A DNA stretch of 64,000 bases. Source: a virus. Below, one piece after another: positions 1 to 64,000 of the stretch. The notes under the pieces are model-generated. The model was given only the letters and a program-made list of their open reading frames with translations. It had not been told where the DNA came from and made no database searches. The translations under genes were made by a program, and so were the position numbers. The stretch lies in IMG/VR virus record IMGVR_UViG_3300009514_000888, positions 122,299 through 186,298 of that record. One strand, given 5' to 3'. Numbering within the stretch: position 1 is the first letter of the stretch; each line of letters opens with the position of its first letter.

Positions 1-636
1 CTCGAAGCACAGCCCTACCTGACGCAAGTATCTCATTACAATAAGCTCACTGGATATGCACAGTTCGGAGATCAGCCCTTTTTCGACTTTGATAGATATA
101 GGGAACATCCCAGGGTCAAGAGGTTTTATGACCATCCAGAAGAGGCGATTAATATCGCCAAAGCCCATCTGGAAACCGCCAATGTTCATTTTGATCTTGC
201 CCAACAATGGCTATTCAATATAGAACCAAAAACGGAGGCAGATATCGTCATCCATAAGACCGAGAAGTATCGTAACTTTGAAGGCAAGAACTATATTCCT
301 ACAATCGACTGGACGCTTTTGGAGGCATATGCAGATCGGTGCGTGTTTGTGGGATATGAGAAGGAACAAAAGATATTTAATCGCTGGTATACAGACCGCA
401 AATTCGAAGTCCCCTGGTATGGCTGCCAAGATATCTACGAAATGGCTCAGATCATTGCTGGGTCGAAGATGTTCATAGGCAATCAGTCCATCGGATTTGC
501 TGCGGCAGAAGGCATGAAACACCCCAGGGTTCAGGAAACATGCCTGCGCATACCGAACTGTTTGCCGCATGGCAAGGACGGCCATACAGAATTGAGCATA
601 GAGCTGATTGAGAAATACCTGAATAGGACAGCATGA
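1..636 (+). CDS. GT9-like glycosyltransferase, 5'-truncated by window edge
   Basis: The frame is open from base 1 to the TGA at 634-636, so the N-terminus lies outside the window and 211 codons are visible. The C-terminal part contains the stretch MFIGNQSIGFAAAEGM followed by a short strand and helix. That resembles the nucleotide-sugar binding end of GT9/heptosyltransferase-type GT-B enzymes, where a 'G.dSg..hlA.a.g.p' pattern is usual. The stop overlaps the next start (ATGA), which points to translational coupling with the methyltransferase that follows. The donor and acceptor cannot be predicted. The GT-B assignment is an inference from one motif and from similar proteins nearby. Confidence 0.6.
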   Translation, partial: LEAQPYLTQVSHYNKLTGYAQFGDQPFFDFDRYREHPRVKRFYDHPEEAINIAKAHLETANVHFDLAQQWLFNIEPKTEADIVIHKTEKYRNFEGKNYIPTIDWTLLEAYADRCVFVGYEKEQKIFNRWYTDRKFEVPWYGCQDIYEMAQIIAGSKMFIGNQSIGFAAAEGMKHPRVQETCLRIPNCLPHGKDGHTELSIELIEKYLNRTA

Positions 637-1238
637 TGCATAACTTGGAAATCCAGAAATTAGCGCAAGATACGGTTGTCGGTAGATATGATATCTACAA
701 ACTCGTTAAAAAGATTGGGCTTAATAACAATGTTGCCGAGATAGGGGTGGCAAAAGGTAAGAACTTCGCCAAAATCGTCTGGTATGCTCTGCCCAAGTAT
801 GCGGTGGGCATTGATCTTTGGGAATGGACAGAAGACAATTTGTGGTGGACACAGGAGTTCTTTGATAGTTACCGACGTAAAATAATAGAAGCAAAACCCG
901 CTCTGGAAGAAAAGACCGGGGCTAAAATTGACTACATCAAGGGCGACTGCCACAAAATAGTTCATCAGTTTGAGGATGAATTTTTTGACTTCATATACAT
1001 CGACTGCGACCATAGATACGAATATGTCAAAAGAGACCTGAATGACTGGTGGCCCAAGCTGCGATCTGGAGGGATCATGGCAGGGCATGACTATCTAGAG
1101 AAATCTTGCTGGAAAGGCGCGTGGACCTACGGAGTCGTGACTGCCGTGAATGAGTTTGTGAAGGAACATGAACTTTCCTGGATGCATTTAACTACTAAAG
1201 ATAGCGATCCTAGCTATATGTTCCTGAAACCAGAGTGA
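633..1238 (+). CDS. Class I SAM-dependent methyltransferase
   Basis: A 201-residue protein whose ATG overlaps the upstream TGA. Residues about 33-45 (NVAEIGVAKGKNF) match motif I of class I methyltransferases, E-x-G-x-x-x-G. FDFIYIDCDHRYEYVKRD near residues 114-131 is the acidic post-IV segment (YIDgDHsYe) of the Methyltransf_24 group, often linked to sugar or cephalosporin-hydroxylase-like methylation. LRSGGIMAGHDYL further on is the typical G-G-x-x-x-x-H-D element of that group. The setting among nucleotide-sugar genes suggests a sugar O-methyltransferase, but the substrate is unknown. Confidence 0.8.
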   Translation: MMHNLEIQKLAQDTVVGRYDIYKLVKKIGLNNNVAEIGVAKGKNFAKIVWYALPKYAVGIDLWEWTEDNLWWTQEFFDSYRRKIIEAKPALEEKTGAKIDYIKGDCHKIVHQFEDEFFDFIYIDCDHRYEYVKRDLNDWWPKLRSGGIMAGHDYLEKSCWKGAWTYGVVTAVNEFVKEHELSWMHLTTKDSDPSYMFLKPE

Positions 1239-1358
1239 GTGTAAGCAACGGGGGACAAACTGAGCCATATCGAATTTGCCAATGCATTTCGCGGTTTCAG
1301 CCCCCAACAACTGACGAGCGTTAAGCACCTTTCTAACTTCATTTGCTGCCAGGCTGGT

Positions 1359-1946
1359 TTGGCTCTCAATCGAAAATCAATCGATATGGACCTTTCCCGT
1401 TTGATAGAATGTTGGGGCGGCGTCAAATGCAAACAGTATCCCGATGAGCTGGCTCGATTACTGGTTTATATCTATAATAATAAGCATAAAATCAATAGTT
1501 ACCTGGAAGTGGGTATAGAAAATGGGGGAACGTTTTTTGTGATAGACAGCTTCTTGAGAGCAGTCAATCCGAAATACGAAGGGGGGTACGGGGTGGATGT
1601 GCGATATCGTCGCGGTAGCCTCAATATGATCTTGGACTACCAGATGGCGTACCCTGATAGCTATATCAAGATAGTTCATGCCAACCATGTTTATGAATGG
1701 ACGGTTCCCAAAACCTTTGACCTGTGTTTCATCGATGCAGAACATCGCTATCATGCAGTTCTTAGGGATTACACGAAGTATAAGCCGTTCTCAAAGATTA
1801 TGGCTTTTCATGATATTGCGTTGCCTATGCGAGAGAAGTCCACATCGGATTTGTGGGAAGAAATTAAAACAGAAGATTCGATAGAAATATTGAATGAGGA
1901 CGATAGATTTCGTACTCCGGTTGGAATCGGAATACTGAATCCGTGA
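1359..1946 (+). CDS. Class I methyltransferase (Methyltransf_24-like), start uncertain
   Basis: The core reads SYLEVGIENGGTFFVIDSFL (motif I region), then GVDVRYR and DLCFIDAEHRYHAVLRDY, which matches the FIDgdHsY element of Methyltransf_24 proteins, then AFHDI. It is probably a paralogue of the preceding methyltransferase. The start given is a TTG; an ATG lies at 1386. The frame stays open upstream to 1245 and the extra residues (for example IEFANAFRGFSPQQL) look coding, but no ATG, GTG or TTG exists there. A CTG at 1260 follows a GGGGG tract and is a candidate start. The stop overlaps the next GTG start. Confidence 0.75.
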   Translation: MALNRKSIDMDLSRLIECWGGVKCKQYPDELARLLVYIYNNKHKINSYLEVGIENGGTFFVIDSFLRAVNPKYEGGYGVDVRYRRGSLNMILDYQMAYPDSYIKIVHANHVYEWTVPKTFDLCFIDAEHRYHAVLRDYTKYKPFSKIMAFHDIALPMREKSTSDLWEEIKTEDSIEILNEDDRFRTPVGIGILNP

Positions 1947-2686
1947 AACCAACTCAGAAATCAGCAGATATCTACCGATGCTTCGGCACTGGACTCGGGG
2001 ACATTCTTATATCCCTGAGTGTTTATTATGACTACAGTCAGAACCGCAATGAGATCATGCAACTGTCCTCGTGGTATCCTAAATATATAGGAGAATCCTG
2101 CAAACATCGAAACTGCGATCTTAAATTAAGAGAGATATATTCCCTGATTGAGGAACCCGAAAATGCCGCGATAGAAATTGTCAAAGATGAGCCTACGCAT
2201 ATATTTAATGTGGATGCCATGAATCAAACAGTATTTAAGAGATCAAGGCCATGTTGGCTACCGCGTCAGCATAAGACTATATCTTATCAATTGAATGCAT
2301 CCTCCAAAAGGCGTTACAATATGTCTCAGGAACAGCAGGGAGAGTTGATATGCCAATGGCAGAAAAAGGGATATGAGACAGTGGGTTTGGGGACTCGCTT
2401 CTCTTTGGAAGAATGCGCCAAAGTGTTGTCGAACAGCTGGGCGTTCGTGGGGGCTGCAAGCGGAATGGCTTCTCTCGGATATGCGGTAGGCGTGCCTGTG
2501 TTTTTGATACGTAATGGATTCTGCTTGGACTATCTGATGCAAATCAGGCATGGTCATTTTGTTATTGTCGAGGATTATGACGAGTTCCAGGAGACGTTCC
2601 CTCAATATCTGTCGCATGGCATGGATTATTATAGACAGATCGCTTGTAATGCAGACCTCCTGAATCATCCGATACAAACGTCATGA
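1943..2686 (+). CDS. GT9-like glycosyltransferase
   Basis: A 247-residue protein starting at GTG (GTGA overlap with the previous stop). The N-terminus has GTGLGDILISLSVYYDY, the GlGD-type loop of ADP-heptose-type (GT9) transferases. Residues about 168-188 (SWAFVGAASGMASLGYAVGV) match the C-terminal donor-site pattern FvGvdSG-hlA-a-G-p. It is shorter than typical heptosyltransferases (about 320-350 aa), so the N-terminal Rossmann half may be reduced. It sits in a tight cluster with methyltransferases and an SDR epimerase and ends in an ATGA overlap with the next gene. The sugar transferred is unknown. Confidence 0.65.
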   Translation: MKPTQKSADIYRCFGTGLGDILISLSVYYDYSQNRNEIMQLSSWYPKYIGESCKHRNCDLKLREIYSLIEEPENAAIEIVKDEPTHIFNVDAMNQTVFKRSRPCWLPRQHKTISYQLNASSKRRYNMSQEQQGELICQWQKKGYETVGLGTRFSLEECAKVLSNSWAFVGAASGMASLGYAVGVPVFLIRNGFCLDYLMQIRHGHFVIVEDYDEFQETFPQYLSHGMDYYRQIACNADLLNHPIQTS

Positions 2687-3450
2687 ATGTATTAGTCACA
2701 GGCCATAGCGGATTCATTGGCTCGCATCTCTATCGTGCTCTTTTGGCTGACGGCCATTATGTTCTGGGATGGGATGATGTCCGGAACCCATCTTCCATTA
2801 CCATGGCCGTCAGTCAAGCAGATGTCATTTTTCATCTAGGCGCTCGCGTCAATACATTGGAACAGGATGTGAATCGCATTATGTTCGAGAACTACCATAT
2901 CACAAAGATATTGGTTGATGAGGCAGAAGAAAATGGAGCAAAGGTTGTATTCGCATCTTCTGCGGCGACTTATGGCGTCTCTGGTACACCAGCAAATGCC
3001 TATGGATGGAGCAAGTATTGCGCCGAGCAATATGGACTTAAAGCTTGCTCTAGATTTGTCTCCTTACGCTACTTTAATGTCTATGGACCAGGAGAGGGGC
3101 ACAAGGGAGCGATGGCGTCCGTGGCTACACAGTCGATGCAGAAAGGAAGTTTTACACTATTTCCAGGTAAACCATCAAGAGATTTCGTTTATGTCTTTGA
3201 TGTTGTTAACGCGAATATCTGGGCCATGGAAAATATTGAGCATGGAGTTTATGAGGTAGGTAGCGGAGAATCCAGAACCTTTGAGGATGTATTAAGCATA
3301 TTGGGCATTCCATTCGATTACCATGACGCATCATCCATTCCGCATGGATATCAGATGCGAACACAGTCTGATTGCGAACAATGGATGCCTGGCTGGAGTC
3401 CACGCTATACGCTAGAATCCGGGTTAACGGAATATTTGAGATCGCCATGA
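2683..3450 (+). CDS. Extended SDR NAD-dependent sugar epimerase/dehydratase
   Basis: A 255-residue extended short-chain dehydrogenase. The Rossmann nucleotide-binding motif GHSGFIG is at residues 7-13, the catalytic Ser at 92-93 (ASSAATYG), and the active-site Tyr-x-x-x-Lys at 107-111 (YGWSK). LRYFNVYGPGEG further on is the characteristic NDP-sugar epimerase segment. At 255 aa it is shorter than the usual 310-330. It probably acts on an NDP-hexose or ADP-heptose; the closest functional classes are UDP-glucose 4-epimerase and ADP-glyceromanno-heptose 6-epimerase. It overlaps both neighbours by ATGA. Confidence 0.85.
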   Translation: MNVLVTGHSGFIGSHLYRALLADGHYVLGWDDVRNPSSITMAVSQADVIFHLGARVNTLEQDVNRIMFENYHITKILVDEAEENGAKVVFASSAATYGVSGTPANAYGWSKYCAEQYGLKACSRFVSLRYFNVYGPGEGHKGAMASVATQSMQKGSFTLFPGKPSRDFVYVFDVVNANIWAMENIEHGVYEVGSGESRTFEDVLSILGIPFDYHDASSIPHGYQMRTQSDCEQWMPGWSPRYTLESGLTEYLRSP

Positions 3451-4427
3451 AGAAAGCATATATCATTGGTATATCTGGCCAGGACGGTTCTTTGATGGCG
3501 GATTTGTTGCATCGAAAGGGATACCAGGTGGCGGGCTGCTGCCGAAACGAACGGCAAGCATCCGCCTATCTCAGGGAGAAAGCAAAAGTCAATCGCGTTG
3601 ACTTGAATGTAGATATCAAGAAGATTGTCCATCGTATCGCTAGATTCTGTCCAAACGAAATATATAATTTTGCAGGCGTAACAGAACTGGAAACATCTCT
3701 TGATTTCCCTGCCTATACTATGAACGTGAATGCATATGTCATTATGGAGATGATCGAAAAACTGAGCCAGATTCGCAAGTTTGCAAGACACCAGATCAAG
3801 TTCTGCTTGGCGAATTCATGCGAAATCTTTGGCGATCATCCAGGCCCGCATACAGAATTGACGCCGCTTAGCCCGCAATCCCCCTATGCTACAGCCAAGG
3901 CTGCTCTTTTGGAGATGTCCAGGCATTACCGTCGAAAGGGTATCTTTGTCTCAAATGCTATTTTACACAATCACGAGAGTCATGCGAGGCGAAAGGGGGT
4001 CGTTTACAGGGTTACATCTTTTGCCAAAGCATACGCAGCTTCGTCGCTGACGCTTGGCAATGTCGATACCTGCCGAGACTGGGGGTATGCCCAGGATTAC
4101 ATGGATGCCATGTGGCTCATGAACCAGCATGACTCGCCTGACGACTATGTTGTTGCTTCTGGGGTATCTCATTCTGTGAAAGAGATGTGTACGATGGCGA
4201 TGAGGCAGAGGGATATAGAGATGGAATGGACGACCGGCCCGGAGATATTCGCTTATGACAAGCGAACTGGATATAAGGTGTTTGTGTCTGATCCTGGAAG
4301 AAGTCGTCCAGGAGATGTCCCCAAACGATCTGGGAACATCTCTAAGATTCAGAAGGCTCTTGGCTGGAGCCCGCAGATGACATTTTCTGAGATGATTCGA
4401 CTTCTTGTTTCTGGCGAATCTGCTTGA
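3447..4427 (+). CDS. gmd: GDP-mannose 4,6-dehydratase
   Basis: Converts GDP-D-mannose to GDP-4-keto-6-deoxy-D-mannose, the first step toward GDP-L-fucose. The ATG at 3447 overlaps the upstream stop and gives a 326-residue product, the normal family size. GISGQDGSLMADLL (residues 8-21) matches the GMD N-terminus GITGQDGsYLAE. NSCEIFG (123-129) corresponds to the catalytic Ser-x-Glu segment, Tyr147-x-x-x-Lys151 is the catalytic pair, and ILHNHESHARR near residue 175 matches the GMD-specific LFNHESPRRG. The partner reductase is at 26900. The last 86 bp lie antisense to the 3' end of the convergent glycosyltransferase gene. Confidence 0.92.
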   Translation: MKKAYIIGISGQDGSLMADLLHRKGYQVAGCCRNERQASAYLREKAKVNRVDLNVDIKKIVHRIARFCPNEIYNFAGVTELETSLDFPAYTMNVNAYVIMEMIEKLSQIRKFARHQIKFCLANSCEIFGDHPGPHTELTPLSPQSPYATAKAALLEMSRHYRRKGIFVSNAILHNHESHARRKGVVYRVTSFAKAYAASSLTLGNVDTCRDWGYAQDYMDAMWLMNQHDSPDDYVVASGVSHSVKEMCTMAMRQRDIEMEWTTGPEIFAYDKRTGYKVFVSDPGRSRPGDVPKRSGNISKIQKALGWSPQMTFSEMIRLLVSGESA

Positions 4428-5406
4428 TTTTTTCAGCATCGCTGCCGTAATGGAGAGCGCCGCCCTCGTAATACCATTCGATTGCCCGAATCACATCCAT
4501 CGGCTTGATCATGTCCATGCACCTTGGGATGACCAGGTGATCGCTGATTCTCACGGGATATTCGCATAAATCCTTGCGATCTTTAATATCTCCATCGCCT
4601 ATTTTTTGGCAGCGAGATTTCCAGCATCCGCCATTATCGCAACAGTCCAGGCTACCATTGACCGCCAAGAAGCGATGGTGCGGATAGGCTTCCCACTGGG
4701 GCGGTTCACGGCCTCCGGCTATGACAACTGCGGCCCTGTTTAGGGGGCGGCCTGGCTTGACTGGAGCGGCTGCGGCAAGATGCATCGCCCATGTTACAGG
4801 GCATAACACTCCCACTGAATGATAAACCAGGCGAATGAATTGACGGGCATCTGTTTTTCCAATGAGATCAATCACATTTTCTAGCTTAGGATGAAAATGA
4901 CCCTTTTCTCCAACCTGTACAAATGTGATTCTGCCTAAAAAATGGTTGACGACCTGCTGATACCAGTCAGGATTCCACCACTTGCTTGAGAAGTCCGTCT
5001 TCCCACCAGCCACAATGACCCAAAAGTCGTCGTCCAAACCTATCTCCTGAACTTGACTCATCCAAGACTGCTCGTCCTCCGAAAGATGAATATCTCCCTT
5101 GAAATCGATGGGCCTGAGGTTGATCTCTAATTGATCAGATAGAAAGTCATGAAAACCATGAATGAAGTGATAAGGAGAGGTATTGCTGCGATGGATCAAT
5201 GGATATTCGCATTCCAGGACTTTAACATCATCATCATTTTCGTCTAACTTTATAATGTAGGGATTGTTTTCCCAGATTGCGTCGCATGGTGTGCGAACAT
5301 CCGTTTGATATTGGTCAGGAAATGTAATATGCAGATCGCGTATCGCCGCTGTCAGCATCATGATGTCGCCAGGACAAAGGCTGTGCTTAAGAACATATTT
5401 CTTCAT
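4342..5406 (-). CDS. GT9-like glycosyltransferase with Cys-rich insert
   Basis: A 354-residue minus-strand protein. CPGDIMMLTAAIRDLH at the N-terminus resembles the G-D-x-x-x-x-x-x-x-x-L loop of heptosyltransferase-like GT-B enzymes, and VLCPVTWAMHLAAAAPVKPG near residues 198-217 resembles the donor-binding C-terminal motif. A cluster CCDNGGCWKSRC around residues 252-263 could bind a metal. The last ~40 residues are hydrophilic, rich in Ser/Gln/Glu, and encoded antisense to the end of gmd. The start overlaps the stop of the upstream minus-strand gene (ATGA), so the pair is likely co-transcribed. Confidence 0.65.
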   Translation of the reverse strand: MKKYVLKHSLCPGDIMMLTAAIRDLHITFPDQYQTDVRTPCDAIWENNPYIIKLDENDDDVKVLECEYPLIHRSNTSPYHFIHGFHDFLSDQLEINLRPIDFKGDIHLSEDEQSWMSQVQEIGLDDDFWVIVAGGKTDFSSKWWNPDWYQQVVNHFLGRITFVQVGEKGHFHPKLENVIDLIGKTDARQFIRLVYHSVGVLCPVTWAMHLAAAAPVKPGRPLNRAAVVIAGGREPPQWEAYPHHRFLAVNGSLDCCDNGGCWKSRCQKIGDGDIKDRKDLCEYPVRISDHLVIPRCMDMIKPMDVIRAIEWYYEGGALHYGSDAEKIKQIRQKQEVESSQKMSSAGSSQEPSES

Positions 5407-5807
5407 GCATCATATTTCGGTTTTTCTGCTTTGTCGCTTTTGCCTCGTCCGCTGCGAGACAGTTCTTCCTCCGTCCATTCATCGCGGAAGCCTGCCCCGA
5501 GACGCCCATAGTCTTTGACAATAGGCAGTAGCTTGGTGGAAGAGAACGCCCCTATCACCGTCTGAATGTCCTCAATATCTTCCTCGGTTTTCAACTTTTT
5601 CGCAAAATCTGAAATACCCAATGCGAGAGCCATGCTCCCCAGCATGCCGTCTTCCGTGCCGGATAGCTTGTCGCTGATATCAAAATGATCCAAAAGCCTC
5701 CGACGAAAATCTTGCCTGAGATTACCAATGTTGCGAATTAGAAAGATTGCTCTGTCCCTCTCTACAAAAGTGTCCAGAGAAACGTTGTATTGACCATGAG
5801 GCATCAC
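5403..5807 (-). CDS. Hypothetical protein, helical
   Basis: A 134-residue protein with no family I recognise. The sequence is predominantly charged and probably helical, with a predicted disordered C-terminal tail rich in Glu, Ser, Arg and Lys. It begins MMPHGQYN, so either of two adjacent ATGs (5807 or 5804) could serve. It is the first gene of a two-gene minus-strand unit with the glycosyltransferase downstream. The 80-bp gap to the divergent sulfotransferase gene must hold promoters for both directions, but I see no confident -35/-10 pair. Confidence 0.6.
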   Translation of the reverse strand: MMPHGQYNVSLDTFVERDRAIFLIRNIGNLRQDFRRRLLDHFDISDKLSGTEDGMLGSMALALGISDFAKKLKTEEDIEDIQTVIGAFSSTKLLPIVKDYGRLGAGFRDEWTEEELSRSGRGKSDKAEKPKYDA

Positions 5808-5887
5808 CGAACCCTCGAAAAGGAAAATGACGATAATATTACTAACACTACAGATTATCGACGCGGCAATCCTTGGAGATATAATTT

Positions 5888-6613
5888 ATGCCCTATGACT
5901 TTGGCGATCTACCCTACCAGAAATTCGTAATTGTTAGCGATCATCGATCTGGATCATATATGGTTCGATCCGCGCTGGAGTCCCATCCGCATATCCTGTG
6001 TCATAACGAAGTCTTTCATGAAACCAGACAAGCCGCGTATCGCACAATGGCAATGGAAGAGGTTCTTAAGAATATGGTTTGGCAGCATATGGAACTGCCT
6101 ATGCAGGCGGTGGGCTTCCTTTTGATGAGATATCAATGCCAAATCAGCAGCCCATTTGCTCCCGTTTGGGATATCCTGGCCCATATGACTGGCCTTAAAG
6201 TCATTATGTTATCCCGCAAAAATATCGTGGATCGAGCCGTGTCCCTTGCCATCGCACAAAAATTCAACTCTTACAACGATCAGCACCGACTGGCAATGAG
6301 AGACGATCCCGTTATTGAACTGTCAGTAGATGATTTCTTGAAATCAGTCAATGCCTATACGAAACATATGGTGTATGCTAATCTGAAACTGGGCAGACAG
6401 AAACTTCAACGCTATTGGTATGAAGATATCCTCGATGATCCTATTAAGACTTATCGCAGCATGCAGCAATTCCTTGGCGTCAAGGAAGTCCTGGACCTGG
6501 CAGCCACAACCCGACGAGTTGAAAAACGATCCCTCCAAGACGTTGTGATCAATTATGCAGAACTAAAGGAGGCAAGCGAACAGACCATCTTTGAAGATCA
6601 TTTCAAGGCATAA
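5888..6613 (+). CDS. Sulfotransferase-like protein
   Basis: A 241-residue protein. VSDHRSGSYMVRSAL (residues 16-30) resembles the 5'-phosphosulfate-binding loop of PAPS-dependent sulfotransferases. MLSRKNIVDRAVSLAIA, about 100 residues on, resembles the 3'-phosphate-binding motif (R-x-x-x-x-x-x-x-S) as found in Stf0-type trehalose and carbohydrate sulfotransferases. The family would transfer sulfate from PAPS to a hydroxyl group, plausibly on a sugar here. RBS GGAG lies 9 nt before the ATG. The 3' end overlaps the convergent minus-strand gene by 16 bp. Acceptor unknown; no PAPS synthesis gene is visible, so PAPS would come from the host. Confidence 0.75.
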   Translation: MPYDFGDLPYQKFVIVSDHRSGSYMVRSALESHPHILCHNEVFHETRQAAYRTMAMEEVLKNMVWQHMELPMQAVGFLLMRYQCQISSPFAPVWDILAHMTGLKVIMLSRKNIVDRAVSLAIAQKFNSYNDQHRLAMRDDPVIELSVDDFLKSVNAYTKHMVYANLKLGRQKLQRYWYEDILDDPIKTYRSMQQFLGVKEVLDLAATTRRVEKRSLQDVVINYAELKEASEQTIFEDHFKA

Positions 6614-7263
6614 CCATAGCGATTGGACATCTCTCGAATAGCCTCCCCTAATTCAGGGTTCGTGCTCTTCATCTTCCCCCATGTAAGAACGGCATAGTCC
6701 TGACGTTTGGTATGAAAAAACTCTTTTGGGTCAGGATGAGACTGATAATCTAATCCCAGCCTACGTAATACCTCATGACATATATGTGGTAACTCTGTAA
6801 ATGACTCTACTCTGTACGTGTATTCCGCAATCTCGTCGGCTCTCTTGTGTAGATGGTACCAATATCTCATGGTCCTGAATAACTTGATGGGACAAAAGTA
6901 TCCCGACTCTAGCCCACCGCAAGCCCGGTGAGCGGGTATGCCAACCTCCCTGCATTGGTCACATAACTGAGGGAACTGATAGGATAGTCTTAAATGCTTC
7001 TCCACTTTGACCAGCAAGGCATCTCCTTTATGGTAGACACAGGCAGAAGCAATAGAGTTTAGAGGATGACGAACCTGATGAAGGATGCAATCGAATTGAT
7101 CAGGGTCATGGAAAATGAAACTGTAGCCCACCACCCCGCCCTTGCTCTTGAAATTTTCATGCTCGACATCTGCCGAACAGGCACGGAGATATTTGGTGAT
7201 GAATCCTGTGCCGCTGCGGGTTGGTGAGGCAATCATGATCCTATTGGGGATAGCCGTATTCAT
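6598..7263 (-). CDS. Sulfotransferase-like protein with four-Cys cluster
   Basis: A 221-residue protein with SPTRSGTGFITKYL at residues 13-26 (5'-phosphosulfate loop) and LHQVRHPLNSIASA at 61-74 (3'-phosphate motif R-x-P-x-x-x-x-x-S). It aligns along most of its length with the next minus-strand gene, so the two are tandem paralogues. Both carry a conserved CDQC...C...C insert (Cys 101, 104, 115 and 124 here) directly before the shared IKLFRTMRYWY-type segment. This could be a zinc-binding subdomain not typical of sulfotransferases. The start overlaps the 3' end of its upstream paralogue by 23 bp. Confidence 0.75.
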   Translation of the reverse strand: MNTAIPNRIMIASPTRSGTGFITKYLRACSADVEHENFKSKGGVVGYSFIFHDPDQFDCILHQVRHPLNSIASACVYHKGDALLVKVEKHLRLSYQFPQLCDQCREVGIPAHRACGGLESGYFCPIKLFRTMRYWYHLHKRADEIAEYTYRVESFTELPHICHEVLRRLGLDYQSHPDPKEFFHTKRQDYAVLTWGKMKSTNPELGEAIREMSNRYGYALK

Positions 7264-7903
7264 GACATTTGTCCCAAATTTTGCTCGCCAATTCCTCGTC
7301 TAACTCGCGCAGCAAATCCCAGGTTAACATCGTATATCGTTCGGGATTCTCTCCTCCCCATAAATGGTCAGGTGATGGCTGCTGTTCTGGAATCCCCAGC
7401 CTTCGATACATCTCTTTGCGAGTCCCTTCATCATTGTGGAAATCTTCTACGTGATACCGCCAACTTGATATCTTTTCTGCCGCCAGATTCATGTAATACC
7501 AGTATCGCATGGTCCGCAGGACGCGAATATGGCACAAATATCTTGCGCCGGACCTGTGTCCGCAGCCGTCGTTGACGCCATGACCATGATCCAGACATTG
7601 GTCACAAATCTTCGGGTATTGATACTTGATGGGGAAAAACCCTTCAGGGTCTTCAAAGAAATATACGGGATAGCCGCTACAGGACGACATGACTTTTAAG
7701 GGATCGCGAACTTGGTGGAAAATAATGTCGAAATCCCCAGGATTCATTTTAATGAAAGTCCAGCCAGTTATCCCATAATATCCTGGCTTGCGATTCTCGT
7801 GACGAACCGCCACGCGAGGGCGCAGATGATTTAAGGCTTTGAAGATGTACTTGCTGCCCGATCTCATTGTGCCGCAGATCAACACTTGTTGCTTAAATTT
7901 CAT
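7241..7903 (-). CDS. Sulfotransferase-like protein, tandem paralogue
   Basis: Starting at the ATG at 7903 (MKFKQQVL), the 220-residue product shows CGTMRSGSKYIFKAL (residues 10-24) as the phosphosulfate loop and FHQVRDPLKVMSS (62-74) as the 3'-phosphate motif. A longer reading from 7963 would run back through a hairpin-rich noncoding stretch and is unlikely. It shares the CDQC...CG...C cluster (Cys 100, 103, 114 and 124), the following RTMRYWYYMN segment and the ending with the downstream gene. The two probably arose by tandem duplication and diverged in substrate. The acceptor is unknown. Confidence 0.75.
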   Translation of the reverse strand: MKFKQQVLICGTMRSGSKYIFKALNHLRPRVAVRHENRKPGYYGITGWTFIKMNPGDFDIIFHQVRDPLKVMSSCSGYPVYFFEDPEGFFPIKYQYPKICDQCLDHGHGVNDGCGHRSGARYLCHIRVLRTMRYWYYMNLAAEKISSWRYHVEDFHNDEGTRKEMYRRLGIPEQQPSPDHLWGGENPERYTMLTWDLLRELDEELASKIWDKCHEYGYPQ

Positions 7904-7908
7904 AGTGT

Positions 7909-8090
7909 GCGGGCAGGAAACCCCTACCCTCGTGGTAGGGGAGGAATGCCGCCTCCTTAACATTAAGCATAACTTTGAAGCCAGTCTCGCTACAAGTTTG
8001 ACTGGTAGGGCGCATTCAACCGTCCATACGTCTCAACCTTCGGGTTAGGGACAATCCCCCTCCCCTTGCGTGAGGGGTAGTTGAAGATTA
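7909..8090 (+). ncRNA. Candidate structured RNA (four consecutive hairpins)
   Basis: This gap holds four successive hairpins. The first is CCCCTACC/GGTAGGGG (7921-7941), enclosed by GGCA/TGCC across a purine internal loop (GGAAA/AGGAA). The second is CCAGTC/GACTGG (7981-8005). The third is AACC-TTCG-GGTT (8035-8046), a classic C(UUCG)G tetraloop that extends outward to 8031-8051 with one bulged A. The fourth is CCCCTC/GAGGGG (8057-8077) with an outer CAA/TTG helix. The UUCG loop favours a plus-strand RNA. It could be a 5' leader of the gene at 8168, a free ncRNA, or a remnant omega-RNA-like end of an IS200/IS605 element. No TnpB or IscB gene is present nearby. Confidence 0.55.
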
Positions 8091-8167
8091 TTTTATCGTC
8101 CACAAAGGGACCAAAACCTTTTTAGGGGAACGTGATATCAGAGTTCATTTGTTATCGGAGTATATAT

Positions 8168-8413
8168 ATGCAGATCAAGTACGGACTAATGGAAGTGCCG
8201 TTTGGGGGAAAAGAACCCCAGAAATGCGCAGATGATAAGTGTATTCGCTATATCAAGCCCGTCGAGGAATGCATGATTGATGTGGCGAACTCTAATGTTT
8301 ATTGCCCAGAGTGCGGGGTCTGCGAGCGGTATGCCCGCAAAAAAGCAGAACAGTGCAAGAGGCAGGGACGAGAGGATTGGGCGAAACGAAACGCTACCAT
8401 TCCCCTCGATTAG
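8168..8413 (+). CDS. Small Cys-rich (zinc-ribbon-like) protein
   Basis: An 81-residue protein. The ATG at 8168 follows GGAG with good spacing, so I prefer it to an upstream in-frame start at 8132. Cysteines form CADDKC, CPECGVC and a later single Cys near residue 63, consistent with a small zinc-binding fold, and the C-terminus is Lys/Arg rich. No family was recognised. It lies just downstream of the hairpin-rich RNA candidate and 122 bp upstream of the giant virion protein gene, so any transcript of the RNA in this direction would also carry it. Confidence 0.65.
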   Translation: MQIKYGLMEVPFGGKEPQKCADDKCIRYIKPVEECMIDVANSNVYCPECGVCERYARKKAEQCKRQGREDWAKRNATIPLD

Positions 8414-8535
8414 CTCCCTCCACCTCGATTAGCAGGAAGGATATTTGTCGAGCCAGATGAAATAATATCTTTAGGAGGGAATTCTCCAAAGATGTCGCAA
8501 CTATTTTAGAGCAACGCAATATAGGGGGCTAGTAC

Positions 8536-11500
8536 ATGGCCATTGTCACTGATCCCGATGATCTGAATCGCTTTGCAGTAGCGGTTAATCCGGGAATAGA
8601 ACGTATATCAATTCGAGGTCTTGGTACGGCTCGCGTTGCGAAGCAAACAGACGGAGCTGTGACTTTCGGCTCAGGCGACACATGGGACGCTTTTACTGAA
8701 TTTACGGGCACTGCGGACTTCGCCTCTGTTGTGGCTGGTGATATACTGACTATCGTGAAGGGCAATAATATCGGGCATTATATCGTATCGTCCGCCCCAA
8801 CTACTTCTCGAATCATTATCGACTCAGCCATTTCAACTTTTAATGGCTTTGACAATCTGGTGACCAATGGTAATTTTGCCTCTGGCGCAAACTGGACTGT
8901 TGATACAAACTGGGCCATCGGTAGCGGCACGCTGAACTCTACTGCCGCCACAACCGCGCAGAGGGCTTACCAGACTTTGACCGATAACCCCCTGGCTAAC
9001 TCCACGGTCTATGAAACAACCTTTGAAATTACCGCCTATACCGGAGGAACAGTCAATATAGACTTGGGAGGCGCTGGCGGCGCAGGTGGTGGCACGGACG
9101 GTGCTGGACGCACTGGCACTGGCGTGTTCACTGAAAGACTTACCTCTCCTGGATCGACTGGGCAACAGGTGACGTTCGAAAATAGCGTTGCTTCAACTCT
9201 CAGTATTGACCATGTTCATGTTTCTGAGTTGGTGACTTACCGCGTTGACCAGGCAACCGGCGAAGCCGCCGGTCCCTCTGGCGGCACGGTCGGCGATGGC
9301 GTTACTCTCCAGGCGGTCTATTCGTTTCTTAAAGAAGAATGGCGAACCTTCGATACGTCCCTGTTCGGAACAACAGGTGCAGATGAAGCTCCTGACTTGA
9401 TCAAGTTTACGTTCCCAATCGAATCTATCACGCGCGAACAGTTCGAAATCGGTGGACCTACCCACTCGAATTGGGACTTCGCAGATAATACGACACGAAA
9501 CCTGATCCGAACCGGAGGATGGTCATCCATTAATGTCAATAACGTCATTGTGGATGTCTACCCTGGCGTTATTACCCTCGGTAGTCTCGACTCCGATACT
9601 GTTGTTTACTTCATCCAAGCCAATAACTTCACGACGACGCCGACTGACTTCGTTTTGACAGGTGCCGTCAACCAGTCAGTTAACGCCTTGACGGTTACTG
9701 GCGGATTCGCCACAACCAATGTTAGCACCACAAATAAAGTTCCCACAGGACAGGTGACTGGCAATATCGTCTTTACAGCCACCGACACCATCGACGGCGG
9801 CGCTTCTGTCAACTTCGTAACCCTGGGTTATGCCGTAGGTGATAAGGTTCAAATCGTTGCCGCAGAAGATGCTGGTAATATCGGAATATTTACCATTGTG
9901 ACCATTGTCGATAATGCTGGCACCAACGACAGAATGACCGTATCTGGCGTAAGCATTACTTCCAATACCGACGATGACACTGCCCTTCTGAGTCCTGTTA
10001 CCGATAACCGCGACTTCCTGAAACTTTTCGCGAGGAAGAAGGCCAGAACGTATGTTGACGCTGACCTGACGGATATCGGTGTTACGCAGCTCGAATCAAT
10101 CGTTAACCGATTCCCGCTATCTCACGTTACTGACCCTGCGATTACGCTCGATGACGGGCAACTCGCCGGTGACCCCAGTAACTCCGTTTTCGCGTCCGTT
10201 GAAGTCGTCGATTCGTCAGGCACGAACGGCGATATGACTGCTTCAGTTCCCGCTGACGGAACATTCGCTTTTACTGCCGCTGCCCAGAACTTTAATACAG
10301 ACCTGAACGTCGGCGATACGGTTTCGGTCGAAACTGAAGGCACTGGTGGTTCAACCGCAGATATTGGCTTCTATGAAATTTTGTCTGTTGACGGCGCAAC
10401 CAGCTTGACATGCTTTAACGAACCGCTGGTCGGGTCGGTGACTGATCCGTCCTCTGCTGATGTTACTTTCTCAACCTATACAAGATATCGCAAACAACAG
10501 GCAACAGATGGCGTTCTTTCAGACCCAACGGGAGCAGATAATGAAGGACGATTGACCTCCGCTGGCGGAACCTTTACCACAGATGGCGGCATCGGCGACC
10601 GCATTGTTGTCGCTGGCGACATGGTCGTCATGACAGATGGATTTCTGATTGGTCCGTTTACTGGAGCTAACGGGTTAATTTTCTCGGGTGCCACAATCGA
10701 GGAAATTGGTAATAACGATTTTACCGCAGATGGGCTGATCGTCGGCGACCGTATTACAATCGCTTCTGCCGAAGATGCTGCAAACAATGGAACTTATGAT
10801 ATCATAGCTATCGCAACCACCTCCTTCGACATCCTGACTGTTCGAAATACGGATGGCACAGCGGTATCGTTTACCGGCAATACCGATGATGAAACCGCGA
10901 CCATTCGAAGCGATAACTGGGAAGGCGTTTACAAGGTCGCAACAGGCGGCGTCGCCGCTACCACGCTGGACGTTGAACTGAATGATCCAGATGACCACTT
11001 CCCGACTTCTGGCACAGCCACGTCGATTACGTTCCACGTTTTGCGACCGACCATGATTCTGCAATATCGAAGTAAATTTGCCGCTCCAAGAGGACCAACC
11101 CTTAGCTTAGCCTATTCAGGCGCAACGATTCGAAGAACGGCGGACATCCCGTTTGCTTGGTCGGAAGATAACTATGTTGTTGGCGGAACAGTTGTGACGG
11201 CTAGCTCCGAAGATGGCGGCGTTAATAATGGTACATTTATTATTACTGCCCTGTCGAACGGCGGACAACCTGATGATACCGTTACCTTGATTAACACAGA
11301 CGGTACGACTCCATCGTTTACTGCAAATACTGACGATGATAGCGTTACCATTACTGGTAACAGCGGTCACGTTCGAGCCATGAACGGCGTCAACTATTCG
11401 TTCAACTGGCGTTTGTTTGGTAATAGCGGAACGCTTGCTCAATGCTTCCAATGGATTCAGAGACAGCTGCGTCGCGGTCGAGCCTCGGAAACTCTGGCTC

Positions 11501-12066
11501 AGTCAGACATCGATACCAGCCAGTTGCAGTTCAGGGGCGATATCTCTGACCTTCTGATGACGTTCTCCTCGCCTACAGGCACGACAATCAATATGTTCAT
11601 TGATGACCTTGCCGCTGCTGACTTTAACAACGTTACCAAGTCTGACATCACTGGCACAGGCCGTAACTTTGCGTTCATCGCTGGTATTACCATCAACTTG
11701 AACACGAATATTACGGACGGCGCAACTAACAAAATCGTTGTATTCTTTACGGACCCAGATGGAAATGCCACGACGCCTGTTGGGGGTAATGAATTCGGAA
11801 CAGTTGGCGCAATTATCGTCCAAGACGATACCCCGGCCAATATGGAGGCAAGCGACCAGGCAACCACACCTCTGACTTTCAACTTCGACTATGATAACAA
11901 TGTTCAGGGCGGACGCGATTCCACCGAATCTGCAACGCCAATTACTATCGTTGCTATTACGACAGATACAGGGCAGTATGTCCAGACAACAGGCAATATC
12001 CTGCGACAATCATCTAATATTTTCTCACTAGTAGCTGCGCTGGAGCGCAACTATCAGAACAATTGA
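8536..12066 (+). CDS. Very large repeat-containing virion/fibre protein
   Basis: A 1176-residue Thr/Asp/Gly/Ala-rich protein with almost no Cys, no signal peptide and a beta-rich look, typical of phage decoration or fibre proteins. A module of about 65 residues recurs with pattern V-G-D-x-[IV]-x-[IV]-x-x-[AS]-E-D, then N-x-G-x-[FY]-x-I, ending [ST]-x-N-T-D-D-[DE]. Copies lie near 9.80-9.99, 10.71-10.91 and 11.13-11.35 kb, with a more distant relative near 8.68-8.85 kb. C-terminal residues include NFDYDNNVQGGRDS and a helical ALERNYQNN end. It is followed by two hairpins, so it is probably the last gene of its transcript. Expression as a major structural protein is an inference. Confidence 0.8.
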   Translation: MAIVTDPDDLNRFAVAVNPGIERISIRGLGTARVAKQTDGAVTFGSGDTWDAFTEFTGTADFASVVAGDILTIVKGNNIGHYIVSSAPTTSRIIIDSAISTFNGFDNLVTNGNFASGANWTVDTNWAIGSGTLNSTAATTAQRAYQTLTDNPLANSTVYETTFEITAYTGGTVNIDLGGAGGAGGGTDGAGRTGTGVFTERLTSPGSTGQQVTFENSVASTLSIDHVHVSELVTYRVDQATGEAAGPSGGTVGDGVTLQAVYSFLKEEWRTFDTSLFGTTGADEAPDLIKFTFPIESITREQFEIGGPTHSNWDFADNTTRNLIRTGGWSSINVNNVIVDVYPGVITLGSLDSDTVVYFIQANNFTTTPTDFVLTGAVNQSVNALTVTGGFATTNVSTTNKVPTGQVTGNIVFTATDTIDGGASVNFVTLGYAVGDKVQIVAAEDAGNIGIFTIVTIVDNAGTNDRMTVSGVSITSNTDDDTALLSPVTDNRDFLKLFARKKARTYVDADLTDIGVTQLESIVNRFPLSHVTDPAITLDDGQLAGDPSNSVFASVEVVDSSGTNGDMTASVPADGTFAFTAAAQNFNTDLNVGDTVSVETEGTGGSTADIGFYEILSVDGATSLTCFNEPLVGSVTDPSSADVTFSTYTRYRKQQATDGVLSDPTGADNEGRLTSAGGTFTTDGGIGDRIVVAGDMVVMTDGFLIGPFTGANGLIFSGATIEEIGNNDFTADGLIVGDRITIASAEDAANNGTYDIIAIATTSFDILTVRNTDGTAVSFTGNTDDETATIRSDNWEGVYKVATGGVAATTLDVELNDPDDHFPTSGTATSITFHVLRPTMILQYRSKFAAPRGPTLSLAYSGATIRRTADIPFAWSEDNYVVGGTVVTASSEDGGVNNGTFIITALSNGGQPDDTVTLINTDGTTPSFTANTDDDSVTITGNSGHVRAMNGVNYSFNWRLFGNSGTLAQCFQWIQRQLRRGRASETLAQSDIDTSQLQFRGDISDLLMTFSSPTGTTINMFIDDLAAADFNNVTKSDITGTGRNFAFIAGITINLNTNITDGATNKIVVFFTDPDGNATTPVGGNEFGTVGAIIVQDDTPANMEASDQATTPLTFNFDYDNNVQGGRDSTESATPITIVAITTDTGQYVQTTGNILRQSSNIFSLVAALERNYQNN
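9800..11352 (+). repeat. Three diverged ~65-residue modules inside the giant virion protein
   Basis: Copies at about 9800-9990, 10714-10910 and 11131-11352 each encode a beta-rich unit with a central (A/S)EDxxxNxGxF/Y motif and a closing NTDDD/E acidic turn. The spacing and shared ends indicate internal duplication of one domain. The similarity is clear in protein and weak in DNA, so the duplication is old. Confidence 0.7.
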
Positions 12067-12073
12067 TACAATA

Positions 12074-12104
12074 AGGACTTACGTATATTTATTACTTTCG
12101 TCCT
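12074..12104 (+). terminator. Post-gene hairpin with AGGACTTACGT motif
   Basis: AGGAC (12074-12078) pairs with GTCCT (12100-12104) around an AT-rich loop, followed by an A-rich run. The 5' arm and loop start, ATAAGGACTTACGT, recur directly after the virion gene ending at 23628. Both follow the stop within a few bases, which suggests a shared 3'-end processing or termination signal. Confidence 0.5.
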
Positions 12105-12114
12105 CAAAAATAAT

Positions 12115-12157
12115 AAAAAAGAACTCCGATACATGCGTATTGGAGTTCTTTTTTTTT
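12115..12157. terminator. Strong (bidirectional) intrinsic terminator
   Basis: AAAAAAGAACTCC (12115-12127) pairs with GGAGTTCTTTTTTT (12142-12155), and the loop side also pairs partly (GATAC/GTATT). A run of T follows, with A on the 5' side, so it could terminate transcription in both directions. It separates the giant virion gene from the following glycosyltransferase unit. Confidence 0.85.
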
Positions 12158-12224
12158 CCTTAGGCAGCATCGTGGACTACGTTGAAGATCACAAAATCTC
12201 TTGAAAGCATGTGAAGGCCTTAGC

Positions 12225-13484
12225 ATGACAGACGTTATTCAGTCAGAAATCAAAAAGCTAGAGACAGCGATAGAGTCCCTGGAGACTGACTGGGAGGCCC
12301 ATAGCAATCTGGGGGTTTTGCGGTATATGACTGGCGACCACAATGCCGCCTTGAAGCATTTTCTTCGCGCGACAGAGATAAACCCCCAGAGTGCCTTCGT
12401 GTGGCATAATCTGGCGAAATGGCACGATGGACGGAACGAGATGAACGAAGCCATCACGTGCTATTCTAAGGCTCTGGAGGCGGACCCTGCGTACCATTCT
12501 TCCCGTTTCAATCTGGCTTGCGATTATCTCAAGGCTGGGCGACTCAAGAAGGGTTGGGAGTGTTACGAGTCACGTTGGGCATTGTTCCCTGATGCTCATA
12601 CGATTCGTAATTTATTCAAGCATATTCCCGAATGGGCCAATCAGGACTTGCATGGCAAAACTATTGTGTTGTATTGTGAGCAGGGCATCGGGGACATGAT
12701 CATGTATGTTCGGTTTGCGAAGCATCTAAAAGAGATGGGTGCCACAGTTGTCGTTGATATTAAGGGCATTAATGATGTATCCCCCAAGGGCAGTATGAAG
12801 CATTTGTTGGAGGCGATGGAATTTATCGACCATGTGACGCCATTTGAAGATGATGACGAGGGAACGATTGGATGTCATTACCAGCAATCGGTTTGCAGTT
12901 TGCCTTATATTTTGGGGTTAGAAAAGATTGATTGGGATGGGGCTTACATAGAGCCTGTTGAGCTTATTGAGTTGTATGTGGATATTATGGAAGCTCAACA
13001 TAAGGACTTTTACAATATTGGCATTGTTTGGTCTGGCAATATGACATGTGGCAAGAACCCAGATCGTTCGGCATTGTTGAGGTTCTTTAATCCTGTTGGG
13101 GCATTGCCGAATGTGAGGATGCACAGCTTTCAGGATATGTTCCAGTATCCGAAGGATCACCCATTTCGCTCTGATATGAAGGTGGGAACTCATTTTCCGT
13201 TGGTTCATTGGGATAGTTTGATTGCTACGCTTAATGATACTGCCAATTTAATGCATAAGATGGATGCGATAGTAACTGTTGATACAGCATTGGCTAATTT
13301 GGCTGGGGCGATGGATCATCCTAATGCTTATGTAGCCCTGGGATATAACGCGGATTGGCGATGGGAGACGGGGGATAGCACTCAGTGGTATCCTAATTTG
13401 AAGCTGTATAGGCAGGATGCGGATAAGGATTGGACCCCTGTTTTTGAGAGGATTGCTGCGGATTTAGGGGCTAGTATGACTTAA
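12225..13484 (+). CDS. TPR-domain glycosyltransferase
   Basis: Starting at the ATG at 12225 (MTDVIQSE), a 419-residue protein. Residues about 25-125 hold two to three tetratricopeptide repeats (for example AHSNLGVLRYMTGDHNAAL and AFVWHNLAKWHDGRNEMNEAI). The rest is a GT9/GT41-like GT-B module: CEQGIGDMIMYVRFAKHLK is the N-terminal G-D loop, and IVTVDTALANLAGAMDHPNAYVALG is the donor-site motif. TPR-GT proteins of this design are common in bacteria and phages, and the TPR part often binds a protein acceptor. It lies between two fibre genes and is 1-bp coupled (TAATG) to the sulfotransferase behind it. Confidence 0.82.
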   Translation: MTDVIQSEIKKLETAIESLETDWEAHSNLGVLRYMTGDHNAALKHFLRATEINPQSAFVWHNLAKWHDGRNEMNEAITCYSKALEADPAYHSSRFNLACDYLKAGRLKKGWECYESRWALFPDAHTIRNLFKHIPEWANQDLHGKTIVLYCEQGIGDMIMYVRFAKHLKEMGATVVVDIKGINDVSPKGSMKHLLEAMEFIDHVTPFEDDDEGTIGCHYQQSVCSLPYILGLEKIDWDGAYIEPVELIELYVDIMEAQHKDFYNIGIVWSGNMTCGKNPDRSALLRFFNPVGALPNVRMHSFQDMFQYPKDHPFRSDMKVGTHFPLVHWDSLIATLNDTANLMHKMDAIVTVDTALANLAGAMDHPNAYVALGYNADWRWETGDSTQWYPNLKLYRQDADKDWTPVFERIAADLGASMT

Positions 13485-14026
13485 TGTATGTCAGCGAATA
13501 CTTCATAGCTTTGGCTATCCCCAAATGTGCATCGAGGACTATGCGGGAGTGGAATGAGCTATATGGGGGAAGTATTGATTTTGGCATGCATGGTATGTCA
13601 TCTGATGCAGGGGATTATGAGGGGAAGATAGTATTTTCGCCTGTCAGGAATCCATATTCGAGGGCGATATCCCTTTGGAAGCATGTCAAGAAGTTGTATC
13701 GATATTCTGATTCCATTGATGTTTTGATGGAGGAATTTATGGGCGTAAAGGACATGGTACTTAAGGATGTCTTTCGTTATTCTCAGATTGGATTTCTGAG
13801 AAGTTTTAATTTTCCATTTGATAAAGTTGAGGTCACATACATTCACATGGAAAATTTCGAAGAGGAGCTAAAGGCATTGCCCTTTTTCTTTCATCCTTTA
13901 TCAAAAGAGGGAGCGTCTCATTCTAATTCCTGGGAAGAGGTTAAGAGCTTAAGCAGAGGTTCTCTCGATTTGATCAATGAATGGGCTAGCAAGGACTTTG
14001 ATGTTCTCTCTTATGACAGATTGTAA
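13484..14026 (+). CDS. Sulfotransferase-like protein (Sulfotransfer_2 type)
   Basis: A 180-residue protein. AIPKCASRTMREW (residues 11-23) matches the PKxGxTS-like 5'-phosphosulfate loop of carbohydrate sulfotransferases, and FSPVRNPYSRAISLW (51-65) is a near-perfect 3'-phosphate motif (V-R-x-P-x-x-R-x-x-S). It is shorter than eukaryotic members but similar in size to small phage and bacterial homologues. Its start overlaps the stop of the TPR-glycosyltransferase (TAATG), so the two are likely translated together. The fold differs enough from the minus-strand pair to suggest independent acquisition. Confidence 0.78.
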   Translation: MYVSEYFIALAIPKCASRTMREWNELYGGSIDFGMHGMSSDAGDYEGKIVFSPVRNPYSRAISLWKHVKKLYRYSDSIDVLMEEFMGVKDMVLKDVFRYSQIGFLRSFNFPFDKVEVTYIHMENFEEELKALPFFFHPLSKEGASHSNSWEEVKSLSRGSLDLINEWASKDFDVLSYDRL

Positions 14027-14029
14027 ACT

Positions 14030-14446
14030 ATGAGTATAGCCATTATTGTACATGACCCCTTGGATGATTCTGTATCTATGCATGGAGATATGTGGGCTGA
14101 TATCATTGCTGCTTTTGATATTCCACATGTTTATAAGGTCGGAGGGGATCGGGTCAGTCCGTTTGTCCCATATGGACCAGAGCACATCATCCCGTCTAAG
14201 ACGGTTTGTGTCATGACTCCTGCTGAGGCTTTGGCAGCAAATGTTGAATCTGTCAAACTGCAAGCATATATACATCCTGATGAATGTACTTATGTATTTG
14301 GTCCAGATACCGATCAACGCGGCTGGCAGCATGGTTTTGCTGGACCAGATGTTGATTATGTTTCGGTGATTACGCCGAGTGCGACAGAGTTGTATGCATT
14401 TAATGCTGCCGCTTTTATTCTTGGAAATCGTTTTAGGATTTGGTAA
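14030..14446 (+). CDS. Hypothetical protein, possibly SPOUT-like
   Basis: A 138-residue protein. The C-terminal half, with HPDECTYVFGPD, then DYVSVITPSATELYAFNAAAFIL, resembles the trefoil-knot region of SPOUT RNA methyltransferases (vfG-e, then v-iP, then sLNv--Aa-i). I saw no diagnostic Arg or full knot signature, so this is a weak fold guess. It starts 3 bp after the sulfotransferase stop and ends directly against the ATG of the next virion gene. A role as an RNA or sugar methyltransferase is only a possibility. Confidence 0.55.
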   Translation: MSIAIIVHDPLDDSVSMHGDMWADIIAAFDIPHVYKVGGDRVSPFVPYGPEHIIPSKTVCVMTPAEALAANVESVKLQAYIHPDECTYVFGPDTDQRGWQHGFAGPDVDYVSVITPSATELYAFNAAAFILGNRFRIW

Positions 14447-17131
14447 ATGGCTGTAACTGACCTTAGAACTTTGATTGATGATGGTACTGACAACACCAAC
14501 TGGACCGATGTGGCCGGGTCTGCTTCTGGCACCAACAATAGTGAGGTGTTCCCTCCGGGTGCCTCAGCTTCTGTAACAGACAAAGTATCAAAAACTGTTG
14601 ATGGTCTTTTGTATGATACTGGAGGAACAGGTAACTTCGCTGCTGGTGATCACCTTTACCTTTGGTATTCATACCTGTTTGGTGCTCTTGACACAATTGC
14701 GGGTGGAGGAATTCGCATTAGAGTGGCTGGTGCCACAATCACAAACTGGGCTGAAGTCTATGTTGATGGCAATGACTCTGGCAAGTCTGGCTGGCAGCTT
14801 GCGGTTGTTTCTCTGGATGCCATTTTGGCTAACCCTGATGGAACAAATGGTACGCCGCCAACGGCTGCAACTGTACAACGTGTTGGGGTTGTGTTTGATA
14901 TTACTGCTACTGTTGGTGGTAACAATGACAATGTTGCTGTTCAAGGTGTTTGGCGTTCGCCGTCATCGCTAACTGCTGCTTACCGTATTGACGCTGGTAC
15001 TGATGCTACACCAAATACGTGGCAAGATTTGATTGATGACTCTCTGACAAACGCTTACGGTCTGGTAGTCGAGGAGCCTAATGGCGCTATTACTTTGCGC
15101 GCGCCAATTGTTTTTGGACCTGACCCTGGGGGCGGCAGCCCTAATGCAGTATCGACATTTGTGGATACTGGCAAAGTTTTGGCTTGGGACTTGTCAACAG
15201 GTCTTATTGAACCTGATTTTTACAAATTAACTGTAGAAGCTGGCACGGGGGATGTTCGGGTGACTGCGGGGACAAAACTGGGTTCTGGCGAAACTGCTGT
15301 TGGTGTTAGCGGCTGGACCATCATTAGTGGCGGCCCGAGATGGCGTCTGGACTTTGAGGATGCCGATCAAGATGACATTCAATTCTATGGATGTTCATTC
15401 TTTGGATCAGGTCCATTGTCTATTAATGATGCTGCCGTTGAAATTATATCATGCGTATTTTCTGATTGTGACTTTATTACCATGACTGGCGGTGCTACTG
15501 GACCCACATTGCTATCCAACTTCTTTTCTGGTGCGCCAGGGCCAAATGCTCAGGTAGTATTTACTAGCGGCGTTACTCCATCGGACGGGCAGTTTGACTT
15601 TAATACGTTTGTCAATATGAGTTGGTTTGCTATAGAGATTCCATCAGCTACTACTCAATTTGATTTGCGAGGCATAATCTTCTCTGGTAACGGAACTAAT
15701 CGAGATGTGCTGTTATCGCATACTACAGGCGATATCCAGCTTAATGTTCTCGAAGATGGCGATACTCCTGGGGTCACAAACGGCGCAACTATTACTGTCA
15801 CAATGACTGGTGCTTGTGACGTTATTGCCGTTGCTGCTGGGACCTGGTATGAAGCATTGGGGACGGAGACGAATGACTTAGGAAGTGCGACTGGAACGCT
15901 AGTTACTCAAACAACTGCTTCTCTTGCGGCAGATGATGATACGTTTGCATTGGCTGCTGTAAGCCCTCCGACTAAGAGCGGTGGAAATGTCTCTACTCTC
16001 GCCTATACTGGAACAGCGGACGATTATAGCGATAGTCATTTTCTTGAGATTCCATCGCACGGCGGCGGCATGAGCTTGAGGCAAGGTGCTGATGAAATAA
16101 CATTCGCTGCCGATACTCGTACTGGGTTTCCCGTAGCATCTCATACTGAGTCGGAATCTGTTCAAGGTATTGTGCATGTAGATGCTGCGGTTGGTTCAAC
16201 GCCTGTAGTTTCTTTGGACGCTACAAATGACGCGCTTGGTGTTCGAGAAATGCGTCCGTGGCAAACCGTACAAGACTCGTCAACGTTGACGTTTAGCTAT
16301 GGCGCTGGCACTTCTACTAATAATGCAAGATTTCTTTATGTAGCTGTTGTGGCTTTGGACGGAGTAGCTGCTAATACTTTGGTATCTGGTATTGTTTTGA
16401 ACAGAAGCGGCGGAACAACCGCTTTGTCAGCACGAACTACGACGTTCCCTGTTCAAGATGATAATGTCGGCTCTACTGGCAAGTCATTAGAATTGCATGT
16501 CTTTGACTATGATGTGGATACTGCTGGTCAAGATTTGGATCAAGGCACATATGACGTTAACAATAATGTCAACGTAACGATTACTGTTTTTGATTCCAAT
16601 GGCGACGCTGCTCCTGGGGTATTGGTTGCTGTTTATCAAGATAATACTGCTCGCACGACGGTTATATCTTCTACGAGTTCCGATGAGAATGGACAGGTTG
16701 CCGGGTCTGCGGCATCTGGTTTGGGCGCGATTATTATCAGGGTCAGGCAGAATACAAACATAGCTAGTTTTAATACCACGTCTGGTGTCAATGATACCAC
16801 CGAAACGATTACGACGGCTGCGAATCATCATTTCCAGGATGGAGATGCCATTACCTATGACAAAGACGGAGGGACCGCGGCCATCGGATTGACGGATGGG
16901 ACGGTTTACTTTGCTGGCAATGTCACAGCTGGTACCCTGCAAGTATATGATACGGCGGCTAATGCCATCGCAGGCGGCGCAGGCGGTAGGCAGGACTTAA
17001 CGGGAGCTGGTAGCGAGACTCACCTGTTCGATCCCAAGAGGTTTATTAATTCAAGCTCGAAGGGAACAATCGGAGCAGGTAATTTCGAGGCTCAGATTTC
17101 ATTGGTTGAGGACATTATCGCTACAGGATAA
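14447..17131 (+). CDS. Large virion/fibre protein with central beta-helix-like region
   Basis: An 894-residue Gly/Thr/Ala/Asp-rich protein whose ATG abuts the upstream TAA. The middle (about residues 280-420), with short strands such as IQFYGCSFFG, IISCVFSDCDF and FDLRGIIFSGN, has the rhythm of a right-handed beta-helix as in tail spikes. VNVTITVFDSNGDAAPGVLVAVYQD near residue 705 looks like an Ig-like (carboxypeptidase-regulatory) domain. The C-terminus carries a module shared with the next gene (16766-17037). The role as fibre or spike is inferred from composition and context. Confidence 0.75.
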   Translation: MAVTDLRTLIDDGTDNTNWTDVAGSASGTNNSEVFPPGASASVTDKVSKTVDGLLYDTGGTGNFAAGDHLYLWYSYLFGALDTIAGGGIRIRVAGATITNWAEVYVDGNDSGKSGWQLAVVSLDAILANPDGTNGTPPTAATVQRVGVVFDITATVGGNNDNVAVQGVWRSPSSLTAAYRIDAGTDATPNTWQDLIDDSLTNAYGLVVEEPNGAITLRAPIVFGPDPGGGSPNAVSTFVDTGKVLAWDLSTGLIEPDFYKLTVEAGTGDVRVTAGTKLGSGETAVGVSGWTIISGGPRWRLDFEDADQDDIQFYGCSFFGSGPLSINDAAVEIISCVFSDCDFITMTGGATGPTLLSNFFSGAPGPNAQVVFTSGVTPSDGQFDFNTFVNMSWFAIEIPSATTQFDLRGIIFSGNGTNRDVLLSHTTGDIQLNVLEDGDTPGVTNGATITVTMTGACDVIAVAAGTWYEALGTETNDLGSATGTLVTQTTASLAADDDTFALAAVSPPTKSGGNVSTLAYTGTADDYSDSHFLEIPSHGGGMSLRQGADEITFAADTRTGFPVASHTESESVQGIVHVDAAVGSTPVVSLDATNDALGVREMRPWQTVQDSSTLTFSYGAGTSTNNARFLYVAVVALDGVAANTLVSGIVLNRSGGTTALSARTTTFPVQDDNVGSTGKSLELHVFDYDVDTAGQDLDQGTYDVNNNVNVTITVFDSNGDAAPGVLVAVYQDNTARTTVISSTSSDENGQVAGSAASGLGAIIIRVRQNTNIASFNTTSGVNDTTETITTAANHHFQDGDAITYDKDGGTAAIGLTDGTVYFAGNVTAGTLQVYDTAANAIAGGAGGRQDLTGAGSETHLFDPKRFINSSSKGTIGAGNFEAQISLVEDIIATG
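16766..17037 (+). repeat. Shared 'HHFQDGDAITY' module, copy 1
   Basis: Encodes about 90 residues with pattern TxTITTAAxHxFxxGDxxxYxKDGGTAxIGLTxGTxYxxxxxxAxTLxxxxxAAxA, ending in a Gly-Thr-His-like segment. A second copy is in the neighbouring gene at 18302-18573. Similar modules occur in many large surface and phage proteins. Here they point to module sharing between adjacent fibre genes. Confidence 0.75.
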
Positions 17132-17134
17132 TCA

Positions 17135-19396
17135 ATGTCTCAGGTCATTCTTACAAACTGGACCATCTTTTTCGCGGACGATGCTCCGGCTGCTTCGTCT
17201 GGCATGAAGCAGATTACATGGACTGGGGGAGGCGGACCGGAGGATAACACGAATACTGTCAATGACCTTTATTCCGAGATTATGCATTATTTTTCCATAC
17301 CTGGAAATAATGACGCCGATGACACCACTCCCATGAAAGCCGTTACTCCTGTGAGATATGAGATAGGGAGGTTCGATTCAGGCGATTTGGAGGCTTGGTT
17401 TATTGACCCCGTGAGCGCCCAGCACTTAACTGGCGGATCGATTCAAACAGTTGGTTGGACGAGAGTTGCTGACTCTTTCTCAGGGATTGTCAAGGTGGCA
17501 TATACTCCGACAACCAACCAGTTTGTGGCTTCTGACATTGGCCGAACGGTGACGCACGATGATGGCGATACTGGTATTTTACTTTGGTTTGATTCGACGA
17601 ATAATGAGGCTTGGATTCGCCCGACAGATGCGACTTCAACTAATAACTGGGATTCTGGAGCCAATGACTTCGTCGCCACTCTCGGAACTGGAGATGTTAC
17701 TCAAACGGCGACAGCTGTTACCGGAGAGCGTCTTTGGTCGAATGAGAGAACGATTGGCACGCTTGAAGATAATACCCGTATATTTGTTGCACAAGCAAAT
17801 ACAGAAATCAGCAACTTTTGGGGAGATGGAGATGCGATCCAGCAGATTAATAGGCTATTTCTTGTTAATGATGGCTTTGATGCGGGCTTGATCAACAAGG
17901 GCTTGCTAACGACGTATGCCCGTCAATATAGCAAATTATATGATCACTTTATTGCGGACTTGAGCGGCGGCGGACAGGTTCCAGTTCCCCTGTCTACTTC
18001 TGACGACAAGAACAATACTTCTGGCAACAGGACCGTTACGGTCACTGGCGCATCTTCTGCATTTTCTATAGACGAAGTTGTCACTGGCGGAACCAGCGGC
18101 GCTAAGGGCGTGGTGACCGTCAATATCGGCAATCCAACAACATCTTTCGATTACTACTTAATAGACGATCTGACGGATTTTAATGCGTCCGAGACTCTGT
18201 CTGGTAGCATTGTTGGCGCAAATGGCTCGACAAACGGCGCACCAGCCGACGACGGACCGGCGCTCAATACGGGCGTCACTATAACCTTCGGGGAAGAGGA
18301 CGCATCTTTTAATACTGGCACGGGCGTCAATGGAACAACAGAGGTGATTACGACGGCCGCGGCTCATGGTTTTTCGACTGAAGATGAAGTAGACTATACA
18401 AAGGATGGCGGCACAGCAGTCATTGGGCTAACAGAGGGAACGCTGTACTATGCTAGATCATTGTCAGCTACAACTTTGTCTTTGCATGCATCGGCTGCGG
18501 ATGCTGCATCAGATACAGCCAGAATTGACTTGACCGCTGCGGGGGCAGAGACGCATCGATTGGTTAGGTCTTATGACTTTGACGAGAATGGAACTGGGGA
18601 AAGTTATTCAATCATCATTAATTGCGATAGCCTTGATTTGCCTGATCTTTATGAACGGTTGAAGCATATTACGAGGAGAGGGGAGACGGCGACGCTGAAC
18701 GGCATTGAGGGTCAGCAGTATATCGGCACCAATTATCGCATTGATTACAATGCTTTAACTGGCACGATTGATACAGGCAATACATTGACGCAGCTATTGG
18801 CAGATGGCACGACCACGACCACAGTGGTCCAGAAGCATCATACGATAGATGGCTTTCTGATGCTTCGTGATACGGATGGTGATTTAGAAGTTGGGGCCGG
18901 GGCTGCAAACTTGCAGATTGATGGATCGAATTTTGTGACGATGACTGGCGGCGCAACAGCGGAGATTATCCAGCCGGTAAGATTATCCCCCTTCGGCACC
19001 CTGGCAGGCGGACGATTTTTTGGCGCTCGGGGCGTCTATTTGGAGAATTTCGATTCATCGGAATTGAATAATATTGAATTGATAGACGACGGAGGACCAA
19101 CTCGTACCTCGCCTATTGTGGTCACGTTTCAGCTGACTGGTTTGCAGTCAAATTCGGAAGTCAGACTTTGCGATTCAGATGTGGCCGATGGCGATCCATC
19201 TCAGGAGATAGCTGGAACGGAGAGTTCCGGCACCACCTTCTCTTATCAATATACCTATGTCGGGGATGTGAATGCCCATGTTATTATTCATCATTTGAAT
19301 TACCAATGGCAGCGGATTAGCGGTTTGGTTTTAAGCACTTCAGATCAATCGATCCCTGTTCAGCAGCAGCGTGATCGCAATTTCAGCAATCCATAA
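17135..19396 (+). CDS. Large virion/fibre protein
   Basis: A 753-residue protein starting 3 bp after the previous stop. Thr/Ser/Asp-rich with many predicted short beta strands. A GDTGILLWFDSTNNEAWI segment (about residues 143-160) and a GGTSGAKGVVTVNIG segment resemble the small beta domains of phage structural proteins that carry 'tGGTSGAtGtV' units. The 'AAAHGFSTEDEVDYTKDGG' module near residues 390-480 is shared with the upstream protein. The C-terminus ends in a beta-sandwich-like stretch (VVTFQLTGLQSNSEVRL). The specific function is unknown; probably a fibre or capsid-surface protein. Confidence 0.75.
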   Translation: MSQVILTNWTIFFADDAPAASSGMKQITWTGGGGPEDNTNTVNDLYSEIMHYFSIPGNNDADDTTPMKAVTPVRYEIGRFDSGDLEAWFIDPVSAQHLTGGSIQTVGWTRVADSFSGIVKVAYTPTTNQFVASDIGRTVTHDDGDTGILLWFDSTNNEAWIRPTDATSTNNWDSGANDFVATLGTGDVTQTATAVTGERLWSNERTIGTLEDNTRIFVAQANTEISNFWGDGDAIQQINRLFLVNDGFDAGLINKGLLTTYARQYSKLYDHFIADLSGGGQVPVPLSTSDDKNNTSGNRTVTVTGASSAFSIDEVVTGGTSGAKGVVTVNIGNPTTSFDYYLIDDLTDFNASETLSGSIVGANGSTNGAPADDGPALNTGVTITFGEEDASFNTGTGVNGTTEVITTAAAHGFSTEDEVDYTKDGGTAVIGLTEGTLYYARSLSATTLSLHASAADAASDTARIDLTAAGAETHRLVRSYDFDENGTGESYSIIINCDSLDLPDLYERLKHITRRGETATLNGIEGQQYIGTNYRIDYNALTGTIDTGNTLTQLLADGTTTTTVVQKHHTIDGFLMLRDTDGDLEVGAGAANLQIDGSNFVTMTGGATAEIIQPVRLSPFGTLAGGRFFGARGVYLENFDSSELNNIELIDDGGPTRTSPIVVTFQLTGLQSNSEVRLCDSDVADGDPSQEIAGTESSGTTFSYQYTYVGDVNAHVIIHHLNYQWQRISGLVLSTSDQSIPVQQQRDRNFSNP
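18302..18573 (+). repeat. Shared 'AHGFSTEDEVDY' module, copy 2
   Basis: Second copy of the module described at 16766-17037. The shared framework includes GVNxTTExITTAAxHxF, then YxKDGGTAxIGLTxGTxYxA, then LTxAGxETHxL. Nucleotide identity is moderate, so this is either an old duplication or repeated import of the same domain. Confidence 0.75.
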
Positions 19397-19492
19397 TGTG
19401 GTTGTGCCTGAAAGGTCTTTTCTTGCGAACATAGAAATAGAATATCAGCCAATGGCTGCGATGTCTCACCCCCATATAGAGGAAATGCGAGC

Positions 19493-21115
19493 ATGAGTAA
19501 TACTAATTTTGGACGTTGGTCAAGCTATCAGATTCCTCCAGACTCTACTGGCAAGGAAATCGCCACAACCGCTGTTCTAAAGGTCACTTACGCTTCTGGA
19601 ACGATTGACTTTACCAGAGGCGATGCGGTTACCGGCGCGGCTTCTGGACTGACGGGAAAGGTTTCGGCAGTAGACGGCACCACAACGGCGGGCGACATAT
19701 ATGTTGTTGTCAATTTCTCTAGTCCTGCTGATGATTTTGATGTTGCCGAAGATATCCAGGTCAATGCGGTTACGAATGCGGTTGTTTCTTCTACGGTTCG
19801 CATGCATGCTCCGACCGGAACTGTAGTTGGGGCAAATAATCCGCTCAATGCTCAATTCGTTGGTCCCAAAGGTTCGGCGTATATTCGATTTGCTGATGGC
19901 GATCAGCAGATTGATGCAGCAGGCATATCCAGGGTTTCTCAGGCAACTCAAATTGCTCAGTACTGGAATCGTTATGATAAGAATGAGGATTTCCAGGAAA
20001 CGGTAACGGGCGGCGGTTCGACGACCCACTTGCCTAATGAGTCGGCTGTCGCGATGGACGTTGGAACCCCAAGCGGAGATGAAGTTATTTGGCAAAGCCA
20101 TCTCTATCACATCTATCAGATGGGATATTCACAGAACGTGGAGATGACTATTGCAGTTGGGGACACTGGCAAGTCCAATGTTCGCAGGCGATGGGGATAT
20201 TTTGACGCTGACAATGGAGCATTTTTCGAGCTAAACGGAACAACTTTGTCTGTGGTCCGCAGAAGCCGAGCGACTGGTAGCGTGGTAGATACAGCCGTGA
20301 ATCAGTCGTTATGGAATGGCGACCGCTTGGACGGCGGAGGCGGTATTGATAACTTATCATTAATGAATATAGATGTTAGCACGATGCTGATCTATTGGAT
20401 TGACTATCAGTGGATGGGCGCGGGGCAGCTAAGATTTGGTGTTTACGATGACCAGGGAGACAGGATCACTGTTCACAGTGTACAAAATACCAACATCCGT
20501 GCCGAACCCTGGATGACGCATCCAGCGCTGCCTGTTAGGTTTGAAATTACCAATACGAGTACAGCGGCATCTCCCAGCCGCCTAAAGGCAGTATGCTGTT
20601 CTGTTAAGACAGATGGCAACTTAGTGGAAGCTCGATCAAGAAAGACGGTTAAGTGGTCGATTGAGTCCGCTACTAATTCGAGCGTAGCCGATACGGCATT
20701 TGAGCCTATTATTTCATTTAGAAGCAAGACTACTTTGAATAGTATTGTGAACCGAAAAATCTCTATTCCTGAACTGATTTCCGTGTATGTTACTAATAAT
20801 CCCATTTTGTTTGCAATTATCAGGAATCCGACAACCTTGACTGGCGCGAGCTGGGGGTCGGTATCCACGCGATCAGCGGCAGAATTTGACGACTCGGCTA
20901 CAGTCATCTCTGGCGGAGACCAGCTGGTCACCTGGGCGCTCGACATTGGAACGCATAATCTATCGTTGCCGTCGAATTTCGGCCTTTTTTCTGAGAATCT
21001 CCACGTCCTGGGCGATGGTACGGTGGGAGACGTATTTAGTTTTGCGACGAAGTGCTTGGTATCGGCATCGACTTCAGGAGTGACGATGTTTCCGACATGG
21101 ATTGATGTGGAGTGA
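19493..21115 (+). CDS. Virion structural protein
   Basis: A 540-residue protein with RBS AGAGGA 10 nt before the ATG. The N-terminal ~90 residues contain a small beta domain, GDAVTGAASGLTGKVSAVDG, also seen in the upstream protein in related form. The central part has alternating aromatic and polar strands (SHLYHIYQMGYSQNVEM, LIYWIDYQWMGAGQLRFGVYD), resembling the lectin or jelly-roll type domain of phage structural proteins where W-x-G-x-x-R-x-G-x-x is common. The 96-bp gap before it holds no gene. Its end is coupled to the next gene. Confidence 0.75.
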   Translation: MSNTNFGRWSSYQIPPDSTGKEIATTAVLKVTYASGTIDFTRGDAVTGAASGLTGKVSAVDGTTTAGDIYVVVNFSSPADDFDVAEDIQVNAVTNAVVSSTVRMHAPTGTVVGANNPLNAQFVGPKGSAYIRFADGDQQIDAAGISRVSQATQIAQYWNRYDKNEDFQETVTGGGSTTHLPNESAVAMDVGTPSGDEVIWQSHLYHIYQMGYSQNVEMTIAVGDTGKSNVRRRWGYFDADNGAFFELNGTTLSVVRRSRATGSVVDTAVNQSLWNGDRLDGGGGIDNLSLMNIDVSTMLIYWIDYQWMGAGQLRFGVYDDQGDRITVHSVQNTNIRAEPWMTHPALPVRFEITNTSTAASPSRLKAVCCSVKTDGNLVEARSRKTVKWSIESATNSSVADTAFEPIISFRSKTTLNSIVNRKISIPELISVYVTNNPILFAIIRNPTTLTGASWGSVSTRSAAEFDDSATVISGGDQLVTWALDIGTHNLSLPSNFGLFSENLHVLGDGTVGDVFSFATKCLVSASTSGVTMFPTWIDVE

Positions 21116-21116
21116 T

Positions 21117-22094
21117 ATGTTTAGTAACATATACGCAACCTATGGAGAAGATTATTGGGAGTTACGCGATAAGGTAACGTTTGATGGAGAAAACAGCCTC
21201 ATCATTGTCAATGAAGGCGAGACGGAGATTAACATCCAGGCAGATATCTATAGCGCCTGGAAAGACTGGGCGCTTCTTCGCGACTACCTAAAATTCCGAG
21301 CTGCCCTCCGAACAACGGGCGGCGACCCCTTGCCCAGTGGCGACGCTCTTGGCGCTACTTTCTTCCTCATTAACGGTTGGCAAATCTTTCTCGATCATGC
21401 CGCTAATTTTACAGGTAACATTTTTAATGACCTGGGAGGAGATGTCTTTGTCACAGCTGCCGATCTGAAAGTTGCCACGACGACTGTATCGAACTTGATT
21501 GATAAGGTGAACCTCTCCGGCGGCGACGGTTTCTTGGCTAGCGACCGAACGACGTTGGATACGATTTTGTCCCAGACCACCGCCGACGCGATAGCGGATG
21601 CTGTTTGGGATGCCTTGGCTGTTGACTATACGGCTACGGGCGCTACTGGAGAGTTGCTGAACAACATACCTGGCGATGTGGCGGATACGGTATGGGACGA
21701 GACGGCATCCGATCATAATGCGCCTGGATCGATGGGAGAGAAACAGAATACATCCACAGTCGATCAGGATGGCATAGCGGATGCCGTTTGGGATGCTCAG
21801 AGATCAGATCATAATACGGCTGGGACATTTGGCGAAGGCGTAGCCACAAGCGGCGGTGGCGCAGGCGGCGGGTCGGTCGTGATCAATGTGGGACATGCTG
21901 ATGACAACTTTAGGATGTTAAGCCAAGATACGAATGCTGGTCCTGCCATAATCGTAGAAATGGGAGTCACGACGCCTACAAATACCTTCAAGGTTATTAA
22001 GGGCAAAACGCAGAACACTACAACTGATGAGGTAGAAACCGGAACGTCCTCTGCCAAATCAGTCAATATAGAAACTGGAACTGGAAATTCTTGA
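21117..22094 (+). CDS. Virion protein with repeated A-V-W-D motifs
   Basis: I prefer the ATG at 21117 because GGAG lies a few bases upstream. An ATG at 21105 and a TTG at 21102 are in the same frame and overlap the previous gene. The N-terminal ~110 residues (DGENSLIIVNEGETEINIQADIY, then AWKDW, then TTGGDPLPSG, then FFLINGWQI) match a domain I have seen in many phage tail and fibre proteins. Residues about 155-245 contain three repeats of the form (I/V)AD-x-VWD then D(H/Y) then G-E, probably a coiled stalk. The C-terminus is Gly-rich, then Thr-rich. Confidence 0.75.
   Translation: MFSNIYATYGEDYWELRDKVTFDGENSLIIVNEGETEINIQADIYSAWKDWALLRDYLKFRAALRTTGGDPLPSGDALGATFFLINGWQIFLDHAANFTGNIFNDLGGDVFVTAADLKVATTTVSNLIDKVNLSGGDGFLASDRTTLDTILSQTTADAIADAVWDALAVDYTATGATGELLNNIPGDVADTVWDETASDHNAPGSMGEKQNTSTVDQDGIADAVWDAQRSDHNTAGTFGEGVATSGGGAGGGSVVINVGHADDNFRMLSQDTNAGPAIIVEMGVTTPTNTFKVIKGKTQNTTTDEVETGTSSAKSVNIETGTGNS
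21583..21840 (+). repeat. Three IADAVWD...DH...GE stalk repeats
   Basis: Three tandem but unequal units encode IADAVWD, VADTVWD and IADAVWD, each followed by an Asp-His or Asp-Tyr and a Gly-Glu close. This repeat is recurrent in phage fibre-like proteins, and the copy number may vary between relatives. Confidence 0.65.
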
Positions 22095-22111
22095 TAGAAG
22101 GAGGCAAGCAA

Positions 22112-22321
22112 ATGCCATCACCAATCTGGGATGCTCTAAAAAAGCACTATGAGGCTCAGTCATCGGATGCGGAAGCCAATCTGAGCATGATTCTCAGTGG
22201 TCAGGTGACCATTGGAGAGGGGACAGACTATCGCAGGGAATTGCGGAGATGGATTCTACAGCTAAGTGAAGCAGAACAAGTCTTGGAGACAATGCAAAAG
22301 CACAAGAATCTCGCGAACTGA
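22112..22321 (+). CDS. Small helical protein, paralogue of the gene at 26680
   Basis: A 69-residue product from the ATG at 22112, which has an AAGGAGG ribosome binding site at 22097. An in-frame ATG at 22091 overlaps the preceding gene and is less likely. It is helical and charged, with the pattern KHYEAQ-x-x-(D/E)AEANL, GxGxxTDY/F, (R/K)W, L-x-x-AE-x-VL. The same pattern defines the 72-residue protein at 26680-26898, so the two are paralogues placed about 4.5 kb apart around the homing-endonuclease region. Function unknown. Confidence 0.7.
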   Translation: MPSPIWDALKKHYEAQSSDAEANLSMILSGQVTIGEGTDYRRELRRWILQLSEAEQVLETMQKHKNLAN

Positions 22322-22335
22322 ATAGGGTTGGATTC

Positions 22336-23628
22336 ATGGCTCAAAAAGTATTCATTAAATACCGCGAAACCGGCGATCTTAAGAATGCGTATTCTGTAAC
22401 GCTGGCGTCCGAAGATGGCGCATTCGGCATCAAGGTGACCACAACAGGGGAGGTTATTTTCCCTTCTGGCACGTCGGTGAGCAATCCGTCCGTTGGCGTC
22501 TATGAGAAATCTTTTGATCCATCTCTCAATACTGTTTACACAGTATCTTGGAAAATTGTTGGCAGTGCTGGTGCGGAGGCCAGGTTTGTTGTTCAGCAGA
22601 TTGGTCCTTTTGAAGACGATGATGGCGTCAGCGCGGTTGTCAAGAAAGTCAGGGGTCCATTTATTCAGGGGACAACCGGGTCCATACTTATTACCATTAT
22701 TGACGAGATGGGGTCTCCGATTGATGCAGACCTGATTACTTACAGCATCGTGGATTCTGATTCGGAGGAAGTTGTGTCTGGCGTTCCTCTTAAGGTCAAA
22801 ACCGGATGTTATGTTTTCGACTGGGAGATAGATGAAGATCAGGACGTAGGTCGTTATACGGTAACTTGGAGTTACGCTGTTCGAGGCGTATCTCATATCG
22901 AGATTACGGATATTGTTGTCAGCGATGTTGGCGATGATGACGGCAGTTTTCATTATAGCGGCATTATTCTTTTGTTCCGTGAATCTTTGGAGCTGATGCT
23001 GGATTGCGCTCAGAATGTTCCTATTTATTTTGAGCAAGCTCAGCCTACTCGCGATCGCAAGACTTATCGTTTTACCAAACAGATGTGGAATCCTACTACA
23101 GGAACGCATATCTACCGTAACAAAGAGATGGTCAATGCGGGATTTGATATCGACTATCTCAAGGGATTAGTAACCTTTACGAATCCACTGACTGAGTTTG
23201 ACTCTGTTTATGCCGACTATAACTTTCGATGGTTCTCGGATGAGCAGTTGGACAGATATCTCTCCAATGGCTTGCATGCGGTGAATATTTTTCCTCCCGA
23301 AACCAATCATACGCTTGCGGATGTGCCCCAGAAGTTTATCCCCATTATCCTGTATGGTGCAGCCAAGGATGCTCTGCGATCCATGATGTTATGGTTGCAA
23401 TATCCAGAACCAGCGGAACTGTTCGGCGGACCAGAGCGGGCAAGCCAGGTCTTTGGCAATCTCGAGACATTGAAGAAGAACTATCATGAAGATTGGCTCA
23501 AGCTACTTGAGCAAAAGAAACTCGGCAGGTATCCAAGAGGTAGAAATATAGTGGTTCCCGAATATACGCTTCCCGGTGGAAGGAGTCGTTGGTTCAGATT
23601 TTTGTTTGGCACAGGTTCAGCATCATAA
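22336..23628 (+). CDS. Virion protein with 'TLASEDGAFGIK' domain
   Basis: A 430-residue protein. Residues about 5-95 (NAYSVTLASEDGAFGIKV, then SGTSVSNPSVGVYEKSF, then YTVSWKIV) are an Ig-like beta domain repeated in the fibre protein ending at 61425. A second similar Ig-like unit runs about 105-200. The C-terminal part includes a DYLKGLVTFTNPLTEFDSVYADYNFRWF segment resembling phage neck or fibre-attachment proteins, and then helices. It is followed immediately by a hairpin with the ATAAAGGACTTACGT motif, so it likely ends a transcript. Confidence 0.7.
   Translation: MAQKVFIKYRETGDLKNAYSVTLASEDGAFGIKVTTTGEVIFPSGTSVSNPSVGVYEKSFDPSLNTVYTVSWKIVGSAGAEARFVVQQIGPFEDDDGVSAVVKKVRGPFIQGTTGSILITIIDEMGSPIDADLITYSIVDSDSEEVVSGVPLKVKTGCYVFDWEIDEDQDVGRYTVTWSYAVRGVSHIEITDIVVSDVGDDDGSFHYSGIILLFRESLELMLDCAQNVPIYFEQAQPTRDRKTYRFTKQMWNPTTGTHIYRNKEMVNAGFDIDYLKGLVTFTNPLTEFDSVYADYNFRWFSDEQLDRYLSNGLHAVNIFPPETNHTLADVPQKFIPIILYGAAKDALRSMMLWLQYPEPAELFGGPERASQVFGNLETLKKNYHEDWLKLLEQKKLGRYPRGRNIVVPEYTLPGGRSRWFRFLFGTGSAS
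22348..22620 (+). repeat. Shared Ig-like 'ASEDGAFGIK' module, copy 1
   Basis: About 90 residues whose core LASEDGAFGIK is encoded almost identically at 60837-61113, 38 kb away. The rest aligns through SGTxVSxPSxGxYExxFxPxxxxxYTxSWxxV to the closing GPF-(E/F)-(D/A)-D-D. Confidence 0.8.
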
Positions 23629-23661
23629 AGGACTTACGTCATTTTTTGTCCTTTATTTCTA
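23627..23661 (+). terminator. Post-gene hairpin with AAAGGACTTACGT motif
   Basis: AAAGGAC (23627-23633) pairs with GTCCTTT (23648-23654) around a loop of TTACGTCATTTTTT, beginning inside the stop codon of the upstream gene. The same ATAA(A)GGACTTACGT sequence follows the gene ending at 12066. It is probably a terminator or mRNA-end signal shared by these virion genes. Confidence 0.6.
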
Positions 23662-23702
23662 TTGTTGTTCCAAATTAGGGTATATTCTGGAAAAATGTCG
23701 AT

Positions 23703-23727
23703 AAATAAGTATATTCTTATTTAGGAG
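23703..23727 (+). promoter_or_regulatory. Hairpin abutting the RBS of the homing-endonuclease gene
   Basis: AAATAAG (23703-23709) pairs with CTTATTT (23716-23722) with a 6-nt loop, and AGGAG (23723-23727) follows at once. A late-promoter-sequestering hairpin of this kind is known upstream of some T4 homing endonuclease genes, where it restricts expression. Here that role is only an inference. Confidence 0.45.
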
Positions 23728-23729
23728 AC

Positions 23730-25823
23730 ATGGATATGCCCTGGAAAGGATCGCAATTATCAGAAACATCTGTGCAGCGCATGAAGCAGTCCAAGCAGCG
23801 ACGAATGCAATCCAAGTTTGATTGGTCTATTGCTGAACCATATTTAGACACCATATTAGACAATGGTAGTCGAAATCGAAAAGCAAAGTTCATTACACTT
23901 CGAGAGTTTAGGGAGCTAATTGAGAGCGGTAGAAGTTTGAAAGATATTAGGCTGGATGGAATTTCCAAACACATAGTTAATTTTTACAGTTTGTTTTGCC
24001 AGGGAAAAATCAATCTTTCCAAAGCACACTTTCTTATTGAATACGAATCAGGATTAGGTCTTGATGAGATTGCTGAAAAGTATAGTATTTCGCGAGACAA
24101 CATGACGTTCTTGCGTCAGCTATATGATGTCAAAGCCAGGGGCGCAACTTTTCAACATAGAAAGGCGACCGAAACCCCTTTGACACAGAGACAAAAAGAG
24201 ATTTTATATGGTTCGATGCTTGGAGATGCTAAACAAGCATCTCTTTCGTCGGTGGCTTTTAAGCAGGGAGAAAAACAAAAAGATTATTTGTTATGGAAAT
24301 ATAGAGAGTTTGAAAATGTGGCATCCAAGAATTCTCTAAAATCATTTACTGTACTCGACCCCAGAAGTGGGCAGGAACATACTTCATGGCAGTTTTACAC
24401 TCATGCCAATACCGATGTCGAAGCTTGTGTGGACATCTTTTATCAAAACGGCAAGAAAGATATATCACAACCTATCTTGGATCAATTAACAGCCCTATCA
24501 GTTGCCGTATGGTTCATGGATGACGGAAAAACCGATTTTCATCATCGTCACATCAAAGGGAAAATGCATCAAATCAATCCAGAATGTATGTTTTGTACGG
24601 AATCTTTTTCAAAAGAAGGATGCGAATTAGCATGTCGGTGGTTCAGGGAAACATGGGGATTATCAGCTTACCTGAGGACAAGAAAGCTTTCGAATGGCAC
24701 TGGATATCGTATATGTATTAGAAGTCCTGATACAGATAAGTTTTTCGATGTTATCAGGCCATATGTGCTTCCTCTGTTTATGTACAAAATTAGTTATCGT
24801 AAATATATAGAAGAAAAGACAAATTCAGATATAGCATTAGCGGATATCATTGGCTGTCCGGTGGGCGAAGAATTTGTGTCTCTGTCTATACCAGAACAAG
24901 AAGGTCGCATTAACCAAATTGTATCCTATTGGCATCGAAGGGGTGTAAGCCGACTCTTGCCGTATCCAAAATATTTTAAGAAAGACATGAAAAGGGTTCT
25001 TCAATACGATGCGGACAGATTGTTGCATGATGATTACATTGCTTTCTGTACGCTTGGAAATAATTTCCTAATGTCTCATTTTCCAAATTTCTATGAGGCC
25101 AAAGCAAAAGGAGGGAAGTCGGCAGCCGAAATCTTCAATAATGAGAGATATTTGAGCGAAATAGTCAGGGGTATTTTGCAGGATGGCCATTTCCCACGCG
25201 GAAATAGAATTAGAAGCAAACTGAGCGACTATAGAGGCAATCGCATGGTTTCTGGCTTCATGCCATGTGTAGCCAAATCTATATATCACAGGTATTGCGA
25301 TACTGGGTTTAAGGTCTTGGATTTTTGCGCAGGTTATGGAGGCAGGCTTTTCGGGGCGATGGCGTGCGAGAAGATTGTGTCTTATACGGGCATAGAAGTT
25401 AATTACACAAGTTATGATAACTTGTGCGAGCTGCGACGATCACTTAAATTATACGGGAATGTTTGCAAGCCAGCTAACCTGATTAATGCCGATGCTATTG
25501 AAGGTATGCGACAGTTTAGTGATAAATATTTTGACTTTGCCTTTACCTCAGTTCCCTACTTTGATTGTGAAGAATATAGCGACCAATATAGCCAAAGTTT
25601 TCGTCGATATGCCAATTATGCAGAGTGGTTTGAGAAATTCCTTTTGGCATCTATAAGCGAAGCAAAAAGAGTGAGTAAAGTGGTATTATTAAATGTTGCT
25701 AACACTGGAGCGTATCAGATCGCAGAAGATTTGGCTTCTGCTCAAAGTGTTAGTCCGGTCGATAACATACGTATGTCACGCAGGGGAGGCGGAACGAAAT
25801 TTGAACCGTTGTTTTTGCTATAA
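23730..25823 (+). CDS. LAGLIDADG homing endonuclease fused to DNA methyltransferase-like domain
   Basis: A 697-residue multidomain protein. The order is a basic N-terminus, a helix-turn-helix-like segment (about 106-130, LDEIAEKYSISRDNMTFL), two LAGLIDADG-type motifs (ILYGSMLGDAK near 158-168 and LSVAVWFMDDGK near 256-267), and a C-terminal methyltransferase. Motif I is VLDFCAGYGGRLFGAMA (529-545). Motif IV reads FTSVPYFDCEEY (605-616) where [DNS]PP[YF] is expected, so the first Pro is Val. The ATG at 23736 fits AGGAG better than the one at 23730. The C-terminal part resembles phage DNA methylases. The two domains may act together or the endonuclease may be parasitic. I see no intein splice junctions. 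Confidence 0.8.
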   Translation: MDMPWKGSQLSETSVQRMKQSKQRRMQSKFDWSIAEPYLDTILDNGSRNRKAKFITLREFRELIESGRSLKDIRLDGISKHIVNFYSLFCQGKINLSKAHFLIEYESGLGLDEIAEKYSISRDNMTFLRQLYDVKARGATFQHRKATETPLTQRQKEILYGSMLGDAKQASLSSVAFKQGEKQKDYLLWKYREFENVASKNSLKSFTVLDPRSGQEHTSWQFYTHANTDVEACVDIFYQNGKKDISQPILDQLTALSVAVWFMDDGKTDFHHRHIKGKMHQINPECMFCTESFSKEGCELACRWFRETWGLSAYLRTRKLSNGTGYRICIRSPDTDKFFDVIRPYVLPLFMYKISYRKYIEEKTNSDIALADIIGCPVGEEFVSLSIPEQEGRINQIVSYWHRRGVSRLLPYPKYFKKDMKRVLQYDADRLLHDDYIAFCTLGNNFLMSHFPNFYEAKAKGGKSAAEIFNNERYLSEIVRGILQDGHFPRGNRIRSKLSDYRGNRMVSGFMPCVAKSIYHRYCDTGFKVLDFCAGYGGRLFGAMACEKIVSYTGIEVNYTSYDNLCELRRSLKLYGNVCKPANLINADAIEGMRQFSDKYFDFAFTSVPYFDCEEYSDQYSQSFRRYANYAEWFEKFLLASISEAKRVSKVVLLNVANTGAYQIAEDLASAQSVSPVDNIRMSRRGGGTKFEPLFLL

Positions 25824-25833
25824 GGATCATTCC

Positions 25834-26046
25834 ATGCCAGCCAATTCCACCAAAAAGACTCGTAAGCGATCTCGTCTCTCTGGTGTCCCCCAGGACATTG
25901 ATGATCGCACGTGGTATTACGAAGAGCCGAAAGGTATCTGTCTTGTCCGTCAGGTCTACGACAATAGCGATCACTATTTGAGGACTGATCAGATTTGGCT
26001 ACCCTGGCGAAAAATACGTGCCAGTTTGAAGCGTAAGGACGATTAG
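25834..26046 (+). CDS. Small basic protein, unknown
   Basis: A 70-residue protein starting at the ATG at 25834 (MPANSTKK), with AAGGA 8 nt upstream. The N-terminus is Lys/Arg/Ser rich. The rest contains a possible beta-hairpin with several Trp residues (TWYYEEPKG, LPWRKIR). No family was recognised. It follows the endonuclease-methyltransferase gene by 10 bp and may share its transcript. Confidence 0.6.
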   Translation: MPANSTKKTRKRSRLSGVPQDIDDRTWYYEEPKGICLVRQVYDNSDHYLRTDQIWLPWRKIRASLKRKDD

Positions 26047-26111
26047 ACATAATTAATGCCCAAGCACTATAGGCACAAGTGAAAAATTGCCGGGTATGTT
26101 ATGCTGTCCTC

Positions 26112-26336
26112 ATGCCTAGAGAGTATGCTTTTTTCTTTCACTACAACAAACCGGCATCTGCGCGCGCGGGAAAGCCGCAAATATCGGTGCATTATAAAAA
26201 CGCCTGTCACATCGTGGATAATGTTGTCGTCAACGTCAAAACATGGGGGCATCTTAACAAGCGCCAACCGAGATTTGTGGTTAAGGGGCGATGCAGCCAG
26301 ATGCGCGTCAGGGGAGGCGTAGCCTACTTCGATTGA
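26112..26336 (+). CDS. Small hypothetical protein
   Basis: A 74-residue protein from the ATG at 26112 (MPREYAFFF). A GTG at 26079 would add 11 residues. The body looks coding and compact (KPQISVHYKNACHIVDNVVVN, then RFVVKG), with alternating strands and basic residues that could bind nucleic acid. No family was recognised. The RBS is weak, and the flanking gaps of about 65 bp are featureless. Confidence 0.5.
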   Translation: MPREYAFFFHYNKPASARAGKPQISVHYKNACHIVDNVVVNVKTWGHLNKRQPRFVVKGRCSQMRVRGGVAYFD

Positions 26337-26404
26337 AGGATAATTCACTTCTTTTGCTGGAATTAATCTAACGGTATTGCCTGCTTCACCAAAGGGGGAG
26401 AGAT

Positions 26405-26644
26405 ATGGGTGATTATCGTTTTTATAGTCATGGCTGGTGGGACGATAGTGACCTGGAGCATTTCATGCAGTTTGCCATTGCGGATGACAATACTGGCGAA
26501 ACAGTTTGGAATAGTGCATGGTTCGACCTCAAATGTGCGGATGCATCGGTTACGAAAATGATGCGTAATCAGATCAATGCTTTAGCCGAAAAATACGATA
26601 TGGAGATAGATACCGAGCCTGATGACTTATGTCGATGGCGCTAG
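26405..26644 (+). CDS. Small hypothetical acidic protein
   Basis: A 79-residue protein behind a strong GGGGAGAG ribosome binding site. It is acidic and Trp-rich (HGWWDDSDLEH, NSAWFDLK), with a helical C-terminal half (SVTKMMRNQINALAEKYDM). No family was recognised. It lies in a run of small genes, typical of an accessory region. Confidence 0.6.
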   Translation: MGDYRFYSHGWWDDSDLEHFMQFAIADDNTGETVWNSAWFDLKCADASVTKMMRNQINALAEKYDMEIDTEPDDLCRWR

Positions 26645-26679
26645 GACGACCATGCCAATGATCCTACAAGGAAAAATAA

Positions 26680-26898
26680 ATGTCTAAATTACTCAAAGCG
26701 ACCCGCAAGCATTACGAAGCCCAGATAGCCGAAGCCGAAGCTAACTTAGAAATTATCCTGCACAACAACGCCGGGATTGGGGATCATACAGATTTCCAGG
26801 CAGAAGTTCGCAAATGGCTGGAGCAACTTGATCATGCCGAAAGCGTGTTGGGAACGCTAGGAAAGCATTCAAATCAATTGATTTATCAACCGGAATAA
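26680..26898 (+). CDS. Small helical protein, paralogue of the gene at 22112
   Basis: A 72-residue protein with AAGGA upstream. It aligns from its first helix with the product at 22112-22321: KHYEAQIAEAEANLEIILH, then GDHTDF, then KWLEQLDHAESVLGTLGKH. Two copies in one genome suggest a duplicated small structural or regulatory factor. Function unknown. Confidence 0.7.
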   Translation: MSKLLKATRKHYEAQIAEAEANLEIILHNNAGIGDHTDFQAEVRKWLEQLDHAESVLGTLGKHSNQLIYQPE

Positions 26899-26899
26899 A

Positions 26900-27874
26900 G
26901 TGACTATCGTAGATGAATCCTTGGACTATCCTTTCCGGGACAAGATGATTCTTGTGGCCGGCTGTCATGGCATGGTCGGCTCTGCTGTGATGCGCAAGTT
27001 AGAGGAGCGGGGGCATCCGTCTCATTTGCTGCCCAAGATAACGAGACAAGGGTTTGACCTGTGCAATGCCCAGGATGTGGAGCGGCTATTCCAATGGCAT
27101 CGCCCGGACTATGTGGTTTTGGCGGCGGCGGTCGTCGGCGGCATTTATGCTAATCATACGAAACAGGTTCAATTCATTCGCGATAATCTCCAGATACAGA
27201 ATAACGTCATTGATGCGTGCTGTAGGCATGGCGTGCGAAAGTTGATTTTCTTGGGATCATCATGCGCGTATCCGAGGGAGTGTCCGCAGCCTATTAAGGA
27301 AGAATATTTGCTTACTGGTCCCTTGGAGGAAACTAATCAATGGTATGCCGTTGCAAAGATCGCAGGCATTAAATACGTGCATGCTTGTTTGAATGAAAAG
27401 CTATTGAACGCTTCTTGCTTGATGCCAACGAATCTCTTCGGGCCGAACGACAATTACAATTACAATACATCCCATGTTTTTCCTGCATTAATTAGGCGGA
27501 TACATGAGGCCAAGGAGTGGAAGTCTCCTATTGTTTTGTGGGGTGATGGAACTCCCAAAAGAGAATTCATGCATGTTGACGACATGGCTGACGCTATTCT
27601 CTATTTTATGGCAATGGACGAGAATATACCATTGGTTAACGTAGGTTGGGGGAAGGATATTTCTATTTGGGATTTAGCGAAATTAATGGCCAAGATTATC
27701 GGTTTTGAAGAAGAAATACTGATTAATCCCAGTTTGCCTAATGGCACGCCCCGAAAGCTTCTGGATACATCGTTTCTAAATAGCAAGGGATGGGAACCCT
27801 CGATATCGCTAAGAGAGGGGATCGCTAGCACATATGAGGATTTTGTAAAGAATTATGATACCCTGAGGAAATGA
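26900..27874 (+). CDS. fcl: GDP-L-fucose synthase (3,5-epimerase/4-reductase)
   Basis: Converts GDP-4-keto-6-deoxymannose, the Gmd product, to GDP-L-fucose. The GTG at 26900 gives 324 residues, close to the usual 310-320; an ATG at 26945 (MILVAGCHG) would be shorter. GCHGMVGSAV (21-30) is the NADPH-binding loop, VVGGI (78-82) is the Fcl-typical segment, SSCAYP (120-125) holds the catalytic Ser, and Tyr149/Lys153 (YAVAK) complete the active site. FGPNDNYNYNTSHVFPALIRR matches the Fcl substrate region. It is followed with ATGA overlap by a DxD glycosyltransferase that could use the product. Confidence 0.92.
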   Translation: MTIVDESLDYPFRDKMILVAGCHGMVGSAVMRKLEERGHPSHLLPKITRQGFDLCNAQDVERLFQWHRPDYVVLAAAVVGGIYANHTKQVQFIRDNLQIQNNVIDACCRHGVRKLIFLGSSCAYPRECPQPIKEEYLLTGPLEETNQWYAVAKIAGIKYVHACLNEKLLNASCLMPTNLFGPNDNYNYNTSHVFPALIRRIHEAKEWKSPIVLWGDGTPKREFMHVDDMADAILYFMAMDENIPLVNVGWGKDISIWDLAKLMAKIIGFEEEILINPSLPNGTPRKLLDTSFLNSKGWEPSISLREGIASTYEDFVKNYDTLRK

Positions 27875-28629
27875 GTATAAAGAAAGCTATTTATTTTGTG
27901 GCTTATGATTATCCTTTCACCCAAATGGCATCTCTTGCCTTGAGGTCTTTGAGAACGCGAGGCAAATTTCAGGGAACAGTTGTTATTTTTACGAATGCCA
28001 ACGGAGACAATCGTCGTCAAATGGAGCCGTATGCCGAAGTTGTTTATCACAGCAAATCCAAAATTATTCCCAAGGCCATGAAGTTCAAAAGTCCGAAGTA
28101 TTTCAACTTCAAGCCCTATGATTGTATCATGTATTTGGACTGCGACATGCTTGTGTTGCGCAGTTTGAATTCGTTGTTTCGATTGGTGACAGATCGCAAT
28201 GTAGTCTGTCGCAGCGCTTCAGATGGAGGAAGCATGCTGGACAACAAGACTTGTTGTTGGCGGTTTAGGGATGACAATGAGAAGCAGAAAGCCAGAAGTC
28301 GGCCATGCGTAAATTCAGGTTTTTTCTGCGTTGGTAATTGGACTTTTCACGAGATTTGCAGGCGGTGGGACAAGAGGATCAATATTCGATCTTGTATGCC
28401 TCCCAAAGGCATTTATGATCAGCCAGCATTCAATTGTGTGTTGACCAGGTACAACTATGATATTGAATACGTTAGCCCGCGCAAGATTGTTTATGCCGGG
28501 GACAAGATGGGGTCATCTGCTATTCTTTGTCATTTTGAGCATGGACAAAAACTGAAAAGAATGAACGAGTTCCTTAAGTCCTTATCCGATTTTGAGAGTC
28601 CCGAAGCGGCTTTCCAGCAGGCGCATTAG
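27871..28629 (+). CDS. GT-A glycosyltransferase (GT8-like, DxD)
   Basis: A 252-residue protein. MYLDCDMLVLRSLNSLF has the DxD metal-binding motif at Asp90/Asp92 in the hydrophobic setting of GT8 (galactosyl or glycogenin-type) enzymes. NSGFFCVG and IYDQPAFNCVLTR are the matching downstream GT8 segments (NsGv and D-q-l-N). It is translationally coupled to fcl. Its donor is unknown; GT8 members more often use UDP-sugars than GDP-fucose. The last 48 bp overlap the convergent gene on the minus strand. Confidence 0.75.
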   Translation: MSIKKAIYFVAYDYPFTQMASLALRSLRTRGKFQGTVVIFTNANGDNRRQMEPYAEVVYHSKSKIIPKAMKFKSPKYFNFKPYDCIMYLDCDMLVLRSLNSLFRLVTDRNVVCRSASDGGSMLDNKTCCWRFRDDNEKQKARSRPCVNSGFFCVGNWTFHEICRRWDKRINIRSCMPPKGIYDQPAFNCVLTRYNYDIEYVSPRKIVYAGDKMGSSAILCHFEHGQKLKRMNEFLKSLSDFESPEAAFQQAH

Positions 28630-28917
28630 CGTTTGTTTGACGACCCGATCTTTGAGTCGCTTTTGCCCTGCTTCGTCTTGCGGGATCATGCTGTCTGAGG
28701 TTGGTTCGTCGTGGACCAGAATTTGCCCGTCACCTGTTTCTGATCCCCATCGACCCTCGTCGGTTTGATAGACCAGGAAGGTCGGCGGCAGCAGGCTGGC
28801 GTCAATCCCGTCTTCCTCTAATTCTGTCTTGAGAGATTGATATTCGGTATCTAGAAGATGCTTGAGAGTATCGTAGTATTTATAGCTTGAAAATTTGGCT
28901 CTGACATACCAGTTCAT
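28582..28917 (-). CDS. Hypothetical protein
   Basis: A 111-residue protein from ATG 28917 (MNWYVRAKFSSYKYY). A TTG at 28935 would add 6 residues and has a GGATGGGG sequence upstream. The sequence is mixed helix/strand, with a highly charged middle (TELEEDGIDAS). No family was recognised. It is the only minus-strand gene in this part, and its 3' end overlaps the glycosyltransferase. Confidence 0.5.
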   Translation of the reverse strand: MNWYVRAKFSSYKYYDTLKHLLDTEYQSLKTELEEDGIDASLLPPTFLVYQTDEGRWGSETGDGQILVHDEPTSDSMIPQDEAGQKRLKDRVVKQTLMRLLESRFGTLKIG

Positions 28918-28988
28918 ACCTGTTATTCGTAACAAAATGCCCCATCCCTTTGTTAATCTGAGAGCGGGAAGAAGTCGATGGAGGAAGT

Positions 28989-29366
28989 ATGATTGTCAAA
29001 AGGGATGATGATGGCAAGAAAAAACAGGCTGCATCCTCTGATCAACCAGATGCGGCGGGGAAACCTCAACTGACGGCTGGCCAGCTGAATGTCTTAAAGC
29101 AGAGGTGCGAACATGACAATATTGAGTTCTATTACAGGGCGACAGATCGGCTGAAGCATTACATTATCCAAGGGCATCCTATTACCGATCAGCTGCCCGA
29201 TCTTATCAAATCTGCCTTACTAGCAGGCAAGGGCATCGCTGTGACGAGAGAGATGATCTATCGATGGATATCTGGCAGCCTTGATCGACGAAATGCTTTC
29301 ATCTTAGAGCATGCAGAGATTCGGGTTGAGAATGATCCCATGACCGTCATTAGGAAATTTTCATGA
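28989..29366 (+). CDS. Hypothetical protein, helical
   Basis: A 125-residue protein with GGAGGA ahead of the ATG. The first 30 residues are Lys/Asp/Gln-rich and likely disordered; the rest looks helical and soluble. The stop overlaps the ATG of the epimerase-intein gene (ATGA). No family was recognised. Confidence 0.6.
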   Translation: MIVKRDDDGKKKQAASSDQPDAAGKPQLTAGQLNVLKQRCEHDNIEFYYRATDRLKHYIIQGHPITDQLPDLIKSALLAGKGIAVTREMIYRWISGSLDRRNAFILEHAEIRVENDPMTVIRKFS

Positions 29367-31282
29367 CTAGATGTCTGGTAACAGGGGGAGCTGGGTTTAT
29401 AGGATCGAACCTGGTGGATAGACTCGTGTCTCTCGATGAGCAGGTCGTGGTTATTGACAATCTTTCGAGCGGTCATCTAGAGAACATTCAGTCCAGCATG
29501 AGGGAGGGCAATGTGCAGTTTGTGGAGATAGACATTGCTAACAGGGAAGAGTTGGAAACCTATATGATGGGAGAGGAGTTTGACGCCATCTTCCATCTGG
29601 CGGCTGTTCCGCGCGTTCAGTTTTCCATCGCCAATCCGCACCTGACCAATGAAACCAATATTACAGGGACGCTTAATATGTTATTGGCGGCTAAACGGCA
29701 AGGCATTCAAAGGTTTGTCTATTCCGCCAGCTCATCGGCCTATGGTAATCAGGACGATCTTCCCTTGACTGAGGACATGAAGCCCAACCCCATGTCCCCA
29801 TATGCGTTACAGAAGTTGGCAGGCGAACAGTATGCGAAGATGTTTCATGATTTGTATGGCATGGAGACGGTATCGTTACGGTATTTCAACGTCTATGGAA
29901 AGAAGCAAGACCCAGAAGGCGCATATGCGACTTTGGTTCCCAAATTCATCAATCGCTTGATGGACGGAAAGACGGCGGTGATCAATGGTGACGGCGAACA
30001 AACTCGTGACTTCTGCATGGGAGCTGGCAGTAGAGTTTTGATGGGAGATTTGACCTGGAAGCCTATAGAGGACATTAGGCAAGGTGACCGTGTTGTTTCA
30101 TTTGATGAAAAGCCTACTAATAGAAAGAGAAATTTTAGGGTTGAAACAGTAGAGCATACTACTTCATATATATCCACAAATGTGGTTAAGATAAAAACAG
30201 AAAACCGGGATATTGTTTGCACGAATAATCATCCCTGGTTGACTAATAAGTCTGTTTTTAGAGATGCAAGATGGCTGTCAGAGGCATTAAAGAGGGGAAG
30301 TCCAGGCATTAAGTCTTTTAGCACTCCTGTGTCTTATGAAGAATCCCAATGTTTTAGAGACGGGTATCATAGTTACAGGGATCATGGATCATCTCATTAT
30401 TCGACAGGATTAGCAGTTACAGATATGTCTTTTGTGGACAGGTTTGTATCGCATGAAAATGGCGAACACTGGAATCGGTATGAAAGATCGCATTCGTATT
30501 CAGGAAGTCGAACATTACAACCAGGTAAAAAAGAAGTTTTGGATTATCATTTGAGTTTGATTGATAATGCCGATTGGAGTAACGAAGAATTTTGCAGAGG
30601 TTGGTTGAGTGGGGTTTTCGATTCAGAAGGAGCGGTTTCCAAATGGAGTCTTAGACTAAGTAATAAAGACGAGAGAGTATGTGATCGTATTCGTTATGTA
30701 TTGAATATGTTTGATTTTGATTGGTCAGAGATGATGAGGAAGGATACTTTGGTTATCTTTTCAATATTAGGAGGTTTGCCAGAGCAGGTTAGATTTTTTG
30801 CCTCCTTTAAGCCAGCTGTAGCTCGCAAACCTGACATGGATGGTCTAGAAGTGAAAGGACATATTGAAAACATAGTTGATATACATCCAACATTATGTCA
30901 AAGAGTTTATAATTTACAGATATCTAATCATAAGACATTCATAGTTGATGGCTTGTTGTGTCACAATACATCTGTCGAAGATGTAGTAGAAGCGAATATT
31001 CTGGCTGCTTGGCCAGATAACGAGTTAGCGTTTGGCAAGACTTTCAATATAGGAGCAGGTCACAATCGTTCGGTCAATGAAGTAGCCCAGGTGATTTGCG
31101 CTGCTGTCGGCGCGGACACGAGTTTGGTCGAGCATGGCCCGGCAGTAATTGAGCCGAAAGATACGTTGGCGAGTATTGAACAAGCCAGTCGATTATTGAG
31201 CTGGGAGCCGATGGTGGATTTCTCGGAAGGTTTAAGCAGGACAGTAGAATACTATATGGAGCAGAAGGAGCAGAGGGCATGA
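29363..31282 (+). CDS. NDP-sugar epimerase (extended SDR) interrupted by an intein
   Basis: A 639-residue precursor. Removing residues 218-535 leaves a 321-residue extended SDR of normal size. The extein shows GGAGFIG (8-14), SASSSAYG, YALQK as the catalytic Tyr-x-x-x-Lys and RYFNVYG. The two exteins join as GEQTRDF/TSVEDVVEAN, which matches the conserved GD-x-x-RDF-x-x-VeDv of UDP-glucose 4-epimerase-like enzymes, so the insertion lies in an active-site loop. An UDP-glucose/GlcNAc 4-epimerase or similar activity is likely. It is translationally coupled to the genes before and after it. Confidence 0.9.
   Translation: MTRCLVTGGAGFIGSNLVDRLVSLDEQVVVIDNLSSGHLENIQSSMREGNVQFVEIDIANREELETYMMGEEFDAIFHLAAVPRVQFSIANPHLTNETNITGTLNMLLAAKRQGIQRFVYSASSSAYGNQDDLPLTEDMKPNPMSPYALQKLAGEQYAKMFHDLYGMETVSLRYFNVYGKKQDPEGAYATLVPKFINRLMDGKTAVINGDGEQTRDFCMGAGSRVLMGDLTWKPIEDIRQGDRVVSFDEKPTNRKRNFRVETVEHTTSYISTNVVKIKTENRDIVCTNNHPWLTNKSVFRDARWLSEALKRGSPGIKSFSTPVSYEESQCFRDGYHSYRDHGSSHYSTGLAVTDMSFVDRFVSHENGEHWNRYERSHSYSGSRTLQPGKKEVLDYHLSLIDNADWSNEEFCRGWLSGVFDSEGAVSKWSLRLSNKDERVCDRIRYVLNMFDFDWSEMMRKDTLVIFSILGGLPEQVRFFASFKPAVARKPDMDGLEVKGHIENIVDIHPTLCQRVYNLQISNHKTFIVDGLLCHNTSVEDVVEANILAAWPDNELAFGKTFNIGAGHNRSVNEVAQVICAAVGADTSLVEHGPAVIEPKDTLASIEQASRLLSWEPMVDFSEGLSRTVEYYMEQKEQRA
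30014..30967 (+). other. Intein (318 residues) with splicing blocks and one LAGLIDADG-like motif
   Basis: Begins at Cys (TGC at 30014) with CMGAGSRVLMGDLTWKPIED (block A). Block B is IVCTNNHPWL, with the conserved T-x-x-H. A GWLSGVFDSEGAVS segment is the LAGLIDADG-like block C. Block F/G is VYNLQISNHKTFIVDG followed by LLCHN. The last two residues are His-Asn and the +1 extein residue is Thr, all canonical for class 1 splicing. A second LAGLIDADG motif is not obvious, so the endonuclease may be inactive or divergent. Confidence 0.93.
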
Positions 31283-31608
31283 ACAAAAAACGTCCAAGAC
31301 GCAATGAGCAAACGAATGTTCTGGGGGAGCAGACCGAGATGTTGCCACAGCAGACGCCCGAGAAGGTTGAGTCGCAGCGGCCGGTCCAGGATCGAGAAGC
31401 AGTGTTGACTCAATTTCTTGACTTGGAGGGGAAGCTCCTTTTGGTTCGTGTCAATACAGAAGGGTTGGATATCAACCAGGCGGATCAGGAGATTAACAAA
31501 GTTGCTACGCAGCTAGAGGAGTTATTGGAGAGACATGGTGTTCAATGTATGGCTCTGGTTACTCATCATCTAGTTGATATGCATCTGGTGGAAAGCTCAA
31601 AGGGTTGA
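31279..31608 (+). CDS. Hypothetical protein with disordered N-terminus
   Basis: A 109-residue protein whose ATG overlaps the epimerase stop. The first 45 residues are rich in Gln, Glu, Pro and Arg, and the rest forms probable helices (NQADQEINKVATQLEELLERH). No family was recognised. It ends in a helical segment with His-Leu-Val repeats. It lies in the transition from the sugar genes to the PhoH and large-protein unit. Confidence 0.55.
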   Translation: MNKKRPRRNEQTNVLGEQTEMLPQQTPEKVESQRPVQDREAVLTQFLDLEGKLLLVRVNTEGLDINQADQEINKVATQLEELLERHGVQCMALVTHHLVDMHLVESSKG

Positions 31609-31642
31609 TGAAGGGGTTGATGAAAATATAGGATATGAATAT

Positions 31643-32092
31643 ATGTTAAAACGAGACGAGGTTATGCCGCGTAAGTCTGAGCATCTTAGGATATTCAGTG
31701 GGTTCGAGGAGTATTGGCATTACATTCGTTGTCTTTCATCCAACCAGAAGAAAATCTTGTTTGAAAGCCTTTCCTCCAAAGAACGCGAACTACTCTCTCG
31801 ATCCGTAACCACCGGCGGATGGGAGCAGGTTTGCTATCGCGATATATTGAATCAAATCCTGGATGACATTAAGGAAGAATATGGTATTGATTTACTCGAA
31901 GCCCGTTTTAGAGTTTTGAGCGGCAAGTCTTCTTATTTGCCAAGGGAAGTTTGGGAAGAGGCTGTTTTGAGAATCCATGAGCATGATCCAGACGAAGAGC
32001 ATACGCGATTCATTTTTGGAGGATTGGTGGCCAAGGTTTGCGATGCTAATCCTGATATGGTATGCTTATTGAGACTAGGGGACGAGGAATAG
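31643..32092 (+). CDS. Hypothetical protein, helical
   Basis: A 149-residue protein from ATG 31643 with AGGA upstream; ATG 31664 (MPRKSEHL) is an alternative. Many charged helices (KKILFESLSSKERELLS, RDILNQILDDIKEEYG). No family was recognised. Its end overlaps the ATG proposed for phoH by 31 bp, which suggests coupling. Confidence 0.55.
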   Translation: MLKRDEVMPRKSEHLRIFSGFEEYWHYIRCLSSNQKKILFESLSSKERELLSRSVTTGGWEQVCYRDILNQILDDIKEEYGIDLLEARFRVLSGKSSYLPREVWEEAVLRIHEHDPDEEHTRFIFGGLVAKVCDANPDMVCLLRLGDEE

Positions 32093-32778
32093 GATTGAAC
32101 AAAAGTTCACGAGCCAGGCCTCCATCGCCGCGCTCTGACCCTACGCTTCGGGCGTTGAATGCTGTCCAGAAGGAAGCGATCAAGGCGATCATGGGTAATG
32201 ACGTTACGATCCTGCATGGTTGTGCCGGAACTGGAAAGACGTACATCGCTGTCAAGTTTGGACTGCAACAGTTTTTGCGAGGCTACTACGACAAACTTAT
32301 TTTTACGCGGCCATGTGTGGAGGCATACGGCGAATCATTGGGTTTCCTGCCTGGAACGTTTAACGATAAGATTTTTCCTTACCTTGCGCCCATGTTGGAC
32401 ATTTTGAGGGCATCTCTCCCGACGAAAGACCTAAATGCATCAATAGAAGAAGGCAAAATCGTTACATTGCCTTTGGCGTTCCAGCGGGGCGTCACGTTCC
32501 ATCGGTCATATGTTGTTGCGGATGAGATGCAGAATTCGGTTCCCCCACAAATGAGGTTACTGTTGACGCGGTTAGGCGAAGGGTCTAAAATAGTGGTAAC
32601 TGGAGACCCTTTTCAGTCCGATATCCCTGGCAGGACCAACGGTTTGACGGATGCGATCAGACGACTTGACAAACTCCGGCAAGTTGCTACCCTTGAAATG
32701 GGTAGGGATGCCATCGTTCGTCATCCGCTCATTGCAGACATAGAAGATCGATATTCACGAAAATTGGAGAAGCATTGA
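32062..32778 (+). CDS. phoH: PhoH-like P-loop ATPase
   Basis: A 238-residue protein. Walker A is GCAGTGKT (residues 53-60), VVADEMQNS is the Walker B/DEMQN-like element, and VVTGDPFQSDIPG near residues 186-198 is the PhoH-typical GD-x-x-Q-x-D segment. PhoH-like genes are frequent in phages; the family is linked to RNA metabolism, not firmly assigned. The ATG overlaps the upstream gene; a TTG at 32095 with a GAGGA site upstream is also plausible and would remove a poorly conserved N-terminus. Confidence 0.85.
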   Translation: MLIETRGRGIGLNKSSRARPPSPRSDPTLRALNAVQKEAIKAIMGNDVTILHGCAGTGKTYIAVKFGLQQFLRGYYDKLIFTRPCVEAYGESLGFLPGTFNDKIFPYLAPMLDILRASLPTKDLNASIEEGKIVTLPLAFQRGVTFHRSYVVADEMQNSVPPQMRLLLTRLGEGSKIVVTGDPFQSDIPGRTNGLTDAIRRLDKLRQVATLEMGRDAIVRHPLIADIEDRYSRKLEKH

Positions 32779-32808
32779 CAACCGATTCGCCGTAGCAAGG
32801 GGTAACAG

Positions 32809-34722
32809 ATGTTGAACACGGAAGTTGCTGGTGCAACAGAGTCAGTCGCCTATCAGAGTCCGTTCGCCTCGAAGATGCTCAAGTACATTGAGCAGAACGA
32901 AGCGATCCTCGATGATCCTGATTTGCAGGTCGAGTCCTATCTAGATAAATGGATGGGGGAAGATGACCGGCTGTATTTCGCCCGTCTTTGCGAAGCAAGA
33001 CTAGGCGGTTCCCGCGCGGACAAGTTTTTGACGACCGTCTTTTCGGCGTTCGGGTCGGATTACAACCCTGGGCGTCCAGAGCTGGAATTTTCAAAGCATG
33101 CCGAGCGGTTCTTGCGGCATTATGAGGAATTGATCCTCGAACGCATCAAAACATTCAGCAACTACAGGCAGTTCCGTAACTACCCAGAGCACGTTTACAA
33201 CGGCGTCATGGATGGTATTGCTTATGGTCTTGGCGAACCCAGGGAGCTGAAAGGCAATCGTAAGTCGGTGGACCAGCGACTGCATTTCTTCATCGTCTAC
33301 CCCGAGCATTTGACTGGTCGCGCCGTTCTCTCGTTGCGACGCGGCAAGGTTTTGGTCAAGAGTCGCGAAGAGATTACGGCTCGCGAACACAAAAACGGAT
33401 ATCGATCCATCGATGAAGCCAAGAGCGCCAAGACGAAGATCATCGGCCCGGATGGCCTCGAGCGAGGCGTGGCTCGCCATGTCAAGGCGGATCGTTCGTT
33501 GCGCGATCTCTGTCTTGAGATTTTGACGACAGTTTCGGAGAGCACCAAGGGGCGTTCGGATGGTTTGCTCGTGCGCCTGATGTCTTTGATCGAATCGAAG
33601 CATGAGGATATCCAGAATTGGGTTAGTTTCCATATCTGGATGCGCATACGTCATTCTCTGTCCAGAGAGATAGACCGCAAGCAAGGCGAGGGTTCCATTC
33701 ACGGATCGTTGACCAAATATGTCAGCGCTTCTGGGGCGCGTCGTCACCCGCTGGAGGATGATGCGATGTTTGACTCCATTGCGCTGGGCATGGATGAATG
33801 CGATGACGCTATGGGCGGCGGCCAAGAATATATGCCGGTTCCCTTACGCATTCGATTTCGCGAAGATACCGAGGAAGAGCGCAAGGAGACGGCGGATACT
33901 GCGCGCTCTATTATGCTGGATTCCCTATCGGACACGAAATCTCTGAGCGATTACATTATCGAGCAGTTGCGTACCAGTGGCAAGGCCAAGAGCGCAGAGA
34001 GAGCGGACAAACTGGAGGCGGTCATGGAATTGGCGCTGCGCCAGATTCATGAGCTTTTCCAGCCAGAGCATGAGCGATCCAGGCGGTTCTTCAATGCGAC
34101 CGACAAGGGTCTCCGCTACCATCAGAAGGGATCGCGGATCATTATCCATTACGACGGCGAACGCGAACTGGACAAGTTGATTTCGCCCTCGCTGTTGGTG
34201 CAGGAAGTGCGCGATACAGCCCAGATTAAGCTGAAGATTCATAATCTTAAGCGATCTGGTATGCATATGGCGAGCATTCCGAAGCGAATGAGGGATGACC
34301 GCAAATTGGGAGAGATTGCCGAGAGGCTGACAGTAGACTTGGCATTTGTCAAGCGGACACTGAACCAGCCGCGAAAAACGGTTAAGATGCTGGCGAGTAT
34401 GAAGTTTTCTGCCAAGACACGGAAAGAGATCAAGAACTACTTTGGGCATTGGTGGGTCGAGATGCTGCCCATTATGCTTGAGGTTTACGAGGACTATCCT
34501 GTTCGTGCTCGGCGAGACCTGTTTGCGATCCTGGGCGTTCACAACTACATTGCCCAGGGGCACGGATGGGGCTGGAATGTTAACCGCGTAAGCGGTATCT
34601 CCAATACTCGCATGTATTACATGGCGCTGGGAATCGATCTGGACCTATCGGATGATCCAGAGCATTGCGACATTGTGCAAAGAGAAAAGCTGCACCAGGA
34701 AACCTTGCGGCGCAAGAAATAA
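32809..34722 (+). CDS. Large hypothetical protein, basic, HTH-like C-terminus
   Basis: A 637-residue protein rich in Arg, Lys, Glu and Leu, with no recognised family. The middle contains helical stretches (LLVRLMSLIESKHEDIQNW). KLGEIAERLTVDLAFVKRTLN, near residue 505, has helix-turn-helix spacing and may bind nucleic acid. The length and position between phoH and head-tail genes are compatible with a structural or DNA-processing protein. RBS-like sequence is AGGGG 11 nt before the ATG. Confidence 0.65.
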   Translation: MLNTEVAGATESVAYQSPFASKMLKYIEQNEAILDDPDLQVESYLDKWMGEDDRLYFARLCEARLGGSRADKFLTTVFSAFGSDYNPGRPELEFSKHAERFLRHYEELILERIKTFSNYRQFRNYPEHVYNGVMDGIAYGLGEPRELKGNRKSVDQRLHFFIVYPEHLTGRAVLSLRRGKVLVKSREEITAREHKNGYRSIDEAKSAKTKIIGPDGLERGVARHVKADRSLRDLCLEILTTVSESTKGRSDGLLVRLMSLIESKHEDIQNWVSFHIWMRIRHSLSREIDRKQGEGSIHGSLTKYVSASGARRHPLEDDAMFDSIALGMDECDDAMGGGQEYMPVPLRIRFREDTEEERKETADTARSIMLDSLSDTKSLSDYIIEQLRTSGKAKSAERADKLEAVMELALRQIHELFQPEHERSRRFFNATDKGLRYHQKGSRIIIHYDGERELDKLISPSLLVQEVRDTAQIKLKIHNLKRSGMHMASIPKRMRDDRKLGEIAERLTVDLAFVKRTLNQPRKTVKMLASMKFSAKTRKEIKNYFGHWWVEMLPIMLEVYEDYPVRARRDLFAILGVHNYIAQGHGWGWNVNRVSGISNTRMYYMALGIDLDLSDDPEHCDIVQREKLHQETLRRKK

Positions 34723-34749
34723 TCCGCCTCGTCATCCAAAGGGACAGCC

Positions 34750-34872
34750 ATGATTCCTGTCGAAGCATATGTGAGACAGATGTCATTGCGACTTTGGAGG
34801 ACGAACGGATATGAATATAAGGTCATATCTACAGGGTCTTTCCCATTCCAAGATTCTACGTTTTTCCTATGA
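34750..34872 (+). CDS. Possible 40-residue protein overlapping the next gene
   Basis: MIPVEAYVRQMSLRLWRTNG begins at an ATG 7 nt after an AAGGGA sequence. It runs 40 residues and overlaps the first 62 bp of the 915-residue gene in another frame. It is the only open frame in the short gap after 34722. It may be a leader or chance ORF. Confidence 0.3.
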   Translation: MIPVEAYVRQMSLRLWRTNGYEYKVISTGSFPFQDSTFFL

Positions 34873-37558
34873 TGAGGAAGATGAGGGCTATGATCCTTTC
34901 GCTCCTTTGAAGGAAGACGATGATGATTATTTGGGACAATTAAGCGAGCAGGATAAGGTGTGGTTGCAGCAGAATATGCCAGGTGCCCAGCCTGCGCCTC
35001 CTGCGCCAGAGACTATGCCTGCGCCCGCTCCGGCACCTGTTGCTGATCAGGTCCAAGAGCCTGTCGAGCAGGAGCCAGCGCCGGACTATACGGGAGCGCA
35101 ACCTGGGACGCCAGAGCATCGCGAGGCCGTTTTTACGATGCAGGATGCGACATGGTCGCATGCTACGCATGATCCAAGCCCACAGCTCATGGCTTTTGAT
35201 CGCCTCCCAGGCAATCAAGAAGTATTTGACGACTGGGCTAGCCGTATTGCTGCCAAAGATCAATCAGGAGTGATGACTCCTGAAGTGGCCGCGATGAAAA
35301 TTCAAAAGTCCATGATTAAGCAATTGGGAACTCCCAAAGCCAGACAGCATCAGAGCGGACAACAGGGAAAAGGATTTGTAGATCAAAGGATGAGATTTTT
35401 TCGGGGGCTAGGAAATGAGATTCTGATACCGGGGGATGTTCGGACGGCCTTATATCAAAGGGGGATTGCCGCCAAGAACAGGGCAGACATGACGGAGGAG
35501 GAGATCGCCAGCGGGTTGCGCCCTATCTCAGATGCTAACGAAACAGGCAGGCTAGAGCCGGTTGAAGAAATCGATCCAGAAACCAACGAGTCGTTGTCAG
35601 TCCTGAGACTGTATTACCGGGATAAAGGCGGAACGTTGCGAAAATTGACACCAGATGATAAGTTGACTGATCGTAAACTTGGGAAACATCCTGATAATAA
35701 AAATCAAAAAGTATGGCTTGCCAGCGATCCTTCCATTGGAGATATTGGAGAGCTAGGATCAGAATGGCGATTATGGACGACGAGGGGCGCTAGAGACCCG
35801 GAAGTTAAGAATATTGTAGATGATGTTTTCACAGAGAATCAGGATGCGCTTCTCGCAGTTATGAGCGATCTGATTTATGGCTCATATCCTGATCCAGACC
35901 CATCCAGGGCTAACGACAAAAGCCAGCCAGGCGTTAGAAGTAGTAAGCGTATTTTTGATTGGATTGCCAGCGAAGTCCGTAGGACCAAGCTGGACAAGGC
36001 AGATATTGCTCATCGCGGTTTGGAATATGGAACAGGGGAGGGTAGGTCGCAAGAGATTGGAGAAGCAGGCGGGTTGCATGGAGCAGACATTCTTATTCGA
36101 GAAGAGGAGATGAATGCGGCCCTGGATACGTTGTCTAATCCAGATTCGTCTTTGGGGCAGGTAGCGTCAGCCGCGAAAGTTATGGATCAACTGGGCGAGC
36201 AGATACCGGATGATGTTATTGGTTCTCTAGAAGGGAACTTTGGCAAAGGACAGGTGGAAAAGCTTCTTCTTGGATTGACTAAGATTTCAGATAAAGATTC
36301 GGGAAAAAGCACTATTGAAGTAATGCAGCAACCCGTCTATCAGATGCTTGGCAATATCAGCGCATTGGCTCAAGAAGTTTCTGATATGATGAGAGTCATA
36401 GCTCCTCGCAAGATGCAATATGATCAAGCCCTGGGGCGTCCCAAGGCAGAGGACGGGTTCTTTCGGCTTCATGCTCGCGCCGACTTGATGGAGGCAGCCA
36501 ATGACTTCTCTATCAATATGGCTGAGCAATTGCTGGGTTCCGATCCCGCCAGAGTCAAGCACATCCTGGATATCATTGAGAAGGCAAGAAAAAAGAAGAG
36601 CGATGCTTTTAAGGTGACGCATCCAGATATGCCCAGGCTCTCATTGGAGTTTACGGGATTCAAGCCTGGAGAGGGATTTGACCCACAAGACTTAACGGTT
36701 GGCAACTATTCCACGCTATTGTCATACGGCCCTGGACTTACGGAGTTTATCAGAAACTATATTGATAGCAAAGATCAGTCTATTCGGCTCATGCGACAGG
36801 GATCGCCTGTCTCAGACGTTGCTGCACAAACAGGTCTGAGCATACCGGAGGTTGAGAGAACCGCAGAGATGGGGCCGCAGTTAATTCGCCAGTTACAAAG
36901 CCAGGCGTTCGCCCAGGGCGATATGGGCAAGCCCACATCGTTGTCAACCAATATGTCTTTCTGGACGCCAGATATTGTACCGTCCGTGGTATCGGTTATG
37001 GTCAAAGACGCTATCGATAATGGAGACAATCGCAAATATCCGCCCGAAACCAGGCGGGCAATGATGAATATGTTTGGAACCTTGGGAGGGTATAAAGACC
37101 CGGCTACAGCCAATTTCTATGGACAAGGATTTTCGGAAAATGCTATTTGGGGAGAGGGGGCAGGTGTTCGCAATTATCAGCTGTATCTCAAGGTTATGGC
37201 TGAGATCATGGGTGATTTGCCGGACCAGTCCGGTAAGCCCAGAAAAAAACAGATTGACCCAGAAGGATGGGATCGCATGCTTCAATCGCCTGCCCCCAGC
37301 CGACAGCTGGGAGACTGGGGCGCGATGCCTAGTTGGGGAGACGACCCAGAGAAGTTCTGGCGTGAATTGTCTACCAATATAATGAACATTCGCAAGCATG
37401 CTGGTCGGCAGATTCAGAAGATTTCCCAGGTTCGTGATCGCATGAAGTCGCTGCATCATTCTCAGAGTAGCGTTAGTTATTTGAACTACATGATAAAGAA
37501 TGTAGCGGATCAAGCGTCGGCTGAGATACGGTCGATCATTCAAATATATGCCAATTGA
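34811..37558 (+). CDS. Large hypothetical protein with Pro-rich linker
   Basis: A 915-residue protein. The N-terminus has an acidic DEEDEGYDPF segment, followed by a Pro/Ala/Gln linker at about residues 57-95 (PAPPAPETMPAPAPAPV). The remaining ~800 residues are predominantly helical and hydrophilic with no motif I recognise. Long proteins with such linkers are often internal virion or portal-associated proteins, but this is a guess from position before the head-tail genes. The stop overlaps the following small gene by 11 bp. Confidence 0.65.
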   Translation: MNIRSYLQGLSHSKILRFSYDEEDEGYDPFAPLKEDDDDYLGQLSEQDKVWLQQNMPGAQPAPPAPETMPAPAPAPVADQVQEPVEQEPAPDYTGAQPGTPEHREAVFTMQDATWSHATHDPSPQLMAFDRLPGNQEVFDDWASRIAAKDQSGVMTPEVAAMKIQKSMIKQLGTPKARQHQSGQQGKGFVDQRMRFFRGLGNEILIPGDVRTALYQRGIAAKNRADMTEEEIASGLRPISDANETGRLEPVEEIDPETNESLSVLRLYYRDKGGTLRKLTPDDKLTDRKLGKHPDNKNQKVWLASDPSIGDIGELGSEWRLWTTRGARDPEVKNIVDDVFTENQDALLAVMSDLIYGSYPDPDPSRANDKSQPGVRSSKRIFDWIASEVRRTKLDKADIAHRGLEYGTGEGRSQEIGEAGGLHGADILIREEEMNAALDTLSNPDSSLGQVASAAKVMDQLGEQIPDDVIGSLEGNFGKGQVEKLLLGLTKISDKDSGKSTIEVMQQPVYQMLGNISALAQEVSDMMRVIAPRKMQYDQALGRPKAEDGFFRLHARADLMEAANDFSINMAEQLLGSDPARVKHILDIIEKARKKKSDAFKVTHPDMPRLSLEFTGFKPGEGFDPQDLTVGNYSTLLSYGPGLTEFIRNYIDSKDQSIRLMRQGSPVSDVAAQTGLSIPEVERTAEMGPQLIRQLQSQAFAQGDMGKPTSLSTNMSFWTPDIVPSVVSVMVKDAIDNGDNRKYPPETRRAMMNMFGTLGGYKDPATANFYGQGFSENAIWGEGAGVRNYQLYLKVMAEIMGDLPDQSGKPRKKQIDPEGWDRMLQSPAPSRQLGDWGAMPSWGDDPEKFWRELSTNIMNIRKHAGRQIQKISQVRDRMKSLHHSQSSVSYLNYMIKNVADQASAEIRSIIQIYAN

Positions 37559-37739
37559 TGTTCCGAAAATACTGGTCACATGTTGTAATCGCAAATGTCG
37601 GTATACAACAAAAGAACCGGCTCTGGAAATTAATTTCTTGGAACACAAGATTTTGTTCATTTGCCCAGAATGTTCGATGGAATGCGAATTGTATTTGCAG
37701 GCTCCTGCGCCTCGTCTTCCCAGAACGCGGACTCAGTAA
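37548..37739 (+). CDS. Small zinc-ribbon protein
   Basis: A 63-residue protein. TCCNRKC (residues 11-17) and CPECSMEC (39-46) form a Cys4-type zinc ribbon, preceded and followed by short strands; the C-terminus is Pro/Arg rich. The start overlaps the end of the large gene and its stop abuts the next ATG, so the three genes form one operon. A role in virion assembly or transcription is unknown. Confidence 0.7.
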   Translation: MPIDVPKILVTCCNRKCRYTTKEPALEINFLEHKILFICPECSMECELYLQAPAPRLPRTRTQ

Positions 37740-38312
37740 ATGTATTTCGTTGTCAATAGAACCAAGAAAGCAGTTGAAATAGCTGACATGAATCTCGTTA
37801 TTGCTCCCAGGCGCGGCGTTGATCTGGAAACGTTGCGTTCCAAGGACAAAGTCGCTAAATCCCAAGACCTTCGCAGGCTGCTCAGGTGCGGTATGCTTGA
37901 ATTGCGCAGCCCATCCAAGGGGAAAAAGAAGAAAACCGAAGCCGCATCTGCATCGAGCGTAGAGCTCAAAGAAATCAAAGATGAGATGAAGGAGCTGAAG
38001 GAGGCCATCAAGTCCCTAGGCTCTGGTAACAGCAGCCCAGAATTAACAGCTGTCTTGGCTCAGTTAGTATCAACCATGCAAAACCCGCCTGCACAAACCA
38101 TCATTAAGGAGATTCATCATGCGGCCGGGTCCGCTGGTCCTGATATGGTTGATGACACGCCTGATTTGGATGAGGAAACATTGACAAACATTCACGCCAG
38201 GGCGGTTGAAAAGATGGTTCGGAATACAGAGGGTAAGGTCAATTACAAAGAGCAGAAAATCCAAGATTCTGCGTCCGCCAGAGCCGATGAGCTGGATGGA
38301 CTTCTCGACTGA
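37740..38312 (+). CDS. Hypothetical protein with coiled-coil segment
   Basis: A 190-residue protein. The N-terminal 50 residues look like a small beta domain (VVNRTKKAVEIADMNLVIAPR). Then comes a basic stretch KGKKKK, then a coiled coil (VELKEIKDEMKELKEAIKSLG), and a helical, acidic tail. No family was recognised, although coiled-coil plus N-terminal strand proteins often sit in the head-tail or vertex region of phage genomes. Confidence 0.6.
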   Translation: MYFVVNRTKKAVEIADMNLVIAPRRGVDLETLRSKDKVAKSQDLRRLLRCGMLELRSPSKGKKKKTEAASASSVELKEIKDEMKELKEAIKSLGSGNSSPELTAVLAQLVSTMQNPPAQTIIKEIHHAAGSAGPDMVDDTPDLDEETLTNIHARAVEKMVRNTEGKVNYKEQKIQDSASARADELDGLLD

Positions 38313-38344
38313 TGTCGATAATATAGTGTTCAATAATTTATCTG

Positions 38345-38378
38345 AGAATCCCACACCCTTGCGGTGGGGTACTTCAAG
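38345..38378 (+). promoter_or_regulatory. Hairpin related to the 8057-8077 hairpin, upstream of the actin-like gene
   Basis: GAATCCCACACC pairs with GGTGGGGTACTTC around CTTGC, with one mismatch. It aligns with the last hairpin of the 7.9-8.1 kb RNA candidate: AATCCC, then CCTTGCG, then GGGGTA-[GC]-TT-[GC]-AAGA. The outer pair is C-G there and G-C here, a compensatory change. It ends a few bases before the GAGGA ribosome binding site at 38378-38382, so it lies in the 5' leader of the actin-like gene. Confidence 0.55.
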
Positions 38379-38389
38379 AGGATAGCGTT

Positions 38390-39463
38390 ATGTCTAGAGT
38401 GATTTCGCTCGACCCTGGGACAATGTTTTTTCAAGTTGCGGAAGAAGACGCTTCTGGTAACATCAATATCAAGGTAACTCGCAATGCATTTGTTGAGCTA
38501 CCAGACTCGGAAGATGTTGAGGATATTTTGAAGCAGAATGATTGGCAATACGTAAAAGATGGAAAGCATTATTATGTGATCGGAGAGGACAGCCTGCGCG
38601 TTGCCAATATGTTTCCAGGTAAGGTGGAGCTGCGTCGTCCCATGCAGGACGGAGTTCTGAATAAGAATGAAGATATGAAAATGTTGATCCTTGCAGAAAT
38701 GATCAAAAGCTCTATTGGGCAGGCTCCCGACAAATCATCTATTGTTTGCACATGCGTATCATCTCCGTCCGTAGACGATTCTCAGGATAGCACATTTCAC
38801 AAGAGCCGTCTCAGCGGCATGATCAAGCAGCTGGGATATAATGTTAAGGTCATTGAAGAGGGGCACGCTGTTATCCTGTCAGAGCGCCCTTCTATGATAG
38901 AGGTTGTAGATGGAAAAACAGTAGAGTCCCCGTATAGCGGACTTGGCCTCAGCTACGGGGCTGGGAGGACGAATTGCGTATTAGCATACAAGGGGCTCCA
39001 GGTTGTGGGAGCCTCTTGCGCTCGTGGAGGGGACTGGCTAGATCAAAAGGTATCAGAAGCAACAGGCGTTCCCCAGTCCCAGGTTACTCGCAAAAAAGAG
39101 ACAGAGTTGGACTTCAATAATATCGATTGGAATGATGATGTCATTTATGCGCTGAATGCCTATTATTCTTCTTTGTTAGAGTTCGTATTCTCGAAGTTCG
39201 CCCAGCAATTTTCAAAGGTTAAGAGCCAATTTGAATCGCCTTTGCCGGTCGTGGTGGCTGGCGGAACCTCAATGCCCAAAGGGTTCTGCGATAAACTTTC
39301 GGAAGTAGTAAGTGGACTCGAACTGCCCTTCGAGATCAGAGATGTGACTCATGCGAGCGATCCTCGCAATGCGGTGGTCAAGGGCTGCCTGACCTGGGCG
39401 CTTATGGCGCACCGCAAGATGAAGAAAGAGAAAGGCGATGATATTACTCAGGCATTGGAGTGA
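38390..39463 (+). CDS. Actin-like ATPase (ParM/MreB superfamily)
   Basis: A 357-residue protein. ISLDPGTMFFQV (residues 5-16) is the phosphate-1 loop (D-x-G-T), GLGLSYGAGRTNCVLAY (184-200) the phosphate-2 region (usually DIGxGTT), GHAVILSE (158-165) the connect region, and LPVVVAGGTSMPKGF (285-299) the adenosine motif. The phosphate-2 Asp is replaced by Ser. Actin-like proteins segregate plasmids and organise some bacterial cells; phage versions are reported for DNA positioning. Here it precedes the head-tail genes, so a role in virion assembly or capsid or phage-DNA positioning is possible. Confidence 0.8.
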   Translation: MSRVISLDPGTMFFQVAEEDASGNINIKVTRNAFVELPDSEDVEDILKQNDWQYVKDGKHYYVIGEDSLRVANMFPGKVELRRPMQDGVLNKNEDMKMLILAEMIKSSIGQAPDKSSIVCTCVSSPSVDDSQDSTFHKSRLSGMIKQLGYNVKVIEEGHAVILSERPSMIEVVDGKTVESPYSGLGLSYGAGRTNCVLAYKGLQVVGASCARGGDWLDQKVSEATGVPQSQVTRKKETELDFNNIDWNDDVIYALNAYYSSLLEFVFSKFAQQFSKVKSQFESPLPVVVAGGTSMPKGFCDKLSEVVSGLELPFEIRDVTHASDPRNAVVKGCLTWALMAHRKMKKEKGDDITQALE

Positions 39464-39471
39464 TAATTTAG

Positions 39472-40188
39472 ATGGGATATTGCACGTCCACGGAGGTTGA
39501 GGCGATCCTGGCCCAGGCGTTAACGAGCGCAACAACGGCTACTCTGGAGAGCAGGGGCAATCTTCTCCAAGTAGGCAAGGTGTTGGACAAGAACCTCGTT
39601 CCAACGAGCTTACTCGATCAATACATTCAGTTTTCGGGGCAGGTTATTGATGCGACGCTGAGTCATCAATACAAGACTCCCCTGTGCGAGCTAGCGGACT
39701 TTGAGGGTATTCTACAAACCGATATTGCGGACTATAATGCATTCATCATTTTGGAGAAGAACTGTCCGCTGACACCTGGGGATCATATTATCCTCACGGA
39801 CGGCGTCAATGAAGAGCGTCATGTGATTGAAGAGATTGTTGCCGAGGGCATTTATAGCACGGTAGACCCGATCTCTATGATCTTTGATGCAGGGACGCGG
39901 GTGCTGAGAGTTAAGTTCCCCGACCCGATTCCTTTGATTTGCGCGAGGATGTCTGCCGGGGATATCTATGACAAGTTTTTAATGTCTCAGCAGTCGCCTG
40001 ATAAGTCAGAATATGGAAAGCATCTGAGAAAATTGGCGCATCGAGATTTGAACAATGTTCTCAGGGGGATCACGGTTCTGCATGGACATCATCGTATTGG
40101 TCGTCGCCTTTATGACTCGAATATTCCTGCGCAGTATGACATTGAGAAGGGCGCGGATGTCAGCAAAGAAGTCGATGATGTCACATAA
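39472..40188 (+). CDS. Head-tail connector-like protein
   Basis: A 238-residue protein. The N-terminal half, MGYCTSTEVEAILAQ followed by LLDQYIQFSGQVIDATLSHQYKTPL, has the pattern (Y-x-t-x-x-e-V-x-x-i-L, then i-x-x-A-x-x-x-I-d-x-x-L-x-x-x-Y-x-x-P) of phage gp6/DUF1320-type head-tail connector proteins. The C-terminal half is less clear. Its position directly before a small protein, a tail-completion-like protein and the tail tube gene fits the usual order. RBS GGAG lies 11 nt upstream. Confidence 0.72.
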   Translation: MGYCTSTEVEAILAQALTSATTATLESRGNLLQVGKVLDKNLVPTSLLDQYIQFSGQVIDATLSHQYKTPLCELADFEGILQTDIADYNAFIILEKNCPLTPGDHIILTDGVNEERHVIEEIVAEGIYSTVDPISMIFDAGTRVLRVKFPDPIPLICARMSAGDIYDKFLMSQQSPDKSEYGKHLRKLAHRDLNNVLRGITVLHGHHRIGRRLYDSNIPAQYDIEKGADVSKEVDDVT

Positions 40189-40199
40189 GGAGTCCTGTC

Positions 40200-40493
40200 A
40201 TGCCTGAAATGGAAGGGTTTGATGCTATCCATAAGTTTATTGAACAGCTCAATCGCCTCTCTCGCACTTCGAATATCACGATGGAAGAAGGCAAGATCAG
40301 GGGACAGGGTGTTGGGACGAAAGAGAACTTAGTCCAGAAGAGAGTCTCGGAAACAGCAGAGGAAGCAGATTTTGAGAATCGTTACACCGAGTCAAGGCTT
40401 GAAGGCGAGGGCAAGATGAGAATGTCAGAAGATGAAGTCAATAGGGTTATTAACAGAGCATTCGAAGATGTCTTGGAGCAGTTTTTCAAGTAA
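40200..40493 (+). CDS. Hypothetical small head-tail region protein
   Basis: A 97-residue acidic and helical protein (EEADFENRYTESRLEGEGKM, then NRVINRAFEDVLEQFFK), with AAGGAG overlapping the previous stop. Its stop overlaps the next ATG (TAATG). Position between connector-like and neck-like genes suggests a head-completion or scaffolding role, without direct evidence. Confidence 0.55.
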   Translation: MPEMEGFDAIHKFIEQLNRLSRTSNITMEEGKIRGQGVGTKENLVQKRVSETAEEADFENRYTESRLEGEGKMRMSEDEVNRVINRAFEDVLEQFFK

Positions 40494-41422
40494 TGGAAGA
40501 GATTCTAGACAGCGTGAGGCGAATTGTTCGCCGTTGGACGACAACAGCAACTACGCTGACATCGGATGCTGCTCCAGGGGATAGTATTCTCTCGGTTGCC
40601 TCCAGCAACCGCTTCCAGGTTGGCGATGAAGTACTGATCCACGATCCTCTACAATATGAAGTAGGGTTTTTTGTAGACGAAATTGTGGACGATACACATA
40701 TCAGATTATCGAATCCTATCTTGTATGATTGGACAGTGGATCAGAACTCCGTCTTAGAAAAGGCGATCAATCAGATGATCGTCAACGGCATCTACATTGG
40801 CGATCCTGAAGTCATTCCCATGTACCCTGCGATCACGGTCAACGGGATCAGCAAATCCTCGGAATGGTTGACGCTAGAAAGCGTGACCGAGCGATATGAG
40901 TTGGAAATCAACGTTTTTGTGTTGGAGTCGACGCATGAGGACGGTTATCGTTTTCTGCTCAAGATGGTGGACTCCATTCAGCATGGATTGAAGCGCAATA
41001 TCTATCCTTTGGTCAATGATTTTAGCACCACGACCTTGATTGCGGATGCCAGGGCGGGAGATACATTTATTAAGGTTAAGGATTCCAGTATTTTTGTGGA
41101 CAAAACAAGAGACGAAGGCACTTTTCCCAAAGATAGCTTCTTGCGTCTCTTTATTGAAGATCAGTTCAAGAATCAGGAATTGATCGTTAGAAGCGTCATC
41201 GACGAGACAACGATTGAGGTAGGCGATTTTATTTGTCAGGATTATGATGATAACGATACGATTTTGATTCAGCCCAAGCGTTTCATTTATAATTCATGGC
41301 CAGAGAGCATCACATACGGCAAGATTCACAAGGGAAGCCTCTTGCAGGCGGCTACAATCAGGTGGTTTGCCCAGGAAGAGGAATTGCAGGAGTTCAGGTT
41401 CCAAGACACACATTTGCGATGA
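40493..41422 (+). CDS. Neck/tail-completion-like protein
   Basis: A 309-residue protein. It has two similar 'SxFxxGDxVLIxD' beta units (SSNRFQVGDEVLIHD near residues 37-51 and a SIFVDKTRDEGTFPKDSFLRLF part near 200-222). In between, ESVTERYELEINVFVLESTHEDG with a following helix resembles phage tail-terminator and minor tail proteins. Function is inferred from order: connector, small protein, this gene, tail tube, tail chaperone, tape measure. Confidence 0.6.
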   Translation: MEEILDSVRRIVRRWTTTATTLTSDAAPGDSILSVASSNRFQVGDEVLIHDPLQYEVGFFVDEIVDDTHIRLSNPILYDWTVDQNSVLEKAINQMIVNGIYIGDPEVIPMYPAITVNGISKSSEWLTLESVTERYELEINVFVLESTHEDGYRFLLKMVDSIQHGLKRNIYPLVNDFSTTTLIADARAGDTFIKVKDSSIFVDKTRDEGTFPKDSFLRLFIEDQFKNQELIVRSVIDETTIEVGDFICQDYDDNDTILIQPKRFIYNSWPESITYGKIHKGSLLQAATIRWFAQEEELQEFRFQDTHLR

Positions 41423-41429
41423 AAACACT

Positions 41430-42593
41430 ATGAAGATTCTCACTATTGGTTCTTGTCCATATCTTCTCACCAACTTGGGCCGCCTTAACGCTAATATTCT
41501 AGAGCATTTGACAGTGGCTCATGAGGTTGCTTCTGCTGTTTGGCACCACGATGATGCCTACTTTATGCCTGGCGAGGATGGGCGATATATTCACGACCAT
41601 ACTGGGGTTGAGCTGTTCCCCTTCCAAAATGCACCTGAGATTGGCACAGCTCAGGTCTACGATATCATCCAGAAGTATGAGCCGGAAGTTGTCATAACGA
41701 TAGGAGATTATCATGAAGTCGCCTTCCTCCACCTGATCAAAGAGTTCCTACCAGATGCTTTCAAATGGGTGGCTGTTGTGGTATCTGCGGCAACTCCTGT
41801 TAACGAACAGTATTACAAGTTTCTGTCATCTATTGATGTGGCAATTTTGACCAATCATCAGAATATTAACACTTTTCAAATGCTGGGAATTGAATCATCC
41901 GTTCATTCGGTTGGTATAGAGAGGCTATATTCCCGTCCCTCTCAGGAAGCGGAGGATTTTCGAGTTCTTTGCGTGGGCAAGAACGCACATATCAGCAATA
42001 TTGCGATGTTCATGGCGGCTTTATCTGGTGTCAAAGATGAAATTCACGGCTATTTGCATACCAATCTGCATGACCCTGGGGATTATGACATTGATCTGTT
42101 ATGTCGTCGGTATGTCCTGGAGGGGCGGCTAGAGTTGCCTCAAACATATTCATCTATCAAACAAGGACTGTCACCGGAGGAATTGAATAGATTGTATGGA
42201 CGTTTTCAAGTTGTTGTGGACTGCTCGTTACGGTCGGCAACGGCAATGAGTGTTTTGGAGGCGATGGCAACTGGTTGCGTGCCTATCGTCAACCGCTGCG
42301 GGGCGTTGGCTGAGGTAGCTGACGCTTTTGAGATGAGCCGTTTGGAAAGCGAGCCTTTTATTTCCGAACGAGAAGAAGAACTGTGGATACCTTCTCTGCA
42401 TGGGTTGGTTCGCGAGCTAGAATGGCTTTATTTTTTGTGGAAGGAGAATAGAGGCTTATTCCAGAAACGAAAGGAGTTGGCAGAGAATATTGCTAAAAGA
42501 TTTGATAGGAAGGACTTTGTAAGAGAAGTAGAACAAGTAATAAATCAGGTGACCAAAAGAAATAACCCTATTTTGAGTGTTGAGAAAATCTAG
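41430..42593 (+). CDS. GT-B glycosyltransferase (GT4-like)
   Basis: A 387-residue protein starting at ATG 41430 (MKILTIG), 7 bp after the preceding stop. The C-terminal SVLEAMATGCVPIVNRCGALAEV segment is the typical donor-binding region of GT4-type retaining transferases. It is inserted in the middle of the head-tail/tail genes, as expected for an accessory 'moron' or for a virion-modifying enzyme. The donor and acceptor are unknown. The gene is followed by a hairpin and a gap of 80 bp. Confidence 0.75.
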   Translation: MKILTIGSCPYLLTNLGRLNANILEHLTVAHEVASAVWHHDDAYFMPGEDGRYIHDHTGVELFPFQNAPEIGTAQVYDIIQKYEPEVVITIGDYHEVAFLHLIKEFLPDAFKWVAVVVSAATPVNEQYYKFLSSIDVAILTNHQNINTFQMLGIESSVHSVGIERLYSRPSQEAEDFRVLCVGKNAHISNIAMFMAALSGVKDEIHGYLHTNLHDPGDYDIDLLCRRYVLEGRLELPQTYSSIKQGLSPEELNRLYGRFQVVVDCSLRSATAMSVLEAMATGCVPIVNRCGALAEVADAFEMSRLESEPFISEREEELWIPSLHGLVRELEWLYFLWKENRGLFQKRKELAENIAKRFDRKDFVREVEQVINQVTKRNNPILSVEKI

Positions 42594-42614
42594 GGTTTCC
42601 AAGGTCGAAAAAAG

Positions 42615-42631
42615 GAGGAGTCGTACTCCTT
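42615..42631 (+). promoter_or_regulatory. Small perfect stem-loop in the leader
   Basis: AGGAGT (42616-42621) pairs with ACTCCT (42625-42630) around CGT, with flanking G-T extension. It lies 44 nt ahead of the ATG at 42674. It could be a weak terminator for the glycosyltransferase unit (no T tract follows) or an mRNA-stabilising leader. Confidence 0.4.
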
Positions 42632-42673
42632 CGGAATAAGAAAGAAAGACACTCCAGTTAAGGAGACAGTGAA

Positions 42674-43045
42674 ATGGCGGTTATTTCTGGCTCTGACTAT
42701 TTGACCATAACGGTCCAGTACGGCGAAGCTCGCAAAAAGAGGCTGTCAGGCAAAAACGATCTTTTTGATGCGGTCTACACCGTAGTTACCCTTCAGGCGA
42801 TTGTTCCAGAGGTTGATCTGCTGCAAGAGTTTTGGCAGTCATACCTTGTGAATACAGACCTTCTGGAAAGTTCCACTCTGCTCTTGGGCGCTATTCGAGC
42901 ATTGCAGGAACACGTTCTGAGAGAGGGGGATTTTTCAAAAGTAGACAACTACCTCGATGATCAGGGTCTCACGGTCAACAATGACTTTGCGGCATTGTCA
43001 GCGGATGCAGGGTTCCCCATCGATTCGTCTAACATTGATAGCTAA
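42674..43045 (+). CDS. Hypothetical structural-region protein
   Basis: A 123-residue protein with AAGGAG 9 nt before the ATG. It is acidic, with alternating strands and helices (YGEARKKRLSGKNDLFDAVYT, then VDLLQEFWQSYLVNT). No family was recognised; its place just before the tail tube gene is often used by a tail-terminator or head-completion gene. It has no sheath-like features. Confidence 0.55.
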   Translation: MAVISGSDYLTITVQYGEARKKRLSGKNDLFDAVYTVVTLQAIVPEVDLLQEFWQSYLVNTDLLESSTLLLGAIRALQEHVLREGDFSKVDNYLDDQGLTVNNDFAALSADAGFPIDSSNIDS

Positions 43046-43112
43046 TAATTCCCATAGTTTGAACTGGCTGTGGTAAAGAATAAATAGATAAGAAAAATGG
43101 AGTAAGATACAA

Positions 43113-44012
43113 ATGGCGACCCCTCCTGCATTTATGGGATACGTGGGCTTCGTAAAGATTGCGGGCGCGGTTGTTCGCGCCAGGTCCGCCGACCTCCGTT
43201 TGAGCCAAGAAGTTACCAAGCCAGATGTTGTTGACGGCAGCTTCGACCGAACCGTCTATCAGCTGGGTCCGAAGATCGTTGGCGGCTCGGTCGAATTTCC
43301 GGCGGTTATGGCTGACGTTGCGAACGACCCTACATCCACGCTTGCTGACTTGGCGATTACGCGACAAGGTCTTGAGGCCCGTCTCAAGAAAACCAGTATT
43401 CAGGTTAAGTATACTACCAGTAATGCGCAATTTCTTTACACCAACTGCATCATTAATACCTTCCGCTTCGCCGTAGCCCAGTCAGATGTGGTGAGCATTA
43501 CGGCAGAAGTTCTTGGCGAGGATCGTATTCCGGCCTCGCTGACTACGCCCAATTTGATTAACTCTCGTATCGTTACCTGGAATGACGCCGTTGTCACCCT
43601 AACCACCGAGGGCGGCGTTGTTAAGGGCGAATACGTCCGATCCTTCGATGCAACAATTAACAACAATGCTGAGCGTTACTACACTTTGAATGGCAAACTG
43701 GCTCCGCAAGATATCCAGGCGCGTAAGCGCGATGTGGATGGAACCGTCGTTATACTAGGCCGTCACCCCACGCTCGGCGAAGACGCCCTGGACAACGAAC
43801 AGCGTTGCCGCAATACAGGCCAGATTGTCTTTGGTTATGATCTCATTCGAGAGAACTGCGCAGGCGTTTTTAAGGTCACGCTGCCTAATATCGTATTCGA
43901 GATTGAAGAAATCTCTCTAACGAACGATATTTTTGAAACAACTGTCACCTGGCATGCCTTCCCAAATAGCAATATCAACCTTGAAAACATTGTGGTTGAT
44001 ACTGGCACCTAA
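43113..44012 (+). CDS. Probable major tail tube protein
   Basis: A 299-residue protein. The segments NSRIVTWNDAVVTL, SFDATINNNAERYYTLNGKLAPQDIQARKRDVDGTVVILGR resemble the tail tube proteins of long-tailed phages, where a beta-sandwich carries a TW-x-D-a-x-V then a s-x-x-N-N-x-x-x-x-x-l-n pattern. It is followed by a strong terminator-like hairpin, then by a chaperone with frameshift and the tape measure, which is the expected neighbourhood. No tail sheath gene is seen, suggesting a siphovirus-like tail, unless the sheath is elsewhere. Confidence 0.7.
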   Translation: MATPPAFMGYVGFVKIAGAVVRARSADLRLSQEVTKPDVVDGSFDRTVYQLGPKIVGGSVEFPAVMADVANDPTSTLADLAITRQGLEARLKKTSIQVKYTTSNAQFLYTNCIINTFRFAVAQSDVVSITAEVLGEDRIPASLTTPNLINSRIVTWNDAVVTLTTEGGVVKGEYVRSFDATINNNAERYYTLNGKLAPQDIQARKRDVDGTVVILGRHPTLGEDALDNEQRCRNTGQIVFGYDLIRENCAGVFKVTLPNIVFEIEEISLTNDIFETTVTWHAFPNSNINLENIVVDTGT

Positions 44013-44042
44013 TTCGTCTAGCCCTCCTAAATTCTCTATAGA

Positions 44043-44075
44043 ATAACACAGCCCTCAGGGGCTGTGTTATATCTT
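44043..44075 (+). terminator. Strong 12-bp hairpin after tail tube gene
   Basis: ATAACACAGCCC (44043-44054) pairs perfectly with GGGCTGTGTTAT (44059-44070) around TCAG. Only a short T-rich stretch follows (ATCTTCCTTA), so it may be a partial terminator that raises tail tube mRNA level over the downstream chaperone and tape measure. Confidence 0.75.
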
Positions 44076-44146
44076 CCTTAATCCGTTGCAGGGTGTCTCT
44101 CCAATATGTCGATTCACATTATGGGCTTTTTGATAAGGAGAAAAGC

Positions 44147-44602
44147 ATGTCAGACGAACTAGGGCTAGCTCTTTTCAGCGAGAAAGAGGACGTTGTAGGC
44201 GTTCCGCTTTACTATCAGATCAAGAAAAACAAGCACGGTATATCTCGTATTGTAATCTTGGATAATAATAAGGCGGAAGAGTTGATGTCCAAGAATGACA
44301 ACGAGGCGGATGTCAAGGTATTAAACACCAAGTGGCGGCAAGCACGCTGGGGAGACCAGAATACGTTAGTGAAGCAATGCCAGAAGATCAATGCAGCTAC
44401 GGGGGCGACAGAGGTTGATTGGACTAAATTCAGAGATATGCGGATCAAGCAACTACTGGTAGATTGGGATATTACGATGCATGGCAAGAAGGTGGATGTC
44501 ACGGTTGATGCTATCGATAAGCTGCCTGCGGAACTGGTTTTGGGGCTGTATGAGAGATATGATGCGGCGACATCATTCGATGAAGCTGAAATGGAAAAAT
44601 AA
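44147..44602 (+). CDS. Tail assembly chaperone, upstream frame product
   Basis: A 151-residue protein from ATG 44147, with AAGGAG 8 nt upstream; an in-frame ATG-like start at 44093 would include the terminator tail and is unlikely. It lies between the tail tube and tape measure, the standard position of lambda G/GT-type chaperones. It ends MEK* within the run GGAAAAATAA. A frame one base back is open past the stop, continuing as a plausible C-terminal domain (next entry). The chaperone would keep the tape measure soluble and help tail tube polymerise. Confidence 0.75.
   Translation: MSDELGLALFSEKEDVVGVPLYYQIKKNKHGISRIVILDNNKAEELMSKNDNEADVKVLNTKWRQARWGDQNTLVKQCQKINAATGATEVDWTKFRDMRIKQLLVDWDITMHGKKVDVTVDAIDKLPAELVLGLYERYDAATSFDEAEMEK
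44593..44602 (+). promoter_or_regulatory. Probable -1 frameshift slippery site
   Basis: The last sense codons read GAA AAA TAA. Lys-tRNA on AAA can slip one base back within the A5 run (44595-44599) and the next codon in the new frame becomes ATA, avoiding the stop. It is not a perfect X-XXY-YYZ heptamer but is similar to A-rich slip sites of phage tail chaperones, with the stop codon adding a pause. Confidence 0.6.
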
Positions 44603-44802
44603 TCAGGGCGGTATCGGATGTCGCGCGAGGAAGAAGTCCAATCAAGCCTGTGCCGCCCGAAGTCATAGAGTTCTATTTAGCGCGAGAGTTTCGCTGGACA
44701 CTAGACCATATACGGAGCATGAAACAGAAGGATGTGGATATTTTGCTGACCATGATAGGTATCTACAACAAGACCTCTAAACAAAGTATACCAGATCAAT
44801 AG
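44599..44802 (+). CDS. Tail chaperone frameshift extension
   Basis: A 67-codon frame (starting at the reused base 44599, ending TAG at 44800-44802) that has no obvious start of its own but encodes a plausible protein segment: PPEVIEFYLAREFRWTLDHI, then DVDILLTMIGIYNK. Such short helical segments, with an aromatic-Trp helix, are typical of the T part of GT-type chaperones. Read with the preceding gene it would make a protein of about 218 residues. Confidence 0.65.
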   Translation: MIRAVSDVARGRSPIKPVPPEVIEFYLAREFRWTLDHIRSMKQKDVDILLTMIGIYNKTSKQSIPDQ

Positions 44803-44809
44803 GAGATGA

Positions 44810-45217
44810 ATGATGGAAGGTTTGTTTATCAATCCAGAAGACGAAGTATCGGTAGAGGTGTTTGTGTCCCATGATAACACAGGCAATCTGCTGACGCATT
44901 ATACGAGAGAAGCATTGGTCGAAGAGCATGACGTTGACCCGGCATTGGTGGAGATGCATACGTTCGTATTCAGGCGTCCCTCTTTCAAAGATGCTGTCAA
45001 TGCTGTGGGAGATATGGCGACGAAGGATGGCATTAGCTTGTCTTTTAATCCTCTGGCCATAAGGTTTGCAAGAATCAAGAGCTTACTTAAGGATTGGTCC
45101 CTAAAAGACGGAGAAGGAAACAAGGTTCCCGTCACTGAACAGAATATAGAAAAACTCAATCCTGTGCTTGCTGATATGGTTGGAACACGACTGGACGATA
45201 TGATCGGGCAGTTCTAG
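44810..45217 (+). CDS. Small tail-region protein, possible second chaperone
   Basis: A 135-residue protein with AGGAG 5 nt before ATG 44810 (a second ATG follows). VEMHTFVFRRPSFKDAVNAVGD resembles a motif (tFrrPt-x-x-d) I associate with small tail-assembly proteins of several phages, and the C-terminus ends helical (TEQNIEKLNPVLADMVGTRLDDMI). Being directly before the tape measure, it probably takes part in tail assembly. The assignment is tentative. Confidence 0.6.
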   Translation: MMEGLFINPEDEVSVEVFVSHDNTGNLLTHYTREALVEEHDVDPALVEMHTFVFRRPSFKDAVNAVGDMATKDGISLSFNPLAIRFARIKSLLKDWSLKDGEGNKVPVTEQNIEKLNPVLADMVGTRLDDMIGQF

Positions 45218-45264
45218 GATATAGCATACATATCGAAGGCGAATCTGTCTATTGAGAAATATCC

Positions 45265-48200
45265 GTGGCTGATCCCATTACCTTACCCGACAATTTAGAG
45301 TCTAGAATTAAAATGGTCTTCGAGACTCAGGGTCTCGAAGCTGCTACTTCTCAGGTCAATAAAGTTAACGCTATGGTGCGCGAGCAATGGAAGTTGCTCG
45401 ATGATGATGAGAAGAAGTGGGAAAAGCTACAGAATGTCGTCAATGCATCCGTAAGCAGGATAAAGGGCAATATTGATCAGCTCAATGCGAGCTGGCAGAA
45501 TACGCAGAAGAAATTCCTGGATGGACTCAATAAGATCAACTCCCAGACAGGCGCTCTGACCAAAAGCTTCTTGGGCCTGGTCGCTGGCGGAGCTGGTTTT
45601 ACGAATATCATGAAAACCTCTCTGACGACGCTAGGCAAATATAACGATGCCCTGTCAGCCGCCTCCGGTCATTTTCGCAAGTATGGTATGGGGATGGCGG
45701 AAGTCGAGGCTCGCGCCAAGGGATTGAGCCGCGCTCTGCACTTGACAAGAATGGAAGTTTTGGAGTTCTTCCAGGCTTATGAACAGGGTTTCCGCGCTTT
45801 CTCTGGCAAAGAATTCGAGAATTTGATGACAAACATTCAGCGAGCGATTGGGCTGAATGTCAAAGAACAAGGGGCTATGCTCAAACAGCTCGGCTCCCTG
45901 GTTCAGAAAGTCCCTGAATTAGAACAAGCCATCACCAGTCTCGATACGGCTAGTCGCAAGCGAGTGGATGGCATGGTCCGCATGATGTTCACAATGGGCG
46001 AAATTAATGCGTCTGAATATAAGGCATATCAAACTTACATTCGAAACAATCGCGTTATTACAGCGGAAGAAAAGGCCAGGAATGCCGAGATCAAGAATCA
46101 GCAAAGATCATTCCAAGAGATGCGTCAGCACTTGGAACGCTTTGCTTTGGCGTTTGGGCGGTCCCTGATGCCAGTTGTTCAGAAGTTTACTGCTTGGCTC
46201 GATGATAATTCAGACAAGGTAGCTAGATTCTTCGGCAAGATGTCGAGCCTGATACAGTCCGCAATATCAGGATGGGATAAATGGAAAAATGTCATCTTGG
46301 CTGTTGGCACAGCGCTATTGGCGTTGAAAGCTGGCGCGATGATTATACGGCCCATTATGGGCGCAATGGCGTTTATCGGGGCTTCTGGCGCTATCGCTCG
46401 CGCAGGCGGACTGGCGGCAGGGGCGGCCGGGGCCGCCGGTGGTGGCGCTGGTTGGATGAATCTCGGCGCAGTAGGCATGATGGGAAAGAAAGGCACCAGA
46501 TGGAGTGGAACTAAGCTTGCTGGCGGCGCGTTGGCCAGAGGCGGGGGACTGGCAGTTGGCTCTTTGCTCGCTGGCAGCGTAGCTTCATCTATGAAAGAAT
46601 CTGGCATGACACGATCTGGGTCGGCTGTCGGATTGGGCGGCAATCTTCTGGGGGTAGGTAGCGGCATGATGATGGGATCAATGTTTGGTCCTATTGGCAC
46701 GGCAATTGGAGGAATCGTCGGCGGACTCGTTCAGATTCCGTCGATCATCGATAACATCTCTGGATTGCTGGGAAATTCTACTGATGAAATGCGCAAGCAG
46801 GTGGAGGCCCAGAAAAAAGTATCCAGAGAAATACAAACCATGATGGATGACTTCCGTCAGTCTGAGTCTGTCAATGACCTGGTAGAAGCTGATATTGACA
46901 AGCGACAACAAATGCAGCGCATTGAGCAAGGGCGTCAAGCCGGACTCAAGACAGCTTTCGACCCACAGGCATTCTCGGATGTTAGGAAAAAAGCCTTAAG
47001 CAGCGATGCTGGACTGTCTAAGGCGATTGAGCAGCAAGAAGAGTACCTCAAGAACCAGGAGCTGTTATCTTATAGCTTTGCGGGTCGAGAACTGACATTT
47101 GGGTTTGATGAACGCAGTATATCTGAGTTGGGAAAAGAAGCTATAAGAGTCAAGAATCTTAGGGATAGCATATCTGCTAAGCTCAGCGAGCTGGGCGACG
47201 GTGGAGACCAGAAGGCTATATCTCAGCACAAAGCAGACCTTAATGCGTTGGACAAGATTCTCGGCAAGATGACAACTGCCATCTCCAGTTACAAAGATAA
47301 TCACAAGAAGGTGCAGCAGGACTTCGAGAGAGCTTCCGGTATCAGTATCGAAGCCATGAAAGAAGAAAACGATGTCTTGACCTCACAGTTCCAGACAGCG
47401 GTTATGGCGCGCCAGCAGAGGGCAAAATATGCCCAGGCCGAAGCCTCTTTGACCCAGGCGCAGATTGGGTTGTTCAAAGAGCGGCTAGAGTTACTTAGCA
47501 TGACTGGTAATGTTAGTCAAGACAACTTGGTTCAATCGTATGAGAAAATTACTGCTGACCTTGACCGGCAGGTTTCATTTGAGAAAGAACGCTTGGATAT
47601 ACTGAGGCAGGATTTGGCTATTTTCCAGGATTCTTCCAAATGGACAGAAGAAGAAAGGAAAATGCAAAAGGAGACTAACTTTATGACAATTCAAGAACGC
47701 AAGGTTCTTGAAGATATCAATAACATAGAAGCAAGCATTGTGTCTAAAACAAAGATTAAAGCGCAACTGGCCATAGAGGTAGGCAATGCATATAAGCATC
47801 AGCTGGGCTTGTTATCTCAACAGTCATCTCTGGTTAAAGGGCTGATTGACCTGATGGATAATTTTGCCATCGGAGTAGGCGCTAGTGCAGAGATGAGAGT
47901 CCAAGCGGTCGGCGCTATTGAACGAGAAGTGCAGACCATGCAACAGCAGAGTGAGTTGCAGAAGCGCATGATTGCGACAGCCGAGAAAGACTTCAATAAT
48001 CTCGTTAAGCGCAATGATGTAAGTGCCAAGGGTATTAAGGACAGAGAGAACGCAGAGCATCGTTTGCTTAACCTGCGTGAGCAACAGGTCAAAACGGAAG
48101 TTGATATCATCAATAAGAAGAAAGAACAGGCTCAGCTGACTAGACAACTTAGGGATGGATGGATCAGCGCAATGGGCGCGATGAATACTGGCGCTGGCAT

Positions 48201-50628
48201 GTTCACCAAGATTGTTATTGATCAACAGAAGAATCTTGAATCGGCCCTTCAGATGGGCGCTGTCGTGTCTAGCGTCAGCGGCTCTCTGAAGGGGGGTTAT
48301 ACCAAGGGCGATCAATTCTCGGCGCAAGCTCCCGGCGTTATTGATAAAGCGCAGGGCGGAGTTCGTGGGGGTACTTATGCCTACGAAACAACTCTGGGGA
48401 ACGATCCGTATGATGTAGAGGATACGATGAGACAGGGCTTGTACGGAGATGCCGCATCAGCCATGAATCTGCAACTTGACCGTTGGAGGGGCAGAGGCAG
48501 GGGTAGCAGCATGGCCGGTTTGGCAGTGGCTCAGAATCCATATTATCAGGGGTCTTTTCTTGCTCAGAGAGGAAACTTCGTTGTCGGCTCTCATCGCGCT
48601 GTTGACGGTTTGGTGCCTGGTATGGGGATAAATGTTCAGACAGGTCGTTACGAGAAGCGAGACAACGAAGGCGGGACTAGCGCTGGCGCAGAGAGGCAGA
48701 CGGTTGACATTCTTGATTCTGAAACAGTTATGAAAAAGAAGAGCATGGCAACCATGTTCCAGGATATTAGAAGAAAAGCTGGCGACGGCGAAGGATTCGA
48801 TAGAGTTATTCGAGAGATCAAAAAGTCTAATGAATTCCTGGAGGACTTACTCCAGTGTTGCAAGACAGGTGGACAAGGGTCTGTCGCTACTACTAGCGCA
48901 GAGCATGTGAAGGCGTTGGCGACGGCAATGGCGGTGATACCGGCGCTGACGGAGGATGAGAAATCCGCTATTGATAGCACCAATCGAATTGAAGCAACAA
49001 TAATAGAAAAAGTCAAGCAGGCATCATCCGATCAGTCCGTGGCTCCGGGGACTGGGATGGCAGGTAGAGATATTTCTGTTCCTGTCAGGCATAGTGCTTT
49101 GTCTGAAACTCTTGAGGCATTTAAGGAGCTTGGCAGAGAGTATGCAGGCAAAGAAACATTTAAGGATATTGGGGAAATTAAGAAATCTTTATCCGAAATG
49201 TCGGTTATAAAAGAGCATTTCTCATGGAGACTAGATAGAAGATCAGATGTCAAGGAAGATATTAAGGGGTTAGAGCCTGTCGCTGCCAAATTCAAATCTC
49301 AGGCAGACTTGTATGCTCTTAGAGAAAGAGATACGCAAAGAAGACTAGATGATGTGGAATCTTTCTCTGGGAAATTAAAATACGGCATTCTTGGATCGCA
49401 GCGTAGTGCCGCTGTGCTTAGGGAAGGCAGGGATGTTGAAAGAAGTCAGAAAGAATTACATCAAAAACATTTAGAAAAAGTTAATGATAGCTTGGGCATA
49501 TTGTACAGAGAACTAGACTCATTATCTGGATCGGCAGGAGCATTAGTAGAAATAGAGGCCAGAGAGAAAGACCTCCGCAGAGCTTTGTCGAGAGAGCTGA
49601 ATAAGGAAAGAGCGCAAGGTGTCAAGGACTTTGTATCGGATATGGTAGTCGCAGGCAATGGATTGATCAATGCATATAATCAGCAAAAAGATATTCTCAG
49701 TAGAAGAGCGCAAGCCGAAGATGACTTGGTTAGTGATTTAATGCAGTCCAGAAGAGATATGGAAATGTTTAGATCGCCAGGCACGATGAGTAGAGATGCT
49801 TTCAGGGTGGAGCAGGAGATGTCTCAAACGTTATCTGAATCTTCTCCTGCTGTTCAGCACAAATACGAAGCCGCCTTGGCTGCCAGAGAAGAGCGCAAAA
49901 CCAAGGCTATGATCGAGCAAATGCATAAGCTTGATGAAATGATAGGAATGCATGCCAGGGGTAGCCAGGGAGGGCTGGACGCTGCTAATCTCGATCAGGC
50001 AGAGATCAATAATGCCAAGGTGAAAGAGTTGCTTGGAGAACGAGGGGCTATCAAGGCGGCTCTGGAGAAACGCGGAGCGCTTACGCCCTATCTCCGAGAA
50101 AAAGGCGTTCGTAGTTCAGAAAGAGCAGCATCGTCCGCTGGTCATCGCGCAGAACAAGACTTGGCCCTACGGGCATCTCAAGGGGACTTGGATGCCAGGA
50201 ATACGCTATATGATCGTTGGGCCGCAAAAATATCTGACCCGACAGCGGAGATGTCCAATGTGCGGGAGCAACAGAAAATGTTGCGAGGAATGGCTGGTGG
50301 AACTCCTGAGCAAAGGGAAAGAGCGAATCGTCAGCTGGATATCCTGATGCACAAAGAAGGCGCTTTGTCCACCATGACTGTGCCGTCATCTCCAACGATT
50401 GTGCCAGGAGGGTTGTCCTCCACCGGCGGCGGAACAGTCGTTAATGTGCAAGTCGCTAGCCTTGATATTAGCCAACTCTCCAAGATTCCTAGTATGGTTA
50501 TTAATGCAGTTGGACGCCAACGGAATGCTCTTCCATCCGGTAAGGAAATTTTACATGGCGGAACCGATGTAAACGGTATGTCCAATGGCATAGGCGGAAC
50601 ATTCTCAGGCGTCCACGCCAATGTATAG
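45265..50628 (+). CDS. Tape measure protein
   Basis: A 1787-residue protein, starting at GTG (MADPITLPDN). It is by far the longest reading frame in the tail module. Long stretches are coiled-coil like; a hydrophobic Gly/Ala-rich region at about residues 335-505 (ILAVGTALLALKAGAMII, then MMMGSMFGPIGTAIGGIVGG) is typical of tape measure proteins and may form a membrane-active segment for DNA entry. The C-terminus has ASLDISQLSKIPSMVINAVGR. By the rough rule of 1.5 Angstrom per residue the tail would be about 250-270 nm. Confidence 0.9.
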   Translation: MADPITLPDNLESRIKMVFETQGLEAATSQVNKVNAMVREQWKLLDDDEKKWEKLQNVVNASVSRIKGNIDQLNASWQNTQKKFLDGLNKINSQTGALTKSFLGLVAGGAGFTNIMKTSLTTLGKYNDALSAASGHFRKYGMGMAEVEARAKGLSRALHLTRMEVLEFFQAYEQGFRAFSGKEFENLMTNIQRAIGLNVKEQGAMLKQLGSLVQKVPELEQAITSLDTASRKRVDGMVRMMFTMGEINASEYKAYQTYIRNNRVITAEEKARNAEIKNQQRSFQEMRQHLERFALAFGRSLMPVVQKFTAWLDDNSDKVARFFGKMSSLIQSAISGWDKWKNVILAVGTALLALKAGAMIIRPIMGAMAFIGASGAIARAGGLAAGAAGAAGGGAGWMNLGAVGMMGKKGTRWSGTKLAGGALARGGGLAVGSLLAGSVASSMKESGMTRSGSAVGLGGNLLGVGSGMMMGSMFGPIGTAIGGIVGGLVQIPSIIDNISGLLGNSTDEMRKQVEAQKKVSREIQTMMDDFRQSESVNDLVEADIDKRQQMQRIEQGRQAGLKTAFDPQAFSDVRKKALSSDAGLSKAIEQQEEYLKNQELLSYSFAGRELTFGFDERSISELGKEAIRVKNLRDSISAKLSELGDGGDQKAISQHKADLNALDKILGKMTTAISSYKDNHKKVQQDFERASGISIEAMKEENDVLTSQFQTAVMARQQRAKYAQAEASLTQAQIGLFKERLELLSMTGNVSQDNLVQSYEKITADLDRQVSFEKERLDILRQDLAIFQDSSKWTEEERKMQKETNFMTIQERKVLEDINNIEASIVSKTKIKAQLAIEVGNAYKHQLGLLSQQSSLVKGLIDLMDNFAIGVGASAEMRVQAVGAIEREVQTMQQQSELQKRMIATAEKDFNNLVKRNDVSAKGIKDRENAEHRLLNLREQQVKTEVDIINKKKEQAQLTRQLRDGWISAMGAMNTGAGMFTKIVIDQQKNLESALQMGAVVSSVSGSLKGGYTKGDQFSAQAPGVIDKAQGGVRGGTYAYETTLGNDPYDVEDTMRQGLYGDAASAMNLQLDRWRGRGRGSSMAGLAVAQNPYYQGSFLAQRGNFVVGSHRAVDGLVPGMGINVQTGRYEKRDNEGGTSAGAERQTVDILDSETVMKKKSMATMFQDIRRKAGDGEGFDRVIREIKKSNEFLEDLLQCCKTGGQGSVATTSAEHVKALATAMAVIPALTEDEKSAIDSTNRIEATIIEKVKQASSDQSVAPGTGMAGRDISVPVRHSALSETLEAFKELGREYAGKETFKDIGEIKKSLSEMSVIKEHFSWRLDRRSDVKEDIKGLEPVAAKFKSQADLYALRERDTQRRLDDVESFSGKLKYGILGSQRSAAVLREGRDVERSQKELHQKHLEKVNDSLGILYRELDSLSGSAGALVEIEAREKDLRRALSRELNKERAQGVKDFVSDMVVAGNGLINAYNQQKDILSRRAQAEDDLVSDLMQSRRDMEMFRSPGTMSRDAFRVEQEMSQTLSESSPAVQHKYEAALAAREERKTKAMIEQMHKLDEMIGMHARGSQGGLDAANLDQAEINNAKVKELLGERGAIKAALEKRGALTPYLREKGVRSSERAASSAGHRAEQDLALRASQGDLDARNTLYDRWAAKISDPTAEMSNVREQQKMLRGMAGGTPEQRERANRQLDILMHKEGALSTMTVPSSPTIVPGGLSSTGGGTVVNVQVASLDISQLSKIPSMVINAVGRQRNALPSGKEILHGGTDVNGMSNGIGGTFSGVHANV

Positions 50629-50635
50629 GTAAATT

Positions 50636-53600
50636 ATGGCGACCTGCGATCCTGATGGATTCCCAGCGTTTAACCCATCCGATCTTGTCTCTCACGGCGT
50701 AATCTTCCCAAGTCTGATCCGGACACACCCCGCCGGGACTAGCGTTGCAGAGAGACCAGGACAAACTATCCTTACGCTCGATGACGGGACCATCCAAGAA
50801 ACGCGAAAACTCCTGCCAGCACGATCTGTCCAGGTCGAAATGCTATTTCGCAAACCGTTCTCTGGCAGTAATCTAAGCCTGACACAATTCGGCAGACAAA
50901 GCGGCCGCGATATCGGCGGGCTGGGAATTCTTGGGGGAGGCACAGGGGCGCTTGGACTAACTTTCGCAGCGACTACGCTCATCGGAGGAGTTACCAGAAG
51001 CGTGTCCTCTTTCGTCTTCCATCTGGTAGACGGGGAAACCCTGATCAATTTTCCGATTCAACTAACGGCAGGAATGCTGGCCGATGCGGAAATAGAGCTA
51101 ACAGGTTTCGTGATGACTGTCTTCGGGTTGTTCGATGATAAAGCAGACTTTACCGAGGAACAGCTGTCTCGGCTCGGGCTAAAAACCCCCTTTATAAGCG
51201 GCTTCCAGGGTCCAAGCGACCAGTTTGTGGGCGTTGTCACCCTTCCGCCAGGTAATCGTTTTGTCAGACTAGTCCGAGATACTCGCAAAGACCGCTATAG
51301 AGCAGATAGCGACGTAGCCGCTCCGCATGCCTTCTTCACGAATCCTGCTGCTTTCAATGATCTAACAGATAACAAGATATCATTTGACACATCAGGCTTG
51401 AAGGAAGGCGATACGCTGTATCTGACTGCGGCTCTTGTGTCAGAGCGGCATCTAAGACAAGCAGTAGATCACAGGGCGACGCTCTTTGAGGGCGCAAATC
51501 GAGTCGGCGTGACGCTGGAAACGGTTGCCCTGGGAGAGGTCCATAGCGGCGCTTGGAACTTCAGTATTCAGAAATGGCGCGTTCCCTGCGACCCCAGCAG
51601 CTCTGGGACTGTATCTATTTCGGATACTTTCGATACCAATGCGCCAGAGAATAACAATGATGCTTGTTCGACGGAAACGTGGGACTTCATCGAAGGCTGG
51701 AGGATTGCGGAGTCTGTGGCCAAGGAAGTCCCCGAGTTTTTTGCTGCTGATAGCAGGGGCATCGTCAAGGTCACGCCGTCAGGTTCGCAGATACTATTTC
51801 CCAGAGGGAGTATCAATGATCAGCCCTGGTTCGATGCTTTTTTGAATGATAGTGGATACGGCAACCGGACAATTGCCAACAGTAGTAATGAGATCGACTT
51901 TGCGGGTGCGCTGTTCGATGTTAGCGAGCATGTGAACTCTCTGCTGTTTGATCAGCAAAAGATTCCATACCAAAGAGATTTCGCATTGGCGCTCCAATCG
52001 GTCAGCAAATTCGATCCAGATATCACAGGCACGGGTATCGGTATCATCAGCCTAGACCTGGTAAATAATGGCGTCACTGTAGAGGTTGACAAGGCAGACC
52101 TATCAACCTCCGCGTTTCAGCCATCGGGGCAGAAGTCCATCTTCCCATCTGGATATTCAACGACACAATGCGGAGGATTTAATGCTGCCGAAGTTGTCGA
52201 TCCACGGAGTCAGGTAGGATCAAATATCATCAACATTCTTGGGTATGGAGAGCCTCCCGACTTGTTCTCTGATTGGATATTCCGGACTCCGTTTATAGAT
52301 GGAACATATGGGCGCAAAACTAGGGTATATTTCGAACGGCACACAGAAGACGTTGCGATTATATCCAAAGAGACTGATCGCGTATTCGTCAGCACCATTC
52401 CCTCTATTGACTCCAGCATCTCAGTCGATACGAACCTGAAACATAGAAAAGCATTCGCATCGTTCGATGATCCAGGTTTCGCATCTCTGGCTTTTCATCA
52501 CCTGGACGAAGGCTCTACCAATAAGAAATTGGATGAACTCGAGATTGATACCACCAAGAATCATAATCGTGGGCAATTCGACCATAACGAGTTTCGATAC
52601 GTAGGATATGGCCCGCTGCTGGCCGGAGACCCGTCCACCTATTCAAATGGCATTGCGATATCCAGAGAGTGGCTGGAAATATGCGAAGAACGTATCAGTC
52701 CCGCTGATTTGTTCAAGGATGTGAACTTATCTTTCAGCGTTGAAACCGAGGGAAATATCACCGTCAACCTGGACAGAGACAAAGCTTATAGGCAGATCGT
52801 CGTTGAATATAACTCTGGTTTTGGTTTTGCAAATCTGACAGATGTAGGGCATTTGATATCCTTTGAGTTCGAAGGAAGCGGTCAGGTGATCTCAAACATT
52901 GCCATTCCACTCCGACGAGGCACCGTCCCCGCCCCTGTCGTGTCGGGCAATATTGCTGAGGTTGCGGCGTCTGCCGTGTCTGCCGCGACTCAGGTCGTTG
53001 GCGTATTGGCGAAAAATGTGACTGGAGAATTCGCGATCTCGGTGGATGCCAGATATTACTCAGGGACAAGGTTAAGGATCAGGGGGGATGCTCTGTCTCA
53101 TGTGCAGGTTCTTCGCATATCGGCTACGGAGTCTCCCAAGACGGCTATTGAACCCTTGCTGGTGGCTGGCAGGCAGACATCGACGATCATCGATGATTTG
53201 ATGCAGATATTCGTGTTCTATACAGATGATAACTCAAATAACATTTCCTGCGCCATGTCTCCGGACTTGGGTCATAGTTGGATCAGGCATACAGATATTA
53301 TTCGACTCAAGAAAGGGGAGAGAGCAGACACGCCATATATAATCAAGAACAAGGACAGGACCAGATTCCATCTTCTTTACCGTCTCAATGATACATTTTT
53401 GATGATGAAGAAACTGAATCCCCATTGGTTCGTCTGCCAAGACTCTGATGTCGAGTACGAGTCTCCAACTGAGCTGAATGATACCACAGATGATTTGCTG
53501 GGATTAGAAAAATATGAACCAGGGGGACAGCAGATTCGACTGGAACCCAGTTATTTTGTGTGCGGTGACAAAAACGATACGTTTTTTGAGAAAGAGTCCG

Positions 53601-54373
53601 AGATTACTGCAAAGAGAATTAAAAACGATCTGGCTCCTAGGTTTGTTATGTCTGGCGATCCTGATACGCTGACAGATTCTTTTGTGGACGCCAGTTATGC
53701 GGCATTTACAGATGGCATCGGCAATTTTCGTCTTTTCTATGTGCTGAATGATGGCAAGTTTTACATGAAGGTCAGCCCCGATGGGTTGGAATGGATTCCC
53801 CAGGTATCGGGCGTGACGTTGCATCGGAACTTCACAGACGAGGTAGATGAAGATACCTCTACTGAAATTAAAAACATACAAGTTATCTTTGACGAGAAGG
53901 GAGACAAGGTATATACATTGTACTTTAATCAAGGCAGCCTCTTCCTTCGCGTATTTGATGGACTAAAACTATATAGCCGCAATGGATCGCCTGATGCTTC
54001 TAGCAATATTGGGCCTATTGCCCAGAACGTCGTCGATCACCTGTCCATAGATGCACAATCCGCAAATAAGCCGATCTTTTTAGTGGGGCAGATGGAATCG
54101 AAGCTGGCCGAGAGAATCAAACAAGAGCGCACCGGAAATCTGACTACCCCCGATCCTAATAATCCCCTGGAAGTGCTTGTCTCTTATCAGTATCCCATAG
54201 ACATCATTGATACATTTGACGCTAATTTTGCTGTTGAAGAAGCCGTCAAACCAGCGGGGTGGTTTACGGCCAAAGGCTTTGCCAGAGTTCTCTATAAATC
54301 CACCGATGATGTCTTGTTTGGACTGACGATCAATGGGGACGCTCCAAAATTGGATGCGCATTTAAGAATCTAG
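50636..54373 (+). CDS. Large tail-tip protein with Asp-box motifs
   Basis: A 1245-residue protein behind the tape measure. No whole-length family was recognised. The N-terminal part has strands and loops typical of distal tail proteins (LIRTHPAGTSVAERPGQTI). In the C-terminal third, CAMSPDLGHSWIRH has the Asp-box form S-x-D-x-G-x-x-W; another, KVSPDGLEWIPQV, is close to it. Asp-boxes mark sialidase-like beta-propellers, so a carbohydrate-binding or hydrolysing propeller is possible. Start/stop spacing to the next gene is 1 bp. Confidence 0.7.
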   Translation: MATCDPDGFPAFNPSDLVSHGVIFPSLIRTHPAGTSVAERPGQTILTLDDGTIQETRKLLPARSVQVEMLFRKPFSGSNLSLTQFGRQSGRDIGGLGILGGGTGALGLTFAATTLIGGVTRSVSSFVFHLVDGETLINFPIQLTAGMLADAEIELTGFVMTVFGLFDDKADFTEEQLSRLGLKTPFISGFQGPSDQFVGVVTLPPGNRFVRLVRDTRKDRYRADSDVAAPHAFFTNPAAFNDLTDNKISFDTSGLKEGDTLYLTAALVSERHLRQAVDHRATLFEGANRVGVTLETVALGEVHSGAWNFSIQKWRVPCDPSSSGTVSISDTFDTNAPENNNDACSTETWDFIEGWRIAESVAKEVPEFFAADSRGIVKVTPSGSQILFPRGSINDQPWFDAFLNDSGYGNRTIANSSNEIDFAGALFDVSEHVNSLLFDQQKIPYQRDFALALQSVSKFDPDITGTGIGIISLDLVNNGVTVEVDKADLSTSAFQPSGQKSIFPSGYSTTQCGGFNAAEVVDPRSQVGSNIINILGYGEPPDLFSDWIFRTPFIDGTYGRKTRVYFERHTEDVAIISKETDRVFVSTIPSIDSSISVDTNLKHRKAFASFDDPGFASLAFHHLDEGSTNKKLDELEIDTTKNHNRGQFDHNEFRYVGYGPLLAGDPSTYSNGIAISREWLEICEERISPADLFKDVNLSFSVETEGNITVNLDRDKAYRQIVVEYNSGFGFANLTDVGHLISFEFEGSGQVISNIAIPLRRGTVPAPVVSGNIAEVAASAVSAATQVVGVLAKNVTGEFAISVDARYYSGTRLRIRGDALSHVQVLRISATESPKTAIEPLLVAGRQTSTIIDDLMQIFVFYTDDNSNNISCAMSPDLGHSWIRHTDIIRLKKGERADTPYIIKNKDRTRFHLLYRLNDTFLMMKKLNPHWFVCQDSDVEYESPTELNDTTDDLLGLEKYEPGGQQIRLEPSYFVCGDKNDTFFEKESEITAKRIKNDLAPRFVMSGDPDTLTDSFVDASYAAFTDGIGNFRLFYVLNDGKFYMKVSPDGLEWIPQVSGVTLHRNFTDEVDEDTSTEIKNIQVIFDEKGDKVYTLYFNQGSLFLRVFDGLKLYSRNGSPDASSNIGPIAQNVVDHLSIDAQSANKPIFLVGQMESKLAERIKQERTGNLTTPDPNNPLEVLVSYQYPIDIIDTFDANFAVEEAVKPAGWFTAKGFARVLYKSTDDVLFGLTINGDAPKLDAHLRI

Positions 54374-54374
54374 A

Positions 54375-57300
54375 ATGGCCAATCAGAATATTAACAACAT
54401 CCCAAAAGATAAGCCAAAAACTGGAGCAGTCCAGAGCGGTGTGGTTGATCTCGTTTGTTGGATCAATAGGCGGTCTCCATTTACAGAACAACAAAGCATT
54501 GACGACGCCATCATTCTGAACACAGAAACGACCAAGCACTATAAAGATAGCGTTCGTAATCATTTTGATACCGTTCCAACAGATGAGGGCATCTTTATTA
54601 AGCCGCGCATCAATTACCGCCACGTATTCATCAAGGGATTTGACCAAAGCGAATTGCGGCCAGATAAGAGCGCATTCCTGAACGGACAAGAGCCAGTCTA
54701 TAAAGATGAACAAACATTTATGATTGTCCCTAATCAGTTCCTCGACAAGGTTCTGAATCCTTCGGAATATAACACAACCAGCCCAGAATCGATCAAGGAT
54801 TGTCGCACTTCTGCGAGATGGACTTACGACTCTGTGGCTAAGAGCCAAAGCGAACGCGATATCACTGATACGCCAGAATCCGATATTCAGATGCCTTCTC
54901 AACTCGCCGGTCGTGCCTGCAATGGAGCTGGCGTGCATTGGCGATTGTTCAAGGAAAAGCCGCTGTTTCGCGGGGAGGACTTCTTTGTAGAGTTCAGGAG
55001 ACAGGCGTTCTCTCAGGACATTCCACAGCCCTCGGCAGGGGATAACATTGAGTTCAAAGATATCGCCCTGGGCAATGCCTCCCTGGATGTTCGCAGCAAG
55101 GCTCGTCGAAATATTGAGACGCCGCTCCAGATCAAGAATTTTCCTCTGAATTATGGCGTTGTTGACTACGATACGGACGGAAATGCGCAGAACCGATTAG
55201 CTTTCGATCTTGTGACTCAGCCATATTACTTGATACAGTTCGGTTATGGCTCTCCTGATCATCATTACGTGTTGATGCTAGTTGGCAATCAGCCTCCCAA
55301 AATTGTGAGGATTGAGAACGATATATCATGGCCGATATCCACCTTTAACATTCAGAATCAATTTACGGGACAATCTGGGGGACAATCATTGACTGCGGCA
55401 TCTATGATGGCCAGCGACTGGATGAGGATTACGGTTCGTAATCACCTTGGTCGTCTGGTGATCGGTTTCGAGGGGCCAGGCTACAAGACGAATCCCTGGA
55501 TCGTAGAGCGCAAGGACTTGATCGAAAAGAATGGCGTGCTGGGAAATGAGGCGAAGATCATGCTGGTAGATAATGCCTACTTACAGATTTGGGGAGGGAA
55601 TCTCAAGTCGTCGTTCTTGTTTGGACCTTTGCAATACGGAGATCAGGAGGTTGATGGGACGCACAAGGATAGCTTGACGCTGATCTTGCCAGAAAAGAAG
55701 CCAGACCCCAAGGTTGCGTCTCAGGTGGCGGGAATATCAACGGATATTTCGGCTGGTGTTTTGGCCGCGTTTGGAGGCGCAGGAGGGGCAATCGCCAGCA
55801 AAGCCCTGCAAACATCTAAATCATCTATCCAGAAGGCCGTAACCCAAAGCCCCGACCCTGACAAGTATTGTCTTTGGGAAAATGGTTCTCAATTTATACG
55901 CTTACGAGCCTCGGAATTCAAAGCAGACTCATTTGTCGAGTCGCTAACCAGGAATGCCAGAGTTCGCGGATTGCCAGGCGAGCCTTCTATCAGCAAGATC
56001 GGGGATAAAGGGCCATTTTCTGGTGATGCACAGATCATTCGAGAAGCATCTTTGGCCGGTAAACTACCAGAAGAACGCGCAGACTTTTTGTACGGGTTGC
56101 CCATCAAGCAGACGACTTCTGGCAAAGAGTCCAGGATAGAAGTGGACTTCGTAGATGTCGAAAATGACACTTCTGGCCAGTCAGTGATGTTCCGCACGAA
56201 AATATTTATGAAGGCTGGGGATCATAATTTTGAGGGTTGGACGCTCAAGAGTTGCAAAACTCCTGTTTTGCCCCTGTTTCGACTGGTGAATCGTCTGACT
56301 GAGCAGAAACCGAGATGGGAGGTAGGAGGCTTCGAGTGCAGCGAACATGTGATGCATTTCTCGGAATCTTGGTCAGCTGATGCTTATCGGAATATTGAAC
56401 ATACAGGTAATATCAAGTTCCTGTTGCATCTGGGTGCAGAATATGACAACAATAGAACTATCGATCTTTTGAGGATCAAAAACAAGGCTTTCTATATCGA
56501 AGTTTTTGCAGGGTATAGGCAGGGCGGTAATCCTGGATTGTTTGTTTCTCAGCAGACTTGCAACTATTCAGGGATACCAGGGTTCTACAAGCTGTTCACT
56601 GGCGTATGTTATGGAGGCACGTTGGAGGTGGAGGCAGGGCAAAGGTTTTTGTCCTGTCAGATACAGGACTATTCTCAGGTTCTTAAGGATCAGAGACTGT
56701 TCAATAGTCCCTTCTTCGATGGCGTTCGAGACTTTAATGCTGTTCACCATCTTCTTGAGTTGGCAGGGTTTCGATCCGTAGAAGCGGAAGACCCTGGATT
56801 TATTCTGAGGAAATGGGCACTGGATGAATCAAATACAGAAACGCACACGATAGCTGGCATTGATGGCCGAGTTAGTCGTTCGCAATTGTATGTATTGCCT
56901 GCGTCCTACGCGCGACTGTTGCAGCCGTTCTTCAAATTTGAAGATGGATCGACATTGTGGGACGGCTTGATGCAAATAGCGGAACGCGCAGGTAAGGCTT
57001 TCTATTTTGATGCGCATGGCGTGGCTCATTTGGATAGCTATTTCGACTTGGAGGTCAGGTCAATTCTTTTGGGCAAAAAAGACCCGGACCCGTTGTTTTG
57101 GTTTACAACCAATCCCGCTTTTTACAAGGGGCAGCAGGTTTTTAACAGCGTAACTGTCCAAAGAGCAGTTGGCGAGGTTCATAACCATATCAAAGTGCAA
57201 ACCAATACGCCAAACCAAGAACTGATTTTCTTGGACGATGTGAATTGGCCATCGGTGTTTAACCCTGAGGCAGAGGGCTTCCTGGGTTACCCGAAATTAT

Positions 57301-57617
57301 TCTATCAAAGGGAGGGCGTCTTTGGCGACATCGAGATGGCCAGGAAGCTGATGTTGTTTTATGCGTCGATGTATAGACCGCCGATTGCTGCCCGTTTTGA
57401 GACATATGGGCAACCGCTCCGCCCATTAGATATTATTTCGTTAGATGGTCAGCCGCTTCGTGTTTTGAAGGTGGATTCGAACATTGATCCGTCTGTTAAT
57501 GCCTGGTGGCAGCAGATTGAATGCGAATGGCTCAAGCCTGTCTCTACAGAGATTCTGGATGCGGTTGAGACAGATAAGGCGGTACAGGCAAACCCAAACA
57601 ATCAGAATAACAACTAA
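54375..57617 (+). CDS. Large tail hub/baseplate-like protein
   Basis: A 1080-residue protein. Residues about 715-780 and 850-1060 contain strands and helices (LFTGVCYGGTLEVEAGQRFLS, RAGKAFYFDAHGVAHLDSYFDLE, then RPLDIISLDGQPLRVLKVDS) that fit the tail-hub fold (gp27/GpD-like), in which a late domain carries a 'fd-x-x-g' strand and a final beta barrel. No catalytic motifs are seen. As the second giant gene after the tape measure it is likely the hub. This is an inference from position and rough fold. Confidence 0.65.
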   Translation: MANQNINNIPKDKPKTGAVQSGVVDLVCWINRRSPFTEQQSIDDAIILNTETTKHYKDSVRNHFDTVPTDEGIFIKPRINYRHVFIKGFDQSELRPDKSAFLNGQEPVYKDEQTFMIVPNQFLDKVLNPSEYNTTSPESIKDCRTSARWTYDSVAKSQSERDITDTPESDIQMPSQLAGRACNGAGVHWRLFKEKPLFRGEDFFVEFRRQAFSQDIPQPSAGDNIEFKDIALGNASLDVRSKARRNIETPLQIKNFPLNYGVVDYDTDGNAQNRLAFDLVTQPYYLIQFGYGSPDHHYVLMLVGNQPPKIVRIENDISWPISTFNIQNQFTGQSGGQSLTAASMMASDWMRITVRNHLGRLVIGFEGPGYKTNPWIVERKDLIEKNGVLGNEAKIMLVDNAYLQIWGGNLKSSFLFGPLQYGDQEVDGTHKDSLTLILPEKKPDPKVASQVAGISTDISAGVLAAFGGAGGAIASKALQTSKSSIQKAVTQSPDPDKYCLWENGSQFIRLRASEFKADSFVESLTRNARVRGLPGEPSISKIGDKGPFSGDAQIIREASLAGKLPEERADFLYGLPIKQTTSGKESRIEVDFVDVENDTSGQSVMFRTKIFMKAGDHNFEGWTLKSCKTPVLPLFRLVNRLTEQKPRWEVGGFECSEHVMHFSESWSADAYRNIEHTGNIKFLLHLGAEYDNNRTIDLLRIKNKAFYIEVFAGYRQGGNPGLFVSQQTCNYSGIPGFYKLFTGVCYGGTLEVEAGQRFLSCQIQDYSQVLKDQRLFNSPFFDGVRDFNAVHHLLELAGFRSVEAEDPGFILRKWALDESNTETHTIAGIDGRVSRSQLYVLPASYARLLQPFFKFEDGSTLWDGLMQIAERAGKAFYFDAHGVAHLDSYFDLEVRSILLGKKDPDPLFWFTTNPAFYKGQQVFNSVTVQRAVGEVHNHIKVQTNTPNQELIFLDDVNWPSVFNPEAEGFLGYPKLFYQREGVFGDIEMARKLMLFYASMYRPPIAARFETYGQPLRPLDIISLDGQPLRVLKVDSNIDPSVNAWWQQIECEWLKPVSTEILDAVETDKAVQANPNNQNNN

Positions 57618-57628
57618 AGGAGAGGACG

Positions 57629-57880
57629 ATGGCAGATTATGGACAGGGAGGAGAGGCTAGGAGTTACGGCACAGTTTCAACTGTGTCGATCAATGCGGCT
57701 CGACTGGAGAGCGCAACCAAGCAAAAGATAGAGACCAGACTCTTGCGCACGAGAGACGAAGGGGCGAGTCGACGAGAAAGGAATGCAGGCGCAGGAACAC
57801 AAACTAGAAGAATGTGCGCTAACAACCTTAGCGCCTTAGCCGCCTTTGGTATAGCAGGCGGAAACAGAGTTGGTTTGTAA
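57629..57880 (+). CDS. Small basic protein
   Basis: An 83-residue protein with AAAGGAGAGG ahead of ATG 57629. It is Arg/Ala/Gly rich, and the middle is helical and strongly charged (ESATKQKIETRLLRTRDEG). No family was recognised. It sits between the hub and a fibre-like gene. Confidence 0.5.
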   Translation: MADYGQGGEARSYGTVSTVSINAARLESATKQKIETRLLRTRDEGASRRERNAGAGTQTRRMCANNLSALAAFGIAGGNRVGL

Positions 57881-57917
57881 GGCATTTAATCCCCAATGGG
57901 GGAAGGAGGTGTAGGGA

Positions 57918-58194
57918 ATGGCCGGATCAACGCCATTCTATTAGCTAGGGGCTATCTTTCTTCGATTTCGGAGATGAGCTAGATGCCGCTCTCAATGTCC
58001 AGAGGGAAGTAGATCGATTCCTGGTCATTGATAAGCAGATATTTGGTATCTACAACATCTTCGGAAACGGCGTTATTAGCGGCTGGTCTATTTCAGATGG
58101 CGGTTTCAGCGCAGAAACCGGCATATCTATTACTATTGCCCCAGGAATAGGCATCATTCGCTTCCTGGCGGCAGAGTCGGAGTTTCCCTTCCGA
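57918..58194 (+). pseudogene. Disrupted 5' end of the fibre gene that follows
   Basis: ATG 57918 has an ideal GGAAGGAGGT site 8 nt upstream and starts MAGSTPFY, a plausible N-terminus, but reaches TAG at 57942. One base later a second frame, open from 57949, encodes SFFDFGDELDAALNVQREV and continues unbroken into the large gene. That second frame has its own TAG at 57946 and no ATG, GTG or TTG before 58195. A nonsense change plus a one-base indel in the GGGG run (57948-57951), or true recoding, would be needed to join them. Confidence 0.6.
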
Positions 58195-61100
58195 TTGACG
58201 GGCCTGCAACCAAACGCCACACTGAACGTCTACGCGGTCCTACAGGGGTCTACTGCCCAGGACCGTCGCGTAGACTTCACCGTCAGCGCCGTAGAGCTAA
58301 CAACGGATTCCGTGATTCGTATTGGGCAGGTGGTAACTGGCGCACAATCAGTAGCTCTTATAGATAATGAAATTAGGGACGAAATTGGCTTTAAGGAGAT
58401 CATTAAGGAAGAGATTGATAAGCATCGTCATAGGGGCACCCCCAGCAAGATCGATTTGAGGGACGAAACCAAGAACCAGTTGCCGGGGGCAAAAATTACA
58501 GATATTGATGCTTCCAAGGTCGTTTCTGGCGTCTTTGACATCGAGCAGATACCTATTTTGGATCACGATGATTTGGAATTCAACGGGCTCCTGGGGCATA
58601 TCGCCCTGGATTCATTTGTCAAGACGCTGAGCGAAAGCAACAAGCAATTGCTTGGCGAGATATCGACTGTTAACCTCTTGAAGCAACATCTATTTCTTAA
58701 AAGGAAGTTCCCTAATGTAGATCAGCACTTCATCAATGAGATTCTGTTGATTCCAGGCATCACGACAAACTCATTCATTGATTTTGAGAACTCAACAGCT
58801 CACATTGATTTGGTTAATCGTTGCATCAGCGGTATCCCCCCTAAAACCGGAGAGTTTGTATCCGTTGTCTGGGATGACCAAACTGCGTTGTTCCATGCAT
58901 TCAGCAAGACCAATGTTACTGTTGCCAATGGCAAAGTGTCTTTGAGTCGAGATACGAACGCGACAGATACGATTGAGAACTTCGAAGGCATTGCCCAGGC
59001 TGGCCAGAAAGTGCCTGGATTTGTCAAAACGACGGAGATTGTACTGGATAATGCCAAGGTGGTTGCCGAGGACGCAGACAGTCTCAAGACGGAAGGATTT
59101 TTTAGCGGCAAATTCAATTCTCAGCAGGACTTTAGGACGCTCTTTACCAAGACCTTCGATTCTGCGAGGGACTGGACTTCCTTTGACCGGCTGGAGGTAG
59201 CAGTGAAAACCTTGGCTCCCAGCCACGGATCGGTTCATGCTTATTTTGTCAATGGCACAGGCGACAGCGCTATCCAGTCGCCCAAGTTTTTACTTTTGTC
59301 GGAAAATGAAATCACTGATGATCCCGATGAGGAACTCGATGATTTCGAAGTCAAGGTCTTTGATATCTCTAATGCAGATAGAGAACAGGTGACTTCATTT
59401 GTCATTGAAACAGATGACTTGACGAGCGGTTTTGAATTCTTCATTGATAACGCTAATGTCAAGAACGTCTCCTTGTTCAGCCCGCAGGGCAGCATTAGGC
59501 TCAGGTATTCAGGCGGGTCGAATCTCACATTCCATTCGGTGTTCTTCGATGCGGACGTTTTTACTAATACGGATGTGCGAGTTCGCGTCCGCGTCGCTAA
59601 TTCCCCTGCCGGTTTATCTAGAGCTGCCTTTACGAGAGCCTTGCCATCGGGAACGATCTTTGCTCTGGATGGGACAGATGCAGAGGTTGAAGTGACTTTG
59701 CTGACTAATGAATTGACGATTACGCCTATTTTGGATTCGGTAGAGCTACGACTCCTGACGGCGACCGATGACAATGGCTTCAATATCACAGCGGCATCGG
59801 AATGGTCCAGAGGCTCCCTGAGCAATGTGACGATTGATAGCAATCCATCCCAGGATACGGCAGACCTGATAGTTACCACGCCTATCAATGTAGGCGGGAT
59901 TTACTATGCACATAAGGACAGCGTAAGCGAACTCGACAATGCCGGAGTCGGTGTTTTCGGCTTCAATGGCGCTAGGCTTCCTATCTCACCGATTCAGGCA
60001 TTGAGATGGGCAACTCGACCAGAGAAAAGATTTGATCGAGCTGTTTCTGCCATTCGTCGCAATGACAAGACTTATTTGGTTGCGGACTTGGAGAACAACC
60101 GGGTAGTTCACATGAGCAGTTCGGGAGACCTGATTAGAGGCTACGGTTCCGTGGACCTGGACGAAGATACCTTCTTCCCCATGACATCGGTGTATAGACC
60201 TGCGGATGGCATACTGTCATCCGTGTTTAGCCAGAAGGTGGAGAAAGATGATATTGACATTGAAAGGATATCGATCTTTATTGGGGCTACGGAGGTGCAG
60301 CTTAACGAGAATGATATCATTTTGACAGGCAACAAGAGCGGCAACATCGTGGACATTCAGTTGTCGGATGCCAAGATTGCTCAGCTAACAGGTTTGACCA
60401 AGAATGTCTTTGTAAATTTCAGAGTCGGCTCGTTGCCTTCCAAAATTGACTTATCAGATGATAATGCTGCGGCCCTGATGGGGCTGAGGGGCATTCAGGT
60501 GTTCATAGGAGCGTTCGAATATATAGACGGTATCAATCATCCTGTATTCGTTAGTATCCTGGATAATGGTAACTGGATCGTTTGCAACTCCAAGATTGTT
60601 CAGTCTGCAACTGGCTCAGGCATCAATGTGTCTTCCCTGTTTGAATTTGATCCTGATAGCCCCAGCACGGCGGTATTCAGTTCGGATGAAGTAACGTTCT
60701 CTGATTTCTCTTTGGGGTCTGTGTTCGAGATTACAGATGATCGCTTGGCGGTAGCTGGCGTATTCCCCACGGCTTCTGCTGTCAGCCAGGCAACCAGCGC
60801 AGATGGCGAGGAAGATGGGGGTATTGGAGAGAGGAAGATTTTTATCACTATCACGAATGACTCCGGTTCTCCCATCGATGTTGAATCGGTGACGCTGGCT
60901 TCTGAGGATGGCGCTTTTGGTATCAAGAGGAATGATACGAACGAATCTATTGTGGCTAGTGGCACAGAGGTGAGCCATCCTTCGACGGGGCGTTATGAGT
61001 TCGCTTTTAAGCCAGAAGAAGGGGTCACGTATACGGCTTCCTGGAGGGTGGTTGAAGTTACGGGTTCTCAGCCCACGTTCCAGGTTGAGACTGTGGGCCC

Positions 61101-61425
61101 ATTTTTCGCAGATGATACATCCAGCTTTAGCGATAGGGCAGCAATTGCTCTAAAGGGACATAGGGGCGTGGTTGTGGTTTTGGAAAAGAGCTCTGGAAAT
61201 GTTATTACTAGATATACGTCTCCCGATAATCTCTTCGCTTCGGACGTAGATTTGGATGCCAATGGCAACCTATTGATTGCTGAGTCCAATTTCAGAGAAA
61301 ATGGCGGGCGAGTGGTCAAGATTGATGACTTTGGCAACGTCATTTTCCAGTTCAGCAATGGCTTATTTGGCATTGTCAATGATGCCAAGGCGAGGTCTAA
61401 CGGGAACATGGTCCTAAGTCTCTAA
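58195..61425 (+). CDS. Large virion/fibre protein, N-terminus displaced
   Basis: A 1076-residue frame beginning at TTG 58195, but coding similarity continues upstream to about 57949 (see the preceding entry), so the real protein is at least 82 residues longer. It includes IDKHRHRGTPSKID-type His-rich and helical segments, and a part near residues 610-680 (FDRAVSAIRRNDKTYLVADLENNRVVHM) with an NHL-repeat look, recurring near the C-terminus (VDLDANGNLLIAESNF). The Ig-like 'TLASEDGAFGIK' module (60837-61113) is shared with the gene at 22336. Probably a fibre. Confidence 0.7.
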   Translation: MTGLQPNATLNVYAVLQGSTAQDRRVDFTVSAVELTTDSVIRIGQVVTGAQSVALIDNEIRDEIGFKEIIKEEIDKHRHRGTPSKIDLRDETKNQLPGAKITDIDASKVVSGVFDIEQIPILDHDDLEFNGLLGHIALDSFVKTLSESNKQLLGEISTVNLLKQHLFLKRKFPNVDQHFINEILLIPGITTNSFIDFENSTAHIDLVNRCISGIPPKTGEFVSVVWDDQTALFHAFSKTNVTVANGKVSLSRDTNATDTIENFEGIAQAGQKVPGFVKTTEIVLDNAKVVAEDADSLKTEGFFSGKFNSQQDFRTLFTKTFDSARDWTSFDRLEVAVKTLAPSHGSVHAYFVNGTGDSAIQSPKFLLLSENEITDDPDEELDDFEVKVFDISNADREQVTSFVIETDDLTSGFEFFIDNANVKNVSLFSPQGSIRLRYSGGSNLTFHSVFFDADVFTNTDVRVRVRVANSPAGLSRAAFTRALPSGTIFALDGTDAEVEVTLLTNELTITPILDSVELRLLTATDDNGFNITAASEWSRGSLSNVTIDSNPSQDTADLIVTTPINVGGIYYAHKDSVSELDNAGVGVFGFNGARLPISPIQALRWATRPEKRFDRAVSAIRRNDKTYLVADLENNRVVHMSSSGDLIRGYGSVDLDEDTFFPMTSVYRPADGILSSVFSQKVEKDDIDIERISIFIGATEVQLNENDIILTGNKSGNIVDIQLSDAKIAQLTGLTKNVFVNFRVGSLPSKIDLSDDNAAALMGLRGIQVFIGAFEYIDGINHPVFVSILDNGNWIVCNSKIVQSATGSGINVSSLFEFDPDSPSTAVFSSDEVTFSDFSLGSVFEITDDRLAVAGVFPTASAVSQATSADGEEDGGIGERKIFITITNDSGSPIDVESVTLASEDGAFGIKRNDTNESIVASGTEVSHPSTGRYEFAFKPEEGVTYTASWRVVEVTGSQPTFQVETVGPFFADDTSSFSDRAAIALKGHRGVVVVLEKSSGNVITRYTSPDNLFASDVDLDANGNLLIAESNFRENGGRVVKIDDFGNVIFQFSNGLFGIVNDAKARSNGNMVLSL
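60837..61113 (+). repeat. Shared Ig-like 'ASEDGAFGIK' module, copy 2
   Basis: Second copy of the module at 22348-22620, here within the C-terminal half of the fibre protein. The strongest DNA similarity is around the LASEDGAFGIK codons. The close match over 38 kb argues for recent copying of a domain between tail and fibre genes. Confidence 0.8.
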
Positions 61426-61465
61426 TGTTGTCGAAGTATAGAGAGGCCATACTAAGGAGATCGCT

Positions 61466-61882
61466 ATGGGCTGGATGAGGTATGTCGATGCAACTCAGCA
61501 TCTATTAGGCACAAGTATTCAGGTCAGCAATCCTTGGCCTGACGAGTCTGCCTGGGGAATTTCAACAGAGACAGTAGATAATGCTGTTTTGGCGTCGATG
61601 GTTAACGGTGTTAAATATATGAGAGATGGGGCTGGGTCCATCAGGCAAGCGACTGCCCAGGAAGTAACCGACTTTGGGGGAGCCGTTGCTGTTGTTGAGG
61701 ACGACAGGAAGAGAACAAGAGAGAAAGAAGTCATACAGAATAGCAAGACGGGGAGATTACTCAGGGCATTAGCTGAAGTTATGATGGATGAGATTAATGT
61801 TTTACGATCTCAACATGCACTTTCTGCGAGGACTTTGTCACAGGTTGTCTCAGCCATTGAAAGTAAACTGGATGCGAATTAG
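61466..61882 (+). CDS. Hypothetical fibre-region protein
   Basis: A 138-residue protein with AAGGAG 8 nt before the ATG. It contains a short aromatic-rich N-terminus (MGWMRYVDATQHLLG), then Ala/Val strands and a C-terminal long helix (LLRALAEVMMDEINVLRSQHALSARTL). The N-terminal half may attach to a fibre and the helix may multimerise. No family was recognised. Directly adjacent to the next ATG (TAG/ATG). Confidence 0.55.
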   Translation: MGWMRYVDATQHLLGTSIQVSNPWPDESAWGISTETVDNAVLASMVNGVKYMRDGAGSIRQATAQEVTDFGGAVAVVEDDRKRTREKEVIQNSKTGRLLRALAEVMMDEINVLRSQHALSARTLSQVVSAIESKLDAN

Positions 61883-63184
61883 ATGGGGATGAAAGTAGGG
61901 AGATACGATACAGCTACCTCAACGGGATCGGACGCCGAGACAGGCGTAACCGATGGTTCTGCATATCCTAAATGCGTCATGATGCTGTCATCGGTTCAGC
62001 AGACAACAACAGCCTATGGGACTCTAGAGAGTTGGTTTGACTTTACTCGAGGTGTTCTGTATACGCGAAGCAATTCGCTCGTTATCAGCGAAATTGATGA
62101 GGATGGCGCAAGCGGATCAACAAACGCCGTTGGAGGCGGGGGCTTCTCTCTGAATACGGACGTTTTTAGCGCAGCATTTGATGGCGTTCCATGCCTCAAT
62201 TTGCGAGGGTTCTCGATCAATTTTTGGGATGCCAATCTAGATAGTTTTAATACTGATGGTTTTACGCTCAACGTTCAAGATGCAGATGCGACCAGCTATC
62301 GCATGCCTTGGCTGGCAATTTATGGCGATGGTGTTGTTGTGCATGTTGGCTGGTTTTCTGGCCCCACATCAGCTGCGGTTAATGTAGATGTCCCCCTGCC
62401 AGTGGTCACGACTGGCGGCATAGACGCTATTATCTTTCCAGCTACGCCGATAGCCGGTGCCAGTTTTTTCGATGATTACTTTGGTATTATTCCGATGTTT
62501 GGGGTTGCAACATCAACATCTGCAACAGATCAAGCTGTTGTTTCCCTCACCGTTGAGGATGCACAAGCTACTAGCGATACGGCTCATTTGGGAGCATCCG
62601 GCTCGGCGGTATCAGCTAGTTATCCAGTTGGGACATTGCTGCATGAGGGCGCAATAGATCAGATCAATGGCGGAGGCTTTCGTTATAACCCATCAACTGC
62701 AAATGCCACGCGCCGCATAATTCCGTTTATTGCCATAGAGGGAGTAGAGGCGCAGCTTGTTGAGTATTCATCCAATACTTCAACGGGCGATCAAGCGCTG
62801 ACAGGGGCGGGATTGTCCGGAGCGTCAGAAGCAGCTATCCTTTTTACTGCTTGCGATACCGCTGAGACTGTGGCTGCACATGCCACATATGGGCTTGGTA
62901 TGACAGACGGAACGACGCATTACGCAATTTATGCGGGAGCAGAGGACAACATATCAACCGCAACAACCAGTCGCAGCCGAGGATCGATTGAAAATGATGA
63001 ATGCTTGGTTATTTGCGACGTAGATGGAGATATGGTTAGCGAGGCATCATTTAGCAGTTTTGACTCAGACGGGATGACAATTAACTGGGGAACAAATGAC
63101 GGCAGCGCTTACAAGTTCTGGGTTCTGTATCTCAGAACTAAGTATGAAAAGAGAAAAAGACCAGGAGTCTCTTATGTTGATTAA
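61883..63184 (+). CDS. Virion/fibre structural protein
   Basis: A 433-residue, Thr/Ser/Asp/Gly-rich and beta-looking protein with repeats of the form (S/T)ATDQAV, TSDTAHLGASGSAV, SNTSTGDQALTGAGLSG, suggesting a repeated jelly-roll or receptor-binding shape. Little Cys. It starts immediately after the previous stop. No family was recognised beyond general fibre features. Confidence 0.65.
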   Translation: MGMKVGRYDTATSTGSDAETGVTDGSAYPKCVMMLSSVQQTTTAYGTLESWFDFTRGVLYTRSNSLVISEIDEDGASGSTNAVGGGGFSLNTDVFSAAFDGVPCLNLRGFSINFWDANLDSFNTDGFTLNVQDADATSYRMPWLAIYGDGVVVHVGWFSGPTSAAVNVDVPLPVVTTGGIDAIIFPATPIAGASFFDDYFGIIPMFGVATSTSATDQAVVSLTVEDAQATSDTAHLGASGSAVSASYPVGTLLHEGAIDQINGGGFRYNPSTANATRRIIPFIAIEGVEAQLVEYSSNTSTGDQALTGAGLSGASEAAILFTACDTAETVAAHATYGLGMTDGTTHYAIYAGAEDNISTATTSRSRGSIENDECLVICDVDGDMVSEASFSSFDSDGMTINWGTNDGSAYKFWVLYLRTKYEKRKRPGVSYVD

Positions 63185-63195
63185 GGATATGAAGA

Positions 63196-63744
63196 ATGGC
63201 AATTTGGAAAAATGTTGCATCGCAGAAAATCGCAGTTTTTGCCTGGGATGCTTCCGCCCAATCTCCTAAAACTGGTGATGCTGCCAACATCACGGGCGAA
63301 ATCAGCAAGGACGGCGGGACTTCGGCAGCTACCAATGATGTCAACCCTACTGAATTGGAAGCCACCGATCATCCAGGCATCTATATATTCGATATGACTC
63401 AATCGGAAACAAATGCTAACTTGATAGTATTGACTGCCAATTCGTCTACAGCAAATATAGAATTTGATTCTGTTATCATTTATACGGAGATTAAGCCTTA
63501 TACAGAGGCAACAGTTAGTGATGCCGGGGCAACATCTACAGATTTTGATACCGATCTGACGGAAGCTAGCGATAATCATTATAATGGAACGGTCATGGTG
63601 TTTATAACTGGCAACTTAGCTGGGCAAGCGAGGTCCATTGGGACTTATACAGGGGCTTCCAAGAATTGCAATTTCACTGGCAATTTATGGTCAGAAGCCC
63701 CAGCAAACGGGGATGCATTTGTTCTTGTTGGACGGATCGAATAG
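63196..63744 (+). CDS. Phage fibre-like small protein
   Basis: A 182-residue protein. IAVFAWDASAQSPKTGDAANITGEISKDGG with ELEATDHPGIYIFDMTQSE and a final SEAPANGDAFVLVGRIE follows the pattern of a recurrent virion protein, in which an Ig-like 'tGdaaniTa-i--DGG' module is followed by a C-terminal 'P--GD-f-li-R' strand. A degenerate copy of the last 17 residues follows (63761-63814). Confidence 0.65.
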   Translation: MAIWKNVASQKIAVFAWDASAQSPKTGDAANITGEISKDGGTSAATNDVNPTELEATDHPGIYIFDMTQSETNANLIVLTANSSTANIEFDSVIIYTEIKPYTEATVSDAGATSTDFDTDLTEASDNHYNGTVMVFITGNLAGQARSIGTYTGASKNCNFTGNLWSEAPANGDAFVLVGRIE

Positions 63745-63760
63745 TAGATGTCCTGATCTC

Positions 63761-63814
63761 ATGGAAGCACCACTTAATGGAGACGCATTGGTGATAGCAG
63801 GAAGAATTACATAA
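63761..63814 (+). pseudogene. Remnant copy of a C-terminal fibre segment
   Basis: ATG to TAA encodes MEAPLNGDALVIAGRIT, which is close to SEAPANGDAFVLVGRIE at the end of the gene finishing at 63744. The copy is in a different frame, with no sign of the remaining 165 residues. A small tandem duplication or a fragment of a lost paralogue would explain it. Confidence 0.7.
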
Positions 63815-63834
63815 TCTTATAGCGCAATGAACCA

Positions 63835-64000
63835 ATGGCATTTGTACAATGGTATCAATTCTTCCTGGATTCGGCTACAGCATCCAGTAGTAGCTCATCG
63901 ATCAGCAGCTCTCGATCATCATCGAGCAGCAGCCGCTCATCGAGCAGTAGCTCTGTAAGCAGCTCCCGATCATCGAGCAGCTCTCGCTCATCGAGCAGCA
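63835..64000 (+). CDS. Ser-rich repeat protein, truncated by window edge
   Basis: From ATG 63835, MAFVQWYQFFLDSATASS is followed by a run of Ser with scattered Arg, Ile and Val, built on TCATCGAGCAGC-type 12-mers, up to the end of the window. The frame chosen gives an uninterrupted Ser/Arg product; the alternative in another frame soon hits a stop. It could be a linker or stalk of a fibre or a glycosylation-rich region. No good ribosome binding site was seen. Confidence 0.6.
   Translation, partial: MAFVQWYQFFLDSATASSSSSSISSSRSSSSSSRSSSSSSVSSSRSSSSSRSSSS
63894..64000 (+). repeat. TCATCGAGCAGC-type tandem repeats
   Basis: Imperfect repeats of 9-12 bp (TCATCGAGCAG) run to the end of the window. 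They encode mostly Ser in the proposed reading frame. Such repeats are prone to length change. Confidence 0.85.

What the first reader, a model, noticed from the sequence alone, without database searches (positions are those of the whole stretch)
29363..31282. Intein inside a nucleotide-sugar epimerase of a phage
The precursor has all main splicing blocks: Cys at the start, T-x-x-H in block B, and His-Asn at the end with a Thr +1. Removing residues 218-535 restores a conserved SDR stretch (TRDF/TSVEDVV). Phage inteins are mostly in replication, terminase or nucleotide-metabolism enzymes. I know of few in sugar epimerases, so host gene and insertion site look unusual. The presence of the intein in an active-site loop means the enzyme depends on splicing.
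Basis: partly seen in the sequence, partly recalled or inferred. Interest (0 to 1): 0.85.

Follow-up and report, generated by a model that had tools for sequence, protein, structure and literature searches.

The report
Intein in a phage sugar-nucleotide epimerase
A large uncultured phage carries a self-excising protein insert (an intein) inside a sugar-activating enzyme, a host gene in which no intein turned up in the collections and papers searched here; the element is of an ordinary kind, but its host gene is new and the phage holds at least eight more inteins.

Summary
Confirmed. The 639-aa ORF at 29363-31282 is an extended-SDR epimerase (closest solved relatives WbpP/WbgU) interrupted after ...GDGEQTRDF by a 318-aa class 1 intein (nt 30014-30967; Cys1, TNNH block B, ...CHN, Thr+1). 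Joining the flanks gives a 321-aa protein that aligns to WbpP without a gap at the junction, and Pfam Epimerase coverage rises from positions 2-212 to 2-240 of 240. The closest intein found lies in a helicase-like protein of Virus Rctr197k (27% identity over most of the intein). That one has two LAGLIDADG motifs; ours keeps one and has a shortened, degenerate first motif. I therefore infer a splicing-competent intein whose endonuclease is probably decayed. Its low GC3 (0.31 against 0.58/0.50 in the exteins) suggests foreign origin. Junction-pattern scans of IMG/VR and 84,980 prokaryote genomes, and phage and plasmid tblastn, found no other intein at this site; divergent alleles could be missed. 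It is a new insertion site for a known kind of element. The same 186-kb record holds at least eight more inteins. One, in ribonucleotide reductase, has Gly instead of a nucleophile at +1, and four other viral contigs share that junction. That side finding may matter more than the epimerase.

The parts
29363..31282 (+). Epimerase precursor ORF, 639 aa, intein included
29363..30013 (+). N-extein (217 aa): Rossmann GGAGFIG, SASSSAYG...SPYALQK (Ser/Tyr-x3-Lys), ends GDGEQTRDF
   Evidence: Pfam Epimerase 5.2e-57; WbpP alignment
30014..30967 (+). Class 1 intein, 318 aa
   Evidence: NF038136 E=3.5e-7 over 1-318; PF14890 4.1e-6; Rctr197k intein z=13.8; GC3 0.31 vs 0.58/0.50
30014..30052 (+). Block A, CMGAGSRVLMGDL, nucleophile Cys1
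   Evidence: sequence; aligned with CLPGEAPVWMADM of Rctr197k
30221..30232 (+). Block B T-N-N-H
   Evidence: sequence; aligned with TEDH of Rctr197k and with the TGNH of the Spl DnaX mini-intein 7cfv
30335..30364 (+). Probable remnant of the first LAGLIDADG motif (YEESQCF----RDG)
   Evidence: aligned with YKRGYLHGLIDGDG of the Rctr197k intein; 4-residue deletion, Gly packing residues lost
30602..30631 (+). Remaining LAGLIDADG motif (WLSGVFDSEG)
   Evidence: PF14528 at intein 193-234; aligned with FLAGVYDAEG
30905..30967 (+). Blocks F and G, VYNLQISNHKTFIVDGLLCHN, terminal His-Asn
   Evidence: sequence; Spl DnaX mini-intein alignment; PF14890
30968..31279 (+). C-extein (104 aa), Thr+1, TSVEDVVEANILAA...
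   Evidence: contiguous with the N-extein in 1sb8, 6dnt and phage ACG-2014f
26900..27874 (+). Neighbour: GDP-L-fucose synthase-like SDR (no intein)
   Evidence: NF047922 E=2e-115
27871..28629 (+). Neighbour: family 8 glycosyltransferase-like
   Evidence: PF01501 4e-6

Best explanation
A class 1 cis-splicing intein inserted into a phage-encoded UDP-sugar epimerase of the WbpP/GalE type, in the strongly conserved GDGxxTRDF|T stretch. Inferred mechanism: Cys1 makes a thioester with the N-extein (helped by the block B TxxH), Thr+1 attacks it to give the branched ester, Asn535 cyclises with help from His534 and frees the intein, and an O-N shift gives an ordinary peptide bond, leaving a 321-aa intact epimerase. 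The element probably arrived by homing with a two-motif LAGLIDADG endonuclease. One motif is now degenerate, so it is probably no longer mobile by itself and is kept because precise loss is rare and splicing makes it nearly neutral. Shown: the intact ORF, all splicing residues, exact extein restoration, homology to inteins, AT-rich composition. Inferred: splicing, loss of endonuclease activity, the enzyme's substrate.
For: All catalytic residues present. Family and relative matches beyond chance. Extein restored to full family length and ungapped across the junction with WbpP and with intein-free phage epimerases. Haloarchaeal epimerases match both exteins in about 900 nt of DNA, i.e. an empty site. 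First LAGLIDADG motif lost relative to Rctr197k. Intein GC 0.38 and GC3 0.31 against extein GC3 0.58/0.50 and window GC 0.47.
Against: No experiment. Pfam Intein_splicing stays below its curated cut-off (27.1 vs 35.8 bits), and the single-sequence structure model was useless (pLDDT 31.5), so the Hint fold rests on sequence alone. The call of a decayed endonuclease rests on one pairwise comparison at 27% identity.
Confidence: 0.86

Rival explanations
1. The intein is still mobile: the remaining LAGLIDADG motif works (as a dimer, or the first motif is divergent but functional) and cuts intein-less epimerase genes of co-infecting phages.
For: One LAGLIDADG motif is well kept (PF14528); about 200 aa of non-splicing sequence persist; foreign composition suggests recent arrival.
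Against: The first motif lacks the Gly-x-x-x-Gly helix core and has a 4-residue gap against Rctr197k; no second genome with this allele was found, so no sign of spread.
Confidence: 0.2
2. Splicing is conditional and works as a post-translational switch for the epimerase (timing of surface or capsid sugar modification).
For: Site directly after the conserved R-D-F motif, so the precursor should be inactive; sugar genes cluster nearby.
Against: No sequence feature points to regulation; inteins prefer conserved active-site sites anyway; canonical residues throughout suggest fast splicing.
Confidence: 0.06
3. The insert is a non-splicing Hint-type domain or a decayed intein that leaves the epimerase broken.
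For: Weak Pfam score; endonuclease part decayed.
Against: Every splicing residue and the +1 nucleophile are intact, the exteins carry all epimerase motifs, and there is no frameshift or stop.
Confidence: 0.05

Closest known systems
Intein of Virus Rctr197k (KX853510.1, record 20420-21307; annotated 'radical SAM protein-like', the extein reads as a helicase)
   Same: Closest found: 26-27% identity over most of the intein, Cys1, same block layout, LAGLIDADG endonuclease
   Different: 351 aa with two intact LAGLIDADG motifs, ends K-N with Cys+1, different host gene
Intein of the Rv2578c-family radical SAM proteins (NCBIfam NF038136)
   Same: Full-length profile match to intein residues 1-318
   Different: Different host protein; well below that model's whole-protein cut-off because the extein is unrelated
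Mycobacteriophage inteins in TerL, portal, ThyX, methylases (Kelley et al. 2016, PMC5050341)
   Same: Phage-borne splicing elements in conserved, often catalytic stretches
   Different: Host genes there are packaging and nucleic-acid enzymes; the text of that survey does not contain the word epimerase
WbpP / WbgU / TviC UDP-HexNAc(A) 4-epimerases (1sb8, 3ru9, 10ke)
   Same: Whole spliced extein aligns, E=1e-65 with 1sb8
   Different: No intein; Cys where the phage enzyme has Thr+1; phage protein far below equivalog cut-offs (TviC 206 of 760, GalE 185 of 262 bits), so substrate not settled

Membership tests
Class 1 intein | N-terminal nucleophile Cys/Ser at position 1 | tested here: met
   Cys at residue 218
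Class 1 intein | Block B TxxH | tested here: met
   TNNH, nt 30221-30232
Class 1 intein | Penultimate His and terminal Asn | tested here: met
   CHN at 533-535
Class 1 intein | Cys/Ser/Thr at +1 | tested here: met
   Thr536
Class 1 intein | In-frame insertion whose removal restores a conserved protein | tested here: met
   Pfam and PDB alignments across the junction
Class 1 intein | Homology to known inteins | tested here: met
   NF038136, Rctr197k; Pfam Intein_splicing significant but under its curated cut-off
Class 1 intein | Splicing activity | not testable with these tools
   needs expression
Class 1 intein | Hint (horseshoe) fold | tested here: inconclusive
   AlphaFold2 without relatives gave pLDDT 31.5
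LAGLIDADG homing endonuclease, two-motif type | Two LAGLIDADG helices with acidic residues | tested here: not met
   One clear motif; the other degenerate
Extended-SDR UDP-sugar 4-epimerase (WbpP/GalE type) | GxxGxxG, Ser and YxxxK, full-length family match | tested here: met
   motifs in sequence
WbpP/TviC or GalE equivalog | Score above curated equivalog cut-off | tested here: not met
   206.1 of 760 and 184.6 of 262.3 bits

The most novel reading that the evidence does not exclude
The epimerase intein is a conditional switch: its splicing times synthesis of an activated sugar during infection. It would be one of a set of nine or more inteins in this phage that together put packaging, nucleotide supply and sugar synthesis under post-translational control.
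Probability: 0.04. Interest if true: 0.75.

Novelty: new member of a known kind. Interest (0 to 1): 0.4.

Why it matters
It adds a sugar-nucleotide epimerase, an accessory rather than core replication or packaging gene, to the genes inteins can occupy, at a conserved SDR motif. It also led to an intein-dense phage genome and to a recurrent ribonucleotide reductase intein without a +1 nucleophile, which would test how splicing works without the canonical transesterification.

Tried and rejected
(1) Close relatives of the intein, the spliced epimerase and the RNR in IMG/VR: none; single-protein queries reach only close relatives. (2) N-junction DNA patterns in IMG/VR: none. The pattern wrongly required Gly at intein position 4 and would miss this very allele; one search corrects it. 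(3) N-junction pattern in 84,980 genomes: four matches, all in unrelated or wrong frames. (4) C-junction pattern in IMG/VR: 15 matches, none an intein. (5) Structure prediction of the intein alone: unusable, so no fold search. (6) Campylobacter and PAU phage epimerases, which matched only partly, are ordinary-length genes. (7) Window 23730-25823, with a LAGLIDADG domain, was considered as a second intein in the window and rejected: it is a LAGLIDADG/methyltransferase-like fusion without splicing blocks. (8) All inteins of the genome as copies of one element: rejected, no significant pairwise similarity with the epimerase intein beyond the splicing blocks.

Full report
OBSERVATION. The ORF at 29363-31282 (+) is intact and 639 aa long. 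Residues 218-535 form the proposed insert: CMGAGSRVLMGDL... to ...VYNLQISNHKTFIVDGLLCHN, followed by Thr536; the intein is nt 30014-30967, 318 aa, and the joined flanks give 321 aa.

IT IS AN INTEIN. NCBIfam NF038136 (an intein-containing radical SAM family) matches the insert from its first to its last residue, E=3.5e-7. Pfam Intein_splicing matches at 4.1e-6, though under its curated cut-off. Phage tblastn brings Virus Rctr197k at 8e-8; aligned globally the two inteins score 13.8 SD above shuffled sequence. A solved mini-intein (Spl DnaX, 7cfv) aligns weakly in blocks A/B and F/G. Cys1, TNNH, His-Asn and Thr+1 are the class 1 set.

HOST GENE AND SITE. Without the insert, Pfam Epimerase goes from 193.5 bits over positions 2-212 to 214.4 bits over 2-240 of 240. 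The spliced protein aligns with WbpP (1sb8, E=1.3e-65), a capsule epimerase (10ke) and WbgU, with no gap at the junction...INGDGEQTRDF|TSVEDVVEAN in the phage...[21 protein letters not shown] in WbpP. Intein-free phage epimerases (Synechococcus phage ACG-2014f, phage PAU) are contiguous there, and haloarchaeal epimerases match both exteins within about 900 nt. The site directly follows the R-D-[FY] motif; from general knowledge of this family (not tested here) that Arg contacts the nucleotide's phosphates, so an unspliced precursor should be inactive. Equivalog cut-offs are not reached, so which UDP-sugar it uses is open. Nearby are a GDP-fucose synthase-like gene, a GT8-like gene, and at the window's start further SDR and GDP-mannose-dehydratase-like genes and a sulfotransferase-like gene.

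STATE OF THE ENDONUCLEASE. The Rctr197k intein has two LAGLIDADG motifs (RGYLHGLIDGDG and RGFLAGVYDAEG). The epimerase intein keeps the second (RGWLSGVFDSEG) but at the first reads YEESQCF----RDGYHS. I infer that homing activity is probably lost, the 'old resident' stage of the usual homing cycle (general knowledge). Composition still marks it as foreign: GC 0.38 against about 0.49 in the exteins; GC3 0.31 against 0.58 and 0.50.

HOW RARE. No other intein at this site was found by N-junction patterns in IMG/VR, the same pattern in 84,980 prokaryote genomes (its four matches are chance), or a C-junction pattern in IMG/VR (none an intein). Of 393 phage records with an epimerase match, 342 have one place covering at least 80% of the spliced query. 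No phage or plasmid record matched at least 80% of the precursor. Held papers with 'intein' and 'nucleotide sugar epimerase': none; those with inteins, exteins and epimerase did not appear on topic from titles and abstracts (not read in full). These searches miss divergent junctions, and most subscription literature is not held, so 'first of its kind' is likely, not proved.

THE GENOME AROUND IT. The window is the last 64 kb of a 186,298-bp virus record. Outside the window the record has at least eight more inteins: one in an AAA ATPase, one in NrdA-like RNR, two in the terminase, two in the portal, one Ala1 intein in a prohead-protease-like protein, and a split intein in an IMP dehydrogenase/GMP reductase gene with a NUMOD3 endonuclease gene between the halves. 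The six contiguous ones whose composition was measured are more AT-rich than the rest of their ORFs. This is not unique: the huge phage LR745208 (485 kb) has about as many, mostly in replication proteins and none seen in an epimerase.

SIDE FINDING. The RNR intein sits VNQ|C...AHN|GGRRKG. Its closest solved relative (5im3) reads NQGGKRKG, so the +1 residue really is Gly. Four other viral contigs have HN|GGKRKGA; in two of them the whole intein with VNQ|C is in frame and clearly homologous, in one only the C-terminal part is held and homologous, and in one only a short C-terminal part, possibly of a split intein, is in frame. A class 1 mechanism needs a +1 Cys, Ser or Thr. Either these splice by direct aminolysis after Asn cyclisation (reported, from memory, for some bacterial intein-like domains) or the RNR works as two chains.

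VERDICT. A real intein in an unusual gene: a new member of a known kind, interest 0.4.

Noticed in passing
Genome record C1:45786-46769 (L016 1787-2770 region); also L057, L059, L060, L061: RNR (NrdA) intein with intact Cys1 and His-Asn but Gly at +1 (VNQ|C...HN|GG[KR]RKGA); the HN|GG junction recurs in four other viral contigs, three of them clearly homologous. Splicing without a +1 nucleophile, or a two-chain RNR.
   Followed up: partly
Genome record C1:99613-102369 (L018, L028): IMP dehydrogenase/GMP reductase gene broken into two ORFs ending and starting in intein halves, with a NUMOD3 endonuclease ORF between: a fractured gene with a split intein.
   Followed up: partly
Genome record C1:73388-80122: Prohead-protease-like 2245-aa frame with an intein that starts with Ala (STSMG|ASRGHDLVTM...ATHN|CSVEGSVCSIC), so class 2 or class 3.
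   Followed up: partly
Genome record C1:53121-55874 and 68337-70049: Terminase and portal each carry two inteins; one portal intein ends His-Gln before Cys+1 and one terminase intein ends Ser-Asn.
   Followed up: partly
window 23730-25823: 697-aa protein joining a LAGLIDADG endonuclease to a methyltransferase-like domain, GC3 0.37; not an intein.
   Followed up: partly
LR745208.1 (L051-L056): 485-kb huge phage with roughly eight or nine inteins, in DNA polymerase I (two), DnaB-like, SNF2-like, UvrD-like, DnaX-like and RecD-like proteins, plus a 320-aa frame with an intein C-terminal half.
   Followed up: partly
KX853510.1 19211-22480 (L002): Gene annotated 'radical SAM protein-like' appears from its sequence to be a helicase; the annotation may come from similarity of its intein to the Rv2578c radical SAM intein.
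   Followed up: no
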